DNA from: Hymenobacter jeollabukensis
GTDB lineage: Bacteria > Bacteroidota > Bacteroidia > Cytophagales > Hymenobacteraceae
NCBI RefSeq assembly: GCF_005771675.1
Contig: NZ_VAJM01000013.1
Location: forward strand, 167,337-231,336
Length of the DNA stretch: 64,000 nucleotides
Reading direction: 5' to 3'
The notes beneath the pieces are model-generated. The model was given only the letters and a program-made list of their open reading frames with translations. It was not told where the DNA came from and did no database searches. The number at the start of each line of letters is the position of its first letter. Positions within the stretch are counted from its first letter, which is position 1. This document shows, piece by piece, positions 1 through 64,000 of this stretch. A program made the position numbers and the translations under genes.

Positions 1-67
1 GCTGGCCGTGCCCTTCGGCGGCTCGGCCAACCTGATTATCGAGAAGGGTAAAGTAAAATACGAGTAA
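1..67 (+). CDS. C-terminal end of an unidentified protein (partial)
   Basis: The reading frame is open from the left edge and closes with TAA at 65-67. It leaves about 21 residues that end in a glycine/serine-containing stretch and a lysine-rich tail (EKGKVKYE). The composition is normal for a coding 3' end, and the ABC exporter follows on the same strand after 127 bases. The fragment is too short to name a family, and the rest of the gene lies outside the window. Confidence 0.5.
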   Translation, partial: LAVPFGGSANLIIEKGKVKYE

Positions 68-75
68 CAACGTCA

Positions 76-185
76 GGTGAAATGGTGAGCTGGTGAACTG
101 GTGAGTTTGATGTTCTGGTGGCGCGCATCGCGTATACCGCGCAAGCAGGACGGCACTCTCCACCTCACCACCTCACCATTTCACC
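76..185. repeat. Imperfect inverted repeat upstream of the ABC exporter
   Basis: Positions 76-101 and 160-185 are 26-base arms that pair with about three mismatches (GGTGAAATGGTGAG type sequence against its complement). The spacer is 58 bases. It ends ten bases before the exporter start, so it is either a dispersed intergenic palindrome or part of the 5' leader. A similar GGTGATG-type palindrome lies at 33117-33212. Confidence 0.6.
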
Positions 186-194
186 GTTCAGAAG

Positions 195-2045
195 ATGGCA
201 GCCAGAAGCGGAATGAATACCAGCGGCCAGGTGGGGGCCGATGTACCCAAAGTCAAGCTCACCAAAGAGAATTTCCAGCGCGGGCTGCGGATTTTTCGCT
301 TCGTGCTGCCCTATAAGGCGCCGTTCATTGCGGGCCTGCTGCTGCTGCTGTTCAGCAGTGTATCCACGATGGTGATGCCCAAACTGCTGGGCTACCTCGT
401 CAACGTGGCCAACCACCAAGTGCACACGCTGCCGGCCTACCTGCCCAAGACGATTACCGGCATTGCGCTGGTCCTGTTCGGGGTAGTGCTGCTGCAGGGC
501 ATTTTCTCCTTCTTCCGCATCTTCTTCTTCTCGCGCGTCAGCGAGTTTACCGTGCGCGACATTCGCCGCACGCTCTACCAGAAGCTCGTCACGCTGCCGA
601 TTCCCTTTTTCGAGCAGCGCCGGGTGGGCGAAATCACCTCCCGCCTGACCTCCGACGTGGCCAACATTCAGGACACGTTCACGCTCACGCTGGCCGAGTT
701 CATGCGCCAGATCCTGACGCTGCTGGCCGGCGTGGCCTTTATCATGTGGGAGTCGTGGCGGCTGTCGTTGTTTATGCTGGCCACGTTTCCGCCGCTGGTG
801 CTGCTGGCCTTTCTCTTCGGGCGCAGCATCCGCAAGCTCTCCAAGCAAACCCAGGATGAGCTGGCCAAGACCAACGTCATCGTGGAGGAAACCATGCAGG
901 GCATCAACTCGGTGAAGGCCTTTACCAGCGAGCAGCATGAGGTGAGCCGCTACGGCGCCGGGCTGAACCGCACGGTGCAATCGGCTCTGAAAGCCAGCGT
1001 ATTCCGCGGCGGCTTCGTGTCGTTTATCATCGTGGCCATCTTCGGCGGCATCTTCCTGGTGCTCTGGCGCGGCGCCAGCTACGTGGAGCTGCCCGCTTCC
1101 GATCCGCGCCACCTGCCCATGGGCGACCTGGTATCGTTCATTCTCTATACCATGTTCATCGGCGCCTCGGTGGCCGGCCTGGGCGAGATGTACGGCAAGA
1201 TTCAGAGCAGCCTCGGCGCCTCGGAGCGCATCCTGGAAATCCTGGACGAAACCTCCGAGCCGGTGCACCAGCCGCTTGCGGCCGACACGCAGCCGCTGCG
1301 GGTGCACGGCGACATCGAGTACCAGAACGTGCAGTTCCGCTACCCCACGCGGCCGGATCTGACGGTGCTCAAGGACATCAGCTTCCACATCGAAGCCGGC
1401 GAGAAGGTGGCCTTGGTGGGACCCTCAGGCGCGGGCAAGAGCACCATCGTGCAGCTGCTGATGCTGCTCTACCCGCTCAGCGGCGGCCACATCCGCGTGG
1501 ATGGCCGCGACATCAACGACCTGGACCTGACGGAGCTGCGCCAGCACATCGGCATCGTGCCGCAGGAAACGCTGCTGTTCGGCGGCACCATCCGCGAAAA
1601 CATCCTCTACGGCCGCCCCGGCGCCCCCGAGGCCGACATCATCGACGCGGCCCGGCGGGCCAATGCCTGGCAGTTCATCCAGTCCTTCCCCGAAGGGCTC
1701 GATACGGTGGTGGGCGAGCGGGGCATCAAGCTCTCGGGCGGGCAGCGCCAGCGCATTGCCATTGCCCGCGCCATCCTGAAAAACCCCGCCATCCTGCTGC
1801 TCGACGAAGCCACCTCGGCCCTCGACTCGGAAAGCGAAAAGCTCGTGCAGCAGGCGATGGACGAGCTGATGCAGAACCGCACCAGCATCATCATCGCCCA
1901 CCGCCTGAGCACCATCCGCAAAGTCGATAAGATTCTGGTCATCGACGGTGGCCGCATCGTGGAGCAGGGCAGCCACGAGGAGCTGAGCCACGACGACAAC
2001 GGGCTGTACGCCAACCTGCTTAAGCTGCAGTTTGAGCTGACGTAA
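195..2045 (+). CDS. ABC exporter, fused permease and ATPase (MsbA/MdlB-like half transporter)
   Basis: This 616-residue inner-membrane exporter probably works as a homodimer that moves a lipid or lipophilic compound outward using ATP. The N-terminal half holds the six-helix ABC transmembrane domain (about residues 40-330). The C-terminal half is the ATPase, with Walker A GPSGAGKST near residue 410, signature LSGGQRQR near 513, Walker B ILLLDEATSALD near 533 and the switch histidine in AHRLST near 566. Length is normal for the family. The ATG at 195 follows a palindromic leader, and an in-frame ATG six codons later is an alternative start. The substrate cannot be told from sequence. No partner half-transporter is adjacent, which supports a homodimer. 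Confidence 0.93.
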   Translation: MAARSGMNTSGQVGADVPKVKLTKENFQRGLRIFRFVLPYKAPFIAGLLLLLFSSVSTMVMPKLLGYLVNVANHQVHTLPAYLPKTITGIALVLFGVVLLQGIFSFFRIFFFSRVSEFTVRDIRRTLYQKLVTLPIPFFEQRRVGEITSRLTSDVANIQDTFTLTLAEFMRQILTLLAGVAFIMWESWRLSLFMLATFPPLVLLAFLFGRSIRKLSKQTQDELAKTNVIVEETMQGINSVKAFTSEQHEVSRYGAGLNRTVQSALKASVFRGGFVSFIIVAIFGGIFLVLWRGASYVELPASDPRHLPMGDLVSFILYTMFIGASVAGLGEMYGKIQSSLGASERILEILDETSEPVHQPLAADTQPLRVHGDIEYQNVQFRYPTRPDLTVLKDISFHIEAGEKVALVGPSGAGKSTIVQLLMLLYPLSGGHIRVDGRDINDLDLTELRQHIGIVPQETLLFGGTIRENILYGRPGAPEADIIDAARRANAWQFIQSFPEGLDTVVGERGIKLSGGQRQRIAIARAILKNPAILLLDEATSALDSESEKLVQQAMDELMQNRTSIIIAHRLSTIRKVDKILVIDGGRIVEQGSHEELSHDDNGLYANLLKLQFELT

Positions 2046-2419
2046 GCCACCGTAATACCGAGGCGGCGTGGGTTATGCTGGGCATACTTCGCGCCGCTTT
2101 GGTATTTAGAACTGCTGCTACAACTGTTGCTTTTCGCGGCCGACATAGCCCCCGGATCGGGCAATTCGACCTACCTCTGCTGGCTGCTATGCTGCTGGTA
2201 ACAAGCACGGTGTGGTTCTGTTGCGCGGCTACATATTATCAGGCCTCCTCCTCTTGCTCGGCCGCAGCGCGTAGCGACGCGCGGCCGGCTGCCCTGGCAG
2301 CATGGGACAGCGGGCCGCGCCGCCCCCGCAGTGCGGGCCCTGCCACGCAGTACTCATCCCATCACCTGCTGAGACAGATCTGCCCGGGAAATGCACCACC
2401 TCGCCGCGCAACTATAGTC
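2046..2419. other. Intergenic region with an imperfect hairpin
   Basis: This 374-base gap separates the convergent ends of the exporter and the YitT gene. Positions 2054-2068 and 2092-2106 can pair at about 12 of 15 bases (AATACCGAGGCGGCG against its complement) and may act as a weak terminator. No convincing gene was seen in the rest. Confidence 0.4.
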
Positions 2420-3379
2420 CTAGTGCAGCGGCCGCTTCTTGATCAGGCCGCCGCGGGTGTCCTTGATGCTGTGCATCAGGATGAACGCCTGGTGGTCGAT
2501 GGCTTCGACTTCGGTGCGCAGGCGCGTGAGTTCCAGGCGGGTGACGGCGGTGAAAACGATGTCGAGGCCTTCCTGCTGGTGGCCGTGGCCGCCGTAGCCG
2601 GTGCGGCCCGCGTAGATGGTCACGCCGTGGCCGAGCTTCTCGGTAATCATCAGCCGGATGGCCTCGCTGCGCTTGGAAATGATGGTGACGCCGGTGTACT
2701 CTTCGAGGCCGTCAATCATGAAATCCACCGTCTTGGAGGCCGAGAGGTAGGCCAGGATAGAGTACAGCGCGGTTTCGACCGACAGAATCCAGGCCGCCAC
2801 CAGGAAGATGACGATGTTGATGAGCAGAATCACGTCGCCCACGCTCAAAGGGCTTTTGCGGCTGGCGAAGACGGAGAGGATTTCGGTGCCGTCGAGCACG
2901 CCGCCGCCGCGGATGGTGAGGCCGATGCCCGCCCCGAGGAAAAACCCGCCGAACACCGAAATCAGCAGCTTGTCGGTGGTGAGCACCGGGAAGGTGACGA
3001 AGTAGAGCACCAGGGCCAGCCCCAGAATGGCCAGCGTGGCCCGGATGGCCACCACCCGGTCGAGGTGGAAATAGGCCAGCAGCAGAAACGGCGCGTTGAT
3101 GACAATGATGAGCACCGACAGCGGCCAGCCCGTCACGTGGGCCGTCAGCAAGGACATGCCCGTCACGCCGCCGTCGATGAAGTCGTTGGGCAGCAGAAAG
3201 CCCTTCAGCCCCAGCGCCGCCGAGAAAATACCGGCCACCATCAGGCCCGCGTTGACGAGCTGCCGCCGCAGCAGCCGCCGGGCCTGCTGCCACAACTCAT
3301 GGTTGGAGGGGCCGGGCGTGGGGCCGCCGGCCTGTTGCTGGCGAAGGACGTTGCGGATGATGAGTTGTTGGATGAGCAT
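2420..3379 (-). CDS. YitT family membrane protein (DUF161 plus DUF2179)
   Basis: This is a 319-residue integral membrane protein. After about 35 polar residues there are five to six hydrophobic segments with the YitT pattern (LLPNDFIDGGVTGMSLL, then GAGIGLTIRGGGVLDGTEI). A soluble DUF2179 domain of about 80 residues at the C-terminus (EEYTGVTIISKRSEAIRLM) probably binds a small ligand. The function of the family is unknown; a transport role is usually assumed. The frame is open 34 codons further upstream, but that extension runs into the terminator hairpin of the neighbouring gene at 3465-3495. The ATG at 3379 is therefore the sensible start. Confidence 0.88.
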   Translation of the reverse strand: MLIQQLIIRNVLRQQQAGGPTPGPSNHELWQQARRLLRRQLVNAGLMVAGIFSAALGLKGFLLPNDFIDGGVTGMSLLTAHVTGWPLSVLIIVINAPFLLLAYFHLDRVVAIRATLAILGLALVLYFVTFPVLTTDKLLISVFGGFFLGAGIGLTIRGGGVLDGTEILSVFASRKSPLSVGDVILLINIVIFLVAAWILSVETALYSILAYLSASKTVDFMIDGLEEYTGVTIISKRSEAIRLMITEKLGHGVTIYAGRTGYGGHGHQQEGLDIVFTAVTRLELTRLRTEVEAIDHQAFILMHSIKDTRGGLIKKRPLH

Positions 3380-3464
3380 GCGGCGGCTAGGCTTGGTGTA
3401 AGTTCTGGGTACGGCCAAAGATGGGTTTTTGCCCGGAATGAGCGGGCCCCAACCGGGCGGGCAT

Positions 3465-3495
3465 AAAAAAGGGCGGCCCAACGGGCCGCCCTTTT
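3465..3495 (-). terminator. Rho-independent terminator after the tail-fibre-like gene
   Basis: A 9-bp stem (GGGCGGCCC, loop AAC, GGGCCGCCC) is flanked by six A residues at 3465-3470, which read as a T-tract on the minus strand. It lies 33 bases past the stop of the minus-strand gene at 3528. Confidence 0.85.
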
Positions 3496-3527
3496 CCGGG
3501 TTAGTATGCGAGCGGAGCGCGGCGGCC

Positions 3528-5333
3528 TTAGATGCCGGCGCGGATGATGATCCAGTTCGTGCCGTCGGATATGACCGTGACGACCTTGGACGAGCCCGTG
3601 GTGTTCATGTCGAAGGTGTTGCCGCTGCTGATGGTGTTCGTGCCGTCGAAGATGGAGCTGTTGCTGGAGAGCTTGGCCGCGATGCTGCCGCCGTTGCGCA
3701 GGTAGTAGATGCGCCCCTTGCAGGAGCTGGCCGCCGGCAGAAAGTAGTGCTGGTTGCTGGTGCTGCTGGGCGCCAGGCCATAGTAGCCGGCACCCAGGTC
3801 CGTCTGGCTGGGTATGCCCTGGTCCAGGCCGTTGGCGCTGCCGAGGGGGCCGCCGCCGCCGCCGTAGCCCGTTTGCACGCCCACGGCAAAGGTGCCGTTT
3901 ACCTGCAGGCTGCTGCTGGGCGCCGACGTGCCGATACCCACCCGAATGGCGTCGTTATTGCCAGGTAATGCCCCGATTACCAGGGAATTGCTCTGGGTGA
4001 CCGAGGCGCTGTTGCCGATGATGTAGGCATCGTACAAGCCCGGACTGGCCTGCACGCTGCCGCCGATGAGGATGTTGTTGTTGCTGTTGTTGCTCAGGCC
4101 GGTACCGGAAAAGCCCCCGAGAATGATGTTGCCGTTGCCCAGGGCCCGGCTTGCGGTCTGACTGCCGGCGGAGTTGCCGACGAACACGTTGTTGCCGCCA
4201 CTGGTCATGTTCACCCCGGCCTCGGTGCCCAGCAGGGTATTGCCCGCATCCGTCGCCTGTTGGCCGGCGCGGTAGCCGACGAACGTATTCGAGCCGGCGT
4301 TGCTGCTTTCCCCGGCTTTGGCCCCCACGAAAACGTTCTGCGTGGCAGTGGTCACCGCCGCGCCGGCATTGAAGCCCAGCAGCACCGAATACGAGGAGGG
4401 CGTGTTGTTGCCCAAGCTTACCCGTCCGTTGCTGAACACCCGGAAGGCCTCCGCCCCGTTGCGCTTAAAGATCAGGTCCTCGTTGTTGTTCGAGCCCAGG
4501 AATTGGTTGCCGTCGATGGTATTGCCGCTCAGGCTCCAGCCGCTGCTGGTAGGCAGGGTGGCCCAGGTGTTGTCGCCGCGCAGGTAGGTGGTGGCGCTGG
4601 CCGTACCCGTAGCCGCTAGCTTCGGAATGGTCACCGCGTCGTCGGCCAGCTTGGCGCTGGTTACGGCGTTATTGATCAGCTTATTGGTCGTCACGGCGTT
4701 ATCGACCAGCTTGCCGCTGTTCACCGCGTTATCGGCCAGCTCGCTGGTACCAACGACGCCGGCCGCTATAGAAGGGTTCGGGTAGGTGCCCGTCAGGTCG
4801 CCGCCGGCCGTGCCGCTGGCCGTGGCGGTGGGCGTGGCCCAGGTGTTGTCGCCGCGCAGGAAAGTGGTGGCGCTGGCCGTACCGGTGGCCGCCAGCTTCG
4901 GGATGGTTACCGCGTCGTCGGCCAGCTTGCTGGTGTTGATGGCGCTGGCCGCCACCGTGGGGTTCGGATAGGTACCGGTCAGGTCGCCGCCGGCCGTGCC
5001 GGTGGGGGTGGTGGCCGGGTTCAGGTACACCCAGGCGGCGGGGTTGCCGGCGTAGTACCAGAAGCCCGTCTGGGTGCCGCCTGAAGCCGTGCCGTCGGTC
5101 TGGTACACCATCAGGCCCTGCGGCGGCGAGGCAATGGCCGTGCGCTGGGCCTGCGTCAGGCGCGGAATCAGCAGGCCCCGGTCGGTAGCTGACACCTCAA
5201 GGGCCGCTTTGGTGTTCGGCGAAGTGGTGCCGATGCCGATGTTCTGGGCCAGGGCGGCCGGGGCAGCCCCCAGCAGTAGGGCAGCGGTCAACCAGGCGGG
5301 CGCAAGTTGTGGGCGGCGTATCATGTTGGTCAT
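3528..5333 (-). CDS. Secreted tail-fibre/adhesin-like repeat protein
   Basis: This 601-residue protein begins with a signal peptide ending ALA-Q. A conserved N-terminal segment follows (IGIGTTSPNTKAALEV, then GLLIPRL and GLMVYQTDG), of the kind that opens many Bacteroidota surface proteins. Residues 100-260 hold repeated units (GGDLTGTYPNP, DDAVTIPKLAATGTAS, LRGDNTWAT) like those of phage side-tail fibres. Residues 300-460 hold short beta-helix-type repeats (NVFVGAKAG, NTFVGYRAG, NTLLGTEAG) resembling trimeric adhesin heads. A surface role in attachment is inferred, not shown. ATGs at 5333 and 5324 are both possible; a TAGATTTG -7 box lies upstream. A related protein is at 62349-63662. Confidence 0.75.
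   Translation of the reverse strand: MTNMIRRPQLAPAWLTAALLLGAAPAALAQNIGIGTTSPNTKAALEVSATDRGLLIPRLTQAQRTAIASPPQGLMVYQTDGTASGGTQTGFWYYAGNPAAWVYLNPATTPTGTAGGDLTGTYPNPTVAASAINTSKLADDAVTIPKLAATGTASATTFLRGDNTWATPTATASGTAGGDLTGTYPNPSIAAGVVGTSELADNAVNSGKLVDNAVTTNKLINNAVTSAKLADDAVTIPKLAATGTASATTYLRGDNTWATLPTSSGWSLSGNTIDGNQFLGSNNNEDLIFKRNGAEAFRVFSNGRVSLGNNTPSSYSVLLGFNAGAAVTTATQNVFVGAKAGESSNAGSNTFVGYRAGQQATDAGNTLLGTEAGVNMTSGGNNVFVGNSAGSQTASRALGNGNIILGGFSGTGLSNNSNNNILIGGSVQASPGLYDAYIIGNSASVTQSNSLVIGALPGNNDAIRVGIGTSAPSSSLQVNGTFAVGVQTGYGGGGGPLGSANGLDQGIPSQTDLGAGYYGLAPSSTSNQHYFLPAASSCKGRIYYLRNGGSIAAKLSSNSSIFDGTNTISSGNTFDMNTTGSSKVVTVISDGTNWIIIRAGI
4588..4971 (-). repeat. Tandem duplicated module inside the tail-fibre-like gene
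   Basis: Two adjacent segments of roughly 190 bases each encode GTAGGDLTGTYPNP, then AIN/GVV-type spacers, DDAVTIPKLAATGTAS and LRGDNTWAT. They are near-identical over long stretches, as expected from tandem duplication within a fibre gene. Confidence 0.7.
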
Positions 5334-5392
5334 AGGCGTGTAGCGCGTCGAATCTGGCCCCAAATCTAGCCGCTACCCCCCGCCGGAAGGGG

Positions 5393-5430
5393 AAAGTCCC
5401 TTGTACCCTAATCAGGTGACAAGGGACTTT
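5393..5430 (-). terminator. Terminator after the GH25 lysozyme gene
   Basis: A perfect 12-bp stem (AAAGTCCCTTGT with ACAAGGGACTTT) surrounds a 14-base loop. On the minus strand the stem ends in TTT followed by C-rich sequence. It lies 33 bases beyond the lysozyme stop and closes the block that begins at 10093. Confidence 0.75.
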
Positions 5431-5463
5431 CCTAATCGAAACCGCTCCGGCGGCCCGGCCAGG

Positions 5464-6120
5464 CTACACCGGCACCGGGCAGTTCCAGAGCCGGCGCAGC
5501 CCGTCGAGCGTGCCGTTGAACTGGTCCCGGTCGCAGGGGCCGATGCCGTCCACCGCGTGCGGGGCGGGGCCGTTCACGCCGTCGGTGTACTGCCACATGG
5601 TCCAGGTATGCCAGGCGGCCGGGTGCGTGGGGTAGGGCACGTCGGCGTAGCGGGCCACCCACAGCCAGCACTGGGTCAGGATGGCGCTTTTGTCGGCCTG
5701 GAGCTGGGTCAGGTAGCTGTCGGTGGCGTACAGGCCGGGGTAGCGGCCGGTTTGCTGGTGCACGTACTGCACGAAGTCCTCGGCCTGCTTCACCGTCATG
5801 CACCCGCCGCTGCCGCTGCCGCTGCCGCTGCCGCTGCTGTTGTCCTCGAAGTCGAGTACCAGCAAATCGGTGGGCGTGGGCGCCGTCACGGCCAGAAAGT
5901 GCTTGGCCTGGGCGGTGCCGTCGGCATTGGTGCCGAAGTGGTAAGCACCCCACAGCAGCCCGACCGACTGGGCCAGCGGCTTGCGGCTGGAGTAGCGCGA
6001 ATCCACGCTCTGCGTGTCCTGGGTAGCCTTGTGGAACATCCCCACGATGCCCTGCGCGGCCACGGTGTTGAAGTTGATGTTGTCCTGCCAGTGCGAGACG
6101 TCGACGACGGCGTTGAGCAT
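5464..6120 (-). CDS. Glycoside hydrolase family 25 lysozyme without a signal peptide
   Basis: This 218-residue protein is predicted to cleave the MurNAc-GlcNAc bond of peptidoglycan. It starts directly with the family pattern VVDVSHWQ (Asp6). The catalytic pair sits in LLVLDFED (Asp90 and Glu92), and the C-terminal part carries the expected WLWVARY and TMWQYTDG strands. A Ser-Gly repeat of about ten residues (GSGSGSGS) follows the catalytic motif. No export signal is seen, which is more like a phage endolysin or an injected effector than a secreted autolysin. The frame is open 61 codons upstream, but that part overlaps the preceding gene and is low-complexity. It is the last gene of a minus-strand block that begins at 10093. 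Confidence 0.9.
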   Translation of the reverse strand: MLNAVVDVSHWQDNINFNTVAAQGIVGMFHKATQDTQSVDSRYSSRKPLAQSVGLLWGAYHFGTNADGTAQAKHFLAVTAPTPTDLLVLDFEDNSSGSGSGSGSGGCMTVKQAEDFVQYVHQQTGRYPGLYATDSYLTQLQADKSAILTQCWLWVARYADVPYPTHPAAWHTWTMWQYTDGVNGPAPHAVDGIGPCDRDQFNGTLDGLRRLWNCPVPV

Positions 6121-6167
6121 GGGAGTAAGGGGGAATAAAGGTGAAACTGGAATAGGGCGCGGCCCAG

Positions 6168-8741
6168 CTAGCCCTGCAGCCGCGCGGCCAGCGGGGCGCT
6201 GATGTTGTGGACCGAGAACAGGATGCGCACCGGCAGGCTGGTGGCGCTGTCCACCGTGCTGCCGGCGGGGAGCTGGCCGAAGGCAGCCAGCTCGCGGCTC
6301 CACAGCAAGCTGGGCTTGAGCAGGTACAGGCGCACGGTGTAGGCTTCGCCGGGGGCCAGCGGGTTTAGAAACTCGGTCAGCTTCAGGCCCCAGTCGTGGC
6401 CGGTGGTGGCGCTGGCGCCCAGCTCGCTCGACAGCTTGGCGCCCAGCAGCAGGAAGCCCTTTTCGGCGGCTGCCTCGGCCTCCACCTCCACGATAAAGTC
6501 CAGCCCGACCTCTTCTTCCTGGTCCCAGGCCAGCCCCGTGTAGAACGAGCCGTCGATGAAGGCCGAGCCGCCGAGGGTGAAGGCCGTGGTCGACTGGTAT
6601 TCGCTGCGCTGCACGCCGGTTTCGGAAAACGAGTATTCCAGGTAAGGCAGGTTGTTATTGGGCCCGAACACGTTGCTGCCGAACTCCTCCACCACCTTCG
6701 CCAAGTAGTTGCCGCCGGAGTAGAGGGCGCCGTAGTCCTGGCCGTCGATGACGAACTGGTCCTGGTGCGCGTAGTTGTCGTAGAGCGACTTCATGGTCGC
6801 GCCGATGGCCTCGGGCTCGTAGCTGAGCAGGTTGCCCGGCTGGTAGCAGTACGAGCGGAAGTCGCCGGCCGCGGCGGCAATGGAGTCGTCGAGGCGGGGC
6901 CGCACCACGGCGCCGCGCGTGCCGGTGGGCGTGGTGGCGTCGCGGCGCAGCACCAGGGCGGTATCCACGTAGAGCGTGGCCGGGGGCTTCATGCCGAAGT
7001 AGGCGCCGTCGCCCGAGATGAGCAGTTGCTGCGCGTCGGGGTCGGCGGCGGGCAGGGCCTTGCCGGCGACGGTAAAGGAAGTGGCCTGCCGCACGTGGGC
7101 GGAATGCCCCAGCACCTGCGAAAACCCGACCGAGGCCTCAAAATCGGTCTGGTTGCCGACGCCCAGCGCCAGCGTGGTTTCCGACGCCTTGATGCCGACG
7201 CTGCTGCGCATGTTGTACGTCAGGTCAACGGCCTGGTCGTTACCCACCAGGTACTCGTAGCTGCTCAGCGCCCAGTTGACCATGCCCGAGGGGCTGTCGG
7301 CGCCCCACACGTCGGGGCTGGGCACGGGGTACGGAAACGTGTCGGCCAGCAGCGTGAGCTGGGTGCGGTCGGCCCCGGGTTTCAGCGTGCCCGTCCGGTA
7401 GCCGCGCACCGCGAAGATGCAGCCCCAGTAGAGGGTGTAGAAGCTGGGCACGTGCTGCTCGTTGCTGAAAAACGTCAGCTGCACGAAGTTCTGGATCAGG
7501 CAGTCCGGGTAGGTCTGCGTCTGGTCCGAGTCGGCGGCGGGCACCGGGCAGGGCGAGGGGCCGGTGGTGGCGGCCAGCGGCACGAACACCGAGCAGGGCG
7601 TATTGTGCGAGGCGTCCTTGTACGTGACGCTGGTGTAGTGCGACGTCCAGGCGGGGCTGTGCAGGCCGGCCGGGGCGTCGCTGGTGGTGGAGGGGTTGAA
7701 CGCATCCACCGCCACGTAGCCGCTGGCGTTGTAGTAGGTGGCCAGCAGGTTGCCGTCGGGCGCCGGGCTCAGCGTCACGCCGCTGTTCGGGTTTACGGTG
7801 GTGGGCCCCGTGACGAGCATGGCACTCGGGGAGCCGCCTACGCCGGCCTTCGCCCGGTAGTTCATGTCGAATGCCACCCCCAGATCAACCGCCAGCGACA
7901 AGACGTCCGCGGTCGAGGGGTTGCGGCAGACGACTACCAGCTGCACGTACTGCACCGGCGACGGGTTGGTGCCCCCCGCCGGGGCCGGAAACGTGCCCTG
8001 GGTGTAGCTGCCGGCGCTGATGTTGGTGTAGCCGGTCGCCAGCTGGCTACCGTCCGCGTCGCCGGGGGCTACGTAGTTGACGGTGGTCTGCTTGCTCTGG
8101 GTGAAATCCTGGGGCACCCAGCGGCCATTGGGCACGAAGGCCGCCGGATCCAGCACCAGGCAGTACAGGCGGCCCGAGTAGCTCATGCCCGTGGAATTGT
8201 GGCGCGTACCCAGAAACACGATGCCTAGCTTACCGGCCAGGTCCGGGCGGTAGTCGGGCAGATTCACCACGCCCAGGTTGCTGGTGCAGGCCAGCGTATA
8301 GTCCGCCGACGGCAGGGCCACGTTCGACAGGTCGATGGTCGTCAGCTCGGGCGGGGCGGCCAGGTCGGGCCGGGCGCGCAGGGCGTGGTACGTCTGGCCG
8401 CCGCCGGTGCCGCTGGCCCAGAACACGTAGTTGTAGCCGCCCAGCGAGGCTATGGTCAGCGGGCTGCCCACCTTCAGGTTGGCCTGCAGGGCCTTCGGCA
8501 GCAGCTTGGCGAGGTCCGTGACTTTCCAGTGGTTGAGGTCGGCAAACGAGTGGGACTCCCGGTAGGCGGCCGTGTCGCTGCTCAGCAGTTGCAGGTCGTG
8601 GTTGCTGTCGGGCACGGCGTAGAGCACGTGGCCGCTGTAGCAGGTGGCCACGCCGGCCCCGCCCTGCGGACCGTTCCAGCCGTTCAGGGCATGGGCGTGG
8701 TCAAAAGCGTCCTGGGGGAGGTTGGTGTTGGGAATGTTCAT
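6168..8741 (-). CDS. Large orphan protein (857 aa) in the lysozyme block
   Basis: I do not recognise a family. The 857-residue protein has no signal peptide and no clear transmembrane segment. The N-terminal half (about 1-480) is rich in short beta-strand patterns with GG, YNY and SG turns (GVATCYSGHVLYAVPD, GGYNYVFWASG, GKLGIVFLGTRH), as in beta-propeller or lectin-like folds. From about residue 500 onward there are stretches of alternating polar and hydrophobic residues (SETTLALGVGNQTDFEASVG; DFIVEVEAEAAAEKG), suggesting a different beta-rich domain. It sits 47 bases upstream of the GH25 gene and 206 bases downstream of two small orphan genes on the same strand. This suggests one transcription unit. 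Function is unknown. Confidence 0.8.
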   Translation of the reverse strand: MNIPNTNLPQDAFDHAHALNGWNGPQGGAGVATCYSGHVLYAVPDSNHDLQLLSSDTAAYRESHSFADLNHWKVTDLAKLLPKALQANLKVGSPLTIASLGGYNYVFWASGTGGGQTYHALRARPDLAAPPELTTIDLSNVALPSADYTLACTSNLGVVNLPDYRPDLAGKLGIVFLGTRHNSTGMSYSGRLYCLVLDPAAFVPNGRWVPQDFTQSKQTTVNYVAPGDADGSQLATGYTNISAGSYTQGTFPAPAGGTNPSPVQYVQLVVVCRNPSTADVLSLAVDLGVAFDMNYRAKAGVGGSPSAMLVTGPTTVNPNSGVTLSPAPDGNLLATYYNASGYVAVDAFNPSTTSDAPAGLHSPAWTSHYTSVTYKDASHNTPCSVFVPLAATTGPSPCPVPAADSDQTQTYPDCLIQNFVQLTFFSNEQHVPSFYTLYWGCIFAVRGYRTGTLKPGADRTQLTLLADTFPYPVPSPDVWGADSPSGMVNWALSSYEYLVGNDQAVDLTYNMRSSVGIKASETTLALGVGNQTDFEASVGFSQVLGHSAHVRQATSFTVAGKALPAADPDAQQLLISGDGAYFGMKPPATLYVDTALVLRRDATTPTGTRGAVVRPRLDDSIAAAAGDFRSYCYQPGNLLSYEPEAIGATMKSLYDNYAHQDQFVIDGQDYGALYSGGNYLAKVVEEFGSNVFGPNNNLPYLEYSFSETGVQRSEYQSTTAFTLGGSAFIDGSFYTGLAWDQEEEVGLDFIVEVEAEAAAEKGFLLLGAKLSSELGASATTGHDWGLKLTEFLNPLAPGEAYTVRLYLLKPSLLWSRELAAFGQLPAGSTVDSATSLPVRILFSVHNISAPLAARLQG

Positions 8742-8947
8742 GTCGGAAACAGGAAACTGCCGGGGCCCGGCCGCGCGGCAACAAGTCAGAAAGCATATTC
8801 GACGGGCTTGGCAGCCGCCGCCCCCGCGTTGCCGGTGGGCGCGGGCTACCTGGGTCGGAAGGGCGCAGGGGCGCCGCGCCCTGGGCCCGCCCCCGCCCGG
8901 TAGCGGGAGCGGGCCGGGCTACCGGCGGGCCGCCCGGGCCGTCGGCG

Positions 8948-9526
8948 CTAGGCCCGCACCGACTTGATGAAGCACTGGCTGATCATCATGGCCACGTAGG
9001 CGAAGCCCTTGCGGCCGGCGTTGTCGCGGTCGTCGCCGTAGTCCACCTTCTTCTGCGTGTCGCGCATGGCGTTGTAGAGGCCCTCGCTCACGTCGTTGCC
9101 CACGCCGTCGGTGTTGGCAATGACGGGGCTGATCTTGAAGTTCTTGTCGTCGGCGCCGTGAAACTGGGCCGCCGCCTGCGCCAGCACCAGCTTGCCGGTC
9201 GCGTCGAAGCCGCAGATCAGGGTAAGATGGTCGTCGCGGTTGCCCCGGTCGTAGTCGATTTTGCACGACACGATCAGGCCCATGTTGTCGCCCACCACCG
9301 AGGTTTCCATGTACCACACGCGGTAGTTGAGCGGGTCGTCGTCGCCAGGCACCTGGTTCTGGTACTGGAAGCTGACCACCTTGTCGTAGTTGCTGGATTT
9401 GAAGTTGCCGTAGTACTCCCAGGCGTCTTTGCCGTTGTCGCTGGTTTTGAAGTCCGGGATGTTCAGGTCTTTCCCCGATTCCAGCATCAGGGGGAAGTAA
9501 TTGTAGTCGAGGGCAATGGTACTCAT
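8948..9526 (-). CDS. Orphan protein, 192 aa, related to its upstream neighbour
   Basis: This is an acidic, soluble protein with no signal peptide or membrane segment. Its central part (KIDYDRGNRDDHLTLICGF, then GKLVLAQAAAQF and FKISPVIA) lines up with the protein at 9557-10093 (QIDHIRNNATDDHANLVLTF, GTLQQVAGDW, FKIPPVVV). The two therefore share a domain of about 60 residues. The C-terminus (GRKGFAYVAMMISQCFIKSVRA) is hydrophobic and could be an interaction helix. The gene follows 30 bases after that neighbour. No known family was recognised. Confidence 0.75.
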   Translation of the reverse strand: MSTIALDYNYFPLMLESGKDLNIPDFKTSDNGKDAWEYYGNFKSSNYDKVVSFQYQNQVPGDDDPLNYRVWYMETSVVGDNMGLIVSCKIDYDRGNRDDHLTLICGFDATGKLVLAQAAAQFHGADDKNFKISPVIANTDGVGNDVSEGLYNAMRDTQKKVDYGDDRDNAGRKGFAYVAMMISQCFIKSVRA

Positions 9527-9556
9527 CGGGTTGTTAGGATAAGTGGGGAGAAATGA

Positions 9557-10093
9557 TTAGGCCGACACGCAGCTGCAGGCCCGGTTGACGGCGTGGCACA
9601 CCACGGCCGTGGTGTAGAGGCGGCCGCCGTCGTCGCTGAGCTTGATCAGCTTGGGGCTGATGTAGTTGAAGAGCGCGCTGTACACGTCGAAGGCAACGGC
9701 GGCGGCCGTAACGACCAGGCCGACCGCGGCCGAGAGGCCCGCCGTTTCGGGGGCGGCCACCGCGGCGCCCGCCACGATGACGGCGGCGGCGCTATCCACG
9801 GCCAGCACCACCACCGGCGGAATCTTAAACCCGTCGCCGCCCGCTTCCCAGTCGCCGGCCACCTGCTGCAGGGTGCCGTCGGGGTTGAAGGTCAGCACCA
9901 AGTTGGCGTGGTCGTCGGTGGCGTTGTTGCGGATGTGGTCGATTTGCATCGACAGCTCGGTCTTGTTGCCGTTCCAGGTGGGCATGTACACGCGGTAATC
10001 CGAATCCTGGATGGTGTATTTAATCCTGCTGGAATTGGTGTCGGCATTGGGGAACAGTTTCTGAAACTTTCCCTCATCAAATTTCAAACTCAT
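9557..10093 (-). CDS. Orphan protein, 178 aa, with hydrophobic C-terminal segment
   Basis: This is the first gene of the minus-strand lysozyme block. Residues 1-95 share a domain with the 192-residue protein just downstream (DDHxxL, GxL and FKIxPV landmarks). Residues 96-145 form a long Ala/Val-rich hydrophobic stretch (AVDSAAAVIVAGAAVAA, then GLSAAVGLVVTAAAVAF) that could be one or two membrane helices or a pore-forming hairpin. The C-terminus has three cysteines (CHAVNRACSCVSA). There is no signal peptide. The function is unknown; membrane association is inferred from composition only. Confidence 0.75.
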   Translation of the reverse strand: MSLKFDEGKFQKLFPNADTNSSRIKYTIQDSDYRVYMPTWNGNKTELSMQIDHIRNNATDDHANLVLTFNPDGTLQQVAGDWEAGGDGFKIPPVVVLAVDSAAAVIVAGAAVAAPETAGLSAAVGLVVTAAAVAFDVYSALFNYISPKLIKLSDDGGRLYTTAVVCHAVNRACSCVSA

Positions 10094-10422
10094 GAACGGG
10101 TACGGATTTAGTTGGGGAGGCCTACTCTATGGGCTTTTCGGCGGCGGCCACCTGCGTTGAAGGTCGTCGGTGTCTTCCTCGCAATAGGTATTTGGCAGAA
10201 GGGCGGGTGGACGGCTACGGGCGCGCTCCGCGGCCGTCCGGTTGGTGGGTCAAAGGTGCCGGGTCGCGGGTGATTGGCTAAATAAAAATTGTACCCTGTT
10301 TAGGGGAAAGTAATTTTGCGGGGTAGGCCAGGTATTTCTACGGGGGCTGGCCCCTGTCCCCTGAACCGGGTACAGCGCCCGTGCGGCGGCCGGCGCGGCG
10401 CGTTGCACCTTTGCCATTGGTT
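10094..10422. other. Divergent intergenic region between the lysozyme block and the response regulator
   Basis: This 329-base region holds the promoters of two divergent units. A good plus-strand promoter is at 10288-10318. The local stretch 10276-10320 is AT-rich compared with its surroundings. No gene was seen. The divergent arrangement makes the response regulator a candidate controller of the minus-strand block. Confidence 0.5.
10288..10318 (+). promoter_or_regulatory. Bacteroidota-type promoter of the response regulator gene
   Basis: ATTG at 10288-10291, a 19-base spacer, and TAATTTTG at 10311-10318 match the TTTG-N19-TAnnTTTG consensus of the Bacteroidota primary sigma factor. Transcription would start near 10325, giving a leader of about 100 bases before the ATG at 10423. 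Confidence 0.75.
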
Positions 10423-11070
10423 ATGACTTTCTCCTCTTTCCCCGTCGCCCTGGCCATTGTCGAAGACGACGCCCGCGTGCGGGAGCTGCTGCGCGAGTAC
10501 CTGAGCCGCCAGCCCGAGTTTAGCTGCACCATCGTCGTGGGCTCGATGGAGGAATTCTGGGACGAGCTGGCCCTGGGGCTGCCCCCGCGCGTCATCCTGC
10601 TCGACGTAAGCCTGCCCGGCCAAAGCGGCATCCAGGCCCTGCCCATGCTGAAAAAGCGCCTGCCCGAAGTCGACGTGGTGCTGCAGACCATGCACGACGA
10701 CGCTGACCGCATCTACCAGGCGCTGCGGGCCGGGGCCACGGGCTACGTCATCAAGAACGCCACCAGCCTGCCCCAGTACAAGCAGGCCCTGCTCGACGTG
10801 CTGCAGGGCGGGGCGGCCCTGTCGCCCTCGGTGGCCCGCAAGGCCCTCCACCACTTCCAGCCGGCGCCCAGCCAGCAGCCGGCCCTGCTCTCGGCCCGGG
10901 AGCAGCAGGTGCTGCAGGCCCTGCTCGACGGCCTGAGCGAAAAACAGGTGGCCGCCCGCCTCACCCTCTCGCCCGACACGGTGCACACCTACGTCAAGCG
11001 TCTCTACGACAAGCTGCGCGTGAATTCGCGGGCGGAGCTGCTGAGCCGCGCCGCCAAAGGCGACCTGTAG
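10423..11070 (+). CDS. NarL/FixJ-type response regulator (REC plus LuxR HTH)
   Basis: This 215-residue DNA-binding response regulator has an N-terminal receiver (acidic pocket Glu14-Asp15-Asp16, phospho-acceptor Asp61 in VILLDVSLPG, Lys in GYVIKN). The C-terminal LuxR-type helix-turn-helix carries LSAREQQVLQALLDGLSEKQ and DTVHTYVKRLYDKLRV. The gene is convergent with, and 17 bases from, the histidine kinase at 11088-14096, its likely partner. The frame is open upstream to a GTG at 10381, but the ATG at 10423 lies close after a CACCTTTG motif and removes a basic, unconserved leader. Targets are unknown; the divergent lysozyme block is a candidate. Confidence 0.92.
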   Translation: MTFSSFPVALAIVEDDARVRELLREYLSRQPEFSCTIVVGSMEEFWDELALGLPPRVILLDVSLPGQSGIQALPMLKKRLPEVDVVLQTMHDDADRIYQALRAGATGYVIKNATSLPQYKQALLDVLQGGAALSPSVARKALHHFQPAPSQQPALLSAREQQVLQALLDGLSEKQVAARLTLSPDTVHTYVKRLYDKLRVNSRAELLSRAAKGDL

Positions 11071-11087
11071 AGGCCGTCACGCTGCCG

Positions 11088-14000
11088 CTACAGCGGCACC
11101 CGCAGGCGCACCTGCCAGCCGCCCGGGGCCGGGCCAGCTTCCAGCGAGGCCCGCAGCAGTGCCGCGCGGTGGCGCATGTTGCGCAGGCCCTGCCCGGCCC
11201 GGGAGCTGGCCGCCGGCGCGCCCAGGCTGCTGACGCTCAGCTCCAGCTGCGCACTGCTGCTCAGGACTACGGCAATGGGCGTGCCCGGCCGGCTGTACTT
11301 CAGCGCGTTGGTCAGGGCCTCCTTGAATACCAGGTACACGTGCTGGCGCACCGCCGGCGGCAGCGGCCGGTCGAGCGTGGGCGGCAGGGCCGTATCGTCC
11401 AGCGAGAGGGTGCGGCCGGTGGCGCGGGCCGTGGCGTCGAGGTGGTCCTGCACCCGGTCAACCAGCGCCGTCAGGGTATCGGCCCCGGCATCGACGCTCC
11501 AGATGATGTCGCGCACGGTGCTGGCCGCCGCCCGGCTGTCGTCGACCAGGGCTTCCAGGTGCGACACTGGGGCCGCTTCCAGCTCCCGCAGCAGCTCGGC
11601 CTGCATGGTCACGCGGGTGAGCAGGGCCCCCACCTCGTCGTGCAGGTCGGCGGCCAGGCGGGCGCGTAGCTCATTTTCGCGCCGCAGGTGCTGCAGCCGG
11701 CCCCGCTGCCAGAGGTACACGCCCAGCACCGCCGCCGCCGCCGCCAGGGCCCAGGTGAGCGGGCGGTTCCACCACGCGGCGGTTACCGTCAGGGGCAGGC
11801 GCAGCACGTTGGCGGCCGGCACACCCTGGCCCGTCTCCCCCCGGATTTCGAGGGTGTAGTGGCCCGGTGGCAGGCCCTGCAGGCGCAGCTGCGGCGTGGT
11901 GCCCAGCCCCATCCACTGGTCGGCCAGCAGCCCCCGGATGCGGTAGGCGTAGCGGGCCTGGCTGGGGTCGGCGGCGTTGGTCAGGGCCAGGCTCAGGTCC
12001 ACCAGCGGCACGTCGGGGGCCAGGTGCAGGGCGGGCAGCGCGTCGTGGGCCAGCTGGTAGCGGGTGCGGCTGGCTTCGGCCGAAGCGCTGAGCGAGGTGA
12101 AGCCGGCCAGCAGCAAGCGCGGCCGCAGGGCGCCCCCGGCCGGCACGCGGCCCGGCCATACCCGGTGCAGCCCGGCCACGCCCCCGATCAGCAGGGAGCC
12201 GTCGGTCGGGTCGGTATAGGCGGCGCGGGCGTTGCACTCGTCAGACAGCAGGCCGTCGGCGGTGGTGAATACGGCCAGCTGCCCGGTGGCGGGCTGGTAG
12301 CGCACCAGGCCCTGGTAGGTGCCCAGCCAAAGGTCGCCGCCGGGGCTGGGCGTGATGGTGGCCACCGAGGCGCTGGGCAGGCCCTGGCCCAGCGTCAGCA
12401 CCGAATGCACGCGGCCATCGGGCTCGATGACGGCCAGGCCGTGGCCGCGGGTGCCCACCCACAGGCGGCCGTCGGGGCCCAGGTACAGGCAGCGGGCCCC
12501 GTCGAGGGCGGCGCGGCGCGGGGCGGGGGCCGTGGGGCCGTAGTGCAGGCGGGCGCCGGTGCGCAGCGTGAGCCGCTCCACGCCCTCGGGAGTAGCCAGC
12601 CAAAGGTGGCCGCGGCCGTCGGGGCTCAGGTCTTCCAGCAGGCGGCCGGCCAGCGGCGGGGCGGCGCCTGGGTGGCGGGTGGGGACGTAGGGGCGGTAGG
12701 TTTGCACCGCCGGGTCGTAGGAATACAGCCCGATGCGGGTGGCGGCCCACACGCGGCCGTTGCTGGCATCCCGCGTCAGGCCGTTCACGCCGATATCCGC
12801 CTGGGACTGGCCCTGGGCTACCAGCCGGTCGAAGGCGCCCGTGCGCGGGTTGAAGCGCAGCAGCGGGAAAGCCCCGGCCGCCAGCCAGTCGCCACCGGGG
12901 CCCAGCGGCGCCGGCACGATGCCCTGCAGCACGGGGGCGTTGCCGCTGGGCAGCACCGCCGCCAGCCAGGGCCGCAGCGGCGCCAGCGGCGAATCGGCGG
13001 CCTGGGTGAGGAGGCGGCCGTAGCTGCTGACCAGCAGGCGGCCGTCGGGCAGGCGCACCGAGGCCCGCACGCTGTAGGCCTGCCCGCCCGGCCCCGGCAG
13101 GGCCCGGATGAAATCGACCGTGGCCGCGCGCGACCAACACCCGCGGGTACCGGTATCGAACACCCACCAGCGGCCGGTGTGGTCGGCCAGGAGGCGCCCG
13201 TTCCAGATAAGCTGGGGGGGCAACGGCAGCGGCCAGGCCGCCCGCAGCCGGGGCTGCGGGGTCGGGCCGGTGGTCCATTCCAGCTGCCGCACCTGCTCCG
13301 GCGTAATCAGGGCCGGCCCGTCGGGCAGGCGCAGGACGTCGGTGCCGGTTTCGCGGGCGTCGGGCGCCCAGCGCAGGCCTTCCACCAGCCGGCCGCCGGA
13401 ATCCAGGCGGTAGATAGCGGCGGCTCCCACCAGCCAGGGCCGGCCGCTGGGGTCGTACACGGGGTGAAACCGGGCGGGAATGACGGGATGCCGCCAGGCA
13501 TTTTGCAGGCGGCCCGCCGGGGTGAATTGCCAGAGGCTGTCGAGGCTGTTCAGCCACAGGCTGTGGTCGGGAGCCGTCCAGATTTCGTTGATACTCCGCC
13601 CCCGCACCAACAGCGGGCCCACGGGCCGGCCGGCCCGTGAGTAGGCCCGCAGGCCGCCCTGATCCTGGGCCACCCACACGCGTTGGCCGTCGTCGGCCGG
13701 GGCCAGGGCCCTGATGTTGCGGCTGCCGCTGGTGGGCAGCGGGAGCGGCAAGGCTTCGAGCACGCCGTCGGGCCGGAAGCGGTAAAGGCCCGCTTCGGTA
13801 CCTAGCCAGACCGTCCCGTCGGGCCGGGACAACAGTTCATTGCAGGGCACCGGGGGCAGGGCCACTCCGCCCCGGCGCAGGGCGTTGAGCGACACCAGGC
13901 GGTGGCCGTCGTAGCGGTACACGCCGTCGTCGGCCCCTGCCCACACCAGGCCGTCGGGAGTGGAGGTCAGGGTCCGCAGCATCAGGCGGCTCAGCAGCGC

Positions 14001-14096
14001 GTCGGGCCGCCAACCGCTGGGCGGGGCCGGATCGGCCCGGGCCCACCACGCGCTCAGCACGCCGAGTATGCACAGGAGCAAACGCCGGGCAGTCAT
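11088..14096 (-). CDS. Two-component sensor histidine kinase with propeller and Y_Y_Y domains
   Basis: This is a 1002-residue membrane sensor. A signal sequence (to about residue 22) leads into a periplasmic beta-propeller with repeated GxVWAG/GTVWLG/GRLWVG-type blades (about 30-650). A Y_Y_Y immunoglobulin-like domain follows (YAYRIRGL, then GHYTLEIRG), then one transmembrane helix near 780-798. The cytoplasmic part has a HisKA_3 helix (LAADLHDEVGALLTRV, His near 818) and an HATPase domain (FKEALTNALKYS; GQGLRNMRHRA). The usual DxG nucleotide-binding box is not clear: the corresponding place reads VSSLGAPAAS. There is no fused receiver or HTH. A TAACTTGC box lies four bases upstream of the ATG. 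Confidence 0.92.
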   Translation of the reverse strand: MTARRLLLCILGVLSAWWARADPAPPSGWRPDALLSRLMLRTLTSTPDGLVWAGADDGVYRYDGHRLVSLNALRRGGVALPPVPCNELLSRPDGTVWLGTEAGLYRFRPDGVLEALPLPLPTSGSRNIRALAPADDGQRVWVAQDQGGLRAYSRAGRPVGPLLVRGRSINEIWTAPDHSLWLNSLDSLWQFTPAGRLQNAWRHPVIPARFHPVYDPSGRPWLVGAAAIYRLDSGGRLVEGLRWAPDARETGTDVLRLPDGPALITPEQVRQLEWTTGPTPQPRLRAAWPLPLPPQLIWNGRLLADHTGRWWVFDTGTRGCWSRAATVDFIRALPGPGGQAYSVRASVRLPDGRLLVSSYGRLLTQAADSPLAPLRPWLAAVLPSGNAPVLQGIVPAPLGPGGDWLAAGAFPLLRFNPRTGAFDRLVAQGQSQADIGVNGLTRDASNGRVWAATRIGLYSYDPAVQTYRPYVPTRHPGAAPPLAGRLLEDLSPDGRGHLWLATPEGVERLTLRTGARLHYGPTAPAPRRAALDGARCLYLGPDGRLWVGTRGHGLAVIEPDGRVHSVLTLGQGLPSASVATITPSPGGDLWLGTYQGLVRYQPATGQLAVFTTADGLLSDECNARAAYTDPTDGSLLIGGVAGLHRVWPGRVPAGGALRPRLLLAGFTSLSASAEASRTRYQLAHDALPALHLAPDVPLVDLSLALTNAADPSQARYAYRIRGLLADQWMGLGTTPQLRLQGLPPGHYTLEIRGETGQGVPAANVLRLPLTVTAAWWNRPLTWALAAAAAVLGVYLWQRGRLQHLRRENELRARLAADLHDEVGALLTRVTMQAELLRELEAAPVSHLEALVDDSRAAASTVRDIIWSVDAGADTLTALVDRVQDHLDATARATGRTLSLDDTALPPTLDRPLPPAVRQHVYLVFKEALTNALKYSRPGTPIAVVLSSSAQLELSVSSLGAPAASSRAGQGLRNMRHRAALLRASLEAGPAPGGWQVRLRVPL

Positions 14097-14205
14097 GGCG
14101 GCAAGTTACAGCGCGCCCGTTTGCCTACGCGCAGACACTGAACGGTTAGCAAAAAAATAAACAGCGGGTGCCCTGCCTGCCAGCAACCGGCCGCGCCGAA
14201 CGCAC

Positions 14206-14233
14206 GACGCCCCTCCGGGTGGGGAGGGGCGTC
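14206..14233. terminator. GC-rich hairpin between kinase and subtilase genes
   Basis: GACGCCCCTCC at 14206-14216 pairs perfectly with GGAGGGGCGTC at 14223-14233. It is 27 bases past the stop of the minus-strand subtilase gene. No clear T-tract follows, so its role as a terminator is uncertain. Confidence 0.5.
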
Positions 14234-14259
14234 GCCGAAATACACCGGGGCCGGGCCGC

Positions 14260-15924
14260 TTACTTGCCGCCGGCCGAAGTCGAGCCGCTGGCCGAGGCCG
14301 TGGCCTGCTGGGCCAACTGCACGGCGCGGTAGAGGTTGACCACCCCGCCGGTGTTCGAAAGCGTCGTGAAATCCACCTTTTTCTTCTCCTCGCCGGGCTT
14401 GACGACCTGCGTGTGCACCGGCTCGGCCGACTGCATGATGATGCGCTTCAAATCGGCGGCCTGCAGCTGCGGGAAGTAGCTTTTGAGCACCGCCGCCACG
14501 CCGGCCACCGTGGGCGCGGCCATGCTGGTGCCGCTTTCGTTGCCGTACTTGCTGCCCGGCAGGGTGTTGTAGATGTTCACGCCCGGGGCGAAAACGTCGA
14601 CGCGCTTGCCGTAGTTGGAGAAGTCAGCGGCCAGCTTCTCGTCGTTCTTGCTGCTGCTGGCGCCCACCGTCAGCACGTTGGGGTAGGTGGCCTTGGCGCC
14701 TTCGGCAATGGCGGCCGGGAAGTGGTCCACCACGTCGATGTTGTTCGACTCGTTGCCGGCCGCGTGCACCAGCAGCACGCCCTTCGAGCCGGCGTAGCGG
14801 ATGGCGTCCTCCACGGCCTTGCGCTGGGGCGAGTAGTACTTGCCGAAGCTCATGTTGATGACCGTCGCGCCGTTGTCGACGGCGTAGCGGATGGCGTTGG
14901 CCACGTCCTTGTCGTGCTCGTCGCCGTCGGGCACGGCGCGCACGGCCATGATGCGCACGGGCGCATCGGCCACGCCCAGCACGCCCTCGTTGTTGCGGCG
15001 GTCGGCGGCGATGATGCCCGACACGTGGGTGCCGTGCAGGGGGTCGGGGCCCATCACGTCGGGGTTGCCGTAGCCGCGCTGGTCCACCTTGCTCTCGTCG
15101 TCCTGCACGATGTCGGCCCGCGGGTTATAGCTCAGGTTCAGCGAGTACTCCACCCGCTTCTGCGCCGATTCGGCCGCCTCGCGCATCTGCGTCACCACCG
15201 ATTCCATGTCGGGGGCGCCGGTGGCTTTCAGGCTTTCGTACCACTGCGCGGCCACCGTTTTCAGGCGCGCGTCCTGGGTGGGCGGGTTGCGCAGCACGGC
15301 CGTATCCAGCCGCTGCACGCCGAGCACCTGCTTGACGATGTCCACGTTCTTGCCGATGGTTTCGCTCATCGGGCCGTACTGCTGGGCGTTTTCGGAGTCC
15401 TCCTTGACCTTCTTCTCGTAGTCCTTCTTCACGCGCTGGTACAGGTCGTACTCGGCCTGCTTGTCCTTGGCTACCGACGAGCGGCTTTTGCCCTCGTACA
15501 GCGGCTTGAGCTTGGCCACCAGGCGCGTCTCTTCGTAGGTGTCGGTGCCCACGTTGCGGCCGTCCTTGCCGCCGAGGAAGTTCCAGCCGTACACGTCGTC
15601 GACGTAGCCGTTGTTGTCGTCGTCCTTGCCGTTGCCGGCAATTTCGCGGGGGTTATGCCAGAGCACGCGCTTCAGGTCGACGTGGGCCGTGTCGACGCCC
15701 GAGTCGATGACGGCCACCACCACCGGCGCGGCGGTACGGCCTTTCAGCAGCTCGGCGTAGGCGCGGTCGGCGCTGATGCCCATCGTGTTGTTGGCTTTGG
15801 GGTCGAGCAGCGTCCACTGGGGCGCGGCAGCCGCAGCCGGAGCGGCGGCGCTCTGCGCGAAGGAGGCGGCGGGCAGCAAAGCCACGCCGAGTACGGTCAG
15901 CCAGGGACGAAAGGAATTGCGCAT
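14260..15924 (-). CDS. Secreted subtilisin-like serine protease (peptidase S8)
   Basis: This 554-residue secreted protease has a signal peptide ending ASFA-Q. The catalytic triad is complete: Asp74 (VVAVIDSGVDTAH), His near 299 (LHGTHVSGIIAA) and Ser near 467 (NESGTSMAAPTVAG). The oxyanion Asn is in HAAGNESNN. About 200 residues separate Asp and His, much more than in subtilisin. This insert holds a Lys/Glu-rich helical part (KKDYEKKVKEDSENAQQ). This long-insert layout is common in Bacteroidota S8 enzymes. No T9SS tail is seen. The ATG at 15924 is chosen because the signal peptide begins there; an open extension upstream is low-complexity and overlaps the divergent gene. Confidence 0.93.
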   Translation of the reverse strand: MRNSFRPWLTVLGVALLPAASFAQSAAAPAAAAAPQWTLLDPKANNTMGISADRAYAELLKGRTAAPVVVAVIDSGVDTAHVDLKRVLWHNPREIAGNGKDDDNNGYVDDVYGWNFLGGKDGRNVGTDTYEETRLVAKLKPLYEGKSRSSVAKDKQAEYDLYQRVKKDYEKKVKEDSENAQQYGPMSETIGKNVDIVKQVLGVQRLDTAVLRNPPTQDARLKTVAAQWYESLKATGAPDMESVVTQMREAAESAQKRVEYSLNLSYNPRADIVQDDESKVDQRGYGNPDVMGPDPLHGTHVSGIIAADRRNNEGVLGVADAPVRIMAVRAVPDGDEHDKDVANAIRYAVDNGATVINMSFGKYYSPQRKAVEDAIRYAGSKGVLLVHAAGNESNNIDVVDHFPAAIAEGAKATYPNVLTVGASSSKNDEKLAADFSNYGKRVDVFAPGVNIYNTLPGSKYGNESGTSMAAPTVAGVAAVLKSYFPQLQAADLKRIIMQSAEPVHTQVVKPGEEKKKVDFTTLSNTGGVVNLYRAVQLAQQATASASGSTSAGGK

Positions 15925-16081
15925 GGGCAAGGAGAAAATCAGATGATGGAGCGGCGGCAATGACAAATTGCGGGCCGGAAGATAGGCTACGGACACCGGC
16001 CGCGCGGCGGGCGTTGCGGCCGGGGTAGGTTTTTCTGTCTGCGGGTTTTTTCTGTCTATGGTCGTTAACCGATATTGCCGC

Positions 16082-16543
16082 ATGACTCGTTCCCGGCCCG
16101 ACGAATACCGCCCCGGTTTCGGCCCGCTACGGCGCTACCTGCGGCCGGGGCTGCGCCTCCTGCTGCACTACCTGCTGCTGCCGGTAGCGGTGGCGGCGGC
16201 CCTGGCCACGGCGGGTACCTGGCTGCTGCACCAGTGGCCGGGGGCGCTCAGGGCAGTGGGCAGCCTCGCCGACGCCTTCGAAGGCATTCTGGCGGTGTGG
16301 CTGTACATGCGCCTGCAACTCGATGTGTTCGGTGCCGCGCTGGGGCTGCTGGTGCTCAGTTGCCTGCTGCCCATCCGCTGGCGCCCCGCCGCCCAATGGG
16401 CCATAGCGCTGGCTTATGCAGGCGTGGGGGCTTATCTGGCGTATGGGCTGCAGGTGTACCGCCACCTCGAAGTATGGCTCTGGCTCACCAGCGGACTGCT
16501 GGGGCTGCTGCTGCCCTGGTGGCTGGAACGCCGGGCGGCCTGA
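16082..16543 (+). CDS. Small integral membrane protein (153 aa)
   Basis: This unrecognised membrane protein has an arginine-rich N-terminal tail followed by about four hydrophobic helices (LLLHYLLLPVAVAAALATAG; GAALGLLVLSCLLPI; WAIALAYAGVGAYLAYGL; WLTSGLLGLLLPWWL). It ends in a short basic tail (ERRAA). The layout closely matches that of the next gene (16616-17050). Both end in GLLLP followed by a charged tail, so the two are probably distant paralogues. An in-frame ATG at 16058 is an alternative start. Function is unknown. Confidence 0.7.
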   Translation: MTRSRPDEYRPGFGPLRRYLRPGLRLLLHYLLLPVAVAAALATAGTWLLHQWPGALRAVGSLADAFEGILAVWLYMRLQLDVFGAALGLLVLSCLLPIRWRPAAQWAIALAYAGVGAYLAYGLQVYRHLEVWLWLTSGLLGLLLPWWLERRAA

Positions 16544-16615
16544 TACCAACCGGTTGCCGCACCTTGCCCGCTATCAACCTTACTTGGTGTTATAAACATT
16601 TCTCGCCCCCGCCTT

Positions 16616-17050
16616 GTGAACACCCACCCGCACCCGCTGCGTCGCCTGCCGCCGCGCTTCTGGGCCGATCTGCTGGGCATTGCCTGGCGCCTGCTTGTTG
16701 CCTTCGGTGGTTTTTACGGCGTGGTATACCTCGGAGAAGGGCTGCAGTTGCGCTTCCGGGGTGAGTACCATACGCCCAGCAGTTGGGCCATTTCCATTTT
16801 CCTGACGTTTCTCTCGTTTGCCTTATTGGCCCTGCTGCTGGCCGTGGCGGCGCAGTTCCGGCACTGGCCGCGTCGGGCCAACCGCTTGACTCTGGCTGCT
16901 TGCGTACTGTACCTGCTGGCGGCGCTGGGTTGGTGCGGAGTCTGGGCCGGCTACCCCGACCGGCCCCTGCGCCTGCTATTCGTCATTGGCTGCGGCCTGG
17001 CGGGCTTGCTGCTGCCCCGGCTAATCGAACAGTTGGGCCGCCGGCTATAA
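16616..17050 (+). CDS. Small integral membrane protein (144 aa), probable paralogue of the preceding gene
   Basis: This is an unrecognised protein with about four hydrophobic helices. The start is a GTG at 16616, followed by a proline/arginine-rich cytoplasmic tail (HPHPLRRLPPRFW). Helices lie near residues 20-45, 57-82, 90-112 and 118-135, and the end reads GCGLAGLLLPRLIEQLGRRL. The last helix plus LLLP and basic tail mirror the preceding gene. It ends 52 bases before a MITE-like element. Function is unknown. Confidence 0.65.
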   Translation: MNTHPHPLRRLPPRFWADLLGIAWRLLVAFGGFYGVVYLGEGLQLRFRGEYHTPSSWAISIFLTFLSFALLALLLAVAAQFRHWPRRANRLTLAACVLYLLAALGWCGVWAGYPDRPLRLLFVIGCGLAGLLLPRLIEQLGRRL

Positions 17051-17102
17051 CGCGCGGGGCGCAATGCCCTCAACGGTAGTTTCGCCCCACTATAACTGCG
17101 AG

Positions 17103-17208
17103 TTAAAGCAGTTCCCCAGTCCGTATCCGCACCGGTCAGCCGGCCCCAAGCCGGCCGACCGGTCGTTGGAAGGACAAGGATGATCCACGGACGGGAGAAC
17201 CGCTATAA
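17103..17208. mobile_element. MITE-like element, copy A (106 bp)
   Basis: The outer 15 bases at 17103-17117 (TTAAAGCAGTTCCCC) and 17194-17208 form terminal inverted repeats matching at 12 of 15 positions. Inside, ACCGGTCAGCCGGC and GCCGGCCGACCGGT make a 14-bp near-perfect hairpin with a five-base loop. A second copy of the same length and about 90 percent identity lies at 26529-26634. It has no coding capacity. The size, ends and two-copy spread fit a non-autonomous transposable element. Confidence 0.7.
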
Positions 17209-17366
17209 GAGCACCGAAAGCCCCATCGAAACCCCAGGAGCAAGTCAGGGCAACAGAAGCAGTAGGTGCGGGGGCAGTAGCGGGTTGCGGGAGCGGGGCC
17301 GAACCAAAACATCTTACCCCTTCGGCGGTCTACCTTTACGCCCCGCGTTTCTAGCCCTCGTCCCCG

Positions 17367-19997
17367 ATGCTCCGTCGCCTCCTCCGCGCCGCCCTGCCGG
17401 CCATCATAATCACTCATTCACTCATTCACGCCTTCACGGCGGAGGCGCAAGCGCCGAAGACCTACTCGTCCTCAGAAATCCTGCTGGGCCTCAAAAAGCT
17501 CAACGTGCTGGGCTCGGTGCTCTACATCGCCGCCCACCCCGACGACGAAAACACCCGCCTGATTGCCTACCTGGCCAACGGCCGCCTGGTGGAAACCGGC
17601 TACTTCAGCTGCACCCGCGGCGACGGCGGCCAGAACCTCATCGGGCCGGAGCTGCGCGAGCAGCTGGGCGTCATCCGCACCCAGGAGCTGCTGGCCGCCC
17701 GCCGCATCGACGGCGGCCGACAGTTCTTCAGCCGCGCCAACGACTTCGGCTTCAGCAAAACCCCCGAGGAGACGTTCAAAATCTGGGACCGGGAGCAGGT
17801 GCTGGCCGATATGGTCTGGGTTATCCGCCAGCGCCGCCCCGACGTGCTCATCACCCGCTTCCCGCCCGACGCCCGCGCCGGCCACGGCCACCACACCGCC
17901 TCGGCCATCCTCGCCGCCGAAGCCTTCGACGCCGCCGGCGACCCAAAACGCTTCCCCGAGCAGCTCCCGTACGTGCAGCCCTGGCAGCCCAAGCGGCTAT
18001 TCTGGAACACCGGCTCCTTCTTCGTCAAGCCCGGAGAGAGCATGGACGGCTACCTCAAGCTCGACGCCGGCGGCTACAACCCGCTGCTTGGGCAGTCGTA
18101 CGGCGAAATTGCCGCCCGCAGCCGCTCCCAGCACCGCAGCCAGGGCTTCGGCTCGGCCGCCCAGCGCGGCGAAGCCCTCGAATACCTGCAGCTGGTGAAA
18201 GGCGACAAAGCCACTAAAGACCCGCTCGAAGGCGTGGACCTGAGCTGGAACCGCGTGAAAGGCGGCGCCGCCGTGCAGAAGCTCCTCGATGAGGTCATCC
18301 GCAAGTTCGACCCGAGCAACCCGGCCGCGAGTGTGCCGGGGCTGCTGAAGGTGCGGTCCGGGTTGGGCAAAGTAGAACCGAACAACCGCTTTTGGGCGGC
18401 TGAAAAGGGGGAAGAACTGAATGCGCTGATACAGGCGTGTTACGGGCTGCGCGTCGAGGCCATTGCCACGGAGCCATCTGTTACGCCGGGGGGGAATTTG
18501 CAGGTCAAAATTGACGCTGTGTCCCTCAATGGATTTTCGCTCACTGGGCTCTACTTCAACTGGTCTGTAAACGACTCTACCCTGTACCAACCACCGTTGC
18601 CGCCTGGCAAAGTTCGAACGGACGGCCCGCTTGATATGGAAGTACAGGCAGGACCTAATAAGCTGTACTCCAAAACGGTCACGCTACGTGTACCCCCAAG
18701 CCAGGCACTATCACAGCCGTATTGGCTGCGGGAGCAAGGTTCTGTCGGCATGTACAAGCTGCCAAACGTGTATGAGGTAGAACCCGCGCAGTTCCGGGGC
18801 TACATGAGTTATTACAAAGCGAAGGTTGCCCCCGAGGATTTGGTTGGCTTGCCAGAAAATCCACCTGCCGCTTACGTCTATGTGCAGAAAGGAGAAGATT
18901 ACGGGGTATTGCGCATCAAAGTCCCCATCCAGTACAAGCGCACCGACCCTGCCCTCGGCGAGCTGTACCAGCCCCTCGCCGTCGTGCCGCCCGTGGCCGT
19001 CAACGTGCTGGGCAAGGCCTACGTCTTCGCCGACGAGCAGGCCAAGATGGTGCCCGTCACCCTCAAGGCCGGCCGCGCCGGCGCCAAAGGCTCGGTGGCC
19101 CTGCAGGTGCCCGCCGGCTGGCAGGTGCTGCCCGCCAGCATTGCCTTCGACATTGCCAACAAGGACGAGGAACGCACCGTCACCTTCCTGGTGCAGCCCG
19201 TCAAGAACAGCCCCGAAAGCAGTGGGCAGCTGCGCGCCGTGGCCACCCTCGACGGCCAGCCGTATTCGCGCGGCATCCAGACCATCAACTACCCCCACAT
19301 CCCCACCCAGACGCTCTTCCCCGAAGCCGTGGCCCCGCTCGTGCGCCTCGACGTGAAGCGCCGCAAGGAGGAAATCGGCTACCTCATGGGCGCCGGCGAC
19401 GAAGTGCCCGAGGCCCTGCGTCAGCTCGGCTACCGCGTCACCCTGCTCAAGCCCGAAGACCTCACCGCCGACAAGCTCAAGCGCTTCGACGCCGTTATGC
19501 TCGGCGTGCGCGCCTACAACACCATCGACCGCCTCAAGTACCAGCAAAAAGAGCTGCTCGAATACGTGGAAAAGGGCGGCAACCTGGTGGTGCAGTACAC
19601 CGTCAACCGCGGCACCGTGCTGCCCGAAATCGGCCCCTACCCCCTGCAGCTGTCGAATGACCGCGTGACCGTGGAAGACGCCCCCGTCACCATCACCCGG
19701 CCCCAGCACCCGCTCATGAGCCTGCCCAACAAGATTACCCCCAAGGACTTCGAAGGCTGGCAGCAGGAGCAGGGCCTCTACTACCCCAGCTCCTGGGACC
19801 CGAAGTACCAGACCGTCATCAGCAGCCAGGACCCCGGCGAGAAGCCCAAGGAATCGGCCATCCTCGTCACCGACTACGGCAAGGGCCACTACATCTACAC
19901 CGGCCTTAGCTTCTTCCGCGAGCTGCCCGCCGGCGTGCCCGGCGCCTACCGCCTCATCACCAACATGATCGAGCTGGGCAAGGACAAGGCCAATTAG
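17367..19997 (+). CDS. Secreted PIG-L/LmbE-family deacetylase
   Basis: This 876-residue protein has a signal peptide (about residues 1-28). The N-terminal PIG-L domain carries the zinc site (AAHPDDEN, His57, Asp59, Asp60; GHGHHTAS near 175) and probably removes acetyl groups from N-acetylated sugars. The remaining 600 residues hold beta-sandwich-like segments and a C-terminal Rossmann or ThuA/GATase-like part (DAVMLGVRAYNTIDR, GHYIYTGLSFFREL). This large layout is common in Bacteroidota. A stretch of about 500 bases in the middle (about 18400-18900) uses clearly different codons from the rest. A TACCTTTAC -7-like box lies 36 bases upstream. Confidence 0.9.
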   Translation: MLRRLLRAALPAIIITHSLIHAFTAEAQAPKTYSSSEILLGLKKLNVLGSVLYIAAHPDDENTRLIAYLANGRLVETGYFSCTRGDGGQNLIGPELREQLGVIRTQELLAARRIDGGRQFFSRANDFGFSKTPEETFKIWDREQVLADMVWVIRQRRPDVLITRFPPDARAGHGHHTASAILAAEAFDAAGDPKRFPEQLPYVQPWQPKRLFWNTGSFFVKPGESMDGYLKLDAGGYNPLLGQSYGEIAARSRSQHRSQGFGSAAQRGEALEYLQLVKGDKATKDPLEGVDLSWNRVKGGAAVQKLLDEVIRKFDPSNPAASVPGLLKVRSGLGKVEPNNRFWAAEKGEELNALIQACYGLRVEAIATEPSVTPGGNLQVKIDAVSLNGFSLTGLYFNWSVNDSTLYQPPLPPGKVRTDGPLDMEVQAGPNKLYSKTVTLRVPPSQALSQPYWLREQGSVGMYKLPNVYEVEPAQFRGYMSYYKAKVAPEDLVGLPENPPAAYVYVQKGEDYGVLRIKVPIQYKRTDPALGELYQPLAVVPPVAVNVLGKAYVFADEQAKMVPVTLKAGRAGAKGSVALQVPAGWQVLPASIAFDIANKDEERTVTFLVQPVKNSPESSGQLRAVATLDGQPYSRGIQTINYPHIPTQTLFPEAVAPLVRLDVKRRKEEIGYLMGAGDEVPEALRQLGYRVTLLKPEDLTADKLKRFDAVMLGVRAYNTIDRLKYQQKELLEYVEKGGNLVVQYTVNRGTVLPEIGPYPLQLSNDRVTVEDAPVTITRPQHPLMSLPNKITPKDFEGWQQEQGLYYPSSWDPKYQTVISSQDPGEKPKESAILVTDYGKGHYIYTGLSFFRELPAGVPGAYRLITNMIELGKDKAN

Positions 19998-20072
19998 ATT
20001 GAGCGGGCAGGAGGATTTGAGAGGGGAAGAGGGTAGAGGGGAAGAGTTGACAGCGAATCGGGCGAAAAAAAG

Positions 20073-20141
20073 AACGGCAAGCTCCCCTCCTCAGATGAGG
20101 AGGGGACGCCGCGCCGCAGGCGCGGCTGGGGTGGTTGACCG
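20073..20141. repeat. Dispersed palindrome arm (CTCCCCTCCTCAGATGAGG family)
   Basis: This stretch, from AACGGCAAGCTCCCC to GGGGTGGTTGACCG, matches the left arm of the longer palindrome at 39949-40160, with a variable centre. It carries its own short palindrome (CTCCTCAGATGAGGAG). It is a non-coding dispersed repeat downstream of the deacetylase gene. Confidence 0.7.
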
Positions 20142-20199
20142 TCGTTGCTGACGCCCACGCGGCCCAGGCGTCGCTACCCAATGACATCCCCCGCCACCG

Positions 20200-20545
20200 T
20201 CATTCCGCACGCCCCCACCGCCTCGCCAACGGTATCCATCACCTCGCCGCCCATTCCCCTCGTCTCCTCGACATCACCTGCCACCTCGCAGTTACCCTCC
20301 ACCACCTCGGAGTCGTCATCCACCGCTTCGCAGTTATCATCCACCACTTCGGAGTCATCATCCACCGCCTCGAACTTATAATCCTCCAAGTCGAATTTGG
20401 ATTCCACAAGCTCGCAGTGAGTCCCCACCACCTCGCAGCCATCATCCACCGCCTCGAATTTATAATCCACAAAGTCGAATTTGGATTCCACCGGCTCACA
20501 GCCAGTCCCCACCGCCTCTCCGCCTGGTTTACCCATCTGGCACGA
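20200..20545. repeat. Tandem 21-bp (heptad-coding) repeat region
   Basis: Degenerate 21-base units (CCACCGCCTCGxAxTTATCAT type) run across this region. Near the end two larger 84-base units (20361-20444 and 20445-20528) repeat almost exactly. On the minus strand a 145-codon frame (20174-20611) reads acidic heptads such as CEAVDDD SEVVDDN. On the plus strand another frame reads HHFGVII HRFAVII. Which frame, if any, is translated cannot be decided by eye. The region lies just upstream of the symporter unit. Confidence 0.6.
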
Positions 20546-20613
20546 TATTGCCGGCTGCACGGCAACCCCATCCTTACCCGCCGCGTCCCTTCCCCGCACC
20601 TGCTCCACCACCC

Positions 20614-20763
20614 ATGCCCCAGCCCGCCGCTTCCCCCCCCGATGCCCCCGACGCCCAGCCCCCGCTGCTGCCCTCCTGGCGGGCCTGGTACGCGCTGGTG
20701 CTGGCCGCGCTGGCCGCCGAAATAGCCCTGATGGTGGCCCTCACCCGCTATTTCGCCGCATGA
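20614..20763 (+). CDS. 49-residue membrane peptide coupled to the sodium/solute symporter
   Basis: This short gene encodes a proline-rich N-terminal part (MPQPAASPPDAPDAQPP) followed by one transmembrane helix (WYALVLAALAAEIALMVAL) and a TRYFAA tail. Its TGA overlaps the symporter start by four bases (ATGA at 20760-20763), a sign of translational coupling. Small membrane partners of sodium/solute symporters are known in other bacteria (for example DUF4212 subunits), but those usually have two helices. A role as a regulatory or assembly subunit is inferred from position. Confidence 0.65.
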   Translation: MPQPAASPPDAPDAQPPLLPSWRAWYALVLAALAAEIALMVALTRYFAA

Positions 20764-22475
20764 GCCCGCTCGACTGGGCCGTGCTCACCGGCGCCCTGCT
20801 CTTCATCATCGGCTACGGCACCTGGCGCACCCGCCGCGCCGGCCACTCCCTCGACGGCTACCTGCTCGGCGGCCGCCAAACGCGCTGGTGGGGCGTGGGC
20901 CTGAGCATCATTGCCACCCAAGCCTCGGCCGTCACCTTCCTGAGCACCCCCGGCCAGGCCTACGCCGACGGCATGCGCTTCATTCAGTTCTACTTCGGCC
21001 TGCCCCTGGCCATGGTGCTGATTGCCGTCGTGGCCGTGCCCATCTACCACCGCCTGCGCGTCTATACCGCCTACGAGTACCTGCAAAGCCGCTTCGACCG
21101 CCGCACCCGCACCCTGGCGGCCAGCCTGTTCCTGGTGCAGCGCGGCTTCAGCAACGGCCTCTCACTCTACGCCCCGGCGCTGGTGCTGTCGGCCATTCTG
21201 GGCTGGAACACCACCGCCACCGTGCTGTTGCTCGGCACCGTCATGATTGCCTACACCGTCAGCGGGGGCACCCGGGCCGTCACCGTCACCCAGCAGGGGC
21301 AGGTGGCCGTCATCTTCGCCGGCATGGCCACGGCCGGCTACCTCCTCGTGCATTACCTGCCCCCGCAGGTCGGCTTCTCCGATGCCCTGCACGTGGCCGG
21401 CCGCCTCGGCAAGCTCAACCTCGTCGACTTCCACTTCAGCTGGACCGACCGCTACAACTTCTGGACCGGCATGAGCGGCGGCCTGTTCCTGGCCCTCTCG
21501 TACTTCGGCACCGACCAAAGCCAGGTGCAGCGCTACCTCAGCGGGCAGAGCGTCACCCAAAGCCGCCTCGGCCTGCTCATGAACGGCCTCGTAAAAGTGC
21601 CCATGCAGCTCGGCATCCTGCTCATCGGCGTGCTGCTGTTCGTGTTCTACCTCTTCCAGCCCGCCCCGCTGAGCTTCAACCGCCCCGTCTACGAGCGGGT
21701 GATGCACGGCCCCCGCGCCGCCGACGCCCGCCGTCTCGAAGCCGAGCACCGGGCCGTCCAGCAGGCCCAGCAGGAGGCCGCCGCAGCCTTCGTGCAAGCC
21801 CGCCACGCCCACGACGCCCCCGCCCAGGCCGCCGCCCAGCAGCGCCTGCAGCTCACCCAGGCCGCCGCCGCCGGCCTGCGCACCGACTGGCAGCAGCTCG
21901 TCCAGCAAGCCGCCCCCGCCGCCGACGTCAAGGACACTGACTACGTGTTCATCTCCTTCGTGCTGCGCTACCTGCCCCGGGGCCTCGTCGGCCTGCTGGT
22001 GGCCGTGGTGCTGAGCGCCGCCCTGGGCAGCGCGGCCGGCGGCCTGAACTCCCTCGGCTCCACCACCCTCATCGACCTCTACCGCCCCTTCACCCGCCGC
22101 CAGGATCAGACCGAGGCGGAGCTGGTGCGCGTCTCGCGCTGGGCCACCGTGGGCTGGGGCGTCCTGGGCATCGGCTTCGCCCTGTTCGCGGCCCGCATGG
22201 AAAACCTCATCCAGGCCGTCAATATCCTCGGCTCCCTGTTCTACGGCACCATCCTGGGCATCTTCGCCGTGGCCTTCTTCCAGAAGCACGTCCACGGCCG
22301 CGCCGTGTTCTGGGCCGCCGCCGCCACCCAGCTGGCCACCGTGCTCTGCTTCTGGCTCACCGACATTGCCTACCTCTGGTTCAACATCCTCGGCTGCGCC
22401 GCCGTCATGCTCCTGGCCGAGCTGCTCCAGCGCCTCTGGCCCGAACCCGCCAAACGCGCCCTAGCGCCCGCCTAG
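20760..22475 (+). CDS. Sodium:solute symporter (SSS family)
   Basis: This 571-residue inner-membrane transporter couples sodium entry to uptake of a sugar or related solute. About 13 hydrophobic helices show the SSS landmarks (LGGRQTRWWGVGLSIIATQASAVTFLS split over helix 1-2, AYEYLQSRFD, GGTRAVTVTQQ, SYFGTDQSQVQRYLSG). Between helices 10 and 11, residues about 320-385 form an Ala/Gln-rich charged insert, also found in other Bacteroidota members. The frame is open far upstream, but that extension is repeat DNA. The ATG at 20760 overlaps the stop of the 49-residue gene and begins at the conserved first helix. Confidence 0.92.
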   Translation: MSPLDWAVLTGALLFIIGYGTWRTRRAGHSLDGYLLGGRQTRWWGVGLSIIATQASAVTFLSTPGQAYADGMRFIQFYFGLPLAMVLIAVVAVPIYHRLRVYTAYEYLQSRFDRRTRTLAASLFLVQRGFSNGLSLYAPALVLSAILGWNTTATVLLLGTVMIAYTVSGGTRAVTVTQQGQVAVIFAGMATAGYLLVHYLPPQVGFSDALHVAGRLGKLNLVDFHFSWTDRYNFWTGMSGGLFLALSYFGTDQSQVQRYLSGQSVTQSRLGLLMNGLVKVPMQLGILLIGVLLFVFYLFQPAPLSFNRPVYERVMHGPRAADARRLEAEHRAVQQAQQEAAAAFVQARHAHDAPAQAAAQQRLQLTQAAAAGLRTDWQQLVQQAAPAADVKDTDYVFISFVLRYLPRGLVGLLVAVVLSAALGSAAGGLNSLGSTTLIDLYRPFTRRQDQTEAELVRVSRWATVGWGVLGIGFALFAARMENLIQAVNILGSLFYGTILGIFAVAFFQKHVHGRAVFWAAAATQLATVLCFWLTDIAYLWFNILGCAAVMLLAELLQRLWPEPAKRALAPA

Positions 22476-22497
22476 CCACCAGACGGTGCAACTAGCA

Positions 22498-22697
22498 GTC
22501 ATTGCGAGCGAAGCGAAGCAATCTTTCCTCCCGAGGTAGAAGCGGTACAAGACGCAGCAACCGAAAACCCATCCGCACGAAAACGGCCCCGCTCGAAACC
22601 AGAGTTACTCGGTTTCGGGCGGGGCCGTTTTAGGTCAGCAAGTATTGAATCGGCGCTGCTACTAGAGGAACGATTGCCGCGCTTCGCTCGCAATGAC
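22498..22697. repeat. Composite palindromic element A with internal terminator
   Basis: The ends are GTCATTGCGAGCGAAGCGAA at 22498 and its complement (TTCGCTCGCAATGAC) ending at 22697. Inside is a strong bidirectional hairpin (22580-22631) with loop region GAGTTACT and arms CGAAACC/GGTTTCG. The element at 33469-33655 has the same plan and the same loop sequence. It lies between the convergent ends of the symporter and DUF2911 genes. Confidence 0.75.
22580..22631. terminator. Bidirectional terminator within composite element A
   Basis: AAAACGGCCCCGC pairs with GCGGGGCCGTTTT, and the stem continues with GAAACC/GGTTTC around a short loop. A-tract and T-tract flank both sides, so it could end transcription from either strand. 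It serves the symporter gene on the plus strand. Confidence 0.75.
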
Positions 22698-22754
22698 GGC
22701 TACCCGCACCGTCTGCCTGCGCTACCGATACCCTTAGGCAATGCTCATAAAACC

Positions 22755-22791
22755 AAACCGGCCCGCTGCCGAATGGCAGCGGGCCGGTTTT
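22755..22791 (-). terminator. Terminator after the DUF2911 gene
   Basis: A perfect 16-bp stem (AAACCGGCCCGCTGCC, loop GAAT, complement) is flanked by A and T residues. It begins 16 bases beyond the stop of the minus-strand DUF2911 gene and could work in both directions. Confidence 0.85.
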
Positions 22792-22806
22792 ACCGGCAAC
22801 GGAAAG

Positions 22807-23877
22807 CTAGCTTTTCTTCGCCGGCTCCTCCGTTTTCTTGGCGTCGGCCTTGGGCTTGTAGAGCGCCTTTTCCTTCACCTCGGTCTTCTTGCCGTCAGCT
22901 TTGGTCTTAGCCTCCGTCTTCTTGTCGTCGGCTTTCACTTTCACCTCGGCTTTCTTGTCGTCGGCCTTCACCTTCACTTTGCCGTCCGGGCTGGGGGCCA
23001 CGCCGCCGTTCTTCGCCTCGATCATCAGCAGCTCGTTCATCTTCACGTAGTCGATGTTCTTGGCTTCCAGCGCCAGCTTGCGCGACTGGTCGGCGGATGC
23101 TTCGGCGCCGACGTAGTCCTTCAGCTTCAGCTTGATCTTGGCCTCGGTGTGCACGTTCCAGAACTTGGGCTCCGTCGCGTTGGCCTTCTGAATCCAGCTC
23201 AGGGCCTGGTTCAGGTCCTTGCCGTTGTCGTAGTAGTAGAGGGCGGCGGCGGCCAGGTCGTTGGCGGCCGGCGTGGCATTCTTCACCACTTTCTCGTCGA
23301 TCTGGGCCATTACCTTGGGCTCCACGTCGGCCGAGATTTTAAACTTGGCGCCGGTCAGCTCCCACTGCATATCCACGTTGGCAGTGGCCGGGGTGAGGTC
23401 GGCGAAGTTGATGGTGAACGTTTCCACCTTCGAGGCCAGCTTGTAGGGCTTGATGCTCACGCGGGCCACGTCCTGGTCGTCCTTGAAGTTGTCCACGTCG
23501 GCGCCCTGCTTGGTGCTCTTGTTGAACACCACCAGCCACTCCGTCTTGTTCGGAATGGTGTAGATGCCGTACTCGCCGGCCGGAATCTTCTTGCCCTCCA
23601 CCGTCACGTCGTCCGAAAACTTGATGCTGGTGGTGGCGTTGGCGCCCGTGCGCCAGCGTTTGCCGAAGGGCACCAGCTCGCCGAAGACGGCGCGGCCCCG
23701 GGCGCTGGGGCGCGAGTAGGTGATGGTGACGTCGGTGAGGCCTACGCGCTGCTGCACGGTGCTTTTGGGGCTGGCGGCCGGGGTGCTAAGCTGGGCCTGA
23801 GCGGCCGAAGCGGTGAAGAGCAGAACGCCTGCCACGGCCGAGCCGGCCAGCCGCGAAATCCGGGTTTGTAGCAACAT
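22807..23877 (-). CDS. Secreted DUF2911 domain protein with lysine-rich tail
   Basis: This 356-residue secreted protein has a signal peptide ending AQAQ. Residues 30-175 form the DUF2911 domain (VTITYSRPSARGRAVFG, LVPFGKRWRTGANATTSI, IPAGEYGIYTIPN), a Bacteroidota family of unknown function. Residues 180-290 look like a helical, TPR-like part (ALYYYDNGKDLNQALSWI). The last 70 residues are a repetitive tail (KVKADDKKxEx units) of Lys, Asp, Glu and Thr. The ATG at 23877 starts the signal peptide. A TACTTTTAC -7-like box lies upstream. Confidence 0.87.
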   Translation of the reverse strand: MLLQTRISRLAGSAVAGVLLFTASAAQAQLSTPAASPKSTVQQRVGLTDVTITYSRPSARGRAVFGELVPFGKRWRTGANATTSIKFSDDVTVEGKKIPAGEYGIYTIPNKTEWLVVFNKSTKQGADVDNFKDDQDVARVSIKPYKLASKVETFTINFADLTPATANVDMQWELTGAKFKISADVEPKVMAQIDEKVVKNATPAANDLAAAALYYYDNGKDLNQALSWIQKANATEPKFWNVHTEAKIKLKLKDYVGAEASADQSRKLALEAKNIDYVKMNELLMIEAKNGGVAPSPDGKVKVKADDKKAEVKVKADDKKTEAKTKADGKKTEVKEKALYKPKADAKKTEEPAKKS

Positions 23878-23983
23878 GAGAGAAGGGTAAGTGGAGTTGA
23901 TACGTACCGGTAAAAGTACGGCTTTCGGCCAATGGCGCCCGGTTCGTGCTAAAGGATTTGTCACGCCGGCAGCCAAGCCGCTG

Positions 23984-24232
23984 TCAGCCAGCGTACAGGC
24001 GCCCGTCGACCAGCAGTTGGGCGAAGGAATCGTGGTGGTGCAGTAGCCGCCCGAACCGCTGCAGCGACACCTGCGTGTAGCCCCCGTAAATGGTGAAGGT
24101 GACCGTGCCGCGGGCGGGACTGTAGCCGCGGCTGTAGTCTGCCGCAGCGTCCATGGCGGCGTAGAACAGCTGCTGCACCATGGGCACGTCGAGGTAGTTT
24201 TCGTTGAACGTGACGCGGAGGCGGGTTTGCAT
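23984..24232 (-). CDS. Hypothetical protein, 82 aa
   Basis: This small soluble protein was not recognised. It has a helical first half (VPMVQQLFYAAMDAAADYSRG) and a beta-strand-like second half (GTVTFTIYGGYTQVSLQRFG), ending in LLVDGRLYAG. Codon use is like that of the neighbours. The ATG at 24232 directly follows a region carrying the remnant discussed at 24349-24540. No operon partner is close. It may be a real small gene, but only composition supports it. Confidence 0.5.
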   Translation of the reverse strand: MQTRLRVTFNENYLDVPMVQQLFYAAMDAAADYSRGYSPARGTVTFTIYGGYTQVSLQRFGRLLHHHDSFAQLLVDGRLYAG

Positions 24233-24239
24233 GAAGAAT

Positions 24240-24540
24240 TAGTACGGAGGAGTTGGCGCGGCCTCGTCGAACCAACGGCCATTGCGGCGCTGCAAGGCGC
24301 ACAATTCTTTTAATCCCACCCGGTTGAGCCCGGCCTTCGGCTCTTGCAGAGTATAGTCCCGGTGTGAGAAGGGCCGGGTTTTGGCTAAAGATAGCCGGTC
24401 TTTTTGCCACTGAGCGCAGCCGAATTCATGGGGGAGACGGCCCACGCCGCGGCGGGCGTATGAGCCAGCAAGAAGGCTCGCAGGGGCTTGTGTAGCCCGG
24501 CCGTGTCCTGGTAATAGAAGTGCTACGCCGTCGCTTCCTT
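24240..24540 (-). pseudogene. Possible degraded transposase fragment
   Basis: On the minus strand, a frame interrupted by stops reads FYYQDTAGLHKPLRAFLLAH, then AAAWAVSPMNSAALSGKKTGYL-type sequence. This resembles the N-terminal catalytic region of IS110-type transposases, but only loosely. A segment of about 70 bases (24351-24420) recurs in diverged form at 63930-63999 with the same frame partly kept (GYL, PxPxH, GTI). Stops and lack of a start show it is not functional. The family assignment is tentative. Confidence 0.35.
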
Positions 24541-24790
24541 GCGCGCGTGGTTCATGCCTACCACCCGGCCGTCGGCGCACGGGTGCGCTGCTGGCTGAAC
24601 GAGCCGGACCCAACGCTGTATTGGCAGATGCGGCCCCCACGATGCCCGCCCGGGAAGATGCACGCGCCACGGATACCCGCCCCGCCGCGGGATGTTAGGT
24701 TTTAAGGCGCGTCATCCGAAGCGCAGTGAACCGGTGGTCGGCCCAGCCAAGGATGACGCATTATCGTCCCGCGCCAACTAGCCGTACAAT
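24541..24790. other. Non-coding stretch with a short GTCATCC palindrome
   Basis: Nothing convincing is encoded here. Positions 24712-24758 begin with GTCATCC and end with GGATGAC, a short member of the GTCAT-framed palindromes seen elsewhere in the window. A 61-codon plus-strand frame (24520-24705) has no protein-like character. Confidence 0.45.
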
Positions 24791-25621
24791 TTACCCTGGC
24801 ACCCGAAAGTGCATCACGTAACCCCAAAAGACCAGCCAGTTAAGCCCGTAGTTAATAGCCCCGACCAGCACGCTGATTACCAGGGCGCTGCCTACGGCTC
24901 GCGGCCAACTCAGGCCCAGGCTGCCCCGCCCGATCCAGGTGAGATACCCCACGTACACCGTAGCCTGCATCAGCGCAGTGCTGCTGCCCGGCTCCAGCCC
25001 CACCACCAAAAACACGCTTACCAGGGCCAGAATCAGGTATAGCTGAAAAGCGCTGCCGACGATGACCAGCAGAAAAAACGACTCGGCGTAGTTGAGCCGA
25101 CGCCGGTACGCGGCCCAGACTATCAGCGCGTGCACGGGCATCAGCGCCAGCCACCACACGTTGAAAAACTTGCCGACGGCGTGGAAATACTGCCCCACCC
25201 GCGCCAGCACGGCGGCCGGCGCCCCGTGCGCCCGCATGGCTTGCTGCACCTGCTCGCCGATGCGCTCATAGTAATGCAGCTGCACGGCCAGCACGGTGGC
25301 CACGCCCACGGCCAGCAGCAGAAACTGAAACGGGTTGAAATAACGCTTGCGCCGCCCGGCCAGGTAATCAGCCACCACGCGGGCAGGGCGCGTGAGCACC
25401 TGCCCCACGAAGCCGAAGATGCTTTTGTCGGCGTGGGTGAAGACGTGCAGGATTTCGTGGAGCACGTGGGCCGTGGAGAGGCGGTGCGGGCGCGGCTGCC
25501 CGCAGTGCGGGCAGTAGCCGGCCCCGGCCAGCAGGGCGCCGGCGCAGTTGGGGCAGGCATCCGGCGCGGGCGCGGCGGCAGTTTCCGGGGCTTCGGCGGG
25601 CAAAGGAGCGGCGGGCAGCAT
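24791..25621 (-). CDS. DUF3667 domain membrane protein with N-terminal zinc ribbon
   Basis: This 276-residue protein matches the Bacteroidota DUF3667 layout. A zinc ribbon (CPNCAGALLAGAGYCPHCGQ) comes first, then the conserved HEILHVFTHADKSIFGFVGQ and TRPARVVADYLAGRRKRYFNPFQ segments (each shown here in part), then about five transmembrane helices. The function is unknown. A GTG at 25675 in the same frame would add 18 residues. The ATG at 25621 is preferred because it keeps the divergent MOSC promoter outside the coding region. No partner gene is nearby on this strand. Confidence 0.82.
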   Translation of the reverse strand: MLPAAPLPAEAPETAAAPAPDACPNCAGALLAGAGYCPHCGQPRPHRLSTAHVLHEILHVFTHADKSIFGFVGQVLTRPARVVADYLAGRRKRYFNPFQFLLLAVGVATVLAVQLHYYERIGEQVQQAMRAHGAPAAVLARVGQYFHAVGKFFNVWWLALMPVHALIVWAAYRRRLNYAESFFLLVIVGSAFQLYLILALVSVFLVVGLEPGSSTALMQATVYVGYLTWIGRGSLGLSWPRAVGSALVISVLVGAINYGLNWLVFWGYVMHFRVPG

Positions 25622-25701
25622 AGGCAGGGGGCCGCGCTGATCGGCCACGGCGGCGCAGTTTACCCCCTTTCGCACTCCCGCGCAAGCCGTACCTTCGCCC
25701 C

Positions 25702-26532
25702 ATGGCCGATACCTCCGCTCCGCTTACCCTCACCGATTTATACCTCTACCCCGTCAAGTCGCTCGGCGGCCTGCGCGTGCCCGAGGCCCAGCTCACCACC
25801 CGCGGCCTGCGTCACGACCGGCGCTGGCTGGTGGTGGATGAGCGCGGGCAGTTCCTGACGCAGCGCAGCCACCCGCAGATGGCCCTGCTTCACCTCGACT
25901 ACGCCCACAACGGCTTCATCATCCGCCACATTCAGCGGCCCGACCTGCGCCCCCTGCTAGTGCCCTTCGCAGCCGAGCACAAGGGCACGCAGTTCGTCAC
26001 CATTTGGGACGACATGGTGTTTGCCTTCCGTGGGCTGAAAGAGCACGACGAGTGGCTGACGGAGGCCCTGGGCCTGCCCGTGCGCCTGGTGCACATGCCC
26101 GAAGCCGCCCTGCGCGACGCCGACGGCGGCCACGCCCCCGGCCTAGTCAGCTTCGCCGATGCCTACCCCTACCTGCTCATCGGCCAGGCCTCGCTCGACG
26201 ACCTGAACCAGCGCCTGCCCGCGGCCGTGCCCATGAACCGCTTCCGCCCCAACCTGGTGGTGAGCGGCGCCGCCCCCTACGCCGAAGACACCTGGTACGA
26301 GTTTCAGCTCGGCGACCTGACCTTCCACGGTATCCGGCCCTGCGCCCGCTGCGTGCTCACCACCACCGACCAGGAAACCGCCCAGCGCGGCCCCGAGCCC
26401 CTGCGCACCCTGGCCAGCTACCGCACCCGGGCCAACAAGGTCATGTTCGGCATGAACGTGGTCGGGCCGGCCCAGGGCCTCGTGCGCGTGGGCGACACGG
26501 CCAGCGTCGTCAGCCACCACCCGCTCACCTAG
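25702..26532 (+). CDS. MOSC domain protein (YcbX/mARC-like)
   Basis: This 276-residue protein has an N-terminal MOSC beta-barrel (LYLYPVKSLGGLRVPEAQ, GLRHDRRWLVVD) and a MOSC domain with the molybdenum-ligand Cys region (GIRPCARCVLTTTDQETA). Proteins of this type carry the molybdenum cofactor and reduce N-hydroxylated compounds. No ferredoxin domain is fused at the C-terminus, unlike YcbX of enterobacteria. A TACCTTCG box at 25690-25697 lies four bases before the ATG, so the mRNA is probably leaderless. The TAG stop lies inside the left end of a MITE-like element, so the natural C-terminus may have been altered. Confidence 0.9.
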   Translation: MADTSAPLTLTDLYLYPVKSLGGLRVPEAQLTTRGLRHDRRWLVVDERGQFLTQRSHPQMALLHLDYAHNGFIIRHIQRPDLRPLLVPFAAEHKGTQFVTIWDDMVFAFRGLKEHDEWLTEALGLPVRLVHMPEAALRDADGGHAPGLVSFADAYPYLLIGQASLDDLNQRLPAAVPMNRFRPNLVVSGAAPYAEDTWYEFQLGDLTFHGIRPCARCVLTTTDQETAQRGPEPLRTLASYRTRANKVMFGMNVVGPAQGLVRVGDTASVVSHHPLT

Positions 26533-26634
26533 AGCAGTTCCCCAGGCAGTATCCGCGCCGGTCAGCCGGCCCAAAGCCGGCCGACCGGTCGTTGGAAGAA
26601 CAAGGATGATCCACGGACGTGAGAATAGCTATAG
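26529..26634. mobile_element. MITE-like element, copy B (106 bp)
   Basis: This is the second copy of the element at 17103-17208, with the same length, the same internal hairpin (GCCGGTCAGCCGGC with GCCGGCCGACCGGT) and the same right part (GGACAAGGATGATCCACGG type sequence). Its left end (CTAGAGCAGTTCCCC) contains the TAG stop codon of the MOSC gene. The terminal repeats are more degraded (about 9-10 of 15). Confidence 0.7.
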
Positions 26635-26706
26635 CGTTGTTGAGCACGTAACGCAACGTCAACCGCTCCGCCCGCTGCCCTGTAACTGCCAAATACTATT
26701 GTAGTG

Positions 26707-27783
26707 ATGCCCCAGACCACCGCCGCCCCCGCCATTGCCCCGCCCCCGCTGCTGCTGCCGCGCCTCGTGGCGCTGTGGGCCCTGAGCGAAGCCCTGCTCG
26801 GCGGGGTGCTGCACGCGCTTCGGCTGCCGGTGACGGGCCTGCTGGTGGGCGGCGCGGCCGTGCTGGTGCTGACGCTGCTGGGCCACTACAGCCGCCGGCC
26901 CGGGACCATACTGCGCGCCCTGCTGGTGGTTCTCACCATCAAGGCCCTGCTCAGCCCGCACACCTCGCCCAATGCCTACGTGGCGGTGGCCTTCCAGGGC
27001 CTGCTGGGCGAAATGCTGAGCTGGCCCCGCGCGCTGCCCCGTCTGCGCGGCCTGCTGCTGGGTTTGCTGACGATGGTGGAGTCGGCCGGGCAGCGGGTGC
27101 TCACGCTGTGGCTGCTCGGCGGCAAGGCCCTGCCCGCGGCCTTCAACGATTTTGTGCGCGGCCTGCTCGGGGCCGATGCCGCCCTGCAGCCCAACTACGC
27201 CCTCTGGCTGGTGGGCCTTTACTTCGCCGCGCACGCCGTGGTGGGGGCGGCGCTGGGCTGGTGGGCCGGCGGCCTGCCCGCGCGGCTGCCCAGCCTCGTG
27301 CAGCGCTACGCCTGGCTACAGCTCCGCCCCGAGCCCTCCGACGAGGACGAGGAGTCAGCACCCGACGCCCCCGCTCCTACGCACCGGCCCCGCCGCTGGC
27401 GCGTCAGCCGCCTGCTGCTGGGGCTGTGGGCCGCCTGCCTGCTGCTGTGGCTGGCCGCCGCGCTGGGCTGGGCCCCGGCCACCGTGGCCAACGAGCACCG
27501 GCTGGGCGGCCTGCTGCTGCGCTCGGTGCTGCTCTACGGCGCCTGGGCCCTGCTGCTCGGTCCCTGGCTGACGCAGCGCCTGCACCACTGGCTCACCCGC
27601 CCGCGCGGCCGCTGGGCCGCCGACCTGCGCCAGACGCTGGCCCTGCTGCCCGCCACCCGGCAGCTGGTGGCCCGCTGCTGGCGCCACTCGGCCGGGCACC
27701 GCGGCCTGAGCCGGCTGCGCTGGTTTGGCCGCGCCCTGGCCGTCAACACCCTACTCAGCCCCGACGACGCCCCGACGGCCTGA
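26707..27783 (+). CDS. Multi-pass membrane protein (358 aa), possible transporter component
   Basis: This unrecognised integral membrane protein has about eight hydrophobic helices and a charged cytoplasmic loop (EPSDEDEESAPDAPAPTHRP) near residues 205-225. The N-terminal six-helix part, with PHTSPNAYVAVAFQGLLGE and ESAGQRVLTLWLLGG, recalls substrate-binding S components of ECF transporters, but this is only an impression. It stops four bases before the P-loop NTPase gene, so the two are surely co-transcribed and probably work together. A GTG at 26704 lies one codon before the chosen ATG. Confidence 0.7.
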   Translation: MPQTTAAPAIAPPPLLLPRLVALWALSEALLGGVLHALRLPVTGLLVGGAAVLVLTLLGHYSRRPGTILRALLVVLTIKALLSPHTSPNAYVAVAFQGLLGEMLSWPRALPRLRGLLLGLLTMVESAGQRVLTLWLLGGKALPAAFNDFVRGLLGADAALQPNYALWLVGLYFAAHAVVGAALGWWAGGLPARLPSLVQRYAWLQLRPEPSDEDEESAPDAPAPTHRPRRWRVSRLLLGLWAACLLLWLAAALGWAPATVANEHRLGGLLLRSVLLYGAWALLLGPWLTQRLHHWLTRPRGRWAADLRQTLALLPATRQLVARCWRHSAGHRGLSRLRWFGRALAVNTLLSPDDAPTA

Positions 27784-27787
27784 CGCA

Positions 27788-28255
27788 ATGCGGATTCACC
27801 TGCTCAGCGGCCCCATTCGCAGCGGCAAAACCACCCGCCTGCGCCATTGGGCGGCCGGCCGCACCGACGTGGGCGGCCTGCTGATGCCCACCGATGCCCA
27901 CGGGCAGCGCCATTTCCTCGACCTGCGCAGCGGGCTGCGGTGGCCCGTGAGTGCCCGGCCGGGCCAGTGGCCGGTGCAGCAGGTAGGCCGGTTCCGCTTT
28001 TCCCCGGCGGCATTCGATTGGGCTAATGCGGCCCTGCGCGGAGCGGCCACCGAACCTGCCGTGCAGTGGCTGGTCGTCGATGAAATCGGGCCGCTGGAAC
28101 TGCGCGGCCAAGGTTTGGCACCGGCCTTTACGGCGCTACTGGCGGCTCGGCGGCTGCCCAACCATCTTGTGCTGGTGGTGCGAGCCGGTTTGGTAGAAGC
28201 GGTCTGGCAGCGGTTCCAACTGCACCGCTGGGCCCCAATCTCATTTTGGGACTAA
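27788..28255 (+). CDS. P-loop NTPase (DUF2478/nucleoside-triphosphatase type)
   Basis: This small 155-residue NTPase has Walker A GPIRSGKTT at residues 8-16 and Walker B VVDEIGPLEL near residues 97-106. The DEIGPLEL form is typical of the nucleoside-triphosphatase (THEP1) and DUF2478 group. It hydrolyses nucleoside triphosphates in vitro in studied relatives, and the cellular role is unclear. The gene follows the membrane protein by four bases. The combination suggests an energised or regulated transport pair, which is inference. The ATG at 27788 starts just before the P-loop strand. Confidence 0.82.
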   Translation: MRIHLLSGPIRSGKTTRLRHWAAGRTDVGGLLMPTDAHGQRHFLDLRSGLRWPVSARPGQWPVQQVGRFRFSPAAFDWANAALRGAATEPAVQWLVVDEIGPLELRGQGLAPAFTALLAARRLPNHLVLVVRAGLVEAVWQRFQLHRWAPISFWD

Positions 28256-28300
28256 TAAAATCTTGCGTACAACTTTTCTACGGTAAAGTTTTATCAACTA

Positions 28301-28331
28301 TTGGCAAAATGCCGATGCCATTGTACTTTTG
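28301..28331 (+). promoter_or_regulatory. Bacteroidota-type promoter of the DUF547 gene
   Basis: TTGG at 28301-28304, exactly 19 bases, and TACTTTTG at 28324-28331 match the Bacteroidota -33/-7 consensus well. The local sequence is AT-rich. Transcription would begin near 28338, about 77 bases before the DUF547 ATG. Confidence 0.8.
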
Positions 28332-28414
28332 CCGCGCGCAAGTAGTTGATTCCTATCCCAAAGCAGGAAAACGCCTTGTCATTAGTTCTTTCGCGCCCCG
28401 CCTACACCTAAGCA

Positions 28415-29218
28415 ATGTTCCAAACCCGTTTCGCCTGGCCGCAGCTGCTCCTGTGGTTGGTCCTGCTGGCTGCTACCAGCGCCCGCGCCGACAACAACAC
28501 CCTTGAGCTGCTGCACCAGCCCTGGGACGACTTGCTGAAACGAAACGTGCTGGCCGATGGCCGCCTGAGCTACGCCAACCTGGCCGAGCACGACGACCAG
28601 CTGCGCGGCTACCTGCAGGCCCTGCGCCACACCACGCCCCAGGCCGACTGGTCGCGCCCGGATCAGGCCGCCTTCTGGCTGAACGTGTACAACGCCTACA
28701 CCGTGCAGCTGGCCGTGGCCTACTACCCGGTGCAGCGCCTGAGCGACATCAAGGTGAAAACCGTGGGCGGCTACCGCTCGGTATGGGAAGCGCCCGAGGT
28801 CAACGTAGGCGGCAAGCAGTACTCGCTCAACCAGATTGAGCGCGAAATCCTGCCCCGCCTGCTGCCCCAGGACCCGCGCCGCTTCCTGGCCCTGCACTGC
28901 GCCGCCGCCTCCAGCCCCACCCTGCTGCCCGAAGCCTACAGCGGCCCGCGCCTCAACGAGCAGCTCGACGCCCAGGCCCGGCGCTTTGTCAACGACCCTA
29001 AGCGCAACCAGCTCACGGCCGAGGCCGTGCAGGTATCCAGCGTATTCGACTGGCACGCCGCCGAGTTTGGCGACGCGGCCCGGTTGATTGCCTTTCTCAA
29101 CCGCTACGCCACCACGCCGGTAACGCCCGGTGCTGCCGTGCAGTACCTGCCCTACGACTGGTCGCTCAACGACGCGGAACACCCCGGCGTGATGGCTCAG
29201 CAGCTGCGCCGCCACTAG
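28415..29218 (+). CDS. Secreted DUF547 domain protein
   Basis: This 267-residue exported protein has a signal peptide ending ARA-D. It shows the DUF547 pattern throughout: WDDLLKRNVLADGRLSYANL, QAAFWLNVYNAYTVQLAV, EREILPRLLPQDPRRFLALH and HCAAASSPTL. The family is widespread and its function is not known; the conserved His-Cys region hints at a catalytic or thiol role. It has its own promoter (28301-28331) and terminator (29251-29277), so it is probably monocistronic. Confidence 0.9.
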   Translation: MFQTRFAWPQLLLWLVLLAATSARADNNTLELLHQPWDDLLKRNVLADGRLSYANLAEHDDQLRGYLQALRHTTPQADWSRPDQAAFWLNVYNAYTVQLAVAYYPVQRLSDIKVKTVGGYRSVWEAPEVNVGGKQYSLNQIEREILPRLLPQDPRRFLALHCAAASSPTLLPEAYSGPRLNEQLDAQARRFVNDPKRNQLTAEAVQVSSVFDWHAAEFGDAARLIAFLNRYATTPVTPGAAVQYLPYDWSLNDAEHPGVMAQQLRRH

Positions 29219-29250
29219 CCACGGCTCCAATCCTGCTCCTTGTTCCAATG

Positions 29251-29277
29251 AAGGCCCGGCAACGGGCCTTTTTCTTT
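29251..29277 (+). terminator. Terminator after the DUF547 gene
   Basis: AAGGCCCG, loop GCAA, CGGGCCTT, followed by TTTCTTTT. This is a classic Rho-independent terminator 32 bases after the stop. Confidence 0.88.
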
Positions 29278-29369
29278 TGGGGCGGCACTAACCGCGGGCG
29301 CAGCTGGTTGTTCATCACCGGGTCGGCCGCCGGCCCGTTTTCCGTTCCCCTCACTCCTCTTTTCCGCCC

Positions 29370-30044
29370 GTGACGGACCTTGCCCCCGTACTTGAGTTTC
29401 TGCGCCAGCTCAAGCAGAACAACAACAAGCCCTGGATGGACGCGAACCGCGCCGAGTACCAGCGCGCCCGCAAACGCTATACCACGCTCATTACCGAGCT
29501 GCTGCAGCGCGCCCAGCAGTTCGAGCCCGCACTGCTGGCCCTCAGCCCCTCCGACGTGATGTACCGCATCAACAAAAACGACCGGTTTCAGCAGAGCGAC
29601 GAGCCCTACAAAAACCACATGGGCTCGGGCCTGAAGCGCGACGGACGCCAGAGCCCCTGGGCGGGCTACTTCGTGGCCCTCGAAGCCGGCGGCGAAACCT
29701 ACGTGGGCGCCGGCCGCTGGCAGCCCGAGCCCCAGCAGCTGGCCCGCATCCGCCAGGAAATCCACTACAACGCCGACGCCTTTCATGCCCTGCGCCAGGC
29801 GCCGGAGCTGCTGCGCGAATTCCCGGGCGGCCTCGACCAAAGCCAGGCCCTGCGCACTGCCCCCAAGGGCTACGACCGCAACGACCCCGACATCGAGTGG
29901 CTGCGGCTGAAAAGCTTTTTCGTCTGGCGCTCCTTCTCCGACAAGGAAGTGCTCCGCCCCGACTTTCCCGACCGCGTGCTGGCCGCCTGGCAAGCCGCCC
30001 AGCCCCTGGTCGGGTTCCTGAACGAGGCCATGATGGGGGATTAG
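29370..30044 (+). CDS. DUF2461 domain protein
   Basis: This 224-residue cytoplasmic protein of the DUF2461 (TIGR02453) family has the expected landmarks: FLRQLKQNNNKPWMDANRAEY at the start, then DVMYRINKNDRF, EPYKNHMG and GYFVALE. Function is unknown. The start is a GTG at 29370. A GTCAT-framed palindrome follows the stop. Nothing nearby suggests an operon. Confidence 0.88.
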   Translation: MTDLAPVLEFLRQLKQNNNKPWMDANRAEYQRARKRYTTLITELLQRAQQFEPALLALSPSDVMYRINKNDRFQQSDEPYKNHMGSGLKRDGRQSPWAGYFVALEAGGETYVGAGRWQPEPQQLARIRQEIHYNADAFHALRQAPELLREFPGGLDQSQALRTAPKGYDRNDPDIEWLRLKSFFVWRSFSDKEVLRPDFPDRVLAAWQAAQPLVGFLNEAMMGD

Positions 30045-30073
30045 GCGCCTACGGCAGCTAGTGAAATAAGAAC

Positions 30074-30256
30074 GTCATCCTGAGGCGCAGCCGAAGGACC
30101 TTCCTCGAACCCTGCACCAACGAAGAAGCGCCGCTACCAACGCCCAATCGGCAGGGCTGGTAGCTGCGCTTCGCCGTTATTGAAAAGCGTCACCGCGTTG
30201 TTGGTAGCGGCGGTGCGGGGTGCCAGGAAGGTCCTTCGGCTGCGCCTCAGGATGAC
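30074..30256. repeat. GTCAT-framed long inverted repeat (perfect 32-bp arms)
   Basis: Arms 30074-30105 (GTCATCCTGAGGCGCAGCCG...) and 30225-30256 are perfect complements over 32 bases. Inner, shorter complementary segments (GCCGCTACCAAC with GTTGGTAGCGGC) allow a larger structure. It is non-coding and lies between the convergent ends of the DUF2461 and deoxynucleoside kinase genes. Confidence 0.88.
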
Positions 30257-30290
30257 GGGCTTTTTTGCGCTACTGCTCTTCTAACCAGTT

Positions 30291-30914
30291 CTAAAACAAC
30301 CCGAACAACGTGCCCTGAATCTTCTCGATGATGGTGCCCAGGTCTTCGGGGCGGGCCACGTAATCGAGCTGGTTCACGTCGATGATGAGCAGCTTACCCG
30401 CGTCGTAGTGGCTGATCCACTGCTCGTAGTGCTCGTTGAGGTTTTTGAGGTACTCGATGCGCATGTGCGTCTCGTAGTCGCGGCCGCGCTTCTCAATCTG
30501 GTGGATGAGCTTGGGCAGGTCGGCCTTGAGGTAGAGCAGCAGGTCGGGCGGCTCCACCATGCTGATCATCGAGTCGAACAGGGCGCGGTAGTTCTGAAAG
30601 TCGCGCGGGTTCATCAGGCCCGACTCGTGCAGGTTGGCGGCGAAGATGTGGGCGTCCTCGTAGATGGTGCGGTCCTGAATCACGCCCTTGTTGCCGGCCT
30701 GCAGCTGCTTGATGCGCTGCGTCTGGCGGAAGCGGCTGTTGAGGAAATACACCTGCAGGTGGAAGGCCCACCGCGGCATATCGTCGTAGAAATCCTTCAG
30801 ATAGGGGTTGTCGTCGACGTCTTCCAGGAACACTTCCCACTGAAAGTGGTGCGCCAGCTTGTGAGCCAGGGTGGTCTTACCGGCGCCGATGTTGCCGACA
30901 ATGGCGATATGCAT
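30291..30914 (-). CDS. Deoxynucleoside kinase
   Basis: This 207-residue enzyme phosphorylates deoxynucleosides to monophosphates in the salvage pathway. It has the P-loop GNIGAGKTT (residues 7-15), the ED pair in FLEDVDDNPYL, the DRTIYEDAHIF motif (the DRS/ERS equivalent) and the lid-like KRGRDYE segment. Length fits the dNK/dGK family. A TATTTTTG -7 box lies 36 bases upstream of the ATG. The gene stands alone between a palindrome and a divergent STAS-like gene. Substrate preference cannot be read from sequence. Confidence 0.93.
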   Translation of the reverse strand: MHIAIVGNIGAGKTTLAHKLAHHFQWEVFLEDVDDNPYLKDFYDDMPRWAFHLQVYFLNSRFRQTQRIKQLQAGNKGVIQDRTIYEDAHIFAANLHESGLMNPRDFQNYRALFDSMISMVEPPDLLLYLKADLPKLIHQIEKRGRDYETHMRIEYLKNLNEHYEQWISHYDAGKLLIIDVNQLDYVARPEDLGTIIEKIQGTLFGLF

Positions 30915-31026
30915 GGGTGGAGGGCGAATTCAGAATGAGGCCGGCAAAAATACAGGAAAGCCACCGCTCGATTGCGCGAGGCGCGAAGGAATTGCACCGC
31001 CGCAAAAAATAAGGTAACTTATATAT

Positions 31027-31512
31027 ATGCCGCTGTCCAACCCCTTGCCCCACGCCTGCAAAATTCACTCGCCCGCCGAGCTGGTCTACCACGTCGACGA
31101 CGACCACGGGCAGCGCGTAGCCGACTTCGGCTTCTTCGCCACCGAACGCGTGCTCTACGTGCGCTGGCACGGCCACCTCACCGCCGACGAAGTCATCCGG
31201 GTGGCCGAAGCCAGCCTGCCCTGGCACGAGCAGCTGCACCCGGTGGGCCTGCTCAACGACAAGCGCGGCACCAGTGGCGAATGGGGCGAGTCCATGGCTT
31301 GGATTGAGTACGAATGGATTCCGCGGGCCAAAGCCAGCGGCCTGCAGGCCTTCGCCTACGTCATCAACCCCGACATGATGGTGTCGTTCGAAAACGCGGC
31401 CCTGATCGAGAAAATCCGCCAGAAAGTGGACCTGCGCACGTTCTACAGTGTGGGCGCGGCCTGGAAATGGCTGCGCCAGCACGCCTTCCGACGCACTGGC
31501 GCAGCCGCTTAG
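31027..31512 (+). CDS. STAS/SpoIIAA-like protein (161 aa)
   Basis: This soluble protein of unknown function has alternating strands and helices (RVLYVRWHGHLTADEVIRVA, PVGLLNDKRGTSG, AFAYVINPDMMVSFEN, FYSVGAAWKWLRQHA). The pattern of a central Asp/Arg strand, a W-containing helix and a final AAWKWL helix recurs in the protein at 61817-62236, so they are distant relatives. SpoIIAA-like or STAS folds are a plausible assignment from layout only. A TAACTTATA motif lies directly upstream of the ATG. Confidence 0.7.
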   Translation: MPLSNPLPHACKIHSPAELVYHVDDDHGQRVADFGFFATERVLYVRWHGHLTADEVIRVAEASLPWHEQLHPVGLLNDKRGTSGEWGESMAWIEYEWIPRAKASGLQAFAYVINPDMMVSFENAALIEKIRQKVDLRTFYSVGAAWKWLRQHAFRRTGAAA

Positions 31513-31538
31513 GGTTTGGGCCCTAGTCTGATCAGCTC

Positions 31539-31666
31539 GTCATGTCGAGCTTGTCGAGACATCTCGCCCGATAGTATTCTTCTTGTTGAACGAGAAAATT
31601 ACTTGTGAACGTCAGCACGCGAGATGTCTCGGTCCCTCGCTTGATTCGCGACATGCTCGACATGAC
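31539..31666. repeat. GTCAT-framed inverted repeat (GTCATGTCGAGC type)
   Basis: It starts GTCATGTCGAGCTTGTCGAG and ends with the complementary CTCGACATGAC. The inner arms include GAGACATCTCGC and GCGAGATGTCTC. It is non-coding, lies between convergent genes, and has the same architecture as the other GTCAT elements with a different core. Confidence 0.75.
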
Positions 31667-31683
31667 GTTCTGGAAGACGTCCG

Positions 31684-32388
31684 TTACTTCTCACTGATGA
31701 CCTCCTTGGTCTTCTTGGCCTGTTCCAGGGTGCGGAACTCGGCCTGCCAGGAGCGGATGCGCAGGCGGTCATCCACGTCGATCAGGTCGCGCACTTTCTC
31801 GTAGCGCTGGTTGAGGCGGGTGAGTACCACCGAGGCCTGGGCCCAGTCCTCGGGCGCCCAGTTTTTGCGGTTGGTGCGCACGTAGTCGATGAAGCGGCCA
31901 TAGAGGTCGGTCATTTCCGAGGCGCGGGCCGTGGTGATGTTCACGTTTTCGCCGAGCATGCGCGTCTGGGTCTGCTGGGCCGTTTCGGGCTGGCTGGCCT
32001 GCTTTTCGAGGCGCTCCTGGCGGGCTTCCCAGCTTTCGTAGCGGTTTTTCAGGCCGGCGTACTCGCGCTTGCCCGCCGCCGTGAGGCTGTCGATGCCGCG
32101 GTCGATGCGCGTGCTCTGGGTTTCGTATTCTTCCTTGATGCGCGGCAGTTCGCGCTTGGTCACCACGTCAGCCTTGTCGAGCCGGTCGTTGATCCACTCG
32201 CGGAACACGCCCAGGTCGCGCTCCACGTCGGACAGCACCTGGTCGGTGGTGGAGGAAGTTTTGGCGGGCGTCTTAGCGGGCGTGGAAGTCTTGGTGGGCG
32301 TTTTGGCCGGCGTCGTTTGGGCCGAGGCCGCGGAAGCAGCCAGCAGCGCGGCGGCGGCAAAGGCGGCGGAACGCAGGATTCGTTTCAT
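31684..32388 (-). CDS. Secreted coiled-coil protein (234 aa)
   Basis: This exported protein has a signal peptide ending ASAQ. Thr/Pro/Lys-rich repeats follow (TPAKTPTKTSTPAKTPAK). From about residue 45 on there are long charged helices (RELPRIKEEYETQSTRIDRG; YESWEARQERLEKQASQ), so a coiled coil is likely. The family is not certain, though similar secreted helical proteins are common in Bacteroidota. The ATG at 32388 is preferred over one at 32397 because it begins the basic n-region (MKRILRS). Function is unknown. Confidence 0.75.
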   Translation of the reverse strand: MKRILRSAAFAAAALLAASAASAQTTPAKTPTKTSTPAKTPAKTSSTTDQVLSDVERDLGVFREWINDRLDKADVVTKRELPRIKEEYETQSTRIDRGIDSLTAAGKREYAGLKNRYESWEARQERLEKQASQPETAQQTQTRMLGENVNITTARASEMTDLYGRFIDYVRTNRKNWAPEDWAQASVVLTRLNQRYEKVRDLIDVDDRLRIRSWQAEFRTLEQAKKTKEVISEK

Positions 32389-32544
32389 AGCGAGCAATTA
32401 TTGGGGAAAAGAGCCACGACCCCGGAGTGGGCCGCGCAGCCCGCAACCGGGCTACGACCCGGCTCTTTAAATTTCGGGCCAAACCCACTTACGGGCCGGA
32501 AGAACGTTCGTTATTTTTGCGAAAGTATATTCCGTCTGCGTCCC

Positions 32545-33069
32545 ATGCCCGATCCGGTAGCCGCTCCCGTCACCATTCAGCCGGCCACCACGGCCGATAT
32601 TCCCGTCATCATCGAGCTGGCTGAAGCCACCTGGGAGCCTACCTACCGCTTCATTATCAGCAAGGAGCAGATCGACTACATGTACCGCGTCATCTACACG
32701 CCCGCCTCGCTGGCGCGGCAGATGCAGGACGACGGCCACCGCTTTCTGCTGGTGTTCTACGACGGCCACCCCGCCGGCTACGCCTCCTACGGCGCCCGTC
32801 CCACCGAACCCGAAGTCTTCAAGCTGCACAAGCTTTACGTGCTGTCCTCGCACCAGGGCCTGGGCCTGGGCCAGCGCCTGGTAACGGCCGTGGAGGGCGG
32901 CGCCCGCATGGCCGGCGGCCAGTGGCTGGAGCTGAACGTGAACCGCCACAACCCCGCCCTCAGCTTCTACCAGCGCCTGGGCTTTCAGCAGTACCGCGAG
33001 GAAGACATTCCCATCGGCCCCTACTGGATGAACGACTTCGTGATGCGCAAAAAGCTGAACGGGGATTAG
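32545..33069 (+). CDS. GNAT family N-acetyltransferase
   Basis: This 174-residue enzyme transfers an acetyl group from acetyl-CoA to an amine. It has the GNAT fold landmarks: a long first helix region (DIPVIIELAEATWEPTYRF), the beta4 strand KLHKLYVLSS, the CoA-binding loop HQGLGLGQRLV, and WLELNVNRHNPALSFYQRLG. The start ATG at 32545 lies after a TATTTTTG box at 32512-32519. The substrate is not evident. Upstream open frame sequence is not protein-like and was excluded. Confidence 0.92.
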   Translation: MPDPVAAPVTIQPATTADIPVIIELAEATWEPTYRFIISKEQIDYMYRVIYTPASLARQMQDDGHRFLLVFYDGHPAGYASYGARPTEPEVFKLHKLYVLSSHQGLGLGQRLVTAVEGGARMAGGQWLELNVNRHNPALSFYQRLGFQQYREEDIPIGPYWMNDFVMRKKLNGD

Positions 33070-33116
33070 GACGTATCGGTCCGCCTCGGGGGAGTTGCCG
33101 TATAGCAGCTACTTTT

Positions 33117-33212
33117 GGGACTTGGGTTATTGGGTGATGCCCATTCCGTCGCGTGACGGGGCGGGTAGCACGCCTACCTCATCACCTGATTTCCCAATCA
33201 CCTAATCCCCCC
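33117..33212. repeat. Imperfect inverted repeat (GGGTTATTGGGTGATG type)
   Basis: GGGACTTGGGTTATTGGGTGATG at the left pairs imperfectly with CATCACCTGATTTCCCAATC and CCTAATCCC at the right. It lies in the leader of the CDGSH gene. The motif style is like that of the palindrome at 76-185. Confidence 0.5.
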
Positions 33213-33219
33213 TCCAGCA

Positions 33220-33444
33220 ATGCCCACGAAACTCACCGTCAACAACAACGGCTCTTTGCGCGTCGAAGGCGAAGACTTCATCATCGTCGATGCCCAGGGC
33301 AACGAGTACGGCCTGCAGGGCCGCACCCTGGTCAGCATCTGCCGCTGCGGCCTCTCCCAGAACAAGCCCTTCTGCGACGGTTCGCACAAAGGCCACTTCG
33401 AGCACAACGCCGTAGCCTTCGACCTGCCGCCCAAGAAGGCATAA
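33220..33444 (+). CDS. CDGSH iron-sulfur domain protein
   Basis: This 74-residue protein binds a 2Fe-2S cluster with three Cys and one His: Cys41, Cys43, Cys52 and His56 in CRCGLSQNKPFCDGSH. Spacing is exactly that of the family (CxCx2(S/T)x3PxCDGxH). It is a single-domain bacterial form of the mitoNEET-like group, probably in electron transfer or cluster handling. A composite palindromic element follows 24 bases after the stop. Neighbouring genes give no functional hint. Confidence 0.93.
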   Translation: MPTKLTVNNNGSLRVEGEDFIIVDAQGNEYGLQGRTLVSICRCGLSQNKPFCDGSHKGHFEHNAVAFDLPPKKA

Positions 33445-33468
33445 GTCACGCCGCCGCCGGCACTGGCC

Positions 33469-33655
33469 GTCATTGCGAGCGAACCGTAGGTCGACGTAGT
33501 CAAGTGAAGCAATCTTTCCGCTCGCGGTACGACGGCCCCGCTGGCAGAAGCCGAAAATAGCACCGCCCGAAACCGGAGTTACTGGTTTCGGGCGGTGCTA
33601 TTTTTAGGGTTGGCACACTGGCCAGGACCGATTATCACGCTTTGCTCGCCGTGAC
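33469..33655. repeat. Composite palindromic element B with internal terminator
   Basis: The left end is GTCATTGCGAGCGAA, with AAGCAATCTTTCC further in. The right end is degraded (GCTCGCCGTGAC). The inner hairpin carries the same GAAACC..GAGTTACT..GGTTTCGGGCGG core as the element at 22498-22697. It is non-coding, between the CDGSH and acyl-CoA-binding protein genes. Confidence 0.72.
33554..33605. terminator. Bidirectional terminator within composite element B
   Basis: A 21-bp perfect stem (33554-33574 with 33584-33604) encloses a nine-base loop (GGAGTTACT) and ends in A and T tracts on both sides. It can serve the CDGSH gene on plus and the acyl-CoA-binding protein gene on minus. Confidence 0.85.
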
Positions 33656-33693
33656 TACCAGTGCCGCCGGCGGTAATGCAGCAAGAAAGCGAA

Positions 33694-33954
33694 CTAGGCG
33701 CCTTGGAACAGCTGGTTGACCAGGTCCACGTACTCCTGGCGGGCGTCGTCCTGGCCTTTGCCGTTGAGGCCGGCCCAGGCGTCGTACTTGGCAATGGCCT
33801 TGAAGTCGAAGCCGCCGGGACGGTCGCCGCTCACGTCGCCTTCGGTGGCCTGCTTGTAGAGGGCGTAGAGCTTGAGCAGGGTCAGGTTGTCGGGTTTTTT
33901 GGGGAGCTGCTGGGCGCGGTCGGCCGCATCCTGAAATTCTTGCTGGGTAGCCAT
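33694..33954 (-). CDS. Acyl-CoA-binding protein (ACBP)
   Basis: This 86-residue four-helix protein binds medium to long acyl-CoA esters in the cytoplasm. It shows the ACBP signature: LLKLYALYKQATEGDVSGDRP and KYDAWAGLNGKGQDDARQEY in part, with the conserved Tyr, Lys and Trp residues. Length matches stand-alone ACBPs. The frame is open upstream, but ATG 33954 is the expected start. A TACCTTACGG motif lies about 45 bases upstream. Bacterial ACBPs are less common than eukaryotic ones but occur in Bacteroidota. Confidence 0.92.
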   Translation of the reverse strand: MATQQEFQDAADRAQQLPKKPDNLTLLKLYALYKQATEGDVSGDRPGGFDFKAIAKYDAWAGLNGKGQDDARQEYVDLVNQLFQGA

Positions 33955-34113
33955 GGGAATGGAAGGGTGAGAAAGTGAGCGGGCCGCCGCAGCGGCTACG
34001 GGCCGTAAGGTACGGATTGCGGCGAATTTGGTAGGCATGCAGCATTCTTTTAGCACCAATCCTCCATTTACCGCCCCAGGCACGCCGGCTCCGGCACCGG
34101 CGCCGAAGAACAG

Positions 34114-34674
34114 TTAGTCGGCTGCCGGCAGCGCGCGCAGCACCCGGCAGGGGTTGCCCACGGCCACCACGCCCGCCGGAATATCCCGCGTGACCACGCT
34201 GCCGGCCCCGATGGTGCTGCCCGCCCCGATGCTGACGCCGGGCAGCACGATGACGCCCGCGCCCAGCCACGCATTGGCCCCGATGGTAATGGGCCGGGCA
34301 AATTCCCAGCCCGCCACCCGCGGCCCGGGCTCCACCGGGTGCCCGGCGGTGCTCAGCACCACGTTCGGGGCGATGAACACGTTGTCGCCGATGGTGACGG
34401 GGGCGCAGTCGAGCACGGTGAGGTTGTAGTTGGCATACACGTTGCGGCCCAGGCGCAGGTTGTAGCCGTAGTCGAGGCGCAGCGGGGCTTCGAGGTGGGC
34501 GTCGGTTTCGTAGCCGAGCAGCTCGGCCAGCACGGCGCGGTCGAGGTCCACGGGCTGCTGATTGTAGCGGTGGCAGAGGGCCTTGGCGTGGCGGCGCTCG
34601 GCCACCAGCTGCGGGTCGTTGGCCTGGTACAGCACACCGGCCAGCATCTTTTCTTTCTCGGAGAGGGTGCTCAT
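34114..34674 (-). CDS. Maltose/galactoside O-acetyltransferase-type hexapeptide protein
   Basis: This 186-residue left-handed beta-helix acetyltransferase uses acetyl-CoA on a sugar hydroxyl. It has the N-terminal Mac helix region (EKEKMLAGVLYQANDPQLV), the hexapeptide repeats (TIGDNVFIAPNVVLSTAGHP, ITIGANAWLGAGVIVLPGV) and the catalytic His in STAGHPVEP. A TACCTTCG -7 box at 34680-34687 lies five bases from the ATG, so the mRNA is probably leaderless. The real acceptor sugar is unknown; 'maltose' is only the family label. Confidence 0.92.
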   Translation of the reverse strand: MSTLSEKEKMLAGVLYQANDPQLVAERRHAKALCHRYNQQPVDLDRAVLAELLGYETDAHLEAPLRLDYGYNLRLGRNVYANYNLTVLDCAPVTIGDNVFIAPNVVLSTAGHPVEPGPRVAGWEFARPITIGANAWLGAGVIVLPGVSIGAGSTIGAGSVVTRDIPAGVVAVGNPCRVLRALPAAD

Positions 34675-34730
34675 CGGGCCGAAGGTAAGGGCGCCGGCTT
34701 TTTGCGGCGCCGCACCAGCGCTCAGACGTA

Positions 34731-34760
34731 AAAAGCCCCGCCGATAACTCGGCGGGGCTT
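34731..34760 (-). terminator. Terminator after the SBBP/T9SS gene
   Basis: A perfect 12-bp stem (AAGCCCCGCCGA, loop TAAC, TCGGCGGGGCTT) is preceded by an A-run at 34731-34734, which reads as a T-tract on minus. It begins 24 bases beyond the stop at 34784. Confidence 0.87.
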
Positions 34761-34783
34761 CTGCTCGGGCAGTGCCGTCCGGG

Positions 34784-36709
34784 TTAGTACAGCGTCACGC
34801 GGCGGCTGACGGTGTACTCCCCCGCCTGCACCTGCAGCAGGTACACCCCGGCGGCCAGCTTGCGCGCGTCGAAAGTGGCGCGGGCGCCGGAGGCGGGCAG
34901 CGCTACGGTCTGGGTGCGTACGCGCTGGCCCAGGGCGTTGAAGAGCGTAGCTTCGGCCTGCGTGGCACCGGCTTCGGCCGGCAGCAGCAGCGTGAAGCTG
35001 CCGGTGGCGGGGTTAGGGTATAGATGGAACCCCGCGGCCCGCGTCGGCGAAGCCAGGGCCAGCGGCGCGCCTTCGTTGACCACGGCCACCACGGTGGCGC
35101 TGCCCCCGATGGAGTTGGCCAGATTGGTGCGGCCGAAGCTGGCCGCGTCGGTGAAGTAGCCGGCCACGTAGGCCCGGCCGTTGCGCACGGCCAGCCCGAT
35201 GCCACGGTCGTCGCTGGTGCCGCCGCCCACCTGCGCCCAGGCCAGGGTGGCCCGGGGCCCGAGGTCGGTGTATTTGGCCAGCACCAGGTCGAAGCTCTCA
35301 ATGGCCGAAGCCCCGCCCCGCACGATGGTGCCGGGGGTGCTGCCCGAGCCGCCGAAGCGCGCCGTGCTGATGTCGGTGCTGCTGTTGGTGAGCAGCCCGG
35401 CCACGTATACATTGGCGCCCTCGGCCGCCACGGCAAACCCGGTGTCGACGTGCCGGCCACCGGCTACCTGCGTCCAGCCCAGGGTGGCCGAGGTGCCGTT
35501 GTCGGTGTATTTGGCCAGGATAAGGTCGGTGCTTTGGTCGGAGGCGCCCCATTGCACGGCCGTACCGAGCGCGGTGCCCGCGGCCCCGAAGCGGATGCCG
35601 GCCCCGTCCTGCGTTTCGCTGGTGACGTAGCCCGTCAGGTACACGCTGTTGCCGCTGACGGCCACGCCGGTGGCCTCGTCGTGGAAGCGCCCGCCGCCGG
35701 CCTGCGTCCAGCCCACGACAGCGGCGGTGTCGTTGTCGATGTATTTCACCAGCACGATGTCGCCGTTGTAATAGGCGCTGTTACCGTATTGCCGCACCGT
35801 GCCAGGTACCAGGCCCGAGCCGCCAAAGCGGACACTGTCGGCGTCGGTGGCGGTGTTCTCGACGTAGCCGGCCAGGTACACGCTGCGGCCCTGCACGGCC
35901 ACGGCCATCCCGGCATCGGAGCCGGTGCCGCCGCCCACCTGCGTCCAGCGTAGGGTGGCACTGCTGCCGTTGTCGGTGTACTTGACGAGCACCAGGTCAT
36001 TGTCGGGGGCGGTGCTGGCACCGGCCTGCGCCACCGTGGCGGGCGTGGTGCCGGAGCCGCCGAAGCGGACCACAAGATGATCGGCCCGGTCGTTGCGAAT
36101 CATGCCGCCCACGTACACGCTGTTGCCGCTGACGGCCACGCCGGAGCCGCAGTCCGCCAGCCGGCCGCCGCCCACCTGGGTCCAGGCCAGGCTGGCCGAC
36201 GCCCCGTTGTCGACGTATTTGGCCAGCACCAGGTCGGCGTTGGGTCCGATGGACGCCCCGAGCTGGGTGACGTTGTTGCCGAAGCGCACGCGCTGGGCGT
36301 CACTGCGCGTGTTGGTGATGAAGCCGGTCAGGTACACATTGGCGCCCGCGGTGGCCAGGCCGTAGCCCTGGTCGCGCCCGGTGCCGCCGGCCCGCTCGGC
36401 CCATATCCACTGCCCGGTTGCCGGCGCGTATTTGGCCAGAAAGATGTCTTCCTGCCCGGCGCTGGTCAGCACGGTGCTGCCAAACGTGACCTGCCCCGTA
36501 AACCAGCCCGCCACGAACACGTTGCCGGCATCGTCGACGGCGGTGGCCTGCGCCTGACTTTCACTGGTGGTCGGGGCCGTGCCCGTGGCCGCGCCGCCCG
36601 CGGCGGCTTGCGTCCAGGCCGGCGTCTGGGCCTGCGCCGCCCACGCGGGCAGCATTGCCCAGCACAGCAGCAGCAGCCACAAATTCAGCGGAGAGTAATT
36701 TTTCTTCAT
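34784..36709 (-). CDS. SBBP beta-propeller-like repeat protein with T9SS sorting domain
   Basis: This 641-residue secreted protein has a signal peptide ending AQAQ. About seven SBBP-type repeats follow, each with VAVSGNSVYLTGY-like, VRFGGSG and LVLAKYTDNG-like segments. The last 75 residues form a type A sorting domain of the type IX secretion system (FHLYPNPATGSFTLLLP, AGVYLLQVQAGEYTVSRRV). It is therefore expected to cross the outer membrane and be anchored or released. Ligand and role are unknown. The ATG at 36709 starts the signal peptide; an open extension upstream is spurious. Confidence 0.88.
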   Translation of the reverse strand: MKKNYSPLNLWLLLLCWAMLPAWAAQAQTPAWTQAAAGGAATGTAPTTSESQAQATAVDDAGNVFVAGWFTGQVTFGSTVLTSAGQEDIFLAKYAPATGQWIWAERAGGTGRDQGYGLATAGANVYLTGFITNTRSDAQRVRFGNNVTQLGASIGPNADLVLAKYVDNGASASLAWTQVGGGRLADCGSGVAVSGNSVYVGGMIRNDRADHLVVRFGGSGTTPATVAQAGASTAPDNDLVLVKYTDNGSSATLRWTQVGGGTGSDAGMAVAVQGRSVYLAGYVENTATDADSVRFGGSGLVPGTVRQYGNSAYYNGDIVLVKYIDNDTAAVVGWTQAGGGRFHDEATGVAVSGNSVYLTGYVTSETQDGAGIRFGAAGTALGTAVQWGASDQSTDLILAKYTDNGTSATLGWTQVAGGRHVDTGFAVAAEGANVYVAGLLTNSSTDISTARFGGSGSTPGTIVRGGASAIESFDLVLAKYTDLGPRATLAWAQVGGGTSDDRGIGLAVRNGRAYVAGYFTDAASFGRTNLANSIGGSATVVAVVNEGAPLALASPTRAAGFHLYPNPATGSFTLLLPAEAGATQAEATLFNALGQRVRTQTVALPASGARATFDARKLAAGVYLLQVQAGEYTVSRRVTLY

Positions 36710-36905
36710 TCGGATACGCGTCGTAAAAACCTGGCTAAAAGTAGCAGGGTCCGCGCCTGTCGGCGGCCCCGTTTTCCAATTATTTTCCTCGCCCGGCCCC
36801 GACGTCGCCTCTCCCACCCCGCTGCCCCGCCGGGTGGCTGGCGCAACCCCGCGCCCCCTACCCGCCGTATGCCTGCTCGCCGCGCCGTCCTTCTTCCTTA
36901 CCTAC

Positions 36906-37421
36906 ATGAAATCCCCCGACGTCGACGCGCTCGTCCAGAAATTTCTCCAGCACAAGCTCACCCTGGCCCTGGCCGAAAGCTGCACCTGCGGCTGGGTAAC
37001 GGCCCAGCTTGCCGCCGCCACCGGCGTGAGCGAGGTCCTGCGCGGGTCCGTGGTTACTTACCACGCCGAAGCCAAACAGCGCCTGCTGGGCGTGAAAAAG
37101 AAAACCCTCGACGAATACACCGCCGAAAGCCAGCAGATTGCCAACGAAATGGTGGAAGGGTTGCACAAGCACCTGCCCGCCGACGTGTGCGTGGCCATTA
37201 CCGGGCTGTTCGGCCCCGGCGCCTCCGAAACGCCCGACAAGCCCATCGGCACCGTCTTCGTTACCATCCTGCTGGAAGGCCGCGCCCACGAGTACCGCGA
37301 AGTGCTCAAAGGCCCCGTCGACCAGCTGCGCGACCGAGCCGCCGACTTCATCTATACCAAGCTGGGGGAGCTGCTGGAGCGCCGCCAGGCCAGCCCCACC
37401 GCCGCCGTGCGCGGCAGCTAA
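36906..37421 (+). CDS. CinA-family nicotinamide-nucleotide amidase (PncC-like)
   Basis: This 171-residue single-domain CinA C-terminal type protein probably converts nicotinamide mononucleotide to nicotinate mononucleotide in NAD recycling. It shows ALAESCTCGWVTAQL (catalytic Ser25 region; the common form is ESCTGG, here ESCTCG), GSVVTYHAEAKQRLLGV, and ITGLFGPGASETPDKPIGTV (common form SGIAGPGG). Both motifs are slightly unusual, so the activity should be viewed with some caution. The ATG at 36906 is chosen over one at 36834. Confidence 0.85.
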   Translation: MKSPDVDALVQKFLQHKLTLALAESCTCGWVTAQLAAATGVSEVLRGSVVTYHAEAKQRLLGVKKKTLDEYTAESQQIANEMVEGLHKHLPADVCVAITGLFGPGASETPDKPIGTVFVTILLEGRAHEYREVLKGPVDQLRDRAADFIYTKLGELLERRQASPTAAVRGS

Positions 37422-37483
37422 TCAGCGGCGGCTCACATCATTAGGGGATTGACGCCGGGGCCGCCGACGCGGTTCTTTACGGC

Positions 37484-38065
37484 ATGAACGCAACCTATCT
37501 GCTCGCCGGCGCGCTGGCGCTGGGCCTGCCCGTGCGTGCGGCCGCCGCCGAAACGCCCGGCCCCTACTACCGCACCACGCTGGGCCTGAGTGCCGGCTGG
37601 GGTGCCCCCTACGGCTGGGGCCTCGATGTCGGCCATTTTTTCAGCGAGCGGCTGGAGGGTACCGTCGGCGGCGGCCTGGCTGCCAGCGGCGCCAAGGCGG
37701 GCGTGGGGGCCCGCTACTTCCTGCTGCCCCAGCGGGCCACCTCGCCCTACTTCGGCCTGAACGCCGTGTACTCCGGCCGCCTGCGCGACCAGAACGCCTC
37801 CGTCAGCGGCGACGTACCCTACGACGTGCGCCCCGGCGCGGTGCTGCACCTGCGCAGCGGCCTGCGCTGGCAGAGCGACCGGGTGGGCTTTCTGGGCACC
37901 TTGGGCTACGGGCTGCGGCTGAGCGGCTACCCCATTCGCTTCCATGAGCCCGCCGAGGGGCAAGCCGCCCCCCGCCCCGAAACCGTGCGCACGGCCCGCG
38001 CCTTCGCGCCCGGCGGGCTGGAAATTTCCTTTGGCCTGAGCATCGGTCTGGGGCCACGGCGCTAA
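37484..38065 (+). CDS. Outer-membrane-like beta-barrel protein (193 aa), first of two tandem paralogues
   Basis: This exported protein has a signal peptide (to about residue 21). The mature part shows the alternating strand pattern of small barrels (LGLSAGWGAPYGWGLDVGHF, GVGARYFLLPQR, SPYFGLNAVYSGRL, VLHLRSGLRWQ, GFLGTLGYGLRL). The next gene encodes a protein with matching segments in the same order. The family has no known function. The gene starts 62 bases after the CinA-like gene. Confidence 0.78.
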   Translation: MNATYLLAGALALGLPVRAAAAETPGPYYRTTLGLSAGWGAPYGWGLDVGHFFSERLEGTVGGGLAASGAKAGVGARYFLLPQRATSPYFGLNAVYSGRLRDQNASVSGDVPYDVRPGAVLHLRSGLRWQSDRVGFLGTLGYGLRLSGYPIRFHEPAEGQAAPRPETVRTARAFAPGGLEISFGLSIGLGPRR

Positions 38066-38149
38066 GGCCGCTTGGCCGGCGGCGTGGGACGGGCGGCTTT
38101 TTCGCGCACGGGCAGCAACGGTGCGTGCCCCTTTTGCCATCTTCGCAGC

Positions 38150-38833
38150 ATGAAGAAATATTCCGTCGTTGCTATCGGGGCCGCTGCCTTGGCCGTATTC
38201 ACTGCTTTCGGGGCCGCGGCCCAAACCGAGCTGCACAGCCGCCCCGACCCCTCGGCCCGGCCCGCGCAGCCCGCCTCTCCGCCTACCGCCATGGCGCCCT
38301 ACCAGGCGCCCGCCCTGCCCGGGCTGTACTCGACCAGTACCCTCGGCATCGAGCTGGGCTGGGGCGCGCCTTACGGCTGGGGCATGCAGTACGCCTATCT
38401 GGTGACGCCCAACCTCGACCTGAACGCCGGACTGGGCCTCGGATTGGGCGGCAAAATCGGGGTGGGCGCCCGCTACTACCTGCACCCCGAGCGCCGCGTG
38501 ACGCCCTACTTCGGCGCGGCACTGGCCCGCACCGGCCGCATCGACAACGTGGACATGAGCCTGATGGTAGGCAGCCGCGAAGAAAAAGCCAACTTCAGCT
38601 TCAAGCCCAGCGGGGTGCTGCACCTGCGCGGCGGTCTGCGCTGGCAGCCCGGCACCGTGGGGCTGTTGGGCACCCTCGGCTACGGCGCCCGCCTCACCGG
38701 CGACCCGGTGGTGTTCAACGACACGTACAGCTACGGCACTCCGTCGCGGGAAATGGTCAATTTCGTGCGGGCCCTGACCGCCGGCGGCGTGGAGGTATCC
38801 ATCGGGGTGCTCTTCAACCTGGGCCGGTATTAG
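38150..38833 (+). CDS. Outer-membrane-like beta-barrel protein (227 aa), second tandem paralogue
   Basis: A signal peptide (ending AAAQ) is followed by a Pro/Ala-rich spacer of about 35 residues and a barrel domain matching the preceding protein: LGIELGWGAPYGWGMQYAYL, GVGARYYLHPERRVTPYFG, VLHLRGGLRWQPG and GLLGTLGYGARLTGDP. The pair arose by tandem duplication. A CATCTTCG box lies four bases before the ATG. Function is unknown. Confidence 0.78.
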   Translation: MKKYSVVAIGAAALAVFTAFGAAAQTELHSRPDPSARPAQPASPPTAMAPYQAPALPGLYSTSTLGIELGWGAPYGWGMQYAYLVTPNLDLNAGLGLGLGGKIGVGARYYLHPERRVTPYFGAALARTGRIDNVDMSLMVGSREEKANFSFKPSGVLHLRGGLRWQPGTVGLLGTLGYGARLTGDPVVFNDTYSYGTPSREMVNFVRALTAGGVEVSIGVLFNLGRY

Positions 38834-38882
38834 CGGGCCGGGGATAAGTGGATGAGTAGATGAAAGCAGAACCTCCATCCGC

Positions 38883-39920
38883 TCACTGATTGCGGGGGCG
38901 GCCCAGTACCAGGCGCAGGTTCAGGCGCACCACGTCGCCCATGGAGTCGCAGCGGTCGAATTCCTGGGTCTGGTGGTGCAGGTTCAGCTCCTTTTTCAGC
39001 TGGGCAATCTTGTCGGGCGGCGAGAGTTCCTCCTCACGCATGCAGTCGACCAGGTCCTTGAGGCGGTACCGCTCGGCGCGGGCGCGGCGGGCCATCAGGG
39101 CGCGCTCTTCCACCTGGTACTGCCGGATGGTTTCGGGCGAGAGGAGGCGGCGCACCAGGTCCACCACCGGGCGGTTGTCCCGGAAGTACTGGGGCAGGTA
39201 CATGGCCTTGTGACCCTCGTAGCTCTGCTGGTCGAAGTCGATGGCGCGCACGCGGTACTGCTCGTCCTCGAAGTCGGGCGTCACGTCGATGACGTAGTTG
39301 TAGGAGCGCATGTCGCCGAGCAGGCGGGCAAAGCAGCGCTCATTGAACTTGACGAATTCCTTGGCAATGCGCACCTGGTTGAGGTGGGGCCGGTCGAGCC
39401 GGGTCTTGATGAAATCGTCGCCGGGAATGCCGGCAATGTGCTCCTCGATGAGCGTGTCGCCGGCCACCAGGAAGTTGATGCTGTTGGGGCTCAGCAGGTG
39501 CTCCAGCTCCAGCCCGTACACGCGGGAGGCGTCGGCGCGCTTGACGTAGAAGTAGTCGTAGTTGTCGTTGAACTGGTTGACGATGCGCACCCGGAACGGG
39601 TTGGAGTTGCCGAAGCGGCAGTAGTCGACGCGGTCGGCAATGAGGTGCTCGGTGAAGGACAGGTCGCCGTCGGTTTTCAGGCGGGCGTACACTTCGGTGA
39701 GGCCCTGGCTGAGCTCCAGCAGGGTGTGCGGCTCGTACTGCACGGTTTCCCAGAGCGTGTCGTGGCCCTGCCGGTCGAGCAGGGGGAAGGAGCCGGTGTG
39801 GCGCAGCAGGTCGGCGTACATGACGGGCAGGCGGGTTTCGCGGTCGTACTGGTGCAGGTACTGGCGCAGGCCGGCGCTGATGCGGTAGCTGGGCTTCTTC
39901 TTCGAGATGTTGTCGTTCAT
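38883..39920 (-). CDS. Kinase-fold protein of unknown function (345 aa)
   Basis: I do not recognise a named family, but kinase-like landmarks appear in order. They are a strand with Val-Lys (YFYVKRAD), a helix with Glu (YGLELEHLL), a hinge-like strand (DTLIEEHIAGIPGDDFI), a catalytic-loop-like GDMRSYNYVID and a metal-site-like AIDFDQQSYEG. The order Lys, Glu, GDxxxxN, DFD fits a protein-kinase-like or phosphotransferase fold. The N-terminal 100 residues and the charged C-terminus are extra. It has no signal peptide. The ATG at 39920 is the only good start. The substrate is unknown. Confidence 0.75.
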   Translation of the reverse strand: MNDNISKKKPSYRISAGLRQYLHQYDRETRLPVMYADLLRHTGSFPLLDRQGHDTLWETVQYEPHTLLELSQGLTEVYARLKTDGDLSFTEHLIADRVDYCRFGNSNPFRVRIVNQFNDNYDYFYVKRADASRVYGLELEHLLSPNSINFLVAGDTLIEEHIAGIPGDDFIKTRLDRPHLNQVRIAKEFVKFNERCFARLLGDMRSYNYVIDVTPDFEDEQYRVRAIDFDQQSYEGHKAMYLPQYFRDNRPVVDLVRRLLSPETIRQYQVEERALMARRARAERYRLKDLVDCMREEELSPPDKIAQLKKELNLHHQTQEFDRCDSMGDVVRLNLRLVLGRPRNQ

Positions 39921-39948
39921 CGGGCGGGGAGCAGGGAGGTGCTACAAG

Positions 39949-40161
39949 AACGGCAAACTCCCCTTCTCAGATGAGGAGGGGAGGCAGCGAGTAAACTCGC
40001 CGCCGGGGTGGTTGACGGGCGGCCGCGCCGTTTGAGGTGGCCTTGATGCATCCATTTCCAAGCGTGGCACCCCGGCAAAAACAACGTCAGCAAAGCCGGT
40101 CAACCACCCCCGCCACCGCTAAAGCGGCGGCATCCCCTCCTCATCTGAGGAGGGGAGTTCG
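39949..40161. repeat. Long dispersed palindrome (CTCCCCTCCTCATCTGAGGAGG family)
   Basis: The left arm (AACGGCAAACTCCCCTTCTCAG... GGGGTGGTTGACGG) and right arm (GGTCAACCACCCCC... CTGAGGAGGGGAGTTCG) are complementary with variable inner loops, separated by about 80 bases. The left arm matches 20073-20141. It is non-coding, in the region between the kinase-fold gene and the S1/P1 nuclease gene. Confidence 0.8.
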
Positions 40162-40219
40162 GGCGACGCCGAAAATTCCCGAACTTTAACCGCCTGACTG
40201 CACCTTCGGCTTCCTGCCC

Positions 40220-41386
40220 ATGAAAAAAGCTTTACTTCCTCTCGCGCTGGCGCTGCTCGTGCCGGTGATTTCGCCCGGTTGGGGCTTCTTCGGCCACCGC
40301 ACCATCACGCAGGTGGCCGTGTACGCGCTGCCGAGCGGTATGCAGAACTTCTACTTCCGGCACATGGCCCAACTGGTGAAGCTGAGCACCGCCCCGGATG
40401 AGCGCCGCAGCGACGACCCGACGGAGGAATCCAAGCACTTTATCGACATGGACCACTTCGGCGACAACCCCTTCGGGCTGATGCCGAAAGCCTACGACAA
40501 GGCCGTGGCCAAGTACACGGCCGATACGCTGAAGAAGTACGGCACCGTGCCCTGGACGGTACTCGACGTGAAGGAGAAGCTCACCGACGCCTTCAAGGAG
40601 GGCGACACCACCGCCATCATTGCCCTCTCGGCCGACCTCGACCACTACGTGGCCGACGCCTTCGTGCCGCTGCACACCACCGAAAACTACGACGGGCAGC
40701 TCACCAAGCAGCAGGGCATTCACTCGCTCTGGGAATCCAAGCTGCCCGAGCTGTTCATTGCCCAATACAAGCTCGACTCGGAAAAGGCGGACTACCTGAA
40801 GGACCCGCAGGCGGCCATCTGGCAGGTGCTGCAGGCTTCCTACGGCTTCCTCGGCGCCACCTTCGACATCGAGGCCGAAATCAACAAGAAGTTCAGCACC
40901 GAGAAGAAGTACACCTACTCGCACAAGTACGGCAAGACCCGCCGCTCCTACTCCGACGACTTTGCCAAGGAATACAACAAGAAAGTGGGCGGCATGGTGG
41001 CCTACCGCCTGAAAGGGGCGCCCACGATGGTGGCCTCGTTCTGGTACACGGCCTGGAAAGACGCCGGCAGCCCCGACCTCAACAAGCTCATGCATCCGAG
41101 CAAGCTCAGCAAGGACGAGAAAGAGCAGCTCGACACCCAGCTGAAGGCCTGGAAGGAAAACCAGCTGGTGGACCAGAGCCTGCTGCTGGCCCTGCAGAAG
41201 CCCGAAGCCGCCCCCACCAATCCGGCTGACATCCCTGACGAAAACGCCCCGAAAGCGCCGGCCGCCCCGGCCGCCGACCAGCCAGCCAAGGTGAAAGTGA
41301 AGCAGAAGCAGGACGACGGCCCCAAGCAAAAGACCAAGGTGAAGAAGGACGACGCGAAAAAACCCGACGACGCTTTCGGCGACTAA
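40220..41386 (+). CDS. S1/P1-type zinc nuclease
   Basis: This 388-residue secreted enzyme of the S1/P1 nuclease and zinc phospholipase C superfamily should hydrolyse single-stranded nucleic acids or phosphoesters. The signal peptide ends before Trp21, which as the mature N-terminus is a zinc ligand (WGFFGHRTITQ). Other ligands are in HFIDMDHFGD and ALSADLDHYVADAFVPLHTTEN (in part). The last 60 residues are a Lys/Asp/Pro-rich tail (KVKVKQKQDDGPKQKTKVKK) similar in style to the tail of the DUF2911 protein. A terminator follows. Confidence 0.88.
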   Translation: MKKALLPLALALLVPVISPGWGFFGHRTITQVAVYALPSGMQNFYFRHMAQLVKLSTAPDERRSDDPTEESKHFIDMDHFGDNPFGLMPKAYDKAVAKYTADTLKKYGTVPWTVLDVKEKLTDAFKEGDTTAIIALSADLDHYVADAFVPLHTTENYDGQLTKQQGIHSLWESKLPELFIAQYKLDSEKADYLKDPQAAIWQVLQASYGFLGATFDIEAEINKKFSTEKKYTYSHKYGKTRRSYSDDFAKEYNKKVGGMVAYRLKGAPTMVASFWYTAWKDAGSPDLNKLMHPSKLSKDEKEQLDTQLKAWKENQLVDQSLLLALQKPEAAPTNPADIPDENAPKAPAAPAADQPAKVKVKQKQDDGPKQKTKVKKDDAKKPDDAFGD

Positions 41387-41436
41387 GCGGCCTGGCTGCG
41401 GCCCCGCCCCCGAGCCACCGGCAACGCGTATGTTTG

Positions 41437-41471
41437 TCCCCCGGACCCGCCAGTGGATCCGGGGGATTTTT
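41437..41471 (+). terminator. Terminator after the S1/P1 nuclease gene
   Basis: TCCCCCGGA pairs perfectly with TCCGGGGGA across a 12-base loop and is followed by TTTTT. It lies 50 bases beyond the nuclease stop and only 11 bases before the next start. Confidence 0.8.
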
Positions 41472-41482
41472 CTTGCCCGCCT

Positions 41483-42235
41483 ATGCCCCGCTCCTGCCCC
41501 ACCCTGCTGCTCCCGGCCGCCTGCGGCCTGCTGATGCTGCTGGCCGCCTGCAACCAGCAGCCCCCGCCCGCGCAGGAAAAACCCGCCCCGGCCGCCCCCG
41601 TCATTCCCGGCCCCGACCTGGCGGCCATGCGCGACTCCAACGCCGTGCGCCTGCTGACGGCCTACGGCCAGGAGCACCCCGAAACGCAGGTGCTCTTCCA
41701 CACCTCCATGGGCGACGTGAAAGTGAAGCTCTACGAAGACACCCCGCTGCACCGGGCCAGCTTCCTGCTGCTCACCAACAAGGGCTACTTCGACCAAACC
41801 GTGTTTTACCGGGTGGAGAAGGGCTTCGTGGTGCAGGGCGGCAACTCCGACAAGCGCGAAATCAAGCTGGGCAAATACCACATTCCGCCCGAGTTCCGGC
41901 CCGGCCACTTTCACCGCCGCGGCGCCCTGGGCATGGCCCGCTACGACGACGAGAAAAACCCCGGCAAGCTCTCCTCCTCCCACGACTTCTACTTTACCGT
42001 GGGCCAGAAATACACCCCGCAGCAGGCCCAGAGCATTGCCGGCCGCAAGCTCACGCCCGCCGAGCTGAAAGCCTACGCCACCGAAGGCGGCGCCCCCGCC
42101 CTCGACGGGCAGTACACCGTGTTCGGCGAAGTCATCGAAGGCATGGACGTGGTGGAGAAAATCAACCAAGTCCCCGTCGACCCCTACGACTGGCCCGAAA
42201 AGGACGTGACCATGAAGGTGGAGGTGATTAGGTAA
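41483..42235 (+). CDS. Lipoprotein peptidyl-prolyl cis-trans isomerase (cyclophilin)
   Basis: This 250-residue lipid-anchored cyclophilin has a lipobox LLAAC with Cys23. The cyclophilin domain includes HTSMGDVKVKLYEDTPLHRA, FYRVEKGFVVQGG, GALGMARYDDEKNP, SSSHDFYFTVGQ and FGEVIEGMDVVEKI. It probably helps folding of envelope proteins on the periplasmic face. An insert of about 25 residues (QQAQSIAGRKLTPAELKAYA) sits before the last strands, as in other Bacteroidota forms. A GTG at 41453 lies inside the upstream terminator, so ATG 41483 is preferred. Confidence 0.92.
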   Translation: MPRSCPTLLLPAACGLLMLLAACNQQPPPAQEKPAPAAPVIPGPDLAAMRDSNAVRLLTAYGQEHPETQVLFHTSMGDVKVKLYEDTPLHRASFLLLTNKGYFDQTVFYRVEKGFVVQGGNSDKREIKLGKYHIPPEFRPGHFHRRGALGMARYDDEKNPGKLSSSHDFYFTVGQKYTPQQAQSIAGRKLTPAELKAYATEGGAPALDGQYTVFGEVIEGMDVVEKINQVPVDPYDWPEKDVTMKVEVIR

Positions 42236-42273
42236 TCAGGCTGTACTGGCTGCGTTACGTGGGATTTTGTCTA

Positions 42274-42420
42274 CAGCCGCGTAGCGGCGCCATATTGGTA
42301 GCTCGTGCGGCTGGGAGATAAACCGAGCTGCACCGCAGCGGCACCTTTCCGCGCCGTCTGGGCGTCAGCAATGCCATGCCGCTGCGCTTCGGCTACCGAT
42401 ATGGCGCCGCTGCGCGGCTG
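42274..42420. repeat. Inverted repeat with 29-bp arms
   Basis: Positions 42274-42302 (CAGCCGCGTAGCGGCGCCAT...) and 42392-42420 are complementary at 27 of 29 bases. The 89-base centre has no coding appearance. It lies between the convergent ends of the cyclophilin and the small lipoprotein genes. Confidence 0.8.
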
Positions 42421-42459
42421 GGAACGTACCCGAAACTGCCATCTATTACGTGTCACCCG

Positions 42460-42909
42460 TTACTTGTTCCCCCTGCGCACCCGCACCAGCCGGGAGTGCA
42501 GCGGGTCGGAAGGGGACTCCTGTTGGTACTCGGCCAGCTCGCGGCGGGTGTAGGCGCGGGTAGCTTCGGGCGCGAAGATGTCGGGACGGCTGGCGTCGGC
42601 GTCGGGCGCGGCCACGGGCTGGCGGGCCGGGTGCGTGTACACCGTGTCGCCGCCGAGCTTGTAGACCTGGTAGAAGTAGAACTGCTCGGCCGCGCTGCCC
42701 TCGGGCACGAAGCGCACCACCAGCACGTCGCCCAGCTGCGGGTTGGCCAGGTATTCGGCCGTTTTATCGGCGGGCGGGGCGGGTACGGCCAGCGTGGTCG
42801 ATTCGGCTTGGGCCGGCGCAGTGGCGGATTGCTCGGGTTTGGTTTCGGACTGACAGGCCCCCAGGCCCGCCAGCAACAGGGCCGCCGCAGCGGCAACGGA
42901 TTTACTCAT
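42460..42909 (-). CDS. Hypothetical lipoprotein (149 aa)
   Basis: A lipoprotein signal with lipobox AGLGAC (Cys19) is followed by a Thr/Ala/Pro-rich linker. The small domain reads LGDVLVVRFVPEGSAAEQFYF, QVYKLGGDTVYTHPA and, at the end, LAEYQQESPSDPLHSRLVRV. No family was recognised. ATG 42909 is chosen because the lipoprotein signal begins there. It is presumably attached to the inner or outer membrane. Function is unknown. Confidence 0.75.
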   Translation of the reverse strand: MSKSVAAAAALLLAGLGACQSETKPEQSATAPAQAESTTLAVPAPPADKTAEYLANPQLGDVLVVRFVPEGSAAEQFYFYQVYKLGGDTVYTHPARQPVAAPDADASRPDIFAPEATRAYTRRELAEYQQESPSDPLHSRLVRVRRGNK

Positions 42910-42980
42910 ACACGCAAAGAAAAGGACTGGCCTACGGCCCGACGCCGCTTGTACGGCTTCAGCGCCATCGAGAGCAATCA

Positions 42981-43015
42981 AAAAGGCGGCCCGCATGACG
43001 CGGGCCGCCTTTTTT
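42981..43015. terminator. Bidirectional terminator after the M13 peptidase gene
   Basis: AAAAGGCGGCCCGC, loop ATGAC, GCGGGCCGCCTTTTTT: a 14-bp stem with A and T tracts. It begins 38 bases past the stop of the minus-strand M13 gene. Confidence 0.88.
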
Positions 43016-43052
43016 AGTTATTCGGCAATGCTACAATTGAGCAATTAAGCCC

Positions 43053-45179
43053 CTACCACACCTTGGCGCGGTCGGCCTGGGCGCGCATCATCTTCGCGTC
43101 CTCCTTGCAGCCGAAGGCCTCGTAGAACTGCGGCATGTTCATCAGCGGGCCGTTGGTACGGAACTGCGCCGGGCTGTGCGGGTCGGTCATCACCTGTTGA
43201 CGCAGGTACTCGGGGCGGGCGTTGGTGCGCCACACCTGGGCCCACGAGAGGAAGAAGCGCTGATCGGGCGTCAGGCCGTCGTACTTGGGGTAGTTGCCGT
43301 TGGGGTACTGCTTCTTCAGCTCCTTGTGCAGGGCGGTGTAGGCAATGTTCAGCCCGCCGAGGTCGGCCAGGTTTTCGCCCATGGTCAGCTTGCCGTTCAC
43401 GAACACCGAGTCGACGGGCGAGAAGGCGTCGTACTGCTTGCCCACCACGGCGGCGCGGGCCTCAAACTTCTCCGCGTCTTCTTTGGTCCACCAGTCTTTC
43501 AGGTTGCCCTCGGCGTCGTACTGGCGGCCCTGGTCGTCGAAGCCGTGGGTGATTTCGTGGCCGATGACGGCGCCCATGCCGCCGTAGTTCACCGCGTCGT
43601 CGGCCTTCGGGTCGAAGAACGGGGGCTGCATGATGCCGGCCGGGAAGACGATTTCGTTCATGGCCGGGTTGTAGTAGGCATTCACCGTGGGCGGCGTCAT
43701 GCCCCACTCCTTCCGGTCGATGGGCTTCCCAAACTTGCTGGTGTTGTCCTTCGACTGCCACATGCGCGTGGCAATGACGTTCTGCAGGTAGGAGTCGCGC
43801 GAGATGGTCAGCGCCGAGTAGTCCTTCCACTGGTCCGGGTAGCCGATTTTCACCGTGAAGGCGTTGAGCTTCCGCATGGCTTCCTTCTTGGTGGCCTCGC
43901 TCATCCAGTCGCTCTGCTGGATATGCTCACCCATGGCCTCCTTGATGTTTTGCACCATCGCCATGGCCTTGGCCTTGGTTTCGGGCGTGAAGGCCTTGTC
44001 GACGTACAGTTGGCCGAAGGCTTCGCCCAGGGCGCCGTCGGTGGCGCGGTTCATGCGCTTCCAGCGGGGCTGCTGCTTTTTGGCTCCGGTCAGCACCTGC
44101 GTTAGCTTAAACGACTCGTCGCCGAAAGCCTGGGGCAGCGCCGAGGTCATCGACGTGACCAGATGCCAGCGCAGGTAGGTTTTGAGGTCGGCCAGGGGCT
44201 CCTGCTTGAGCATGGTGTTCAGCTCCTGGAAGAAGGCCGGCTGGCCCACAATCACCTCCTTGGCCGCCTTCAGATCGAGGTGCTCCAGCAGGTGCTTGGG
44301 GTTCAGATTCGGGTACTTCTTTTGCAGCTCGGCCACCGTCATCTTGTTGTAGTTGGCGTACGGGTCGCGCAGCTCCACCCGGCTCTTGGAGGCCTTCGCT
44401 AGACGCGTTTCCAGGCGCATGATGGTGGCGGCGTTCTTCTTGGCGGTGGCTTCGTTGTCGCCGGCCAGCTTGAAGGTGTTGACCAGGTAGGTCTGGTACG
44501 CGGCCCGGATGTTCTTCGAACGCGCGTCGTCCTTCAGGTAGTAGTCGCGGTCGGGCAGCGAGAGGCCGCCCTGGTTGAAGTTGACGGCGTACTGCGTGCT
44601 GATTTTGTCGTCCTGGCCCACGTAGGTGTTGAAGAACGCCCCGGTCTGCAGCTGCTGGCTGCGCGCAATCTGAATCTGCAGCCCGTCGAGGTTCTTGATG
44701 GCGCCGATGCGGTCCATCTCGGGCTTCAGCGGCGCAATGCCGGCCTTCTCGATGGCCATGGTATCCATGGCCGTGGCGTAGTAGTCGCCTACTTTCTGGG
44801 CATTGGTGCCCTTGGCGGCCGATTTGTTGGCCGCGGCCTCCTGCAGAATCTGCCGCATCACGGCGTTGTTCTTGTCGGCCAGCTCGTTGAACGAGCCCCA
44901 GCGGACCTCAGCGGCCGGAATGGGGTTGTTCTTGTACCAGTTGCCCGAGGCGTACTGGTTGAAGTCCTGGCAAGGCGAGGCCGCCTTGTCGATGTTGCTC
45001 ACATTCAAGCCCGTGCCCTGCGGAAAGGTTTCGGCAACTGGGGCCGGCGTAGCGCTGGCGGTAGGCTGCGAAGCGGGGGCGGTGCTGGCCGTGGTGGTCT
45101 TGGAGCTGGAGGCGCAGCCTCCCAGCGCCAGGGCGCCCCAGGCCGTAGCGACCAGCGCCGCGCGGTTGCGGTTTTTCAT
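43053..45179 (-). CDS. M13 family metallopeptidase lipoprotein (neprilysin-like)
   Basis: This 708-residue zinc endopeptidase is anchored by a lipoprotein signal (LALGGC, Cys22). A Thr/Ala/Pro linker of about 35 residues precedes the M13 N-domain (PCQDFNQYASGNWYKNNPIP). The zinc motif is VIGHEITHGFDDQG (near residue 540), with the third ligand in ENLADLGGLNIAY. The C-terminus ends in the conserved CxxW-like form with Cys (EAFGCKEDAKMMR, then KVW). The open frame continues about 500 bases upstream but overlaps the MGMT-like gene on the other strand and is not coding. Confidence 0.94.
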   Translation of the reverse strand: MKNRNRAALVATAWGALALGGCASSSKTTTASTAPASQPTASATPAPVAETFPQGTGLNVSNIDKAASPCQDFNQYASGNWYKNNPIPAAEVRWGSFNELADKNNAVMRQILQEAAANKSAAKGTNAQKVGDYYATAMDTMAIEKAGIAPLKPEMDRIGAIKNLDGLQIQIARSQQLQTGAFFNTYVGQDDKISTQYAVNFNQGGLSLPDRDYYLKDDARSKNIRAAYQTYLVNTFKLAGDNEATAKKNAATIMRLETRLAKASKSRVELRDPYANYNKMTVAELQKKYPNLNPKHLLEHLDLKAAKEVIVGQPAFFQELNTMLKQEPLADLKTYLRWHLVTSMTSALPQAFGDESFKLTQVLTGAKKQQPRWKRMNRATDGALGEAFGQLYVDKAFTPETKAKAMAMVQNIKEAMGEHIQQSDWMSEATKKEAMRKLNAFTVKIGYPDQWKDYSALTISRDSYLQNVIATRMWQSKDNTSKFGKPIDRKEWGMTPPTVNAYYNPAMNEIVFPAGIMQPPFFDPKADDAVNYGGMGAVIGHEITHGFDDQGRQYDAEGNLKDWWTKEDAEKFEARAAVVGKQYDAFSPVDSVFVNGKLTMGENLADLGGLNIAYTALHKELKKQYPNGNYPKYDGLTPDQRFFLSWAQVWRTNARPEYLRQQVMTDPHSPAQFRTNGPLMNMPQFYEAFGCKEDAKMMRAQADRAKVW

Positions 45180-45332
45180 AAAATGGTGCAAAAAAGCGGT
45201 GATGATGGTGGGAATCGGGCCGGTAAGGTAGCACAGCGCCGCCTTTTTACCGGCTTGGCGGCTGGTTTTCCCAACAGCGGCCCGTCCCGGCCAGTTCAGC
45301 CGTCCGGGCGCCCGCCCTATCTTCGCTCTCCC

Positions 45333-45689
45333 ATGAAGCAGCCCAACGAGCAGAACCGCAATTTCTTCCACGACGTGTACGAGGTGGTGCGCCTGATTCC
45401 GCCCGGCCGCGTGAGCACCTACGGCGCCATTGCCGGCTACCTGGGCAGCCGGCAGGGCGCCCGCACCGTGGGCTGGGCCATGCAGGCCGCCCACGCCCTC
45501 CGCGGCCCGGAGTACGTACCCTGCCACCGCGTCATCAACCGCCTCGGCCTGCTTACCGGCAAGCAGTTTTTCGGCTCGCCCACGGCCATGCAGGACGCAC
45601 TCGAAGCCGAAGGCGTGCGCGTGGTCGACGACCAGGTGCAGGACTTCCCGCGCCTGTTCTGGGACCCGAGCGTGGAGCTGCAACCCTGA
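45333..45689 (+). CDS. MGMT-family DNA-binding protein
   Basis: This 118-residue protein has the DNA methyltransferase C-terminal domain: VVRLIPPGRVSTYGAIAGYLG, and VPCHRVINRLGLL with Cys64 retained. It is shorter than Ogt/Ada enzymes and resembles alkyltransferase-like (Atl) proteins in size. However, Atl proteins replace the Cys with Trp, so real alkyl transfer is possible here. A TATCTTCG box at 45318-45325 lies seven bases before the ATG, suggesting a leaderless mRNA. It is divergent from the M13 gene. Confidence 0.88.
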   Translation: MKQPNEQNRNFFHDVYEVVRLIPPGRVSTYGAIAGYLGSRQGARTVGWAMQAAHALRGPEYVPCHRVINRLGLLTGKQFFGSPTAMQDALEAEGVRVVDDQVQDFPRLFWDPSVELQP

Positions 45690-45695
45690 GCCGGC

Positions 45696-47105
45696 TTATT
45701 TCGGGCGGCCGGCCTGCTTGCGCTGGGCCTGTTGCTGGCGCAGCACGCCGCGGCGCAGGTCGAACAGGGCTTCCCGGGCGGGCATTTCCACCAACGCCCC
45801 GGGCATCCATTTCAGGTACACCGTTTGGCCAGCATAGGGGTACACCGAAGCGCAGGCCTCGGGCTGCCCGGCCGTCCGGATGCACAGCTGCGCGGGGCCA
45901 CGCTGTTCCTTCCAGGTTAGGGTCGTCTGCACGGAATCGGCGCTGAGCGAGCCGTAGGGCTGGCCGTTCACCTCCACCGTGGCGGCGGCCGGCGTGCGCC
46001 AGTACAGCACTAGGCGTGCGGGCTGGCCGGGCACGGCGGGCCGGTAGTGCGCCGGCGGATCGGCCAGGGCCGCTACGGGTTCGGCCTCCACGGCCCCGGT
46101 GAGCAGGTTCAGCCAGTGCTGCTGCCGGTAGCCGCTCGTGTTGTTGGCGGCAATCAGCCCGCCGACCAGCCCGTACGTTAAGGCGGCGGAATTCACGGCA
46201 TTGGCATCGGGGGTACTCGGCGCCTCAAACTGATAGCCCTCGGTCGTGCGTTCCAGCTGGTAGAAATGGCGGCGGTGCAGAATGTAGGTGTGCTTTCCAT
46301 CGCAGTAGCCCCAAGCGTCGCGCACGGGGGTGCGCTGGCCGTCAGCCGCCACGTAATACACGTCGATATCGTCGGAGCCAGCCCAGCCGGCTTTCGTGCT
46401 GGGGGTTCGGGCCAGGGCCGTCAGGTGCCGGGCGTCGGGCTGGTTGTAGCGGAATGCCTGGAAACTGCGGTAGATGCCGGGCGCTGGAGCCGCCGCCTGC
46501 TCGATGGGAAACGGCAGCAACGCCAGCAGCGGCGTCACCGGCGTTGCTACTTCTGCGGCCGTGAGCACCGCGTACCCCGTCAGCCCCCGGGCGGCGGCCG
46601 AATCCAACTGCGCGAGGCACTGCTGCAGCGTAGCCGCAATGTTGACCGGGTGCCGGGCCGTCACTTCTACGCCGCGGTACTCGGCCCGGGCAGCGGCCCG
46701 CAGCACCAGCTCGTAGCGCTGCTCGGGCAATACCCGCAGAAAGTCCACGACCAGCTCCGCCGTACCGGTTTCGGTGCTGTTGGTGGTCAGCTCGCTCACG
46801 CGCAGCCGGTGCACGCGCATGGCGTACGGCGTGGTCCCGGCGCCGACGCCCGTGGCCAGCACGTCCATCAGGGCCTGCGGCAGCGGGTCGCGCAGCACGG
46901 CCGGCGTGCGTTTGTTGTCGAGGCCCTTTTGCACCCAGCCAATACCGGCCCGGTCGGCGCGGGCATCAATTACCTGCTGCACCCGCCCGCAGCGCAACGG
47001 GGCCGTCAGCCGCTGCTCGGCCAGCGAAATGTATTTGACCTGCGCCAGGGCCGCCGTTGGCAGCGCCATCAGGGTCCATATCAGTACGTATACCCGTTGA
47101 GTCAT
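45696..47105 (-). CDS. Secreted protein of unknown function (469 aa)
   Basis: A signal peptide (ending ALAQ) precedes a domain with YISLAEQRLTAPLRCG and repeated Arg/Val-rich strands. A middle part reads GSDDIDVYYVAADG and GKHTYILHRRHFYQLE. A C-terminal PEGA-like segment follows (ATVEVNGQPYGSLSADSVQT, GQTVYLKWMPGALVEM). It ends in a Gln/Arg-rich helix. No family was recognised. It lies 46 bases downstream of the stand-alone receiver gene on the same strand and may be co-transcribed with that two-component pair. ATG 47114 is an alternative start. Confidence 0.72.
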   Translation of the reverse strand: MTQRVYVLIWTLMALPTAALAQVKYISLAEQRLTAPLRCGRVQQVIDARADRAGIGWVQKGLDNKRTPAVLRDPLPQALMDVLATGVGAGTTPYAMRVHRLRVSELTTNSTETGTAELVVDFLRVLPEQRYELVLRAAARAEYRGVEVTARHPVNIAATLQQCLAQLDSAAARGLTGYAVLTAAEVATPVTPLLALLPFPIEQAAAPAPGIYRSFQAFRYNQPDARHLTALARTPSTKAGWAGSDDIDVYYVAADGQRTPVRDAWGYCDGKHTYILHRRHFYQLERTTEGYQFEAPSTPDANAVNSAALTYGLVGGLIAANNTSGYRQQHWLNLLTGAVEAEPVAALADPPAHYRPAVPGQPARLVLYWRTPAAATVEVNGQPYGSLSADSVQTTLTWKEQRGPAQLCIRTAGQPEACASVYPYAGQTVYLKWMPGALVEMPAREALFDLRRGVLRQQQAQRKQAGRPK

Positions 47106-47151
47106 CCCCAACATCGTTAATCACCAATAATTTATCGATTAGCGTAGCTGC

Positions 47152-47556
47152 TTACACCGCGGCCGTCACCTTGCGGCCCACAGCGGCATAAATCAGCCGG
47201 CGCATTTCCTCGGGGCTGGCGTTTTTGAGCAGGTAGCCGAAGGCACCTTCGCTTTTCAGGCTTTCAATCAGCTCGGGCTCATCATGCATGGAAATGATGA
47301 TGACGCGCACCTGCGGGTACTGCACGCGCAGCAGGCGGGTGGTCTGCAGCCCGTCGAGCACGGGCATCTGCAGGTCCATCAAAATCACGTCGGGGCGCAC
47401 GGGCACCGAGTCGAGCCGTTCGAGCAGGTCCTGCCCGTCGCCGGCTTCGAAGAGTACTTCCATCTCGTCAAACCCCGTCAGCAGGGCGCGCAGGCCCTTG
47501 CGAAACAGGATGTGGTCGTCGGCAATGGCTAGCCGGATCGTGGGAGTTGGACTCAT
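47152..47556 (-). CDS. Stand-alone response-regulator receiver domain (NarL type, no HTH)
   Basis: This 134-residue single receiver has Asp13-Asp14, phospho-acceptor Asp61 (VILMDLQMPV) and Lys111 (GYLLKNASPEEM). It ends right after the domain at GRKVTAAV, where NarL/FixJ proteins normally continue into a linker and LuxR helix-turn-helix. No HTH remnant is found in the 46 bases before the next gene. The ATG overlaps the kinase stop by four bases, so the two are coupled. With no DNA-binding part it may act by protein contact, or it may be a truncated regulator. Confidence 0.88.
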   Translation of the reverse strand: MSPTPTIRLAIADDHILFRKGLRALLTGFDEMEVLFEAGDGQDLLERLDSVPVRPDVILMDLQMPVLDGLQTTRLLRVQYPQVRVIIISMHDEPELIESLKSEGAFGYLLKNASPEEMRRLIYAAVGRKVTAAV

Positions 47557-48386
47557 GAGGTAAGCGAAACGGTAAGCGGCGCGGCAGCCGCCGGGGTGGT
47601 GTGGATAGTAGGAAGATAGGCGGCCGGGAAGGATATCCAAACCCGGGTGCCGGCCCCGGGGGCCGACTCGTGGCGGAGCACGCCGCGGAGCACGGCCACG
47701 CGGCTGCGCAGGTTGGTCAGGCCCAGCCCGGTGCGGGTATCGGGCGTGGCCATGGCTTCGATGGCGGCGTGGTTGTAGCCCACCCCGTCGTCGGCGTATT
47801 CGATGGCGAGGCGGTGGTCACCGTACTCCAGGCGCACGGTGATTTGGCGGGCCTGGGCGTGCTTGAGGCCGTTACCGAGCAGCTCCTGCACCACGCGGTA
47901 CACGGCCAGCTCGTGATGCGGGGGCAGGCGGCGCGGCTCGCCCAGCTGCTGAATCAGCACGCGGGGGCCACCCTCGGGCACGGCCCGGCCCAGGGCTTCC
48001 ACGGCAAACGCCAGCCCGAACTTCTGGAGCACGGCCGGCAGCAGGTTGCGCGAGATGCGGCGCACCTCGGAAATGGCCTGGTCGAGCATGGCCGTCATTT
48101 CCACCGTGGTGGCCGATTCGGGCAGGCCGCTCAGGTGCAGCTTCACGATGGAGAGCATGGTGCCCACCGCGTCGTGCAGGTCGCCGGCAATGCGGCGGCG
48201 CTCCTCCTCCTGGGCCAGCAGGGCGGCTTCCAGGGCCTGGGCCTGGGCGTATTCCCGTTCGCGGCGCAGCTCTTCCTGCTGCTGCAGCAGCCGGCGCTGG
48301 TAGCGCAGCACAAAGCCCACGATGCCCAGCGCCAGTATCAGCAGTACCGGCGTGACGAGCATCAGGGACATAAGCAGGGAGTTCAT
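47553..48386 (-). CDS. NarL-type sensor histidine kinase
   Basis: This 277-residue kinase has one N-terminal transmembrane helix (residues 8-28), a coiled-coil (QQEELRREREYAQAQALEAA), a HisKA_3 domain with His71 (RRRIAGDLHDAVGTMLSIVK) and an HATPase domain (VVQELLGNGLKHA, YADDGVGYN, GLGLTNLRSRV). No sensory domain is visible, so it probably responds through its membrane segment or a partner. It is translationally coupled to the receiver gene at 47152-47556. Confidence 0.92.
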   Translation of the reverse strand: MNSLLMSLMLVTPVLLILALGIVGFVLRYQRRLLQQQEELRREREYAQAQALEAALLAQEEERRRIAGDLHDAVGTMLSIVKLHLSGLPESATTVEMTAMLDQAISEVRRISRNLLPAVLQKFGLAFAVEALGRAVPEGGPRVLIQQLGEPRRLPPHHELAVYRVVQELLGNGLKHAQARQITVRLEYGDHRLAIEYADDGVGYNHAAIEAMATPDTRTGLGLTNLRSRVAVLRGVLRHESAPGAGTRVWISFPAAYLPTIHTTPAAAAPLTVSLTS

Positions 48387-48690
48387 TCAGTAAACCACAT
48401 CAGGACCTGAACCGGGCTGCGCGGGGCGCCGCTGCTCAGAAGCAGAAGAAATCGAATGCAAAGCCCTGTGAGGCAGAAGCACTGGTCGGGAAGGTATAAA
48501 TGTAACCGATGTTGACGGCATTTCCCAATGGGCAAGTTACAAGGGGCTCGTCATAAGTCAAGTTATCCTAAATCATATTCTATTTGCGCAAGGATTCTCT
48601 ACCGGGGCCAGCACCGGCGACAGAAGCCGTACTGCGCGCTGCGGCCCCAGAACTTGGTCGACCGCCTACCCCAGCCGCTGGTTTCCGCAG
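48387..48690. other. Intergenic region without evident gene
   Basis: This 304-base gap lies between the kinase start and the 7-TM gene end. Part of it (48490-48600) is AT-rich. No clear gene or strong hairpin was seen. It presumably holds the promoter of the kinase/receiver unit. Confidence 0.4.
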
Positions 48691-49392
48691 TTAGGCCGGG
48701 GTGGTCTCGTAGGCGGGGCTGGTTCGCGGGTGAATTTCGCGCCAGAGGCCGAGCGTCATCAGCCCCAGGGCCACGATGTAGGTGATGTCGATAATGACGC
48801 TCATGATGAGGCTGGCCACCGCACTCGAATTGTCGTCGATCAGCAAGTAGCTCATGACCGAGCCCGCGTAATAGATGGCCAAGCCCACGCTGACCAAGAA
48901 CATGAGGTTGTGCCAGGGATTGTCGAGGCGCATGTCGCGCACCCACTGCTCGAAATACAGCAGCACCAGGCTCAGCATGATCATCACCTGCACCGCCCGC
49001 GTCACCACGTTCAAGTGGTCGAGGCCCGCAATCCAGCAGGCATCGGCTATGGCCAGCAACGTGAAAGCCAGCGCAACGGGCAACATGGCCCGCCGCACTG
49101 GTTTCAGGTCGTAGGAATGGTAATAGGCCCAGCCCAACAGCCAGGTTTCGACCAGCACACTCAGGTGGTAGAGGTAAATGTTGTTGTGGAGCACTTTGCG
49201 GCTCCATTGGTCAACAACGGCTTCGACTGCCCAAAAACCGAAGTAGCCCACGATGATTTTGGCGGGCAAGGACAGGCTGCGCCAGCGCCACAGCCCGATG
49301 AGCAGGGGAATCCAGACGCCAAACCCACTTACAAGGATAAGAACGGTTCTGGTTGTCTGTAACCAGGCGGTGTTGGGCAGCGGGGCATCCAT
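48691..49392 (-). CDS. Seven-helix membrane protein (233 aa)
   Basis: This integral membrane protein has about seven helices, starting with a short polar N-terminus (MDAPLPNTAW) and ending in a polar tail (HPRTSPAYETTPA). Conserved-looking residues are WRSLSLPAKIIVGYFGFWA and the helix-4 stretch. No named family is certain. The gene follows 15 bases after the 105-residue gene on the same strand. However, it also has its own TACCTTTG box at 49397-49404, four bases before the ATG, so it can be transcribed alone as a leaderless mRNA. Confidence 0.78.
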   Translation of the reverse strand: MDAPLPNTAWLQTTRTVLILVSGFGVWIPLLIGLWRWRSLSLPAKIIVGYFGFWAVEAVVDQWSRKVLHNNIYLYHLSVLVETWLLGWAYYHSYDLKPVRRAMLPVALAFTLLAIADACWIAGLDHLNVVTRAVQVMIMLSLVLLYFEQWVRDMRLDNPWHNLMFLVSVGLAIYYAGSVMSYLLIDDNSSAVASLIMSVIIDITYIVALGLMTLGLWREIHPRTSPAYETTPA

Positions 49393-49407
49393 ACCCCAAA
49401 GGTACGC

Positions 49408-49725
49408 TTACGCCCCGACTGCTGCCAGCGGGCTTTCGGCGCAACATTCACTCGGGCAGGGAAACCCTTTGTTGCCCACTTTGTCCTGGATGTCATTGCC
49501 GTTGCTGTTGGCCGCCACCGTGACCAGGGTCATTTGGTTTTCGCCATTGAGCGCGAAGTAAAAGCGCAGGCCCATGGCATCTGGCTGGTTGAGCAATTCA
49601 TTAAGCATGGTTTTGCCAAAGAAGATGCACAAGTTGCTGTTGGGCTGCGCCGCGCGAAAGTTAGCCGTCATTTGGGCGCCTTCGTCCATCAGGATCAGGC
49701 TGCCCTCGTTGCCGTCGAATACCAT
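49408..49725 (-). CDS. Small conserved-looking protein (105 aa) next to the 7-TM gene
   Basis: This soluble protein has the pattern DGNEGSLILMDEGAQMTANF, FFGKTMLNELLNQPDAMGLR, YFALNGENQMTLVTV and SNGNDIQDKVG, and a C-terminal Cys cluster (PCPSECCAESPL). I recall similar small proteins in other Bacteroidota, of unknown function. The clustered cysteines could bind a metal. It has its own promoter (-7 box 49783-49790) and lies 15 bases upstream of the 7-TM gene, suggesting a joint role. Confidence 0.72.
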   Translation of the reverse strand: MVFDGNEGSLILMDEGAQMTANFRAAQPNSNLCIFFGKTMLNELLNQPDAMGLRFYFALNGENQMTLVTVAANSNGNDIQDKVGNKGFPCPSECCAESPLAAVGA

Positions 49726-50118
49726 AGAGTTGTTGTTTGGACAGGTGAAGTTTGTGAAAGGTCGATGCCTGGTTCAGGCGGCCAAATATATGTAGACACC
49801 TACTTTAGTAAGCTAATAATTTTCCGGATTCTTCTTAGCAAAATCCAGTCGTACTGCTATTCCTCAGGTCATCAGCGGTCCGGGCTGACTTCGGATACCC
49901 GTCAGGCTTACAGTGTGGATTCCGGAGAATGATAAGCGCGGGACGGCTCGCGCCAAAGATTGCGCCGACCGTGCCCGTCGGCTACGGTAGTACGCAGCAA
50001 TTGCGCGTTGGAGCAAGCACTACCCAGCTTGCCGCTATTTGGCCAGAGCAGTTGCCGCTCGTCGGCCCGAAGCGCCGCATCATAAGCTAATACAGCTGCC
50101 CCGCCATCGAAGCGTAGG
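49726..50118. other. AT-rich intergenic region
   Basis: This 393-base region is clearly more AT-rich than its surroundings, above all at 49780-49900. It holds the promoter of the 105-residue gene. A 72-codon minus-strand frame (49908-50126) overlaps the xseB stop but has no protein-like character. Confidence 0.45.
49783..49790 (-). promoter_or_regulatory. -7 promoter box of the 105-residue gene
   Basis: On the minus strand this reads TATATTTG, a full match to TAnnTTTG, within an AT-rich stretch. A clear -33 TTTG at 19 bases is not present (GCTT). It lies about 58 bases upstream of the ATG. Confidence 0.55.
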
Positions 50119-50364
50119 TTACGCATCGGAAGCAGTACCTTCTTCTGCGTCTTCCTCGTCCAGCGCGTCGAAGACGCGGTCCAGGGTGGCTTCGGCGGTG
50201 CGCAGGCGCTGCTTGCAGAAACGGATCAGCTCGGCGGCGCGCTCGGCGCTGCTCGTCAGGTCGTCTACGTCCACGGATTCGGTTTCGAGGCGGCGCAGCA
50301 GCACTTCCAGCTCGGCAATGGCGTCGCGGTAGGTGCGGTCGGCGGCGGGTTGTTGGTCAGGCAT
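50119..50364 (-). CDS. xseB: Exodeoxyribonuclease VII small subunit
   Basis: This 81-residue helical protein matches XseB: YRDAIAELEVLLRRLETESVDVDDL (in part) and ERAAELIRFCKQRLRTAEATL. Several copies bind one XseA to form exonuclease VII, which degrades single-stranded DNA in repair. It follows xseA by 74 bases on the same strand, the expected gene pair. An acidic tail (DEEDAEEGTASDA) ends the protein. Confidence 0.93.
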   Translation of the reverse strand: MPDQQPAADRTYRDAIAELEVLLRRLETESVDVDDLTSSAERAAELIRFCKQRLRTAEATLDRVFDALDEEDAEEGTASDA

Positions 50365-50438
50365 GTCAGGTAGTAGTCGGAATGGAGTAGTCGGTAGGCT
50401 GACGCGGCCGGGCCAGGCGCCGGGCCGCGGGCCGGCCC

Positions 50439-51935
50439 CTAGAACGGCAGGCGCGGGGCGGCGGGATTGATGACCTGCACCGGCAGCGGGCCGGCGGGCA
50501 GCTGCAGCACCAGCACGGTGCCGGCGGGCGTAGCGGGCGTGAGCGGCTGCAGGCTGTCGGCGTGCAGGTAGCCGCGCTGGGCCAGCGGCACCGGGTCGAG
50601 GGCGGCGTGGCGGGTGGTGGCGGCCGAAAGGGCCAGGGCGTGACGGGCGGTGGCGCGCACGGCGGCCAGTTCCAGCTCGTAGCGCTGGCGCAGCAGGGCT
50701 TCGCGGCGGCGCTGGTGCTGGCGGCGGCAACGGCGCAGCAGCTCGCGGCCGAGGTGGCGCAGGTAGCGGCGCTGGCCTTCCACGGCGCGGCGGGCGGCGC
50801 GCTGCAGCTGGTGGCGCTGGGCCGTGAGCTGGCGGGTTTCGCGCAGCAGGGCTTCGCGGGGGGCTTCGGTGGCGCGGCGCAGGCGCTGGCGCAGGGCATT
50901 TTGCTCAGAAGCGAGGCGGCCCTGGCTGGCCTGCACCAGCTGCCGGCCCAGGCGCTCCAGCCCGGCGCCGTATTGGGCCAGCTGCTGCAGCATCAGCTCG
51001 TGAATGCGCACGCCGTAGCCGTCGAAGGCCGCGTCGAGCCGGGCCAGGCGCTCGACCAGGAAGATGGCTACGGCGGTGGGCGTCTTGAGGGCCGTGTGGG
51101 CGGTGAGGTCGACCACGGCCTCGTCACGGTCGTGGCCGATGCCGGTGAGGACGGGCAGCGGGAAGGCCCCGACGGCGGCGGCCAAGCCGAAGTCGTCGAA
51201 GCACAGCAGATCGGTGCGGGAGCCGCCGCCGCGGATGATGATAACCGCGTCGAAATCGGCGCGCTGGCGGCGAATCAGGTCCAGCGCGGCCAGAATGCTG
51301 GCGGGCGCGTCCTGGCCCTGCATCTGGGCCGGAAACAGGGCCACTTCGAAGGCGTAGGGCGCTTCCTCCAGCTGCCGCACGAAGTCCTGCCAGCCCGCCG
51401 CCGTAGCCGACGAAACGACGGCCAGCCGCTGCGGGGCCAGCGGCAGCGCGAGGCGCTTGTTGCGCTCCAGCAGGTCGCGCTCCTGCAGCTTGGCAATGGT
51501 TTCGAGGCGCTGCCGGGCCAAGTCGCCCACGGTGTAGGAGGCGTCGAGGGCAATGACGTCGAAGCTGAGGCCGTACTGCTCGTGGAAGCGCACCTGGCAG
51601 CGGGCCAGCACGCGCAAGCCGGCCTGCAACGACTGCCCGGTCTGCTCCTCGAAGTGCGGGCCGAGTAGCTCGTAGCGACTGCGCCAGATGGTGGCCCGCA
51701 CCTGGGTGCGCAGCTCGGTGCCGCCGGGGCCCGGGGCGGGGTCGGTCAGGGAGAGGTAGCAGTGGCCGGCACCGAAGCGCGGCAGCGTTATTTCGGCAAT
51801 TTCGGCCGTCACCCAGTAGGCGTCGTCGAAGGCCAGGTGCAGCACATCGCGCACGCGGCGCAGCAGCTCGGCCAGGGGCACGGGGGCCAGCGGGAGCAAC
51901 GGGGCGGCGGTACGGCGGGGACTACGGGGAGGCAT
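50439..51935 (-). CDS. xseA: Exodeoxyribonuclease VII large subunit
   Basis: This 498-residue catalytic subunit has an N-terminal OB-fold (VTAEIAEITLPRFGAGHCYL), the ExoVII core (AVVSSATAAGWQDFVRQLEE, VIIIRGGGSRTDLLCFDD, VLTGIGHDRDEAVVDL, ALKTPTAVAIFLVERL) and long C-terminal Arg/Gln-rich helices. It cleaves single-stranded DNA in both directions with XseB. A TACCTTGC box at 51943-51950 lies seven bases before the ATG at 51935. An open extension of 13 codons is not needed. Confidence 0.94.
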   Translation of the reverse strand: MPPRSPRRTAAPLLPLAPVPLAELLRRVRDVLHLAFDDAYWVTAEIAEITLPRFGAGHCYLSLTDPAPGPGGTELRTQVRATIWRSRYELLGPHFEEQTGQSLQAGLRVLARCQVRFHEQYGLSFDVIALDASYTVGDLARQRLETIAKLQERDLLERNKRLALPLAPQRLAVVSSATAAGWQDFVRQLEEAPYAFEVALFPAQMQGQDAPASILAALDLIRRQRADFDAVIIIRGGGSRTDLLCFDDFGLAAAVGAFPLPVLTGIGHDRDEAVVDLTAHTALKTPTAVAIFLVERLARLDAAFDGYGVRIHELMLQQLAQYGAGLERLGRQLVQASQGRLASEQNALRQRLRRATEAPREALLRETRQLTAQRHQLQRAARRAVEGQRRYLRHLGRELLRRCRRQHQRRREALLRQRYELELAAVRATARHALALSAATTRHAALDPVPLAQRGYLHADSLQPLTPATPAGTVLVLQLPAGPLPVQVINPAAPRLPF

Positions 51936-52351
51936 GCAACCGGCAAGGTACGCAACCCCGGCGGCAAGACGCAACGCCGCGCCCCGAACGCAGGCAACAA
52001 CCCAACCGGCCCGGCACCGGCAATTTCCGTCGGCACTGATTGCCGCCGCCGGCCGGCCAGCCTGCCGGGCCCGCGCCTCTGCCCCAACCCGCTGACCGCA
52101 AGCCGCCTGATCTTCGTGCGCCTGATATCAGCCGGCGCGGCGGGCAACGCCGTATACTCCCGGCGCCCGGCCGGACGGCCAGCTTCCTCGGGGCAGCCTG
52201 CAACGCGCAGGCTTTTTCGGGGTCTAGTGGACTTGTCCGTGAACTGGCCGGAAGTTTGCGCGCCGCCGGGCAAACTTTCCGAGGCCGCGCCGCTGTTGTA
52301 GCGGGTCTGGCCGGCACTAAGCCCGGCTGTTTTGTTTTTTATCCTCTCGTC
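51936..52351. other. Divergent intergenic region between xseA and the RND efflux operon
   Basis: This 416-base region carries the promoters of both units. It contains a plus-strand terminator-like hairpin (52195-52217) with no gene before it, which might mark a leader or small RNA. T-rich sequence precedes the adaptor ATG. No small gene was recognised. Confidence 0.5.
52195..52217 (+). terminator. Orphan terminator-like hairpin upstream of the RND operon
   Basis: AGCCTGC, loop AACGC, GCAGGCT, then TTTT. It is a short but perfect 7-bp stem with a T-tract on the plus strand, about 135 bases before the adaptor start. There is no upstream plus-strand gene, so it may be an attenuator or the end of a small RNA. 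Confidence 0.5.
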
Positions 52352-53527
52352 ATGCCCCAAACCGAGCCGCTAACCGACTCCCCGAACGTTCACCACGAAA
52401 CCGAGCCCGACGAGCCCCGCTCCGGCGGCGGCGCCTGGCGCTGGTGGTTGCTGGCCGCGGTGGTGGTGGCGGCGCTGGCCTTCGTGAAGATCAAGTATTT
52501 CCCCTCCCAATCGGCTGAAGGCGGCAAGGGCGGCGGGGGCAAAGGCGCCGCTGGTGGCGGGGCGGGTGCCAAAGGCGGCAAAGGCGGCGGCGGACCGGTG
52601 CCCGTGCAGGTGTACGTGGTGCAGCCCACCAAGCTGACCGACGCGGTGGCCGCTACCGGCTCGGTGCTGGCCGACGAGCAGGTGACCGTGCGCAGCGAAA
52701 TCAACGGGCGCATCACCAGCCTGAACTTTAAGGAGGGCCAGCCGGTGAGCAAGGGTCAGCTGCTGCTGACCATCAACGCCGACGAAATTCAGGCCCAGCT
52801 GCAGAAGCTGCGCTACAACATCAAGCTCTACTCCGACCAGGAAAAGCGCCAGCGCACCCTGCTTGAAAAGGAGTACATCAGCGCCCAGGAGTACGAGCAG
52901 TCGAACAACGCCCTGCTCACCGCCCAGGCCGATTTGCGCCTGTTGCAGGCCCAACTGGCCAAGGCCTACGTGCGGGCGCCCTTCAGCGGGGTAGTGGGAC
53001 TGCGCACCCTCTCGGTGGGGGCCTACGTCTCGCCGAATACGCCCGTCACTACCGTGTCGCGGGTGTCGCCGGTGAAGGTGGACTTTGCCGTGCCGGGCCG
53101 CTACGCCTCGGCCGTGAAGGTGGGCGACCAGGTGCAGGTGCTCGATGAAGCTTCGAATAAGAAGTACAACGCCAAGGTCTACGCCATCAACCCGCAGATC
53201 GACCCGACTTCGCGCACCCTCTCGGTGCGGGCCATCTACCCCAACGGCAAGCTGGAGCTGCGTCCCGGCGCCTTCGTGCGGGTGAACCTGCAGATCGGGC
53301 AGGTGGAGGAGGCCATCCAGATTCCGACCGAGTCGGTGTCGCCGGAAGCCTCGGGCTACATCGTGTATAAGGTGAAGGGCGGCAAGGCCGAGCGGCAGCC
53401 GGTGAAAATTGGTATCCGCTCGGAAAGCGTGATTCAGATTACCGACGGCCTGGCCCAGGGCGACACGATTCTGCGCACCGGCATCCTGCAGGTGAAGCCC
53501 GGCGACAGGGTTCGAATTAATAATTAA
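52352..53527 (+). CDS. RND efflux periplasmic adaptor (membrane fusion protein)
   Basis: This 391-residue adaptor links the pump to TolC. It has an uncleaved N-terminal transmembrane helix (about residues 30-45), then an unusual Gly/Lys-rich linker (about 55-82, GGKGGGGKGAAGGGAGAKGG). Next come the lipoyl halves (SEINGRITSLNFKEGQPVSK, AYVRAPFSGVVGLRTLSVGA), a helical hairpin and the beta-barrel (FAVPGRYASAVKVGDQVQVL). The final residues Ile-Asn-Asn and the stop lie inside a 32-bp inverted repeat that flanks the next gene, so the original C-terminus may have been changed. Confidence 0.92.
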   Translation: MPQTEPLTDSPNVHHETEPDEPRSGGGAWRWWLLAAVVVAALAFVKIKYFPSQSAEGGKGGGGKGAAGGGAGAKGGKGGGGPVPVQVYVVQPTKLTDAVAATGSVLADEQVTVRSEINGRITSLNFKEGQPVSKGQLLLTINADEIQAQLQKLRYNIKLYSDQEKRQRTLLEKEYISAQEYEQSNNALLTAQADLRLLQAQLAKAYVRAPFSGVVGLRTLSVGAYVSPNTPVTTVSRVSPVKVDFAVPGRYASAVKVGDQVQVLDEASNKKYNAKVYAINPQIDPTSRTLSVRAIYPNGKLELRPGAFVRVNLQIGQVEEAIQIPTESVSPEASGYIVYKVKGGKAERQPVKIGIRSESVIQITDGLAQGDTILRTGILQVKPGDRVRINN

Positions 53528-53977
53528 GAATTAGTAATTAATAATTGATACTTGTGCTGCTATCGGCTTTTAAACTATGAAGCAGGAAAATATTATTCTT
53601 GAAAAGAGCTACTTGTTTTCGGTACGCATCATTCGCTTGTATCAGCACTTGATGCGGGAACGGTGTCCGCCACGGTTGGCGGACCAGATTGTGGGCAGTG
53701 GAACGGCCATTGGGTCGAATATTGAAGAAGCCGTGGGTGGACAGTCCCGGCGTGATTTTGTTTCGAAATGCAGCATATCATACAAGGAAGCACGCGAAAC
53801 CCATTATTGGCTCCGCCTGCTTCGCGACACGAACTACCTCACCGCCAAGCAGGCCGATTCGCTGCTGCAGGATTGCGAAGAGTTGTTGAAAGTATTGACG
53901 GCAATCATCCGCTCCTCCAAAGAGAGCCAGTAGCACCAAAGCCCCAATTATTAATTACTAATTCTTAATTATTAATT
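53515..53977. mobile_element. Cassette flanked by perfect 32-bp inverted repeats carrying a four-helix-bundle gene
   Basis: Arms 53515-53546 and 53946-53977 are AT-only except for two bases and are exact complements over 32 bases. They enclose the small gene at 53577-53933. The left arm overlaps the adaptor stop codon, and the right arm ends two bases before the pump ATG. The low GC and insertion between two genes of one operon point to acquisition. Confidence 0.72.
53577..53933 (+). CDS. Four-helix-bundle protein (S23/23S rRNA-intervening-sequence type, Avd-like)
   Basis: This 118-residue helical protein matches the TIGR02436 pattern: a helix with ILEKSYLFSVRIIRLYQHL, then GSGTAIGSNIEEAV, DFVSKCSISYKEARETHYW and LRLLRDTNYL. 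The family is found in rRNA intervening sequences and, as Avd, next to diversity-generating retroelements. No reverse transcriptase or variable repeat is seen here. GC content is lower than in the neighbours, and the gene sits in a 32-bp inverted-repeat frame within the RND operon. A TACTTGTG box precedes it, so it may have its own promoter. Confidence 0.9.
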   Translation: MKQENIILEKSYLFSVRIIRLYQHLMRERCPPRLADQIVGSGTAIGSNIEEAVGGQSRRDFVSKCSISYKEARETHYWLRLLRDTNYLTAKQADSLLQDCEELLKVLTAIIRSSKESQ

Positions 53978-53979
53978 AC

Positions 53980-56900
53980 ATGAGTATATCCTCCACCAGT
54001 ATCGACCGGCCCGTATTGGCCATCGTGATGAGCGTGGTCATCGTGCTCTTCGGCGTGATTGGCTACCGCTACCTCTCGGTGCGCGAGTACCCCAGCGTCG
54101 ACCCGCCCATCATCACCGTGCAGGGCTCGTACACCGGCGCCTCGGCCGACGTGATTCAGTCGCAGGTGACCGAGCCGCTGGAAGAAGGCATCAACGGCAT
54201 TGCCGGCATCAAGAACCTGACCTCGACCTCGCGCGACGGCCGGGCCAGCATCACCGTCGAGTTTGACCTGGAGGCCGACCTGGAAACGGCCGCCAACGAC
54301 GTGCGCGACAAGGTATCGAGCGCCCAGGGCCGCCTGCCGCGCGACATGGACCCGCCCACCGTCACCAAGGCCAACGCCGACTCGCAGCCCATCATGATGG
54401 TGTACCTCAGCTCCGATCGGCGCAGCCTGCTGGAGCTGACCGACTACGCCGTGAACGTGCTCAAGGAGCGCATTCAGACGATTCCGGGCGTGTCGGAGGT
54501 GCGCATCTTCGGCGAGCGGCGCTACTCCATGCGCCTCTGGCTCGACCCGGTGAAGCTCACCGCCCTGCGCGTGTCGCCGACGGAGGTGCAGCAGGCCCTG
54601 ACCCGCGAAAACGTGGAGCTGCCCTCCGGCTCGGTGCAGGGCAGCAGCACCCAGCTCACCTTGCGCACCATGGGCCGCCTCACCACCGAGGCCGACTTCA
54701 ACAACCTCATCCTGCGCCGCGACTCCACTTCGCTGATTCGCCTCTCCGACATAGGCTACGCCGAGCTCTACCCCGAAAACGACCAGACGCTGTTTCGCGT
54801 CAACGGCATTCCGCAGGTGGGCGTGGCGGTGATTCCGCAGCCGGGCTCCAACCAGATTGACATTGCCGACGCCTTCAACAAGCGCGTCAAGCAATTGAGC
54901 ACCGACCTGCCCAAGGATCTGAAAATCACCCCGGGCTTCGACAACTCGCAGTTCGTGCGCAAGTCCTTGAACGAGGTGAAGCACACCATCTTCGAGGCCT
55001 TCGTGCTCGTGGTGGTCATCATCTTCCTCTTCCTGCGCGACTGGCGCAGCACCATCATCCCGATGGTGGCCATTCCGGTGTCGCTGGTGGGTATTTTCTT
55101 CGTGATGTACCTGCTCGACTTCTCGGTGAACGTGCTCACCACCCTGGCCATCGTGCTGGCCATCGGCCTGGTGGTCGACGACGCCATCGTGGTGCTCGAA
55201 AACATCTATTCGCGCATCGAGGCCGGCGAGGAGCCCATGGAAGCGGCCCACAAGGGCTCGAATGAAATCTTCTTCGCCATCGTTTCCACCACGGTGGTGC
55301 TGGCAGCGGTGTTTCTGCCGGTGGTGTTCCTGTCGGGCATCACGGGCCGTTTGTTCCGCGAGTTTGGCATCGTGGTGGCCGGCTCGGTGCTGATTTCAGC
55401 CTTCGTGTCGTTGACCTTGACGCCGATGATGTCGTCCAGGCTGCTGCGGCGCACCGAGACGCACAACTGGTTTTACCGCAAGACCGAGCCCTTCTTCGAG
55501 GCGCTGACCAACGGCTACAAGCACAGCCTGGAGGCCTTTCTGCGCCGCCGCATCTGGGCCTGGCTGATGGTGGCGGCTACTGTGGGCGGCATTTTCTTCT
55601 TCGTGAAGGCCATTCCCTCGGAGCTGGCCCCGATTGAGGACCGCTCGCGCGTGAACATCAGCGCCACGGCCCCGGAAGGCTCCTCGTTTGAGTTCATGGA
55701 CAAGTACATGCAGCAGATGCAGCAGGCCGCCATGGACTCGACCGGCGCGGCCATGAGCAGCGTGTTTGCCGTGACCTCGCCCGGCTCCGGCTCGGGCGCC
55801 AACTCCGGCATTGCCCGCGTGCTCCTCACCGACCCGGACCAGCGCAACGTCACCCAGCAGCAGCTGGCCGACAAGCTCAGCGGCATGGTGAAGAAGTTTT
55901 CGGCCGCCCGCGCCTCGGTGTCGCAGGACCAGAGCATCGGCGGCGGGGGCGGTGGTGGCGGTGGCGGCGGCGGGCTGCCGGTGCAGTTCGTGGTGCAAAA
56001 CCAGGACTTCGAGAAGCTGCGCACCATCGTGCCCAAGTTTCTGGCCGCCGCGCAGGCCGACCCGACCTTCCAGTTCGCCGACGTGAATCTGAAGTTCAAC
56101 AAGCCCGAGCTGCGCATCATCATCGACCGCGACAAGGCGCAGACGCTGGGCGTATCGGTGCAGGATATTTCGCAGACGCTGCAGGCCGGCCTCTCGGGGC
56201 AGCGCTACGGCTACTTCCTGCGGGAGGGCAAGCAGTACCAGATCATCGGGCAGGTGGCCCGCGAGGACCGCAACCAGCCGCTGGACGTGCGCCTGCTCTC
56301 GGTGAAAAACAACCGCGGCGAGCAGGTGCAGCTCGATAACGTGGTGCGCCTGGTGGAAAGCAGCACGCCCCCGCAGCTCTACCGCTTCAACCGCTACAAC
56401 GCCGCTACCTTCTCGGCCTCCCTGGCCAAGGGCAAGACGGTGGGCGACGGTATTGCCGCCATGCAGGCCATTGCCGACAAGCTGCTCGACGACACCTACA
56501 GCACCGAGCTGGCCGGCACCTCCCGCGACTTCCAGGAAAGCTCCTCCTCGCTGGTCTTCGCCTTCGGCTTGGCGCTGCTGCTGATTTACCTTACCCTGGC
56601 GGCCCAGTTCGAGAGCTTCAAGGACCCGGCCATCATCATGGTGACGGTGCCGCTGGCCCTGGCCGGGGCCCTGCTGAGTTTGTGGTACTTCAACCAGACC
56701 CTGAACATCTTCTCGCAGATTGGCATCATCATGCTCATCGGTCTGGTGACCAAAAACGGTATCCTCATCGTGGAGTTTGCCAACCAGCGGGCCGAGCAGG
56801 GTGTGCACTACCTGGAGGCGCTGGTGGAAGCCGCCGCCACCCGCTTCCGCCCCATCCTGATGACCTCGCTCTGCGCCATCCTGGGCATCATGCCCATTGC

Positions 56901-57093
56901 CATTGCCACCGGCGCCGGCGCCCTGAGCCGCCGCGCCATGGGCATCGGCGTGGTGGGCGGCCTGGTGTTTGCCACCGGCCTCACGCTCTACATCGTGCCG
57001 GTAATGTACTCGTACTTCGCCACGGCCAAGAAAAAGCACGGCAAGGCCAAGCCGGAACCCACCGAGGACACCAGCAAGCACGCCGTGGCGTAG
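53980..57093 (+). CDS. RND efflux pump, inner-membrane permease
   Basis: This 1037-residue proton-driven transporter of the AcrB/MexF (HAE1) type has twelve helices in two halves, with large periplasmic loops. The proton-relay Asp pair is in GLVVDDAIVVLENIYSR (near residue 400). The second half has TLAAQFESFKDPAIIM and LIGLVTKNGILIVEFANQRA. A run of ten Gly residues (about 653-664) lies in the second periplasmic loop. It should work with the adaptor upstream and the TolC gene downstream to expel drugs or lipids. The start lies two bases after the right arm of the inverted repeat. Confidence 0.95.
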   Translation: MSISSTSIDRPVLAIVMSVVIVLFGVIGYRYLSVREYPSVDPPIITVQGSYTGASADVIQSQVTEPLEEGINGIAGIKNLTSTSRDGRASITVEFDLEADLETAANDVRDKVSSAQGRLPRDMDPPTVTKANADSQPIMMVYLSSDRRSLLELTDYAVNVLKERIQTIPGVSEVRIFGERRYSMRLWLDPVKLTALRVSPTEVQQALTRENVELPSGSVQGSSTQLTLRTMGRLTTEADFNNLILRRDSTSLIRLSDIGYAELYPENDQTLFRVNGIPQVGVAVIPQPGSNQIDIADAFNKRVKQLSTDLPKDLKITPGFDNSQFVRKSLNEVKHTIFEAFVLVVVIIFLFLRDWRSTIIPMVAIPVSLVGIFFVMYLLDFSVNVLTTLAIVLAIGLVVDDAIVVLENIYSRIEAGEEPMEAAHKGSNEIFFAIVSTTVVLAAVFLPVVFLSGITGRLFREFGIVVAGSVLISAFVSLTLTPMMSSRLLRRTETHNWFYRKTEPFFEALTNGYKHSLEAFLRRRIWAWLMVAATVGGIFFFVKAIPSELAPIEDRSRVNISATAPEGSSFEFMDKYMQQMQQAAMDSTGAAMSSVFAVTSPGSGSGANSGIARVLLTDPDQRNVTQQQLADKLSGMVKKFSAARASVSQDQSIGGGGGGGGGGGGLPVQFVVQNQDFEKLRTIVPKFLAAAQADPTFQFADVNLKFNKPELRIIIDRDKAQTLGVSVQDISQTLQAGLSGQRYGYFLREGKQYQIIGQVAREDRNQPLDVRLLSVKNNRGEQVQLDNVVRLVESSTPPQLYRFNRYNAATFSASLAKGKTVGDGIAAMQAIADKLLDDTYSTELAGTSRDFQESSSSLVFAFGLALLLIYLTLAAQFESFKDPAIIMVTVPLALAGALLSLWYFNQTLNIFSQIGIIMLIGLVTKNGILIVEFANQRAEQGVHYLEALVEAAATRFRPILMTSLCAILGIMPIAIATGAGALSRRAMGIGVVGGLVFATGLTLYIVPVMYSYFATAKKKHGKAKPEPTEDTSKHAVA

Positions 57094-57269
57094 GGCCTCC
57101 CCCCCGGCCCCCTCTCCAGAATAGAGGGGGTGCGTTCTGAAATCGTTAAATTTTATTTTGCTTCTGCCACAGAGGCTTTCACCTGACAGGACCCGACGCC
57201 CCGCCCCTAGCCAATCGTCAGGCTCCCCCTCTCCCCCTGGAGAGGGGGTCGGGGGGTGAGGCTTTCCAT
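57094..57269. repeat. Intergenic region with CCCCCTCTCC...GGAGAGGGGG palindromes
   Basis: Two hairpins, at 57108-57130 and 57224-57250, use the same CCCCCTCT/AGAGGGGG arms. They resemble the dispersed C/G-run palindromes common in Bacteroidota. Between them is AT-rich sequence (TTAAATTTTATTTTGC) that could be a promoter for the TolC gene. Confidence 0.6.
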
Positions 57270-58706
57270 ATGCTTTTCCCCTCGCCCATAGCCTCGTTCC
57301 GCTCTCTCCTGCCCACCGTGGCGCTGCTGCTGCCGCTGGCCGCGGCGGCCCAGCAGCCCGGCACGCCCCGAACGCCCAATCCCGGCGCCCAGCTCGACAA
57401 ACCGCAAACGGTAGCCCCGGCCCCGGCCCTGTCGCTGGAAGAGGCGGTGCGCATCGGGCTGGAAAACAACTACGGCATCCGCATTGCCCAGCGCGACGAG
57501 CAGATTGCCAGCAACAACGTCACGCGCGGCAACGCCGGGCAGCTGCCCACCGTCAACGGCAACCTCACCCGCACCTTCACGCTGAACAACGTGCGGCAGG
57601 AGTCCTCGTCGCGCCCCGAACCGAGCGTGGCGTCGGGCGCCCGCTCCAACCTGTTTAACACCAACGTGGCGCTGACCTGGACGGTGTTCGACGGCCTGGG
57701 CATGTTCATTGCCTACGACCGACTGCGCGCCCTGGAAGCCCAGCAGAAGCAGGTGACGCGCAACACCGTGGAGCAGACCGTGGCCAGCATCACCGACGCG
57801 TACTACACGGTGGTGCGCGAGTCGGGCCGCATCCGCGCCTTCGAGGAGGCGCTTAAGGTTGGGCAGGCCCGCATCGATCTGACCCAGGCCCAGGTGGACG
57901 TGGGCGTGGCTGCCAAAGTAGAACTGCTCACCGCGCAGGTCGACTTCAACGCCGACCGGGCGCTGCTCATCCAACAGCAGGAGGCGCTGGCCACGGCCAA
58001 GGTCAACCTGAACAACCTGCTGGCCCGCGCCCCCGAAACCGACCTGGCCCCTTCCGACTCCATCGTGGTGCGCCAGGACCTGCGCAAGGACGAAGTGGTG
58101 GCCGGCATCCTACAGCGCAACCCGCAGCTGCAGCAGGCCCGCCTGGGCGTGGACGTGGCCGGCTACGACCGCCGCCTGGTAACGGCCAGCCGCTTTCCGC
58201 AGGTGGGCGTGCAGGGCGGCTACGGCCTGAACCGCAACGTGAACGGCGCGGCCTTCTTCGGCAACACGCTGGTGACCAACACCGGCCGTACCCTGGGTTT
58301 CAACTACGGCGTGGTGGCCTCGGTGCCCATCTTCGACGGCTTCAACCGCCGCCGCCTGGAACAAAACGCCCGCATTGCCATCGAGCAAAGCCAGCTGCAG
58401 CTGCAGCAGACGGAGCTGGACCTCACCTCGCAGGCGCAGCAGGCTTTTCTGCAGTACCAGAACCGCCTGCAAACCCTGGCCTTGGAAGAAGATAACATCC
58501 GCCTGGCCCGCCAGAACGTGGCTATTACACTGGAGCGCTACCGCCTCGGCCTGCTCACGCCGCTGGTGTTGCGCGAAGCCCAGCGCAACCAACTCGACGC
58601 CGAAAACCGCCTGCTCGACGCCCGTTTCCTGGCCAAACAGGCCGAAGTGGTGCTGCGTCAGCTCAGCGGCACCTTGGTACAGCAGGCCCCCGTCGAGGCG
58701 AAGTAA
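57270..58706 (+). CDS. TolC family outer-membrane efflux protein
   Basis: This 478-residue outer-membrane channel of the RND system has a signal peptide (ending AAAAQ). A Pro-rich stretch is followed by two OEP repeats: ALSLEEAVRIGLENNYGIRI, AQRDEQIASNN, VTASRFPQVGVQGGYGLNRN, and the helical RIDLTQAQVDVGVAAKVELL and NIRLARQNVAITLERYRLG. It completes the tripartite pump with the two genes upstream. The ATG at 57270 is in the usual position for the signal peptide. Confidence 0.93.
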   Translation: MLFPSPIASFRSLLPTVALLLPLAAAAQQPGTPRTPNPGAQLDKPQTVAPAPALSLEEAVRIGLENNYGIRIAQRDEQIASNNVTRGNAGQLPTVNGNLTRTFTLNNVRQESSSRPEPSVASGARSNLFNTNVALTWTVFDGLGMFIAYDRLRALEAQQKQVTRNTVEQTVASITDAYYTVVRESGRIRAFEEALKVGQARIDLTQAQVDVGVAAKVELLTAQVDFNADRALLIQQQEALATAKVNLNNLLARAPETDLAPSDSIVVRQDLRKDEVVAGILQRNPQLQQARLGVDVAGYDRRLVTASRFPQVGVQGGYGLNRNVNGAAFFGNTLVTNTGRTLGFNYGVVASVPIFDGFNRRRLEQNARIAIEQSQLQLQQTELDLTSQAQQAFLQYQNRLQTLALEEDNIRLARQNVAITLERYRLGLLTPLVLREAQRNQLDAENRLLDARFLAKQAEVVLRQLSGTLVQQAPVEAK

Positions 58707-58729
58707 AACGGCAGAGGCCCCCAACAGCC

Positions 58730-58776
58730 GCGCCGCCCGCGCCGGATGTCCATATGGCATCCGGCGCGGGCGGCGC
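58730..58776. terminator. Long perfect hairpin between convergent genes
   Basis: A 19-bp perfect stem (58730-58748 with 58758-58776), GC-rich, has a nine-base loop that itself contains CCATATGG. No T-tract follows, so it may stop transcription only partly or protect 3' ends. It serves the TolC gene on plus and the 69-residue gene on minus. Confidence 0.75.
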
Positions 58777-58808
58777 AGTTGGAGGCAGGTGGGCCGAGGC
58801 CCTGTGGG

Positions 58809-59018
58809 TTACCGGTCCAGCCGGTTAAGCAGGTGAATCACGTTTTCCAGCTGCTCGCGCATCAGCTTGTCGCGGATTTCGGCGGTGGCGTAAACTAGGT
58901 AAGCCTCGAAGCTCAGGCCGCGCTGCAGCCCAGGGCTGTTGGCCACGATGACTTGGTAGTCGCGAAAATGTTCTTCCAGTTTGGTCGAACGGGCCGTCAA
59001 TTCGGGGGCAGTGCTCAT
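58809..59018 (-). CDS. Hypothetical protein, 69 aa
   Basis: This small helical, charged protein (STKLEEHFRDYQVIVANSPG, then IRDKLMREQLENVIHLLNRL) was not recognised. It is the third gene of a three-gene minus-strand set (59781 to 58809) with short gaps. Helical character and size suit an antitoxin-like or adaptor protein, but nothing specific supports this. Confidence 0.6.
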   Translation of the reverse strand: MSTAPELTARSTKLEEHFRDYQVIVANSPGLQRGLSFEAYLVYATAEIRDKLMREQLENVIHLLNRLDR

Positions 59019-59069
59019 GGGCTAATAACGGGAAGAGTCTTTGGCTGCAGGGGCTGGCAGGCCGTGGCC

Positions 59070-59348
59070 CTAGTTAAGCCAGGTCGAGCAGACCATGCGG
59101 AAGCGGTGGGGCGCGAAGGAATTGTAGTGCGGGGGCGGGGCCGTCAGGCCCAGCAGGTACACCAGCGTGATGCCGCGATGGGCATTCTGCACCACGCGCA
59201 CGGGGTACACGCGGCCTTCTTCGGGCCAGTCGCCCTGGTGGTCGGGCGGGCGGCCGCTGGCGTCGAGGCAGCGGGCATAGTCGAGCACGGGGCTGACCAG
59301 CAGGGCGGCGGCCAGGGAGAGGTTGGTATCGGGCAGAAACGGCGACAT
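59070..59348 (-). CDS. Hypothetical protein, 92 aa
   Basis: This small protein was not recognised. A Pro/Leu-rich start (MSPFLPDTNLSLAAALLVSP) precedes a beta-rich part (GDWPEEGRVYPVRVVQNAHR, ITLVYLLGL) that could be an SH3-like barrel. The end reads FAPHRFRMVCSTWLN. It is the middle gene of the three-gene set. Confidence 0.6.
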   Translation of the reverse strand: MSPFLPDTNLSLAAALLVSPVLDYARCLDASGRPPDHQGDWPEEGRVYPVRVVQNAHRGITLVYLLGLTAPPPHYNSFAPHRFRMVCSTWLN

Positions 59349-59406
59349 GGGAATCGGGCTAAGCGTGGGAAAAAGCCCGCGGCGACTTTCACCGGGAGAG
59401 GAAGTC

Positions 59407-59781
59407 CTAGCGCGGCAAGGCCGCGGCGTAGTATTGGGCCAGGCGGCTGGCTATGTCACCGGGCAGCAGCTGCTGCTGCAACACGTATTGGTCGCCTTCG
59501 AGCAGGCTCAGGTGCACGGTAGCCGGGGCAGCGGCCGCCGGTGGAGTGCTGAATACCTCCACCTCGGCCAGTAGCGGCGTGCGCAGAAAGGCGTTGAAGC
59601 GCAGGGAGCGGGCGGCCGTCAAGTACTGCCGCAGGTACGTGGGCTGGTAAGTGCCCAGGCTGCGGAAAACCAGCTGGGCGCGCTCCAGCAGCCGTTCGGC
59701 ATCTTCCGCCGGCCACGTTTCACGCGCCAGCATCTGCTGCAGATGGCTGCAGGCGTATTTATATGACCACTGACTGCCCAT
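59407..59781 (-). CDS. Hypothetical protein, 124 aa
   Basis: This soluble protein was not recognised. The first 65 residues are helical (YACSHLQQMLARETWPAEDA, RLLERAQLVFRSL) and the second half is beta-like (LAEVEVFSTPPAAAAPATVH, LSLLEGDQYVLQQQLLP). It is the first gene of the three-gene set that continues to 58809. The set has no neighbour with known function. Confidence 0.6.
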   Translation of the reverse strand: MGSQWSYKYACSHLQQMLARETWPAEDAERLLERAQLVFRSLGTYQPTYLRQYLTAARSLRFNAFLRTPLLAEVEVFSTPPAAAAPATVHLSLLEGDQYVLQQQLLPGDIASRLAQYYAAALPR

Positions 59782-59925
59782 ACCGCTTCCGTACTATGCC
59801 GCTTGCGCGGCGTTGTGTCCCACTCCCTCCGTCCGCAGCCCCGACGCGCTACCGCCGGCCTGTGTTCTTGACCATTGCCTGTACGTAGTTGCCCCCGCCG
59901 TGGCCGGTTTCTGCCCGGCCGGCGG

Positions 59926-59972
59926 GAAAAATAAATGCCCGCGCCCCACTGCCAACAGCAAGGCGCGGGCAT
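59926..59972 (-). terminator. Terminator after the second SBBP/T9SS gene
   Basis: ATGCCCGCGCC at 59935-59945 pairs perfectly with GGCGCGGGCAT at 59962-59972. The A-rich flank 59926-59935 reads as a T-tract on the minus strand. It begins 26 bases after the stop at 59998. Confidence 0.82.
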
Positions 59973-59997
59973 TCTGCCCTGAAATCGGGGTACGCGC

Positions 59998-61632
59998 CTA
60001 CTGCACCAGCAGCCGCCCGGCGTAGCGGCGGCCCTGCGCGTCGGTGGCGCGCACGGCGTAGAGTCCGGCCGGCAGCCCGCGCACCGACAGCGGCACCCCG
60101 GCCGCCACGGTGGCTTCGCGCGCCACGCGGCCCAGCGCGTCGATGAGCTGCACCCGGCTGCCGGCGGGCACCCCGCCGAGCTGCACGGCGGCGTGGGCGG
60201 GGTTGGGCGCCAGCGTGAGCGGGGCTACGGGGCGGGCCGGGGCGGCGGCCAGGGCGGTGTTCACGTCGAGGCGGGCCACGAAGGCGTCGGGGTTGCCGTC
60301 GGGCACGCCGCTGAAGGTGCTGGGGCCGAAAGTGTACTCGTCGCCGAAGTAGCCCACCACGCGCACGCTGCCGGCCGCGTCCACGGCCAGGGCGCTGGCG
60401 TAGTCGTGGTAGATGCCGCCGCCGCGCTGCAGCCACTGCAGCGTGCCCAGCGGCGAGTAGCAGCACACCAGCGCGTCGTCTTCGCCCAAGCTGGTCACCT
60501 GCCGCCCGCCCCAGTGGATGGTACCGCGGAAGTAGGCCGCCCCGTAGAGCCGGCCGCTGGCGTCGGTGGCCAGGCGCATCAGCGTGGCGGGCTCGGGCAG
60601 CACGTCGGCCCACTGGGCCTGGCCCTGCGCGTCGTACTGCACCACGAAGCTGGTGGTGGTATCGGGCACGCCGGTGATGCCGATGCTGCCGAAGGTGGTA
60701 TTGGCCCGGAACGTGCCGCCGAGGTAGAGGTGGCCGGCCGCGTCGGTGGCGGCGGTATACAGCTCCTCCTGGCCCGCGTCGCCGGCGCGCAGGGCGCTCA
60801 GCCAGTTGCCCTGCAGGTCGTAGCGCACGGCGTACACGTCCTGGCGCTGGGCCGTCAGGCGCTGGGTTTCCGTGGTCAGCTGACCGGTGAAGGTGCCCGC
60901 CACGTACACGCCCGCCGCCGACACGCACACCGCGCCGGGCAACACGCTGCTGGCCGAGTCGAGCACGGCGGCCACGCGGGCCCACTGCGCCTGGCCCTGC
61001 GCGTCGTAGCAGGCCAGGTAGAGGCCGCGGCCGGGGTTGCCGCGGCGGTCGGGCGGCAGGGCCAGCGTGGTGCCGCCCAGCGTGATGGTGCCCGTGAAGC
61101 CGGCCGCCTCGTAAAGCCGGCCGGCGGCATCAAGGGTCAGGCTGCCGCCTCCGCCCCGGGCCCAGAGCACGGTGCCCTGTGGGTCTATCTTGGCCCGGAA
61201 GGCGTCGGTGCCCGGCAGTGGCGTGAGGGTGGCGGTGCCCAGGGTGACGGGCCCCGAGATGCGCCCGGTGATGTAGGCATTGCCCAGGGCGTCGACCTTA
61301 ATCGTTGAGCCGATTTCGGAGCTGGGGCCGCCCAGGGCCTGGGCCCAGAGCAGGGCGCCGCCGGGGCCGTACTTCACCAGCAGCACGTCGGTGTTGCCGT
61401 GGCTGCTGAGCGTGGGGCCGTTTCCCAGCGTGATGGTGCCCCGAAAGTCGCCCACGGCGTAGGTATTGCCGGCCGCGTCCAGGGCCACATCGGAGAGGTA
61501 GGTATCGTCGCCGTCGGCGAGGGGGGCGGCCCACTGCCAGTTGGGCGCGGTGGTCTGGGCCGCGAGGGGCCGGGCGGTGAGCAGCAGGATGGCCAGCAGG
61601 GCGCCGACGTAGCGGGTAAAAAGATGAAGCAT
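59998..61632 (-). CDS. Second SBBP repeat protein with T9SS sorting domain
   Basis: This 544-residue secreted protein has a signal peptide ending LAAQ. About seven propeller-like repeats follow (LSDVALDAAGNTYAVGDFRG, ALGNAYITGRISGPVTLG, GHLYLGGTFRANTTFG). The C-terminal 75 residues form a type A T9SS sorting domain (LTLAPNPAHAAVQLGGVPAG, GLPAGLYAVRATDAQGRRY). It has the same architecture as the protein at 34784-36709 with low direct identity. A TAGCTTTG box lies about 100 bases upstream. Function is unknown. Confidence 0.87.
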   Translation of the reverse strand: MLHLFTRYVGALLAILLLTARPLAAQTTAPNWQWAAPLADGDDTYLSDVALDAAGNTYAVGDFRGTITLGNGPTLSSHGNTDVLLVKYGPGGALLWAQALGGPSSEIGSTIKVDALGNAYITGRISGPVTLGTATLTPLPGTDAFRAKIDPQGTVLWARGGGGSLTLDAAGRLYEAAGFTGTITLGGTTLALPPDRRGNPGRGLYLACYDAQGQAQWARVAAVLDSASSVLPGAVCVSAAGVYVAGTFTGQLTTETQRLTAQRQDVYAVRYDLQGNWLSALRAGDAGQEELYTAATDAAGHLYLGGTFRANTTFGSIGITGVPDTTTSFVVQYDAQGQAQWADVLPEPATLMRLATDASGRLYGAAYFRGTIHWGGRQVTSLGEDDALVCCYSPLGTLQWLQRGGGIYHDYASALAVDAAGSVRVVGYFGDEYTFGPSTFSGVPDGNPDAFVARLDVNTALAAAPARPVAPLTLAPNPAHAAVQLGGVPAGSRVQLIDALGRVAREATVAAGVPLSVRGLPAGLYAVRATDAQGRRYAGRLLVQ

Positions 61633-61816
61633 AGCGGAGGAATACGGCAGGAAGCAGGGCCGCCGGGTGGCCTCGCCCGGCGACGCCCGTCACCGGGGCG
61701 CCCGGCCGAATACGCCCCGGGGCAAATGCCGCAAAGCTACGCCCGCCGGCCGCGCTTCCCCAAACGCGGCGCGCCCCCGGGCCGCCTTTCGCGCCGGGCA
61801 CCTAACTTGCCGCCCT

Positions 61817-62236
61817 ATGCTTCCGCCCTCCTGCTCCATTCAGTACCGCCCCGATCTGCAGGTGCTCGTGGCCCGCTGGCCCGCCGATGCCCCGTTTGCC
61901 CAGCTGCAGGCCGATTTTGAGGCCCTGCTGCTCGCGTCGGTGGCGCACCGGGCCCACCGCTGGCTGCTCGACGTGCGCCGCCGCGAGGACCTGGCCCCGG
62001 AGCTGGCTGAGTGGACCACCCACGACTTCTTTCCGCGCGCCGCCGCCGCGCTGGGCGCCCCGCCGCTGCGCATTGCCACGCTGGCTTCGCCCGCCCGCAT
62101 GGCCGTGTACGAGCAAAGCGAGTTTCAGCGCCGCACCCTGGCCTACGGGCAGGAAGCCACCCGCCCCTACCGCCTGCAGCTGTTCGGCGACGAGGGCGGG
62201 GCCATGCAGTGGCTGCGGCCTGGGTCGGAGAGCTAG
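61817..62236 (+). CDS. STAS-like protein (139 aa)
   Basis: This soluble protein has strand-helix alternation: LQVLVARWPADAPFAQLQAD, HRWLLDVRRREDLAPELAEW, FFPRAAAALGAPPLRIATLA and GDEGGAMQWLRPG. The layout matches the protein at 31027-31512 (strand with ARW/VRW, DxR, W-containing helix, final xxWL). A TAACTTGC box at 61803-61810 ends six bases before the ATG, indicating a leaderless mRNA. Function is unknown. Confidence 0.7.
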   Translation: MLPPSCSIQYRPDLQVLVARWPADAPFAQLQADFEALLLASVAHRAHRWLLDVRRREDLAPELAEWTTHDFFPRAAAALGAPPLRIATLASPARMAVYEQSEFQRRTLAYGQEATRPYRLQLFGDEGGAMQWLRPGSES

Positions 62237-62348
62237 GTTCCGCCTGAGGCAGCGGTGCCCTGCGCCCGCCCCGGGCGTTCCTGCTTGTACCGCTTGCACT
62301 TACGCCAGCATCAACAGTAGTTTTGGCAAGCCGCGCCCACCTCTATTA

Positions 62349-63662
62349 TTGCTTATACAACACGCTTATTCTCTGGATGGCCTGCTGATCGGCCCGCTAG
62401 GGGCCCGGGCGCAGTCGGTGGGCATCGGCACCACCACGCCCGACGCCAAGGCCGCCCTCGACATCCAGGCCACCGGCAAGGGCCTGCTCATCCCGCGCCT
62501 CGACTCGGCCAGCCGCGCCGGCATCAGCACGCCGCCCGACGGGCTGATGGTCTTCCAGACCGACGGCCGCAAGGGCTTCTGGTACGCCGTGGGCGGGCAG
62601 TGGGTGTACATCCCGGATAAAACCAAATCGGGCGACAACCTGGGCAACCACACCGCCACCCAGAACCTGGCCCTCAACGACAACGAGCTGCGCCTGCGGT
62701 CCGGCTCCGACGTCGCCCACGGCCTGGGCTGGTACGGCAACGCCACCAGCGTCCGCAACTGGCTGGGCCAGGACATCGACGGGCCGGTGCTCTGCGGCTA
62801 CACGGGCGGGGTGCTGGGTACCAACCTCGACGGCAACCGCCGCTCGGTGCTGTCGTGGAACTATACCGGGCGGGTGGGCATCGGCCTGCCCAGCCCCGCC
62901 CTCACCCTCGACGTGCTTGAAACCCTGGGCCTGCGCAACGCCTCCGCCTGGGACCACCTCTACTTCAGCCACGACGGCACCACGGCCGTCGTCAACGCGG
63001 GCGGGGCCGACACCGGCCTGGCCCTGCGCGTGGGCGTCGGCGGCAGCGGCAGCTACGGCCAGCAGTCGTATACCGAAGTCATGCGCCTGCGGCCCAGCGG
63101 CCGGGTGGGCATCGGCACCAACGACCCGCAGCAGGCCCTGGACGTGGTGGGCACCACCCGCGCCACCGACTTCAGCTACAACGCCGCCCGGACGCGCTAC
63201 CTCACTCTGCCCGTTTCGGCCTTCATATCGGCCAACCCGCCGGGGTACGAGTCGGCCGTCACCCTCGGTAGTTCGACGGGGGCGGCGCTGTACACCCACC
63301 TGGAGGGCGGCACGGCGGGGCAGCCCGGCTACCTGCTGGCCCCCGTGAGCCTGCCGCAGGGCGCCACTATCACCAGCCTCAGCCTGATAGCCTATGACAA
63401 CGACGGCACCAGCGTAGCCCCCCAGGCCCTGCTGACGGCCCACGAGCAACTGAGCGGCACCAGCATCAACGTCGTCTACGCCCAGCAGGTAGTCCTGAAC
63501 GCGGAGGGAAACGGCTGGCAGACCGCTACCCAGAACATTGTCGCCCACAGCGTGCGTAACGATTTGTATCAGTACAACATGCGCGTCCGCCTCAGCCAGA
63601 ACAGCGGCAGCACCCTGCTGATTGCGGTCCGCATCGGCTACACCGTCGCGCAGCCCGATTAA
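62349..63662 (+). CDS. Second tail-fibre-like secreted protein, start codon uncertain
   Basis: From about residue 23 the protein reads SVGIGTTTPDAKAALDIQ, GLLIPRLDSASRAGISTPPD and GLMVFQTDG, closely matching the N-terminus of the protein at 3528-5333. Later it has VGIGLPSPALTLDVL and VGIGTNDPQQALDVVG repeats and a different beta-rich C-terminus. The expected signal peptide region (LDGLLIGPLGARAQ) is present, but no in-frame ATG or GTG precedes it; TTG at 62349 is the best candidate. An ATG at 62377 is in another frame. Either a rare start codon or a frameshift or 5' truncation is likely. Confidence 0.7.
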   Translation: MLIQHAYSLDGLLIGPLGARAQSVGIGTTTPDAKAALDIQATGKGLLIPRLDSASRAGISTPPDGLMVFQTDGRKGFWYAVGGQWVYIPDKTKSGDNLGNHTATQNLALNDNELRLRSGSDVAHGLGWYGNATSVRNWLGQDIDGPVLCGYTGGVLGTNLDGNRRSVLSWNYTGRVGIGLPSPALTLDVLETLGLRNASAWDHLYFSHDGTTAVVNAGGADTGLALRVGVGGSGSYGQQSYTEVMRLRPSGRVGIGTNDPQQALDVVGTTRATDFSYNAARTRYLTLPVSAFISANPPGYESAVTLGSSTGAALYTHLEGGTAGQPGYLLAPVSLPQGATITSLSLIAYDNDGTSVAPQALLTAHEQLSGTSINVVYAQQVVLNAEGNGWQTATQNIVAHSVRNDLYQYNMRVRLSQNSGSTLLIAVRIGYTVAQPD

Positions 63663-63706
63663 GCGCCGCCCAGGCGCGGCAGTAGGGCTTCGGCTACCGA
63701 CCCTGG

Positions 63707-63752
63707 CACCAAAAAAGCCCGCTCTCATGGTCGAGAGCGGGCTTTTTTGGTG
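63707..63752 (+). terminator. Terminator after the second tail-fibre-like gene
   Basis: A perfect 20-bp stem (CACCAAAAAAGCCCGCTCTC with its complement) and loop ATGGTC. The T-run within the right arm makes it a strong bidirectional terminator, 45 bases past the stop. Confidence 0.87.
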
Positions 63753-63758
63753 CCTATT

Positions 63759-63925
63759 AGGGTCTGTGGACAGTAACCAAAAAGGATGTTCTGTGCTCCC
63801 CAGCGCGTCATGCTGAGCCTGTCGAAGCATCTCTACCGCTTTCGTCTGGGCTCGTTCAACGAAGCGGTAGAGATGCTTCGACAGGCTCAGCATGACGTTC
63901 TTTTGGCTTACTGTCCACAGGCCCT
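63759..63925. repeat. Nested GTCAT-framed long inverted repeat
   Basis: Perfect 35-bp arms lie at 63807-63841 (GTCATGCTGAGCCTGTCGAA...) and 63862-63896, with a 20-base loop. Outside them, AGGGTCTGTGGACAGTAACC at 63759 pairs with 63901-63925 at nearly all positions. The whole 167 bases can fold into one long hairpin. Confidence 0.87.
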
Positions 63926-63929
63926 AGAT

Positions 63930-64000
63930 GTATAGTCCCAGCGTGAGGTGGTTCGGGTCGCGAGTGAAGATAGCCGGGTTTTTCTGGTGTTGGGCGCAGA
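63930..64000. repeat. Diverged copy of the segment at 24351-24420
   Basis: GTATAGTCCC, GTGAG, AAGATAGCCGG and GCGCAG landmarks recur at the same spacing as in 24351-24420, at about 65 percent identity without gaps. It is probably the edge of a larger remnant that continues beyond the window. Confidence 0.5.

Follow-up and report, generated by a model that had tools for sequence, protein, structure and literature searches.

An S23 gene framed by inverted arms in an RND operon

This locus raises the question of what kind of element is formed by a small gene that lies, between 2 perfectly matched inverted repeats, at the junction of an RND adaptor gene and its pump gene. The window, that is to say, the whole stretch of 64,000 nucleotides that was analyzed, is part of contig C5 of a 6.18-Mb Hymenobacter genome. 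On its plus strand, an RND membrane-fusion adaptor of the HlyD family (52352–53527), the final codons of which lie within the left arm, is followed by the cassette, by an RND pump of the AcrB family (ACR_tran; 53980–57093) that begins directly after the right arm, and, as operon context, by an outer membrane efflux protein (OEP; 57270–58706). The cassette (463 bp) is located between these adaptor and pump genes, not in an rRNA gene.

The left arm (53515–53547, plus strand) and the right arm (53945–53977, minus strand) are exact reverse complements of 33 nt that lie 397 nt apart; the exactness claimed in an earlier note on this DNA was borne out, and the length of 32 bp that it gave is corrected here to 33 nt. 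The arm is composed of 4 tandem AATTANN heptamers (AATTAAT, AATTAAG, AATTAGT, and AATTAAT) and a terminal AATTG. The adaptor stop codon TAA (53525–53527) lies within the left arm, and the right arm stops 2 bases upstream of the pump ATG at 53980, placements that agree with those described in that note. An 18-base piece of the arm, searched with up to 3 mismatches, gave 13 matches in the window, every one of them in or overlapping the arms, compared with a mean of 0.01 in shuffled sequences.

The sole open reading frame (ORF) of at least 80 residues between the arms, where a Y1/RAYT transposase is absent, encodes a four-helix-bundle protein of 118 residues (53577–53933, plus strand). This protein matched PF05635 (E 1.3e-25; 90.1 bits against a curated cut-off of 33.8) and TIGR02436 (E 1.9e-29; 102.1 bits against a cut-off of 24), which upholds its assignment to the S23 (23S_rRNA_IVP) family. 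Its best named match is from Hymenobacter gummosus (94%). As judged from a dN/dS of 0.09 between the window copy and the copy at locus L059, the gene is under purifying selection. In the predicted RNA fold, the entire 33-bp arm was paired (z −6.5, 100 shuffles). An Rfam search of the insert returned drum on the minus strand at 22.2 bits against a threshold of 43, a match that we ascribe to chance. Among 27 aligned S23 proteins, most of them AATTA-armed, the stretch YKEARETHYW together with R80 (residues 69–80 of the window protein) is invariant, and this region is a candidate arm-recognition site.

The adaptor–pump junction in related genomes

Eight other Hymenobacter loci (L059–L066) have an S23 gene at the same adaptor–pump junction, and the arms remain largely complementary across the Hymenobacter orthologs. 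The window copy is therefore, by this comparison, an old one that has not recently arrived. Among the aligned relatives, G002 is the nearest by flank identity (84–99% per 100 bases over 52501–53500 and 96–100% over 54001–54800), yet it is S23-free at the junction, where the adaptor ends with the tail KIQKSNP and a GNAT gene is found. The junctions of G001, G002, G005, and G006 span 594–618 bp and include an ORF (identified as GNAT in G002, the one junction checked), and those of G003, G004, and G007 are spacers of 106–252 bp.

The earlier note had proposed that an insertion replaced the natural junction and that the gene travels as a small cassette, and had pointed to empty sites in relatives as the comparison to make. 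No clean empty site was found among the 7 genus relatives, because they have an ORF or an unrelated spacer at the junction. What stands of the replacement is that the junction as a whole differs from that of the relatives compared, G002 in particular; a clean interruption was not seen. Likewise, the discrete cassette with hairpin-forming arms is retained and a recent arrival is not, given the copies that L059–L066 share at this junction.

Inverted heptamer arms around other S23 genes

The window's own genome (G000) has 3 S23 genes, each flanked by inverted arrays of a different unit, namely AATTANN, AGTTGNN (around a gene with an internal stop), and GGTGANNN. We surveyed 193 loci. Named genome records supplied 80 of them, which were the best of 219 confirmed matches; the genus supplied 23, among them the 3 of the own genome; and the order supplied 90, taken from the head of a longer list. 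The named-record and order sets are non-random samples, and the former may share some species with the genus and order sets. Six loci (L153, L219, L243, L246, L267, and L271) were left out because they had a profile score below 15 bits or no match; 5 of the 6 had arms scoring at least 15 in other passes. A locus was counted as armed when an inverted repeat with a score of at least 14 was found within 250 bp on each side of S23.

By this definition, 132 of 187 S23 loci were armed, compared with 3 of 891 shifted control positions taken from those loci, which rules out chance or an AT-rich background as the source of the arms; the other 55 loci fell below the cut-off of 14. The armed loci comprised 66 of 80 in the named-record set (65 of 80 in a first pass, compared with 1 of 431 shifted positions), 17 of 22 in the genus, and 49 of 85 in the order. 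Similar arms thus exist well beyond the window, where the earlier note had suggested searching for them, with a unit that differs by clade. The best period was 7 in 118 of 127 arms of at least 18 nt, 8 in 8 arms, and 9 in 1 arm; the self-identity of the arms was 0.73 at lag 7 and 0.18–0.36 at every other lag between 3 and 13. The 132 elements had a median length of 458 bp (10–90% range, 405–585). S23 genes at 8 of the 187 loci had a stop well inside the aligned stretch.

The arms of one element match each other better than they match those of other elements. In the AATTA class, own pairs had a median score of 22 and swapped pairs one of 10, and in 36 of 74 cases no foreign partner equaled the own one; for the non-AATTA arms, the corresponding values were 18 and 4, and 50 of 58. 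The arms also have a polarity: read from outside in, G exceeded C in 109 of the 132 left arms and C exceeded G in 15. AATTANN arms are present around S23 proteins that are 51–61% identical to that of the window, in records assigned by name to several phyla. A tree of 121 S23 proteins, which has few columns and includes near copies that inflate the contrast, required 9 changes of the AATTA label compared with 39.7 for shuffled labels, and none of 500 shuffles was as low. Other units likewise recur among related loci: AGTTGTC at L143 and L148 (one genus), AGCTAGG at L151 and L234 (two genera), and AGTGAGG-like units at L235, L237, and L241 (two families). On these sequence comparisons, S23 clades have heptamer units of their own, and the units track the protein tree.

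Elements are seated at stop codons

As in the window, most elements lie at the end of a gene. In 116 of the 130 elements with enough flank, an ORF of 100 or more codons on the same strand ran into the left arm or came within 30 bp of it; under this rule, an ORF must still be open 30 bp before the arm to be counted, and stops further out score as absent. When one locus was kept per flank-homology cluster, a co-directional gene ended at the left arm in 72 of 84 cases, and when the limit was set to 80 codons, the upstream stop lay inside the left arm in 59 of 117. The upstream stop was located within 130 bp of S23 in 110 of 130 elements, compared with 112 of 357 ordinary genes in stretches of the own genome and G002, a comparison in which called ORF starts were used for the ordinary genes and the profile start for S23. 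On the right side, the same rule gave a convergent incoming gene in 58 of 126 elements, and the right arm overlapped the stop of the S23 gene itself in 58 of 132.

The upstream genes are of various kinds. Nine of 10 searched against Pfam matched, with differing families such as 2-oxoglutarate dehydrogenase E1, phosphofructokinase, glucose-6-phosphate isomerase, and Eco57I-type methylase, and 1 matched none. The co-directional rule is not universal, because in 2 cyanobacterial plasmids S23 lies on the strand opposite to the adjoining cas2 and cas1 genes. We also considered that the heptamers might serve as stops in three frames. Left arms closed all 3 frames in 55 of 132 elements compared with 20% of shuffled arms; however, this explanation is not general, because the figure for non-AATTA arms was 19 of 59.

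Movement and inheritance

One clear near-identical pair, L082 and L088, lies in unrelated outer flanks. The 2 loci come from 2 metagenome bins, with L082 on a contig of 4.9 kb, and over 404 bp their elements are 98% identical. Outside the elements, the match on the left is limited to 34 bp, and on the right, where blastn gave none, the loci share just a short similar stretch of gene tail. In L088, the gene that ends at the element encodes an Eco57I-type methylase, and its tail is also seen in the short left flank of L082; both loci have a second tail, of the YGLTEE type, on the far side. Two further pairs, L129/L131 (84.8%) and L206/L212 (85.1%), had no flank match. By contrast, the Flavobacterium loci L122 and L123 share their flanks, and the element (98.2%) is more conserved than the flanks (88–89%); for this reason we regard these copies as inherited and constrained, a pattern that fits a host function too. 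Many copies of the S23 element look vertically inherited in such comparisons. Target-site duplications of at least 5 were found in 5 of 128 elements compared with about 5 expected, which is not beyond chance, and edge duplications of length 4 were found in 20 compared with 9 expected.

Arrays and hairpins without an S23 gene

Arrays of the units were counted as forward and reverse matches in 8 genomes of the genus (G000–G007); one array may contribute several matches, the arms of S23 elements are counted too, and the genomes are relatives of one another. AATTA matches numbered 137 in G007, 118 in G000, 69 in G002, 42 in G003, 11 in G004, 4 in G006, 3 in G001, and 1 in G005, with a high reversed-pattern control (56 against 118 in G000); G007 and G000 have AATTA-armed S23 genes, and G003 has a partial one (CAATGAG/CAATTAAC). 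AGTTG matches numbered 207 in G000, 136 in G002, 83 in G003, 48 in G007, 28 in G001, 24 in G006, 23 in G004, and 13 in G005, and AGTTG-bearing S23 genes are found in G000, G002, and G003. GGTGA matches numbered 338 in G002, 337 in G000, 89 in G005, 59 in G006, 5 in G007, 4 in G004, 1 in G003, and 0 in G001 (reversed-pattern controls, 1 in G005 and 19 in G006), and the cognate S23 genes are found in G000, in G005, and, as a GTGAAGTT variant, in G006. Judged from these counts, arrays of a unit are mostly commonest in the genomes that have the cognate S23, except for G002, none of whose 4 S23 genes bears the GGTGA or AATTA unit despite its 338 and 69 matches. G004 had no S23 match. Because of the repeated counting, the included arms, and the relatedness of the genomes, this co-occurrence is an association and not a causal test.

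The window itself has one S23-free hairpin of the GGTGANNN octamer class (76–185; C5:167412–167521), a class that also arms the S23 gene at C12:419321. We examined 15 hairpins without a gene, 10 of them in the own genome (7 paired AATTA hairpins and 3 on C5) and 5 in G002, and 13 of the 15 had a gene ending at both arms. The loops of the 7 paired AATTA hairpins are mutually unlike by eye, and for this reason these hairpins are not simple copies. Of 3 own hairpins compared with G002, 2 were shared and 1 was absent there; of the 5 G002 hairpins, 1 was shared with the own genome, 2 were absent from the corresponding own site, and for 2 no matching flank was found.

Several single sites were seen alongside these. 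An AGTTGTC hairpin at C5:48565 of the own genome, which sits between 2 gene ends and has a GC-rich hairpin in its loop, is shared with the matching site of G002, where it has 5 units instead of 6 by eye. A further family of dispersed hairpins, starting with CGTCATCCTGAG and devoid of period-7 structure, was found in the own genome at C5:105284, C5:123539, and C5:197409. Where the own genome has a GGTGA hairpin at C5:145109, G002 instead has a hairpin that looks similar to this family.

The S23 fold and its likeness to known systems

The structure model of the window S23 protein comprises 4 helices (pLDDT 93.4). To our knowledge, no function has been established for the S23/IVP family. By query length, the model has TM scores of 0.86–0.90 to 2rld and 0.67–0.78 to 2gsc, each of which includes 5 chains. 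The fold is also like that of Avd of the diversity-generating retroelements (8ub7, 8ube, and 4dwl, including the complex with the retroelement's reverse transcriptase), with TM scores of 0.72–0.82, though the Foldseek E values of 0.2–0.3 are weak. The resemblance between PF05635 and Avd is pointed out in a passage of PMC10053308. Unlike at Avd loci, no neighboring reverse transcriptase, template repeat, or variable repeat came to notice at the S23 genes, and in the window the operon neighbors are the adaptor, the pump, and OEP.

The relation to rRNA intervening sequences drawn in the earlier note is supported by a published example with the same parts. Sections of PMC4990558 describe a 428-nt intervening sequence in 23S rRNA that includes an S23 ORF preceded by GACAGAT heptamers, forms a 28-bp inverted stem with one mismatch and a bulge, and is excised by RNase III; it is termed selfish there, and earlier authors cited in that text suggested a mobile element. 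The described sequence is similar to the window cassette in its single S23 ORF, its length, its long inverted stem, and its tandem heptamers. The 2 differ in that the former lies in rRNA and the latter at a stop codon within an operon of protein genes, and in that the ORF of the former is in decay and its protein is, according to those sections, unlikely to be produced in vivo, whereas the window gene shows purifying selection (dN/dS 0.09). The cassette further differs from what those sections describe in that its arms are arrays of a heptamer proper to its clade and in that gene-less arrays exist in the same genome. A search for 7 motifs of 23S rRNA, which is a weak test, found them at none of the 187 S23 loci.

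REP-RAYT systems consist of a gene between inverted repeats, the class of which matches the clade of the protein, together with dispersed gene-less copies. S23 genes are like them in being bracketed by repeats, in the match between class and clade, and in the gene-less hairpins dispersed through the genome; unlike a RAYT, S23 is a four-helix bundle without known nuclease, and its repeats are heptad arrays, not REP hairpins. The Y1_Tnp genes of the genus (L302–L314) are flanked mostly by REP-like inverted repeats, such as GTAGCGCGGACTTTGTAGTCCGCG, which differ from the heptad arrays of S23.

Heptamer repeats have also been described apart from S23. Passages of PMC4679880 report TAACTGA heptamers between genes in Beggiatoaceae, Cyanobacteria, and Bacteroidetes, with S23 not involved; these repeats have stops in 3 frames, 13 sets overlap an upstream stop codon, their distribution is sporadic, and horizontal spread is suspected there. 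Like the arms of the cassette, they are intergenic tandem 7-mers that overlap stop codons; they differ in being mostly direct and in lying before start codons, and the words "23S" and "S23" are absent from that text. Passages of PMC2672173 describe rRNA inserts with transposases and inverted repeats and no heptamers, and passages of PMC5524665 place a four helix bundle gene between the genes of 2 enzymes and list it as a phage element. Among the matches listed in the open-licence literature, no paper tied S23 genes in general to heptamer arms.

A proposed mRNA element and the alternatives

We propose, giving the reading an even chance of being correct, that S23 and its inverted arrays of a clade-specific heptamer, about 0.46 kb seated at a stop codon, constitute a mobile element of the intervening-sequence kind that resides in mRNA, with S23 reading the arms. 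The cassette would then be an intervening-sequence-like element at home in mRNA, without a transposase. What the comparisons show is the anatomy of the cassette, its wide occurrence, the tie between unit and clade, the arrays that lack a gene, and the seat at stop codons; arm recognition, release by RNase III, and copying in trans are inferred from these. The arms of the cassette would pair in the transcript into the predicted 33-bp stem, which RNase III may cut, and the S23 message would thereby be separated from those of the adaptor and the pump; such cutting is suggested by the modeled fold and by analogy with the RNase III excision published for the rRNA intervening sequence. The heptad stem would be bound as RNA by S23, which probably forms a ring of five subunits. 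Further copies may arise in trans at gene ends, most likely through reverse transcription, in which S23 would act as Avd does in diversity-generating retroelements, and the gene-less hairpins would be non-autonomous copies or relics that relate to S23 as REPs do to RAYT. The hairpin-armed cassette pictured in the earlier note is kept in this proposal; the heptamers, the clade-specific units, the gene-less arrays, and the seat at stop codons had been overlooked in it. Several findings speak against the proposal: target-site duplications that do not exceed chance, the 55 of 187 loci below the arm cut-off, the many copies that look vertically inherited, the GGTGA and AATTA matches of G002, the unlike loops of the gene-less AATTA hairpins, the similar gene tails beside both L082 and L088, and the S23 protein of the rRNA intervening sequence that is probably not produced in vivo.

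The strongest rival is that S23 is an RNA-binding host protein whose targets are the heptad hairpins at gene ends, where it would influence the stability, termination, or processing of messages, with its own arms serving autoregulation. The genes that end at both arms of 13 of the 15 gene-less hairpins, the low dN/dS of 0.09, the element in Flavobacterium pairs that is more conserved than its flank, and the arms that stay largely complementary across Hymenobacter orthologs would all suit such a regulon. It accounts less well for S23 being patchy among close relatives, for several different units within one genome, for the stop well inside S23 at 8 of 187 loci, for the near-identical element in unrelated outer flanks (L082/L088), and for the same kind of element within 23S rRNA, as described in sections of PMC4990558. 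We consider this explanation possible and, on balance, unlikely. Another alternative is that the cassette moves as DNA, in the form of a single-stranded hairpin handled by host enzymes at replication forks, and that S23 is a chaperone that binds this DNA. In single-stranded DNA, too, the arms could fold, and their polarity (109 compared with 15 loci) is in keeping with this; the present data do not separate DNA from RNA, and the stop-codon rule and the rRNA insertions suit RNA at least equally, and we hold a DNA route to be improbable.

Two further explanations leave S23 no part in any movement. If the arrays were simple repeats near gene ends that grow by slippage and are tied to S23 by descent alone, units and clades would be inherited together at orthologous sites, as is observed, and heptamer repeats would occur at gene starts and ends in the absence of S23, as the TAACTGA repeats in the sections of PMC4679880 do. 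However, the arms are inverted and mutually matched, shifted positions lack them (3 of 891 reach 14), and AATTANN arms are kept at 51–61% S23 identity, a distance over which neutral spacers would be erased; we therefore regard this explanation as quite improbable. Least likely of all, in our estimate hardly to be expected, is that a RAYT/Y1 transposase encoded at another genomic site moves the arms and hairpins as REP-like repeats, with S23 as a passenger. Y1_Tnp genes are present in 6 of 8 genomes of the genus, and the layout resembles that of REP-RAYT systems, in which inverted repeats surround the gene and gene-less copies occur. Nevertheless, the inverted repeats of at least 14 found within 400 bp at 10 of 13 Y1_Tnp loci are by eye of a non-heptad type, and G005 and G006, with no Y1_Tnp match, have S23 genes and 89 and 59 GGTGA matches, respectively.

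Beyond the proposal of a mobile mRNA element, a wider generalization, which we advance tentatively and think rather doubtful, is that the whole S23/IVP family is the protein of transposase-less minimal mobile elements. In these, inverted arrays of a private heptamer would be read by a pentameric four-helix bundle and copied through RNA to stop codons by a reverse transcriptase acting in trans, with the rRNA intervening sequences, the heptamer hairpins of Bacteroidota and Cyanobacteria, and Avd as branches. If the reading proposed here is correct, S23/IVP genes and rRNA intervening sequences, the latter so far regarded as oddities of rRNA, would represent one widespread type of element that can be recognized on sight. 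Moreover, the enigmatic heptamer repeats would acquire a protein partner, and Avd of the diversity-generating retroelements would join a wider family of hairpin-reading proteins.

Distribution on chromosomes, plasmids, and phages

The S23 family was found in 103 of 148 sampled genomes of the order. Carriage by phages received no support: 2 of 50,697 phage records matched S23, a scan of viral contigs with 2 peptide patterns confirmed 0 of 56 stretches, and PHROGs gave no match to the S23 protein. By contrast, S23 relatives at 25–49% identity were found in 26 plasmid records, mostly cyanobacterial. All 10 of the plasmid loci that were fetched had inverted arms of period 7 (score 16–36), compared with 2 of 40 shifted controls that reached at least 14.

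Two of the plasmid loci, L317 and L319 from Nostoc and Anabaena, have a period-7-armed S23 gene between cas2 and cas1, on the opposite strand, and in L317 the right arm falls within the annotated 3′ end of cas1. In 3 further loci, L324, L325, and L326, S23 lies in clusters of the defence type, with the order drmD-S23-pglX in Planktothrix and DUF1156-S23-Swt1 in Chlorohelix and Gloeocapsa.
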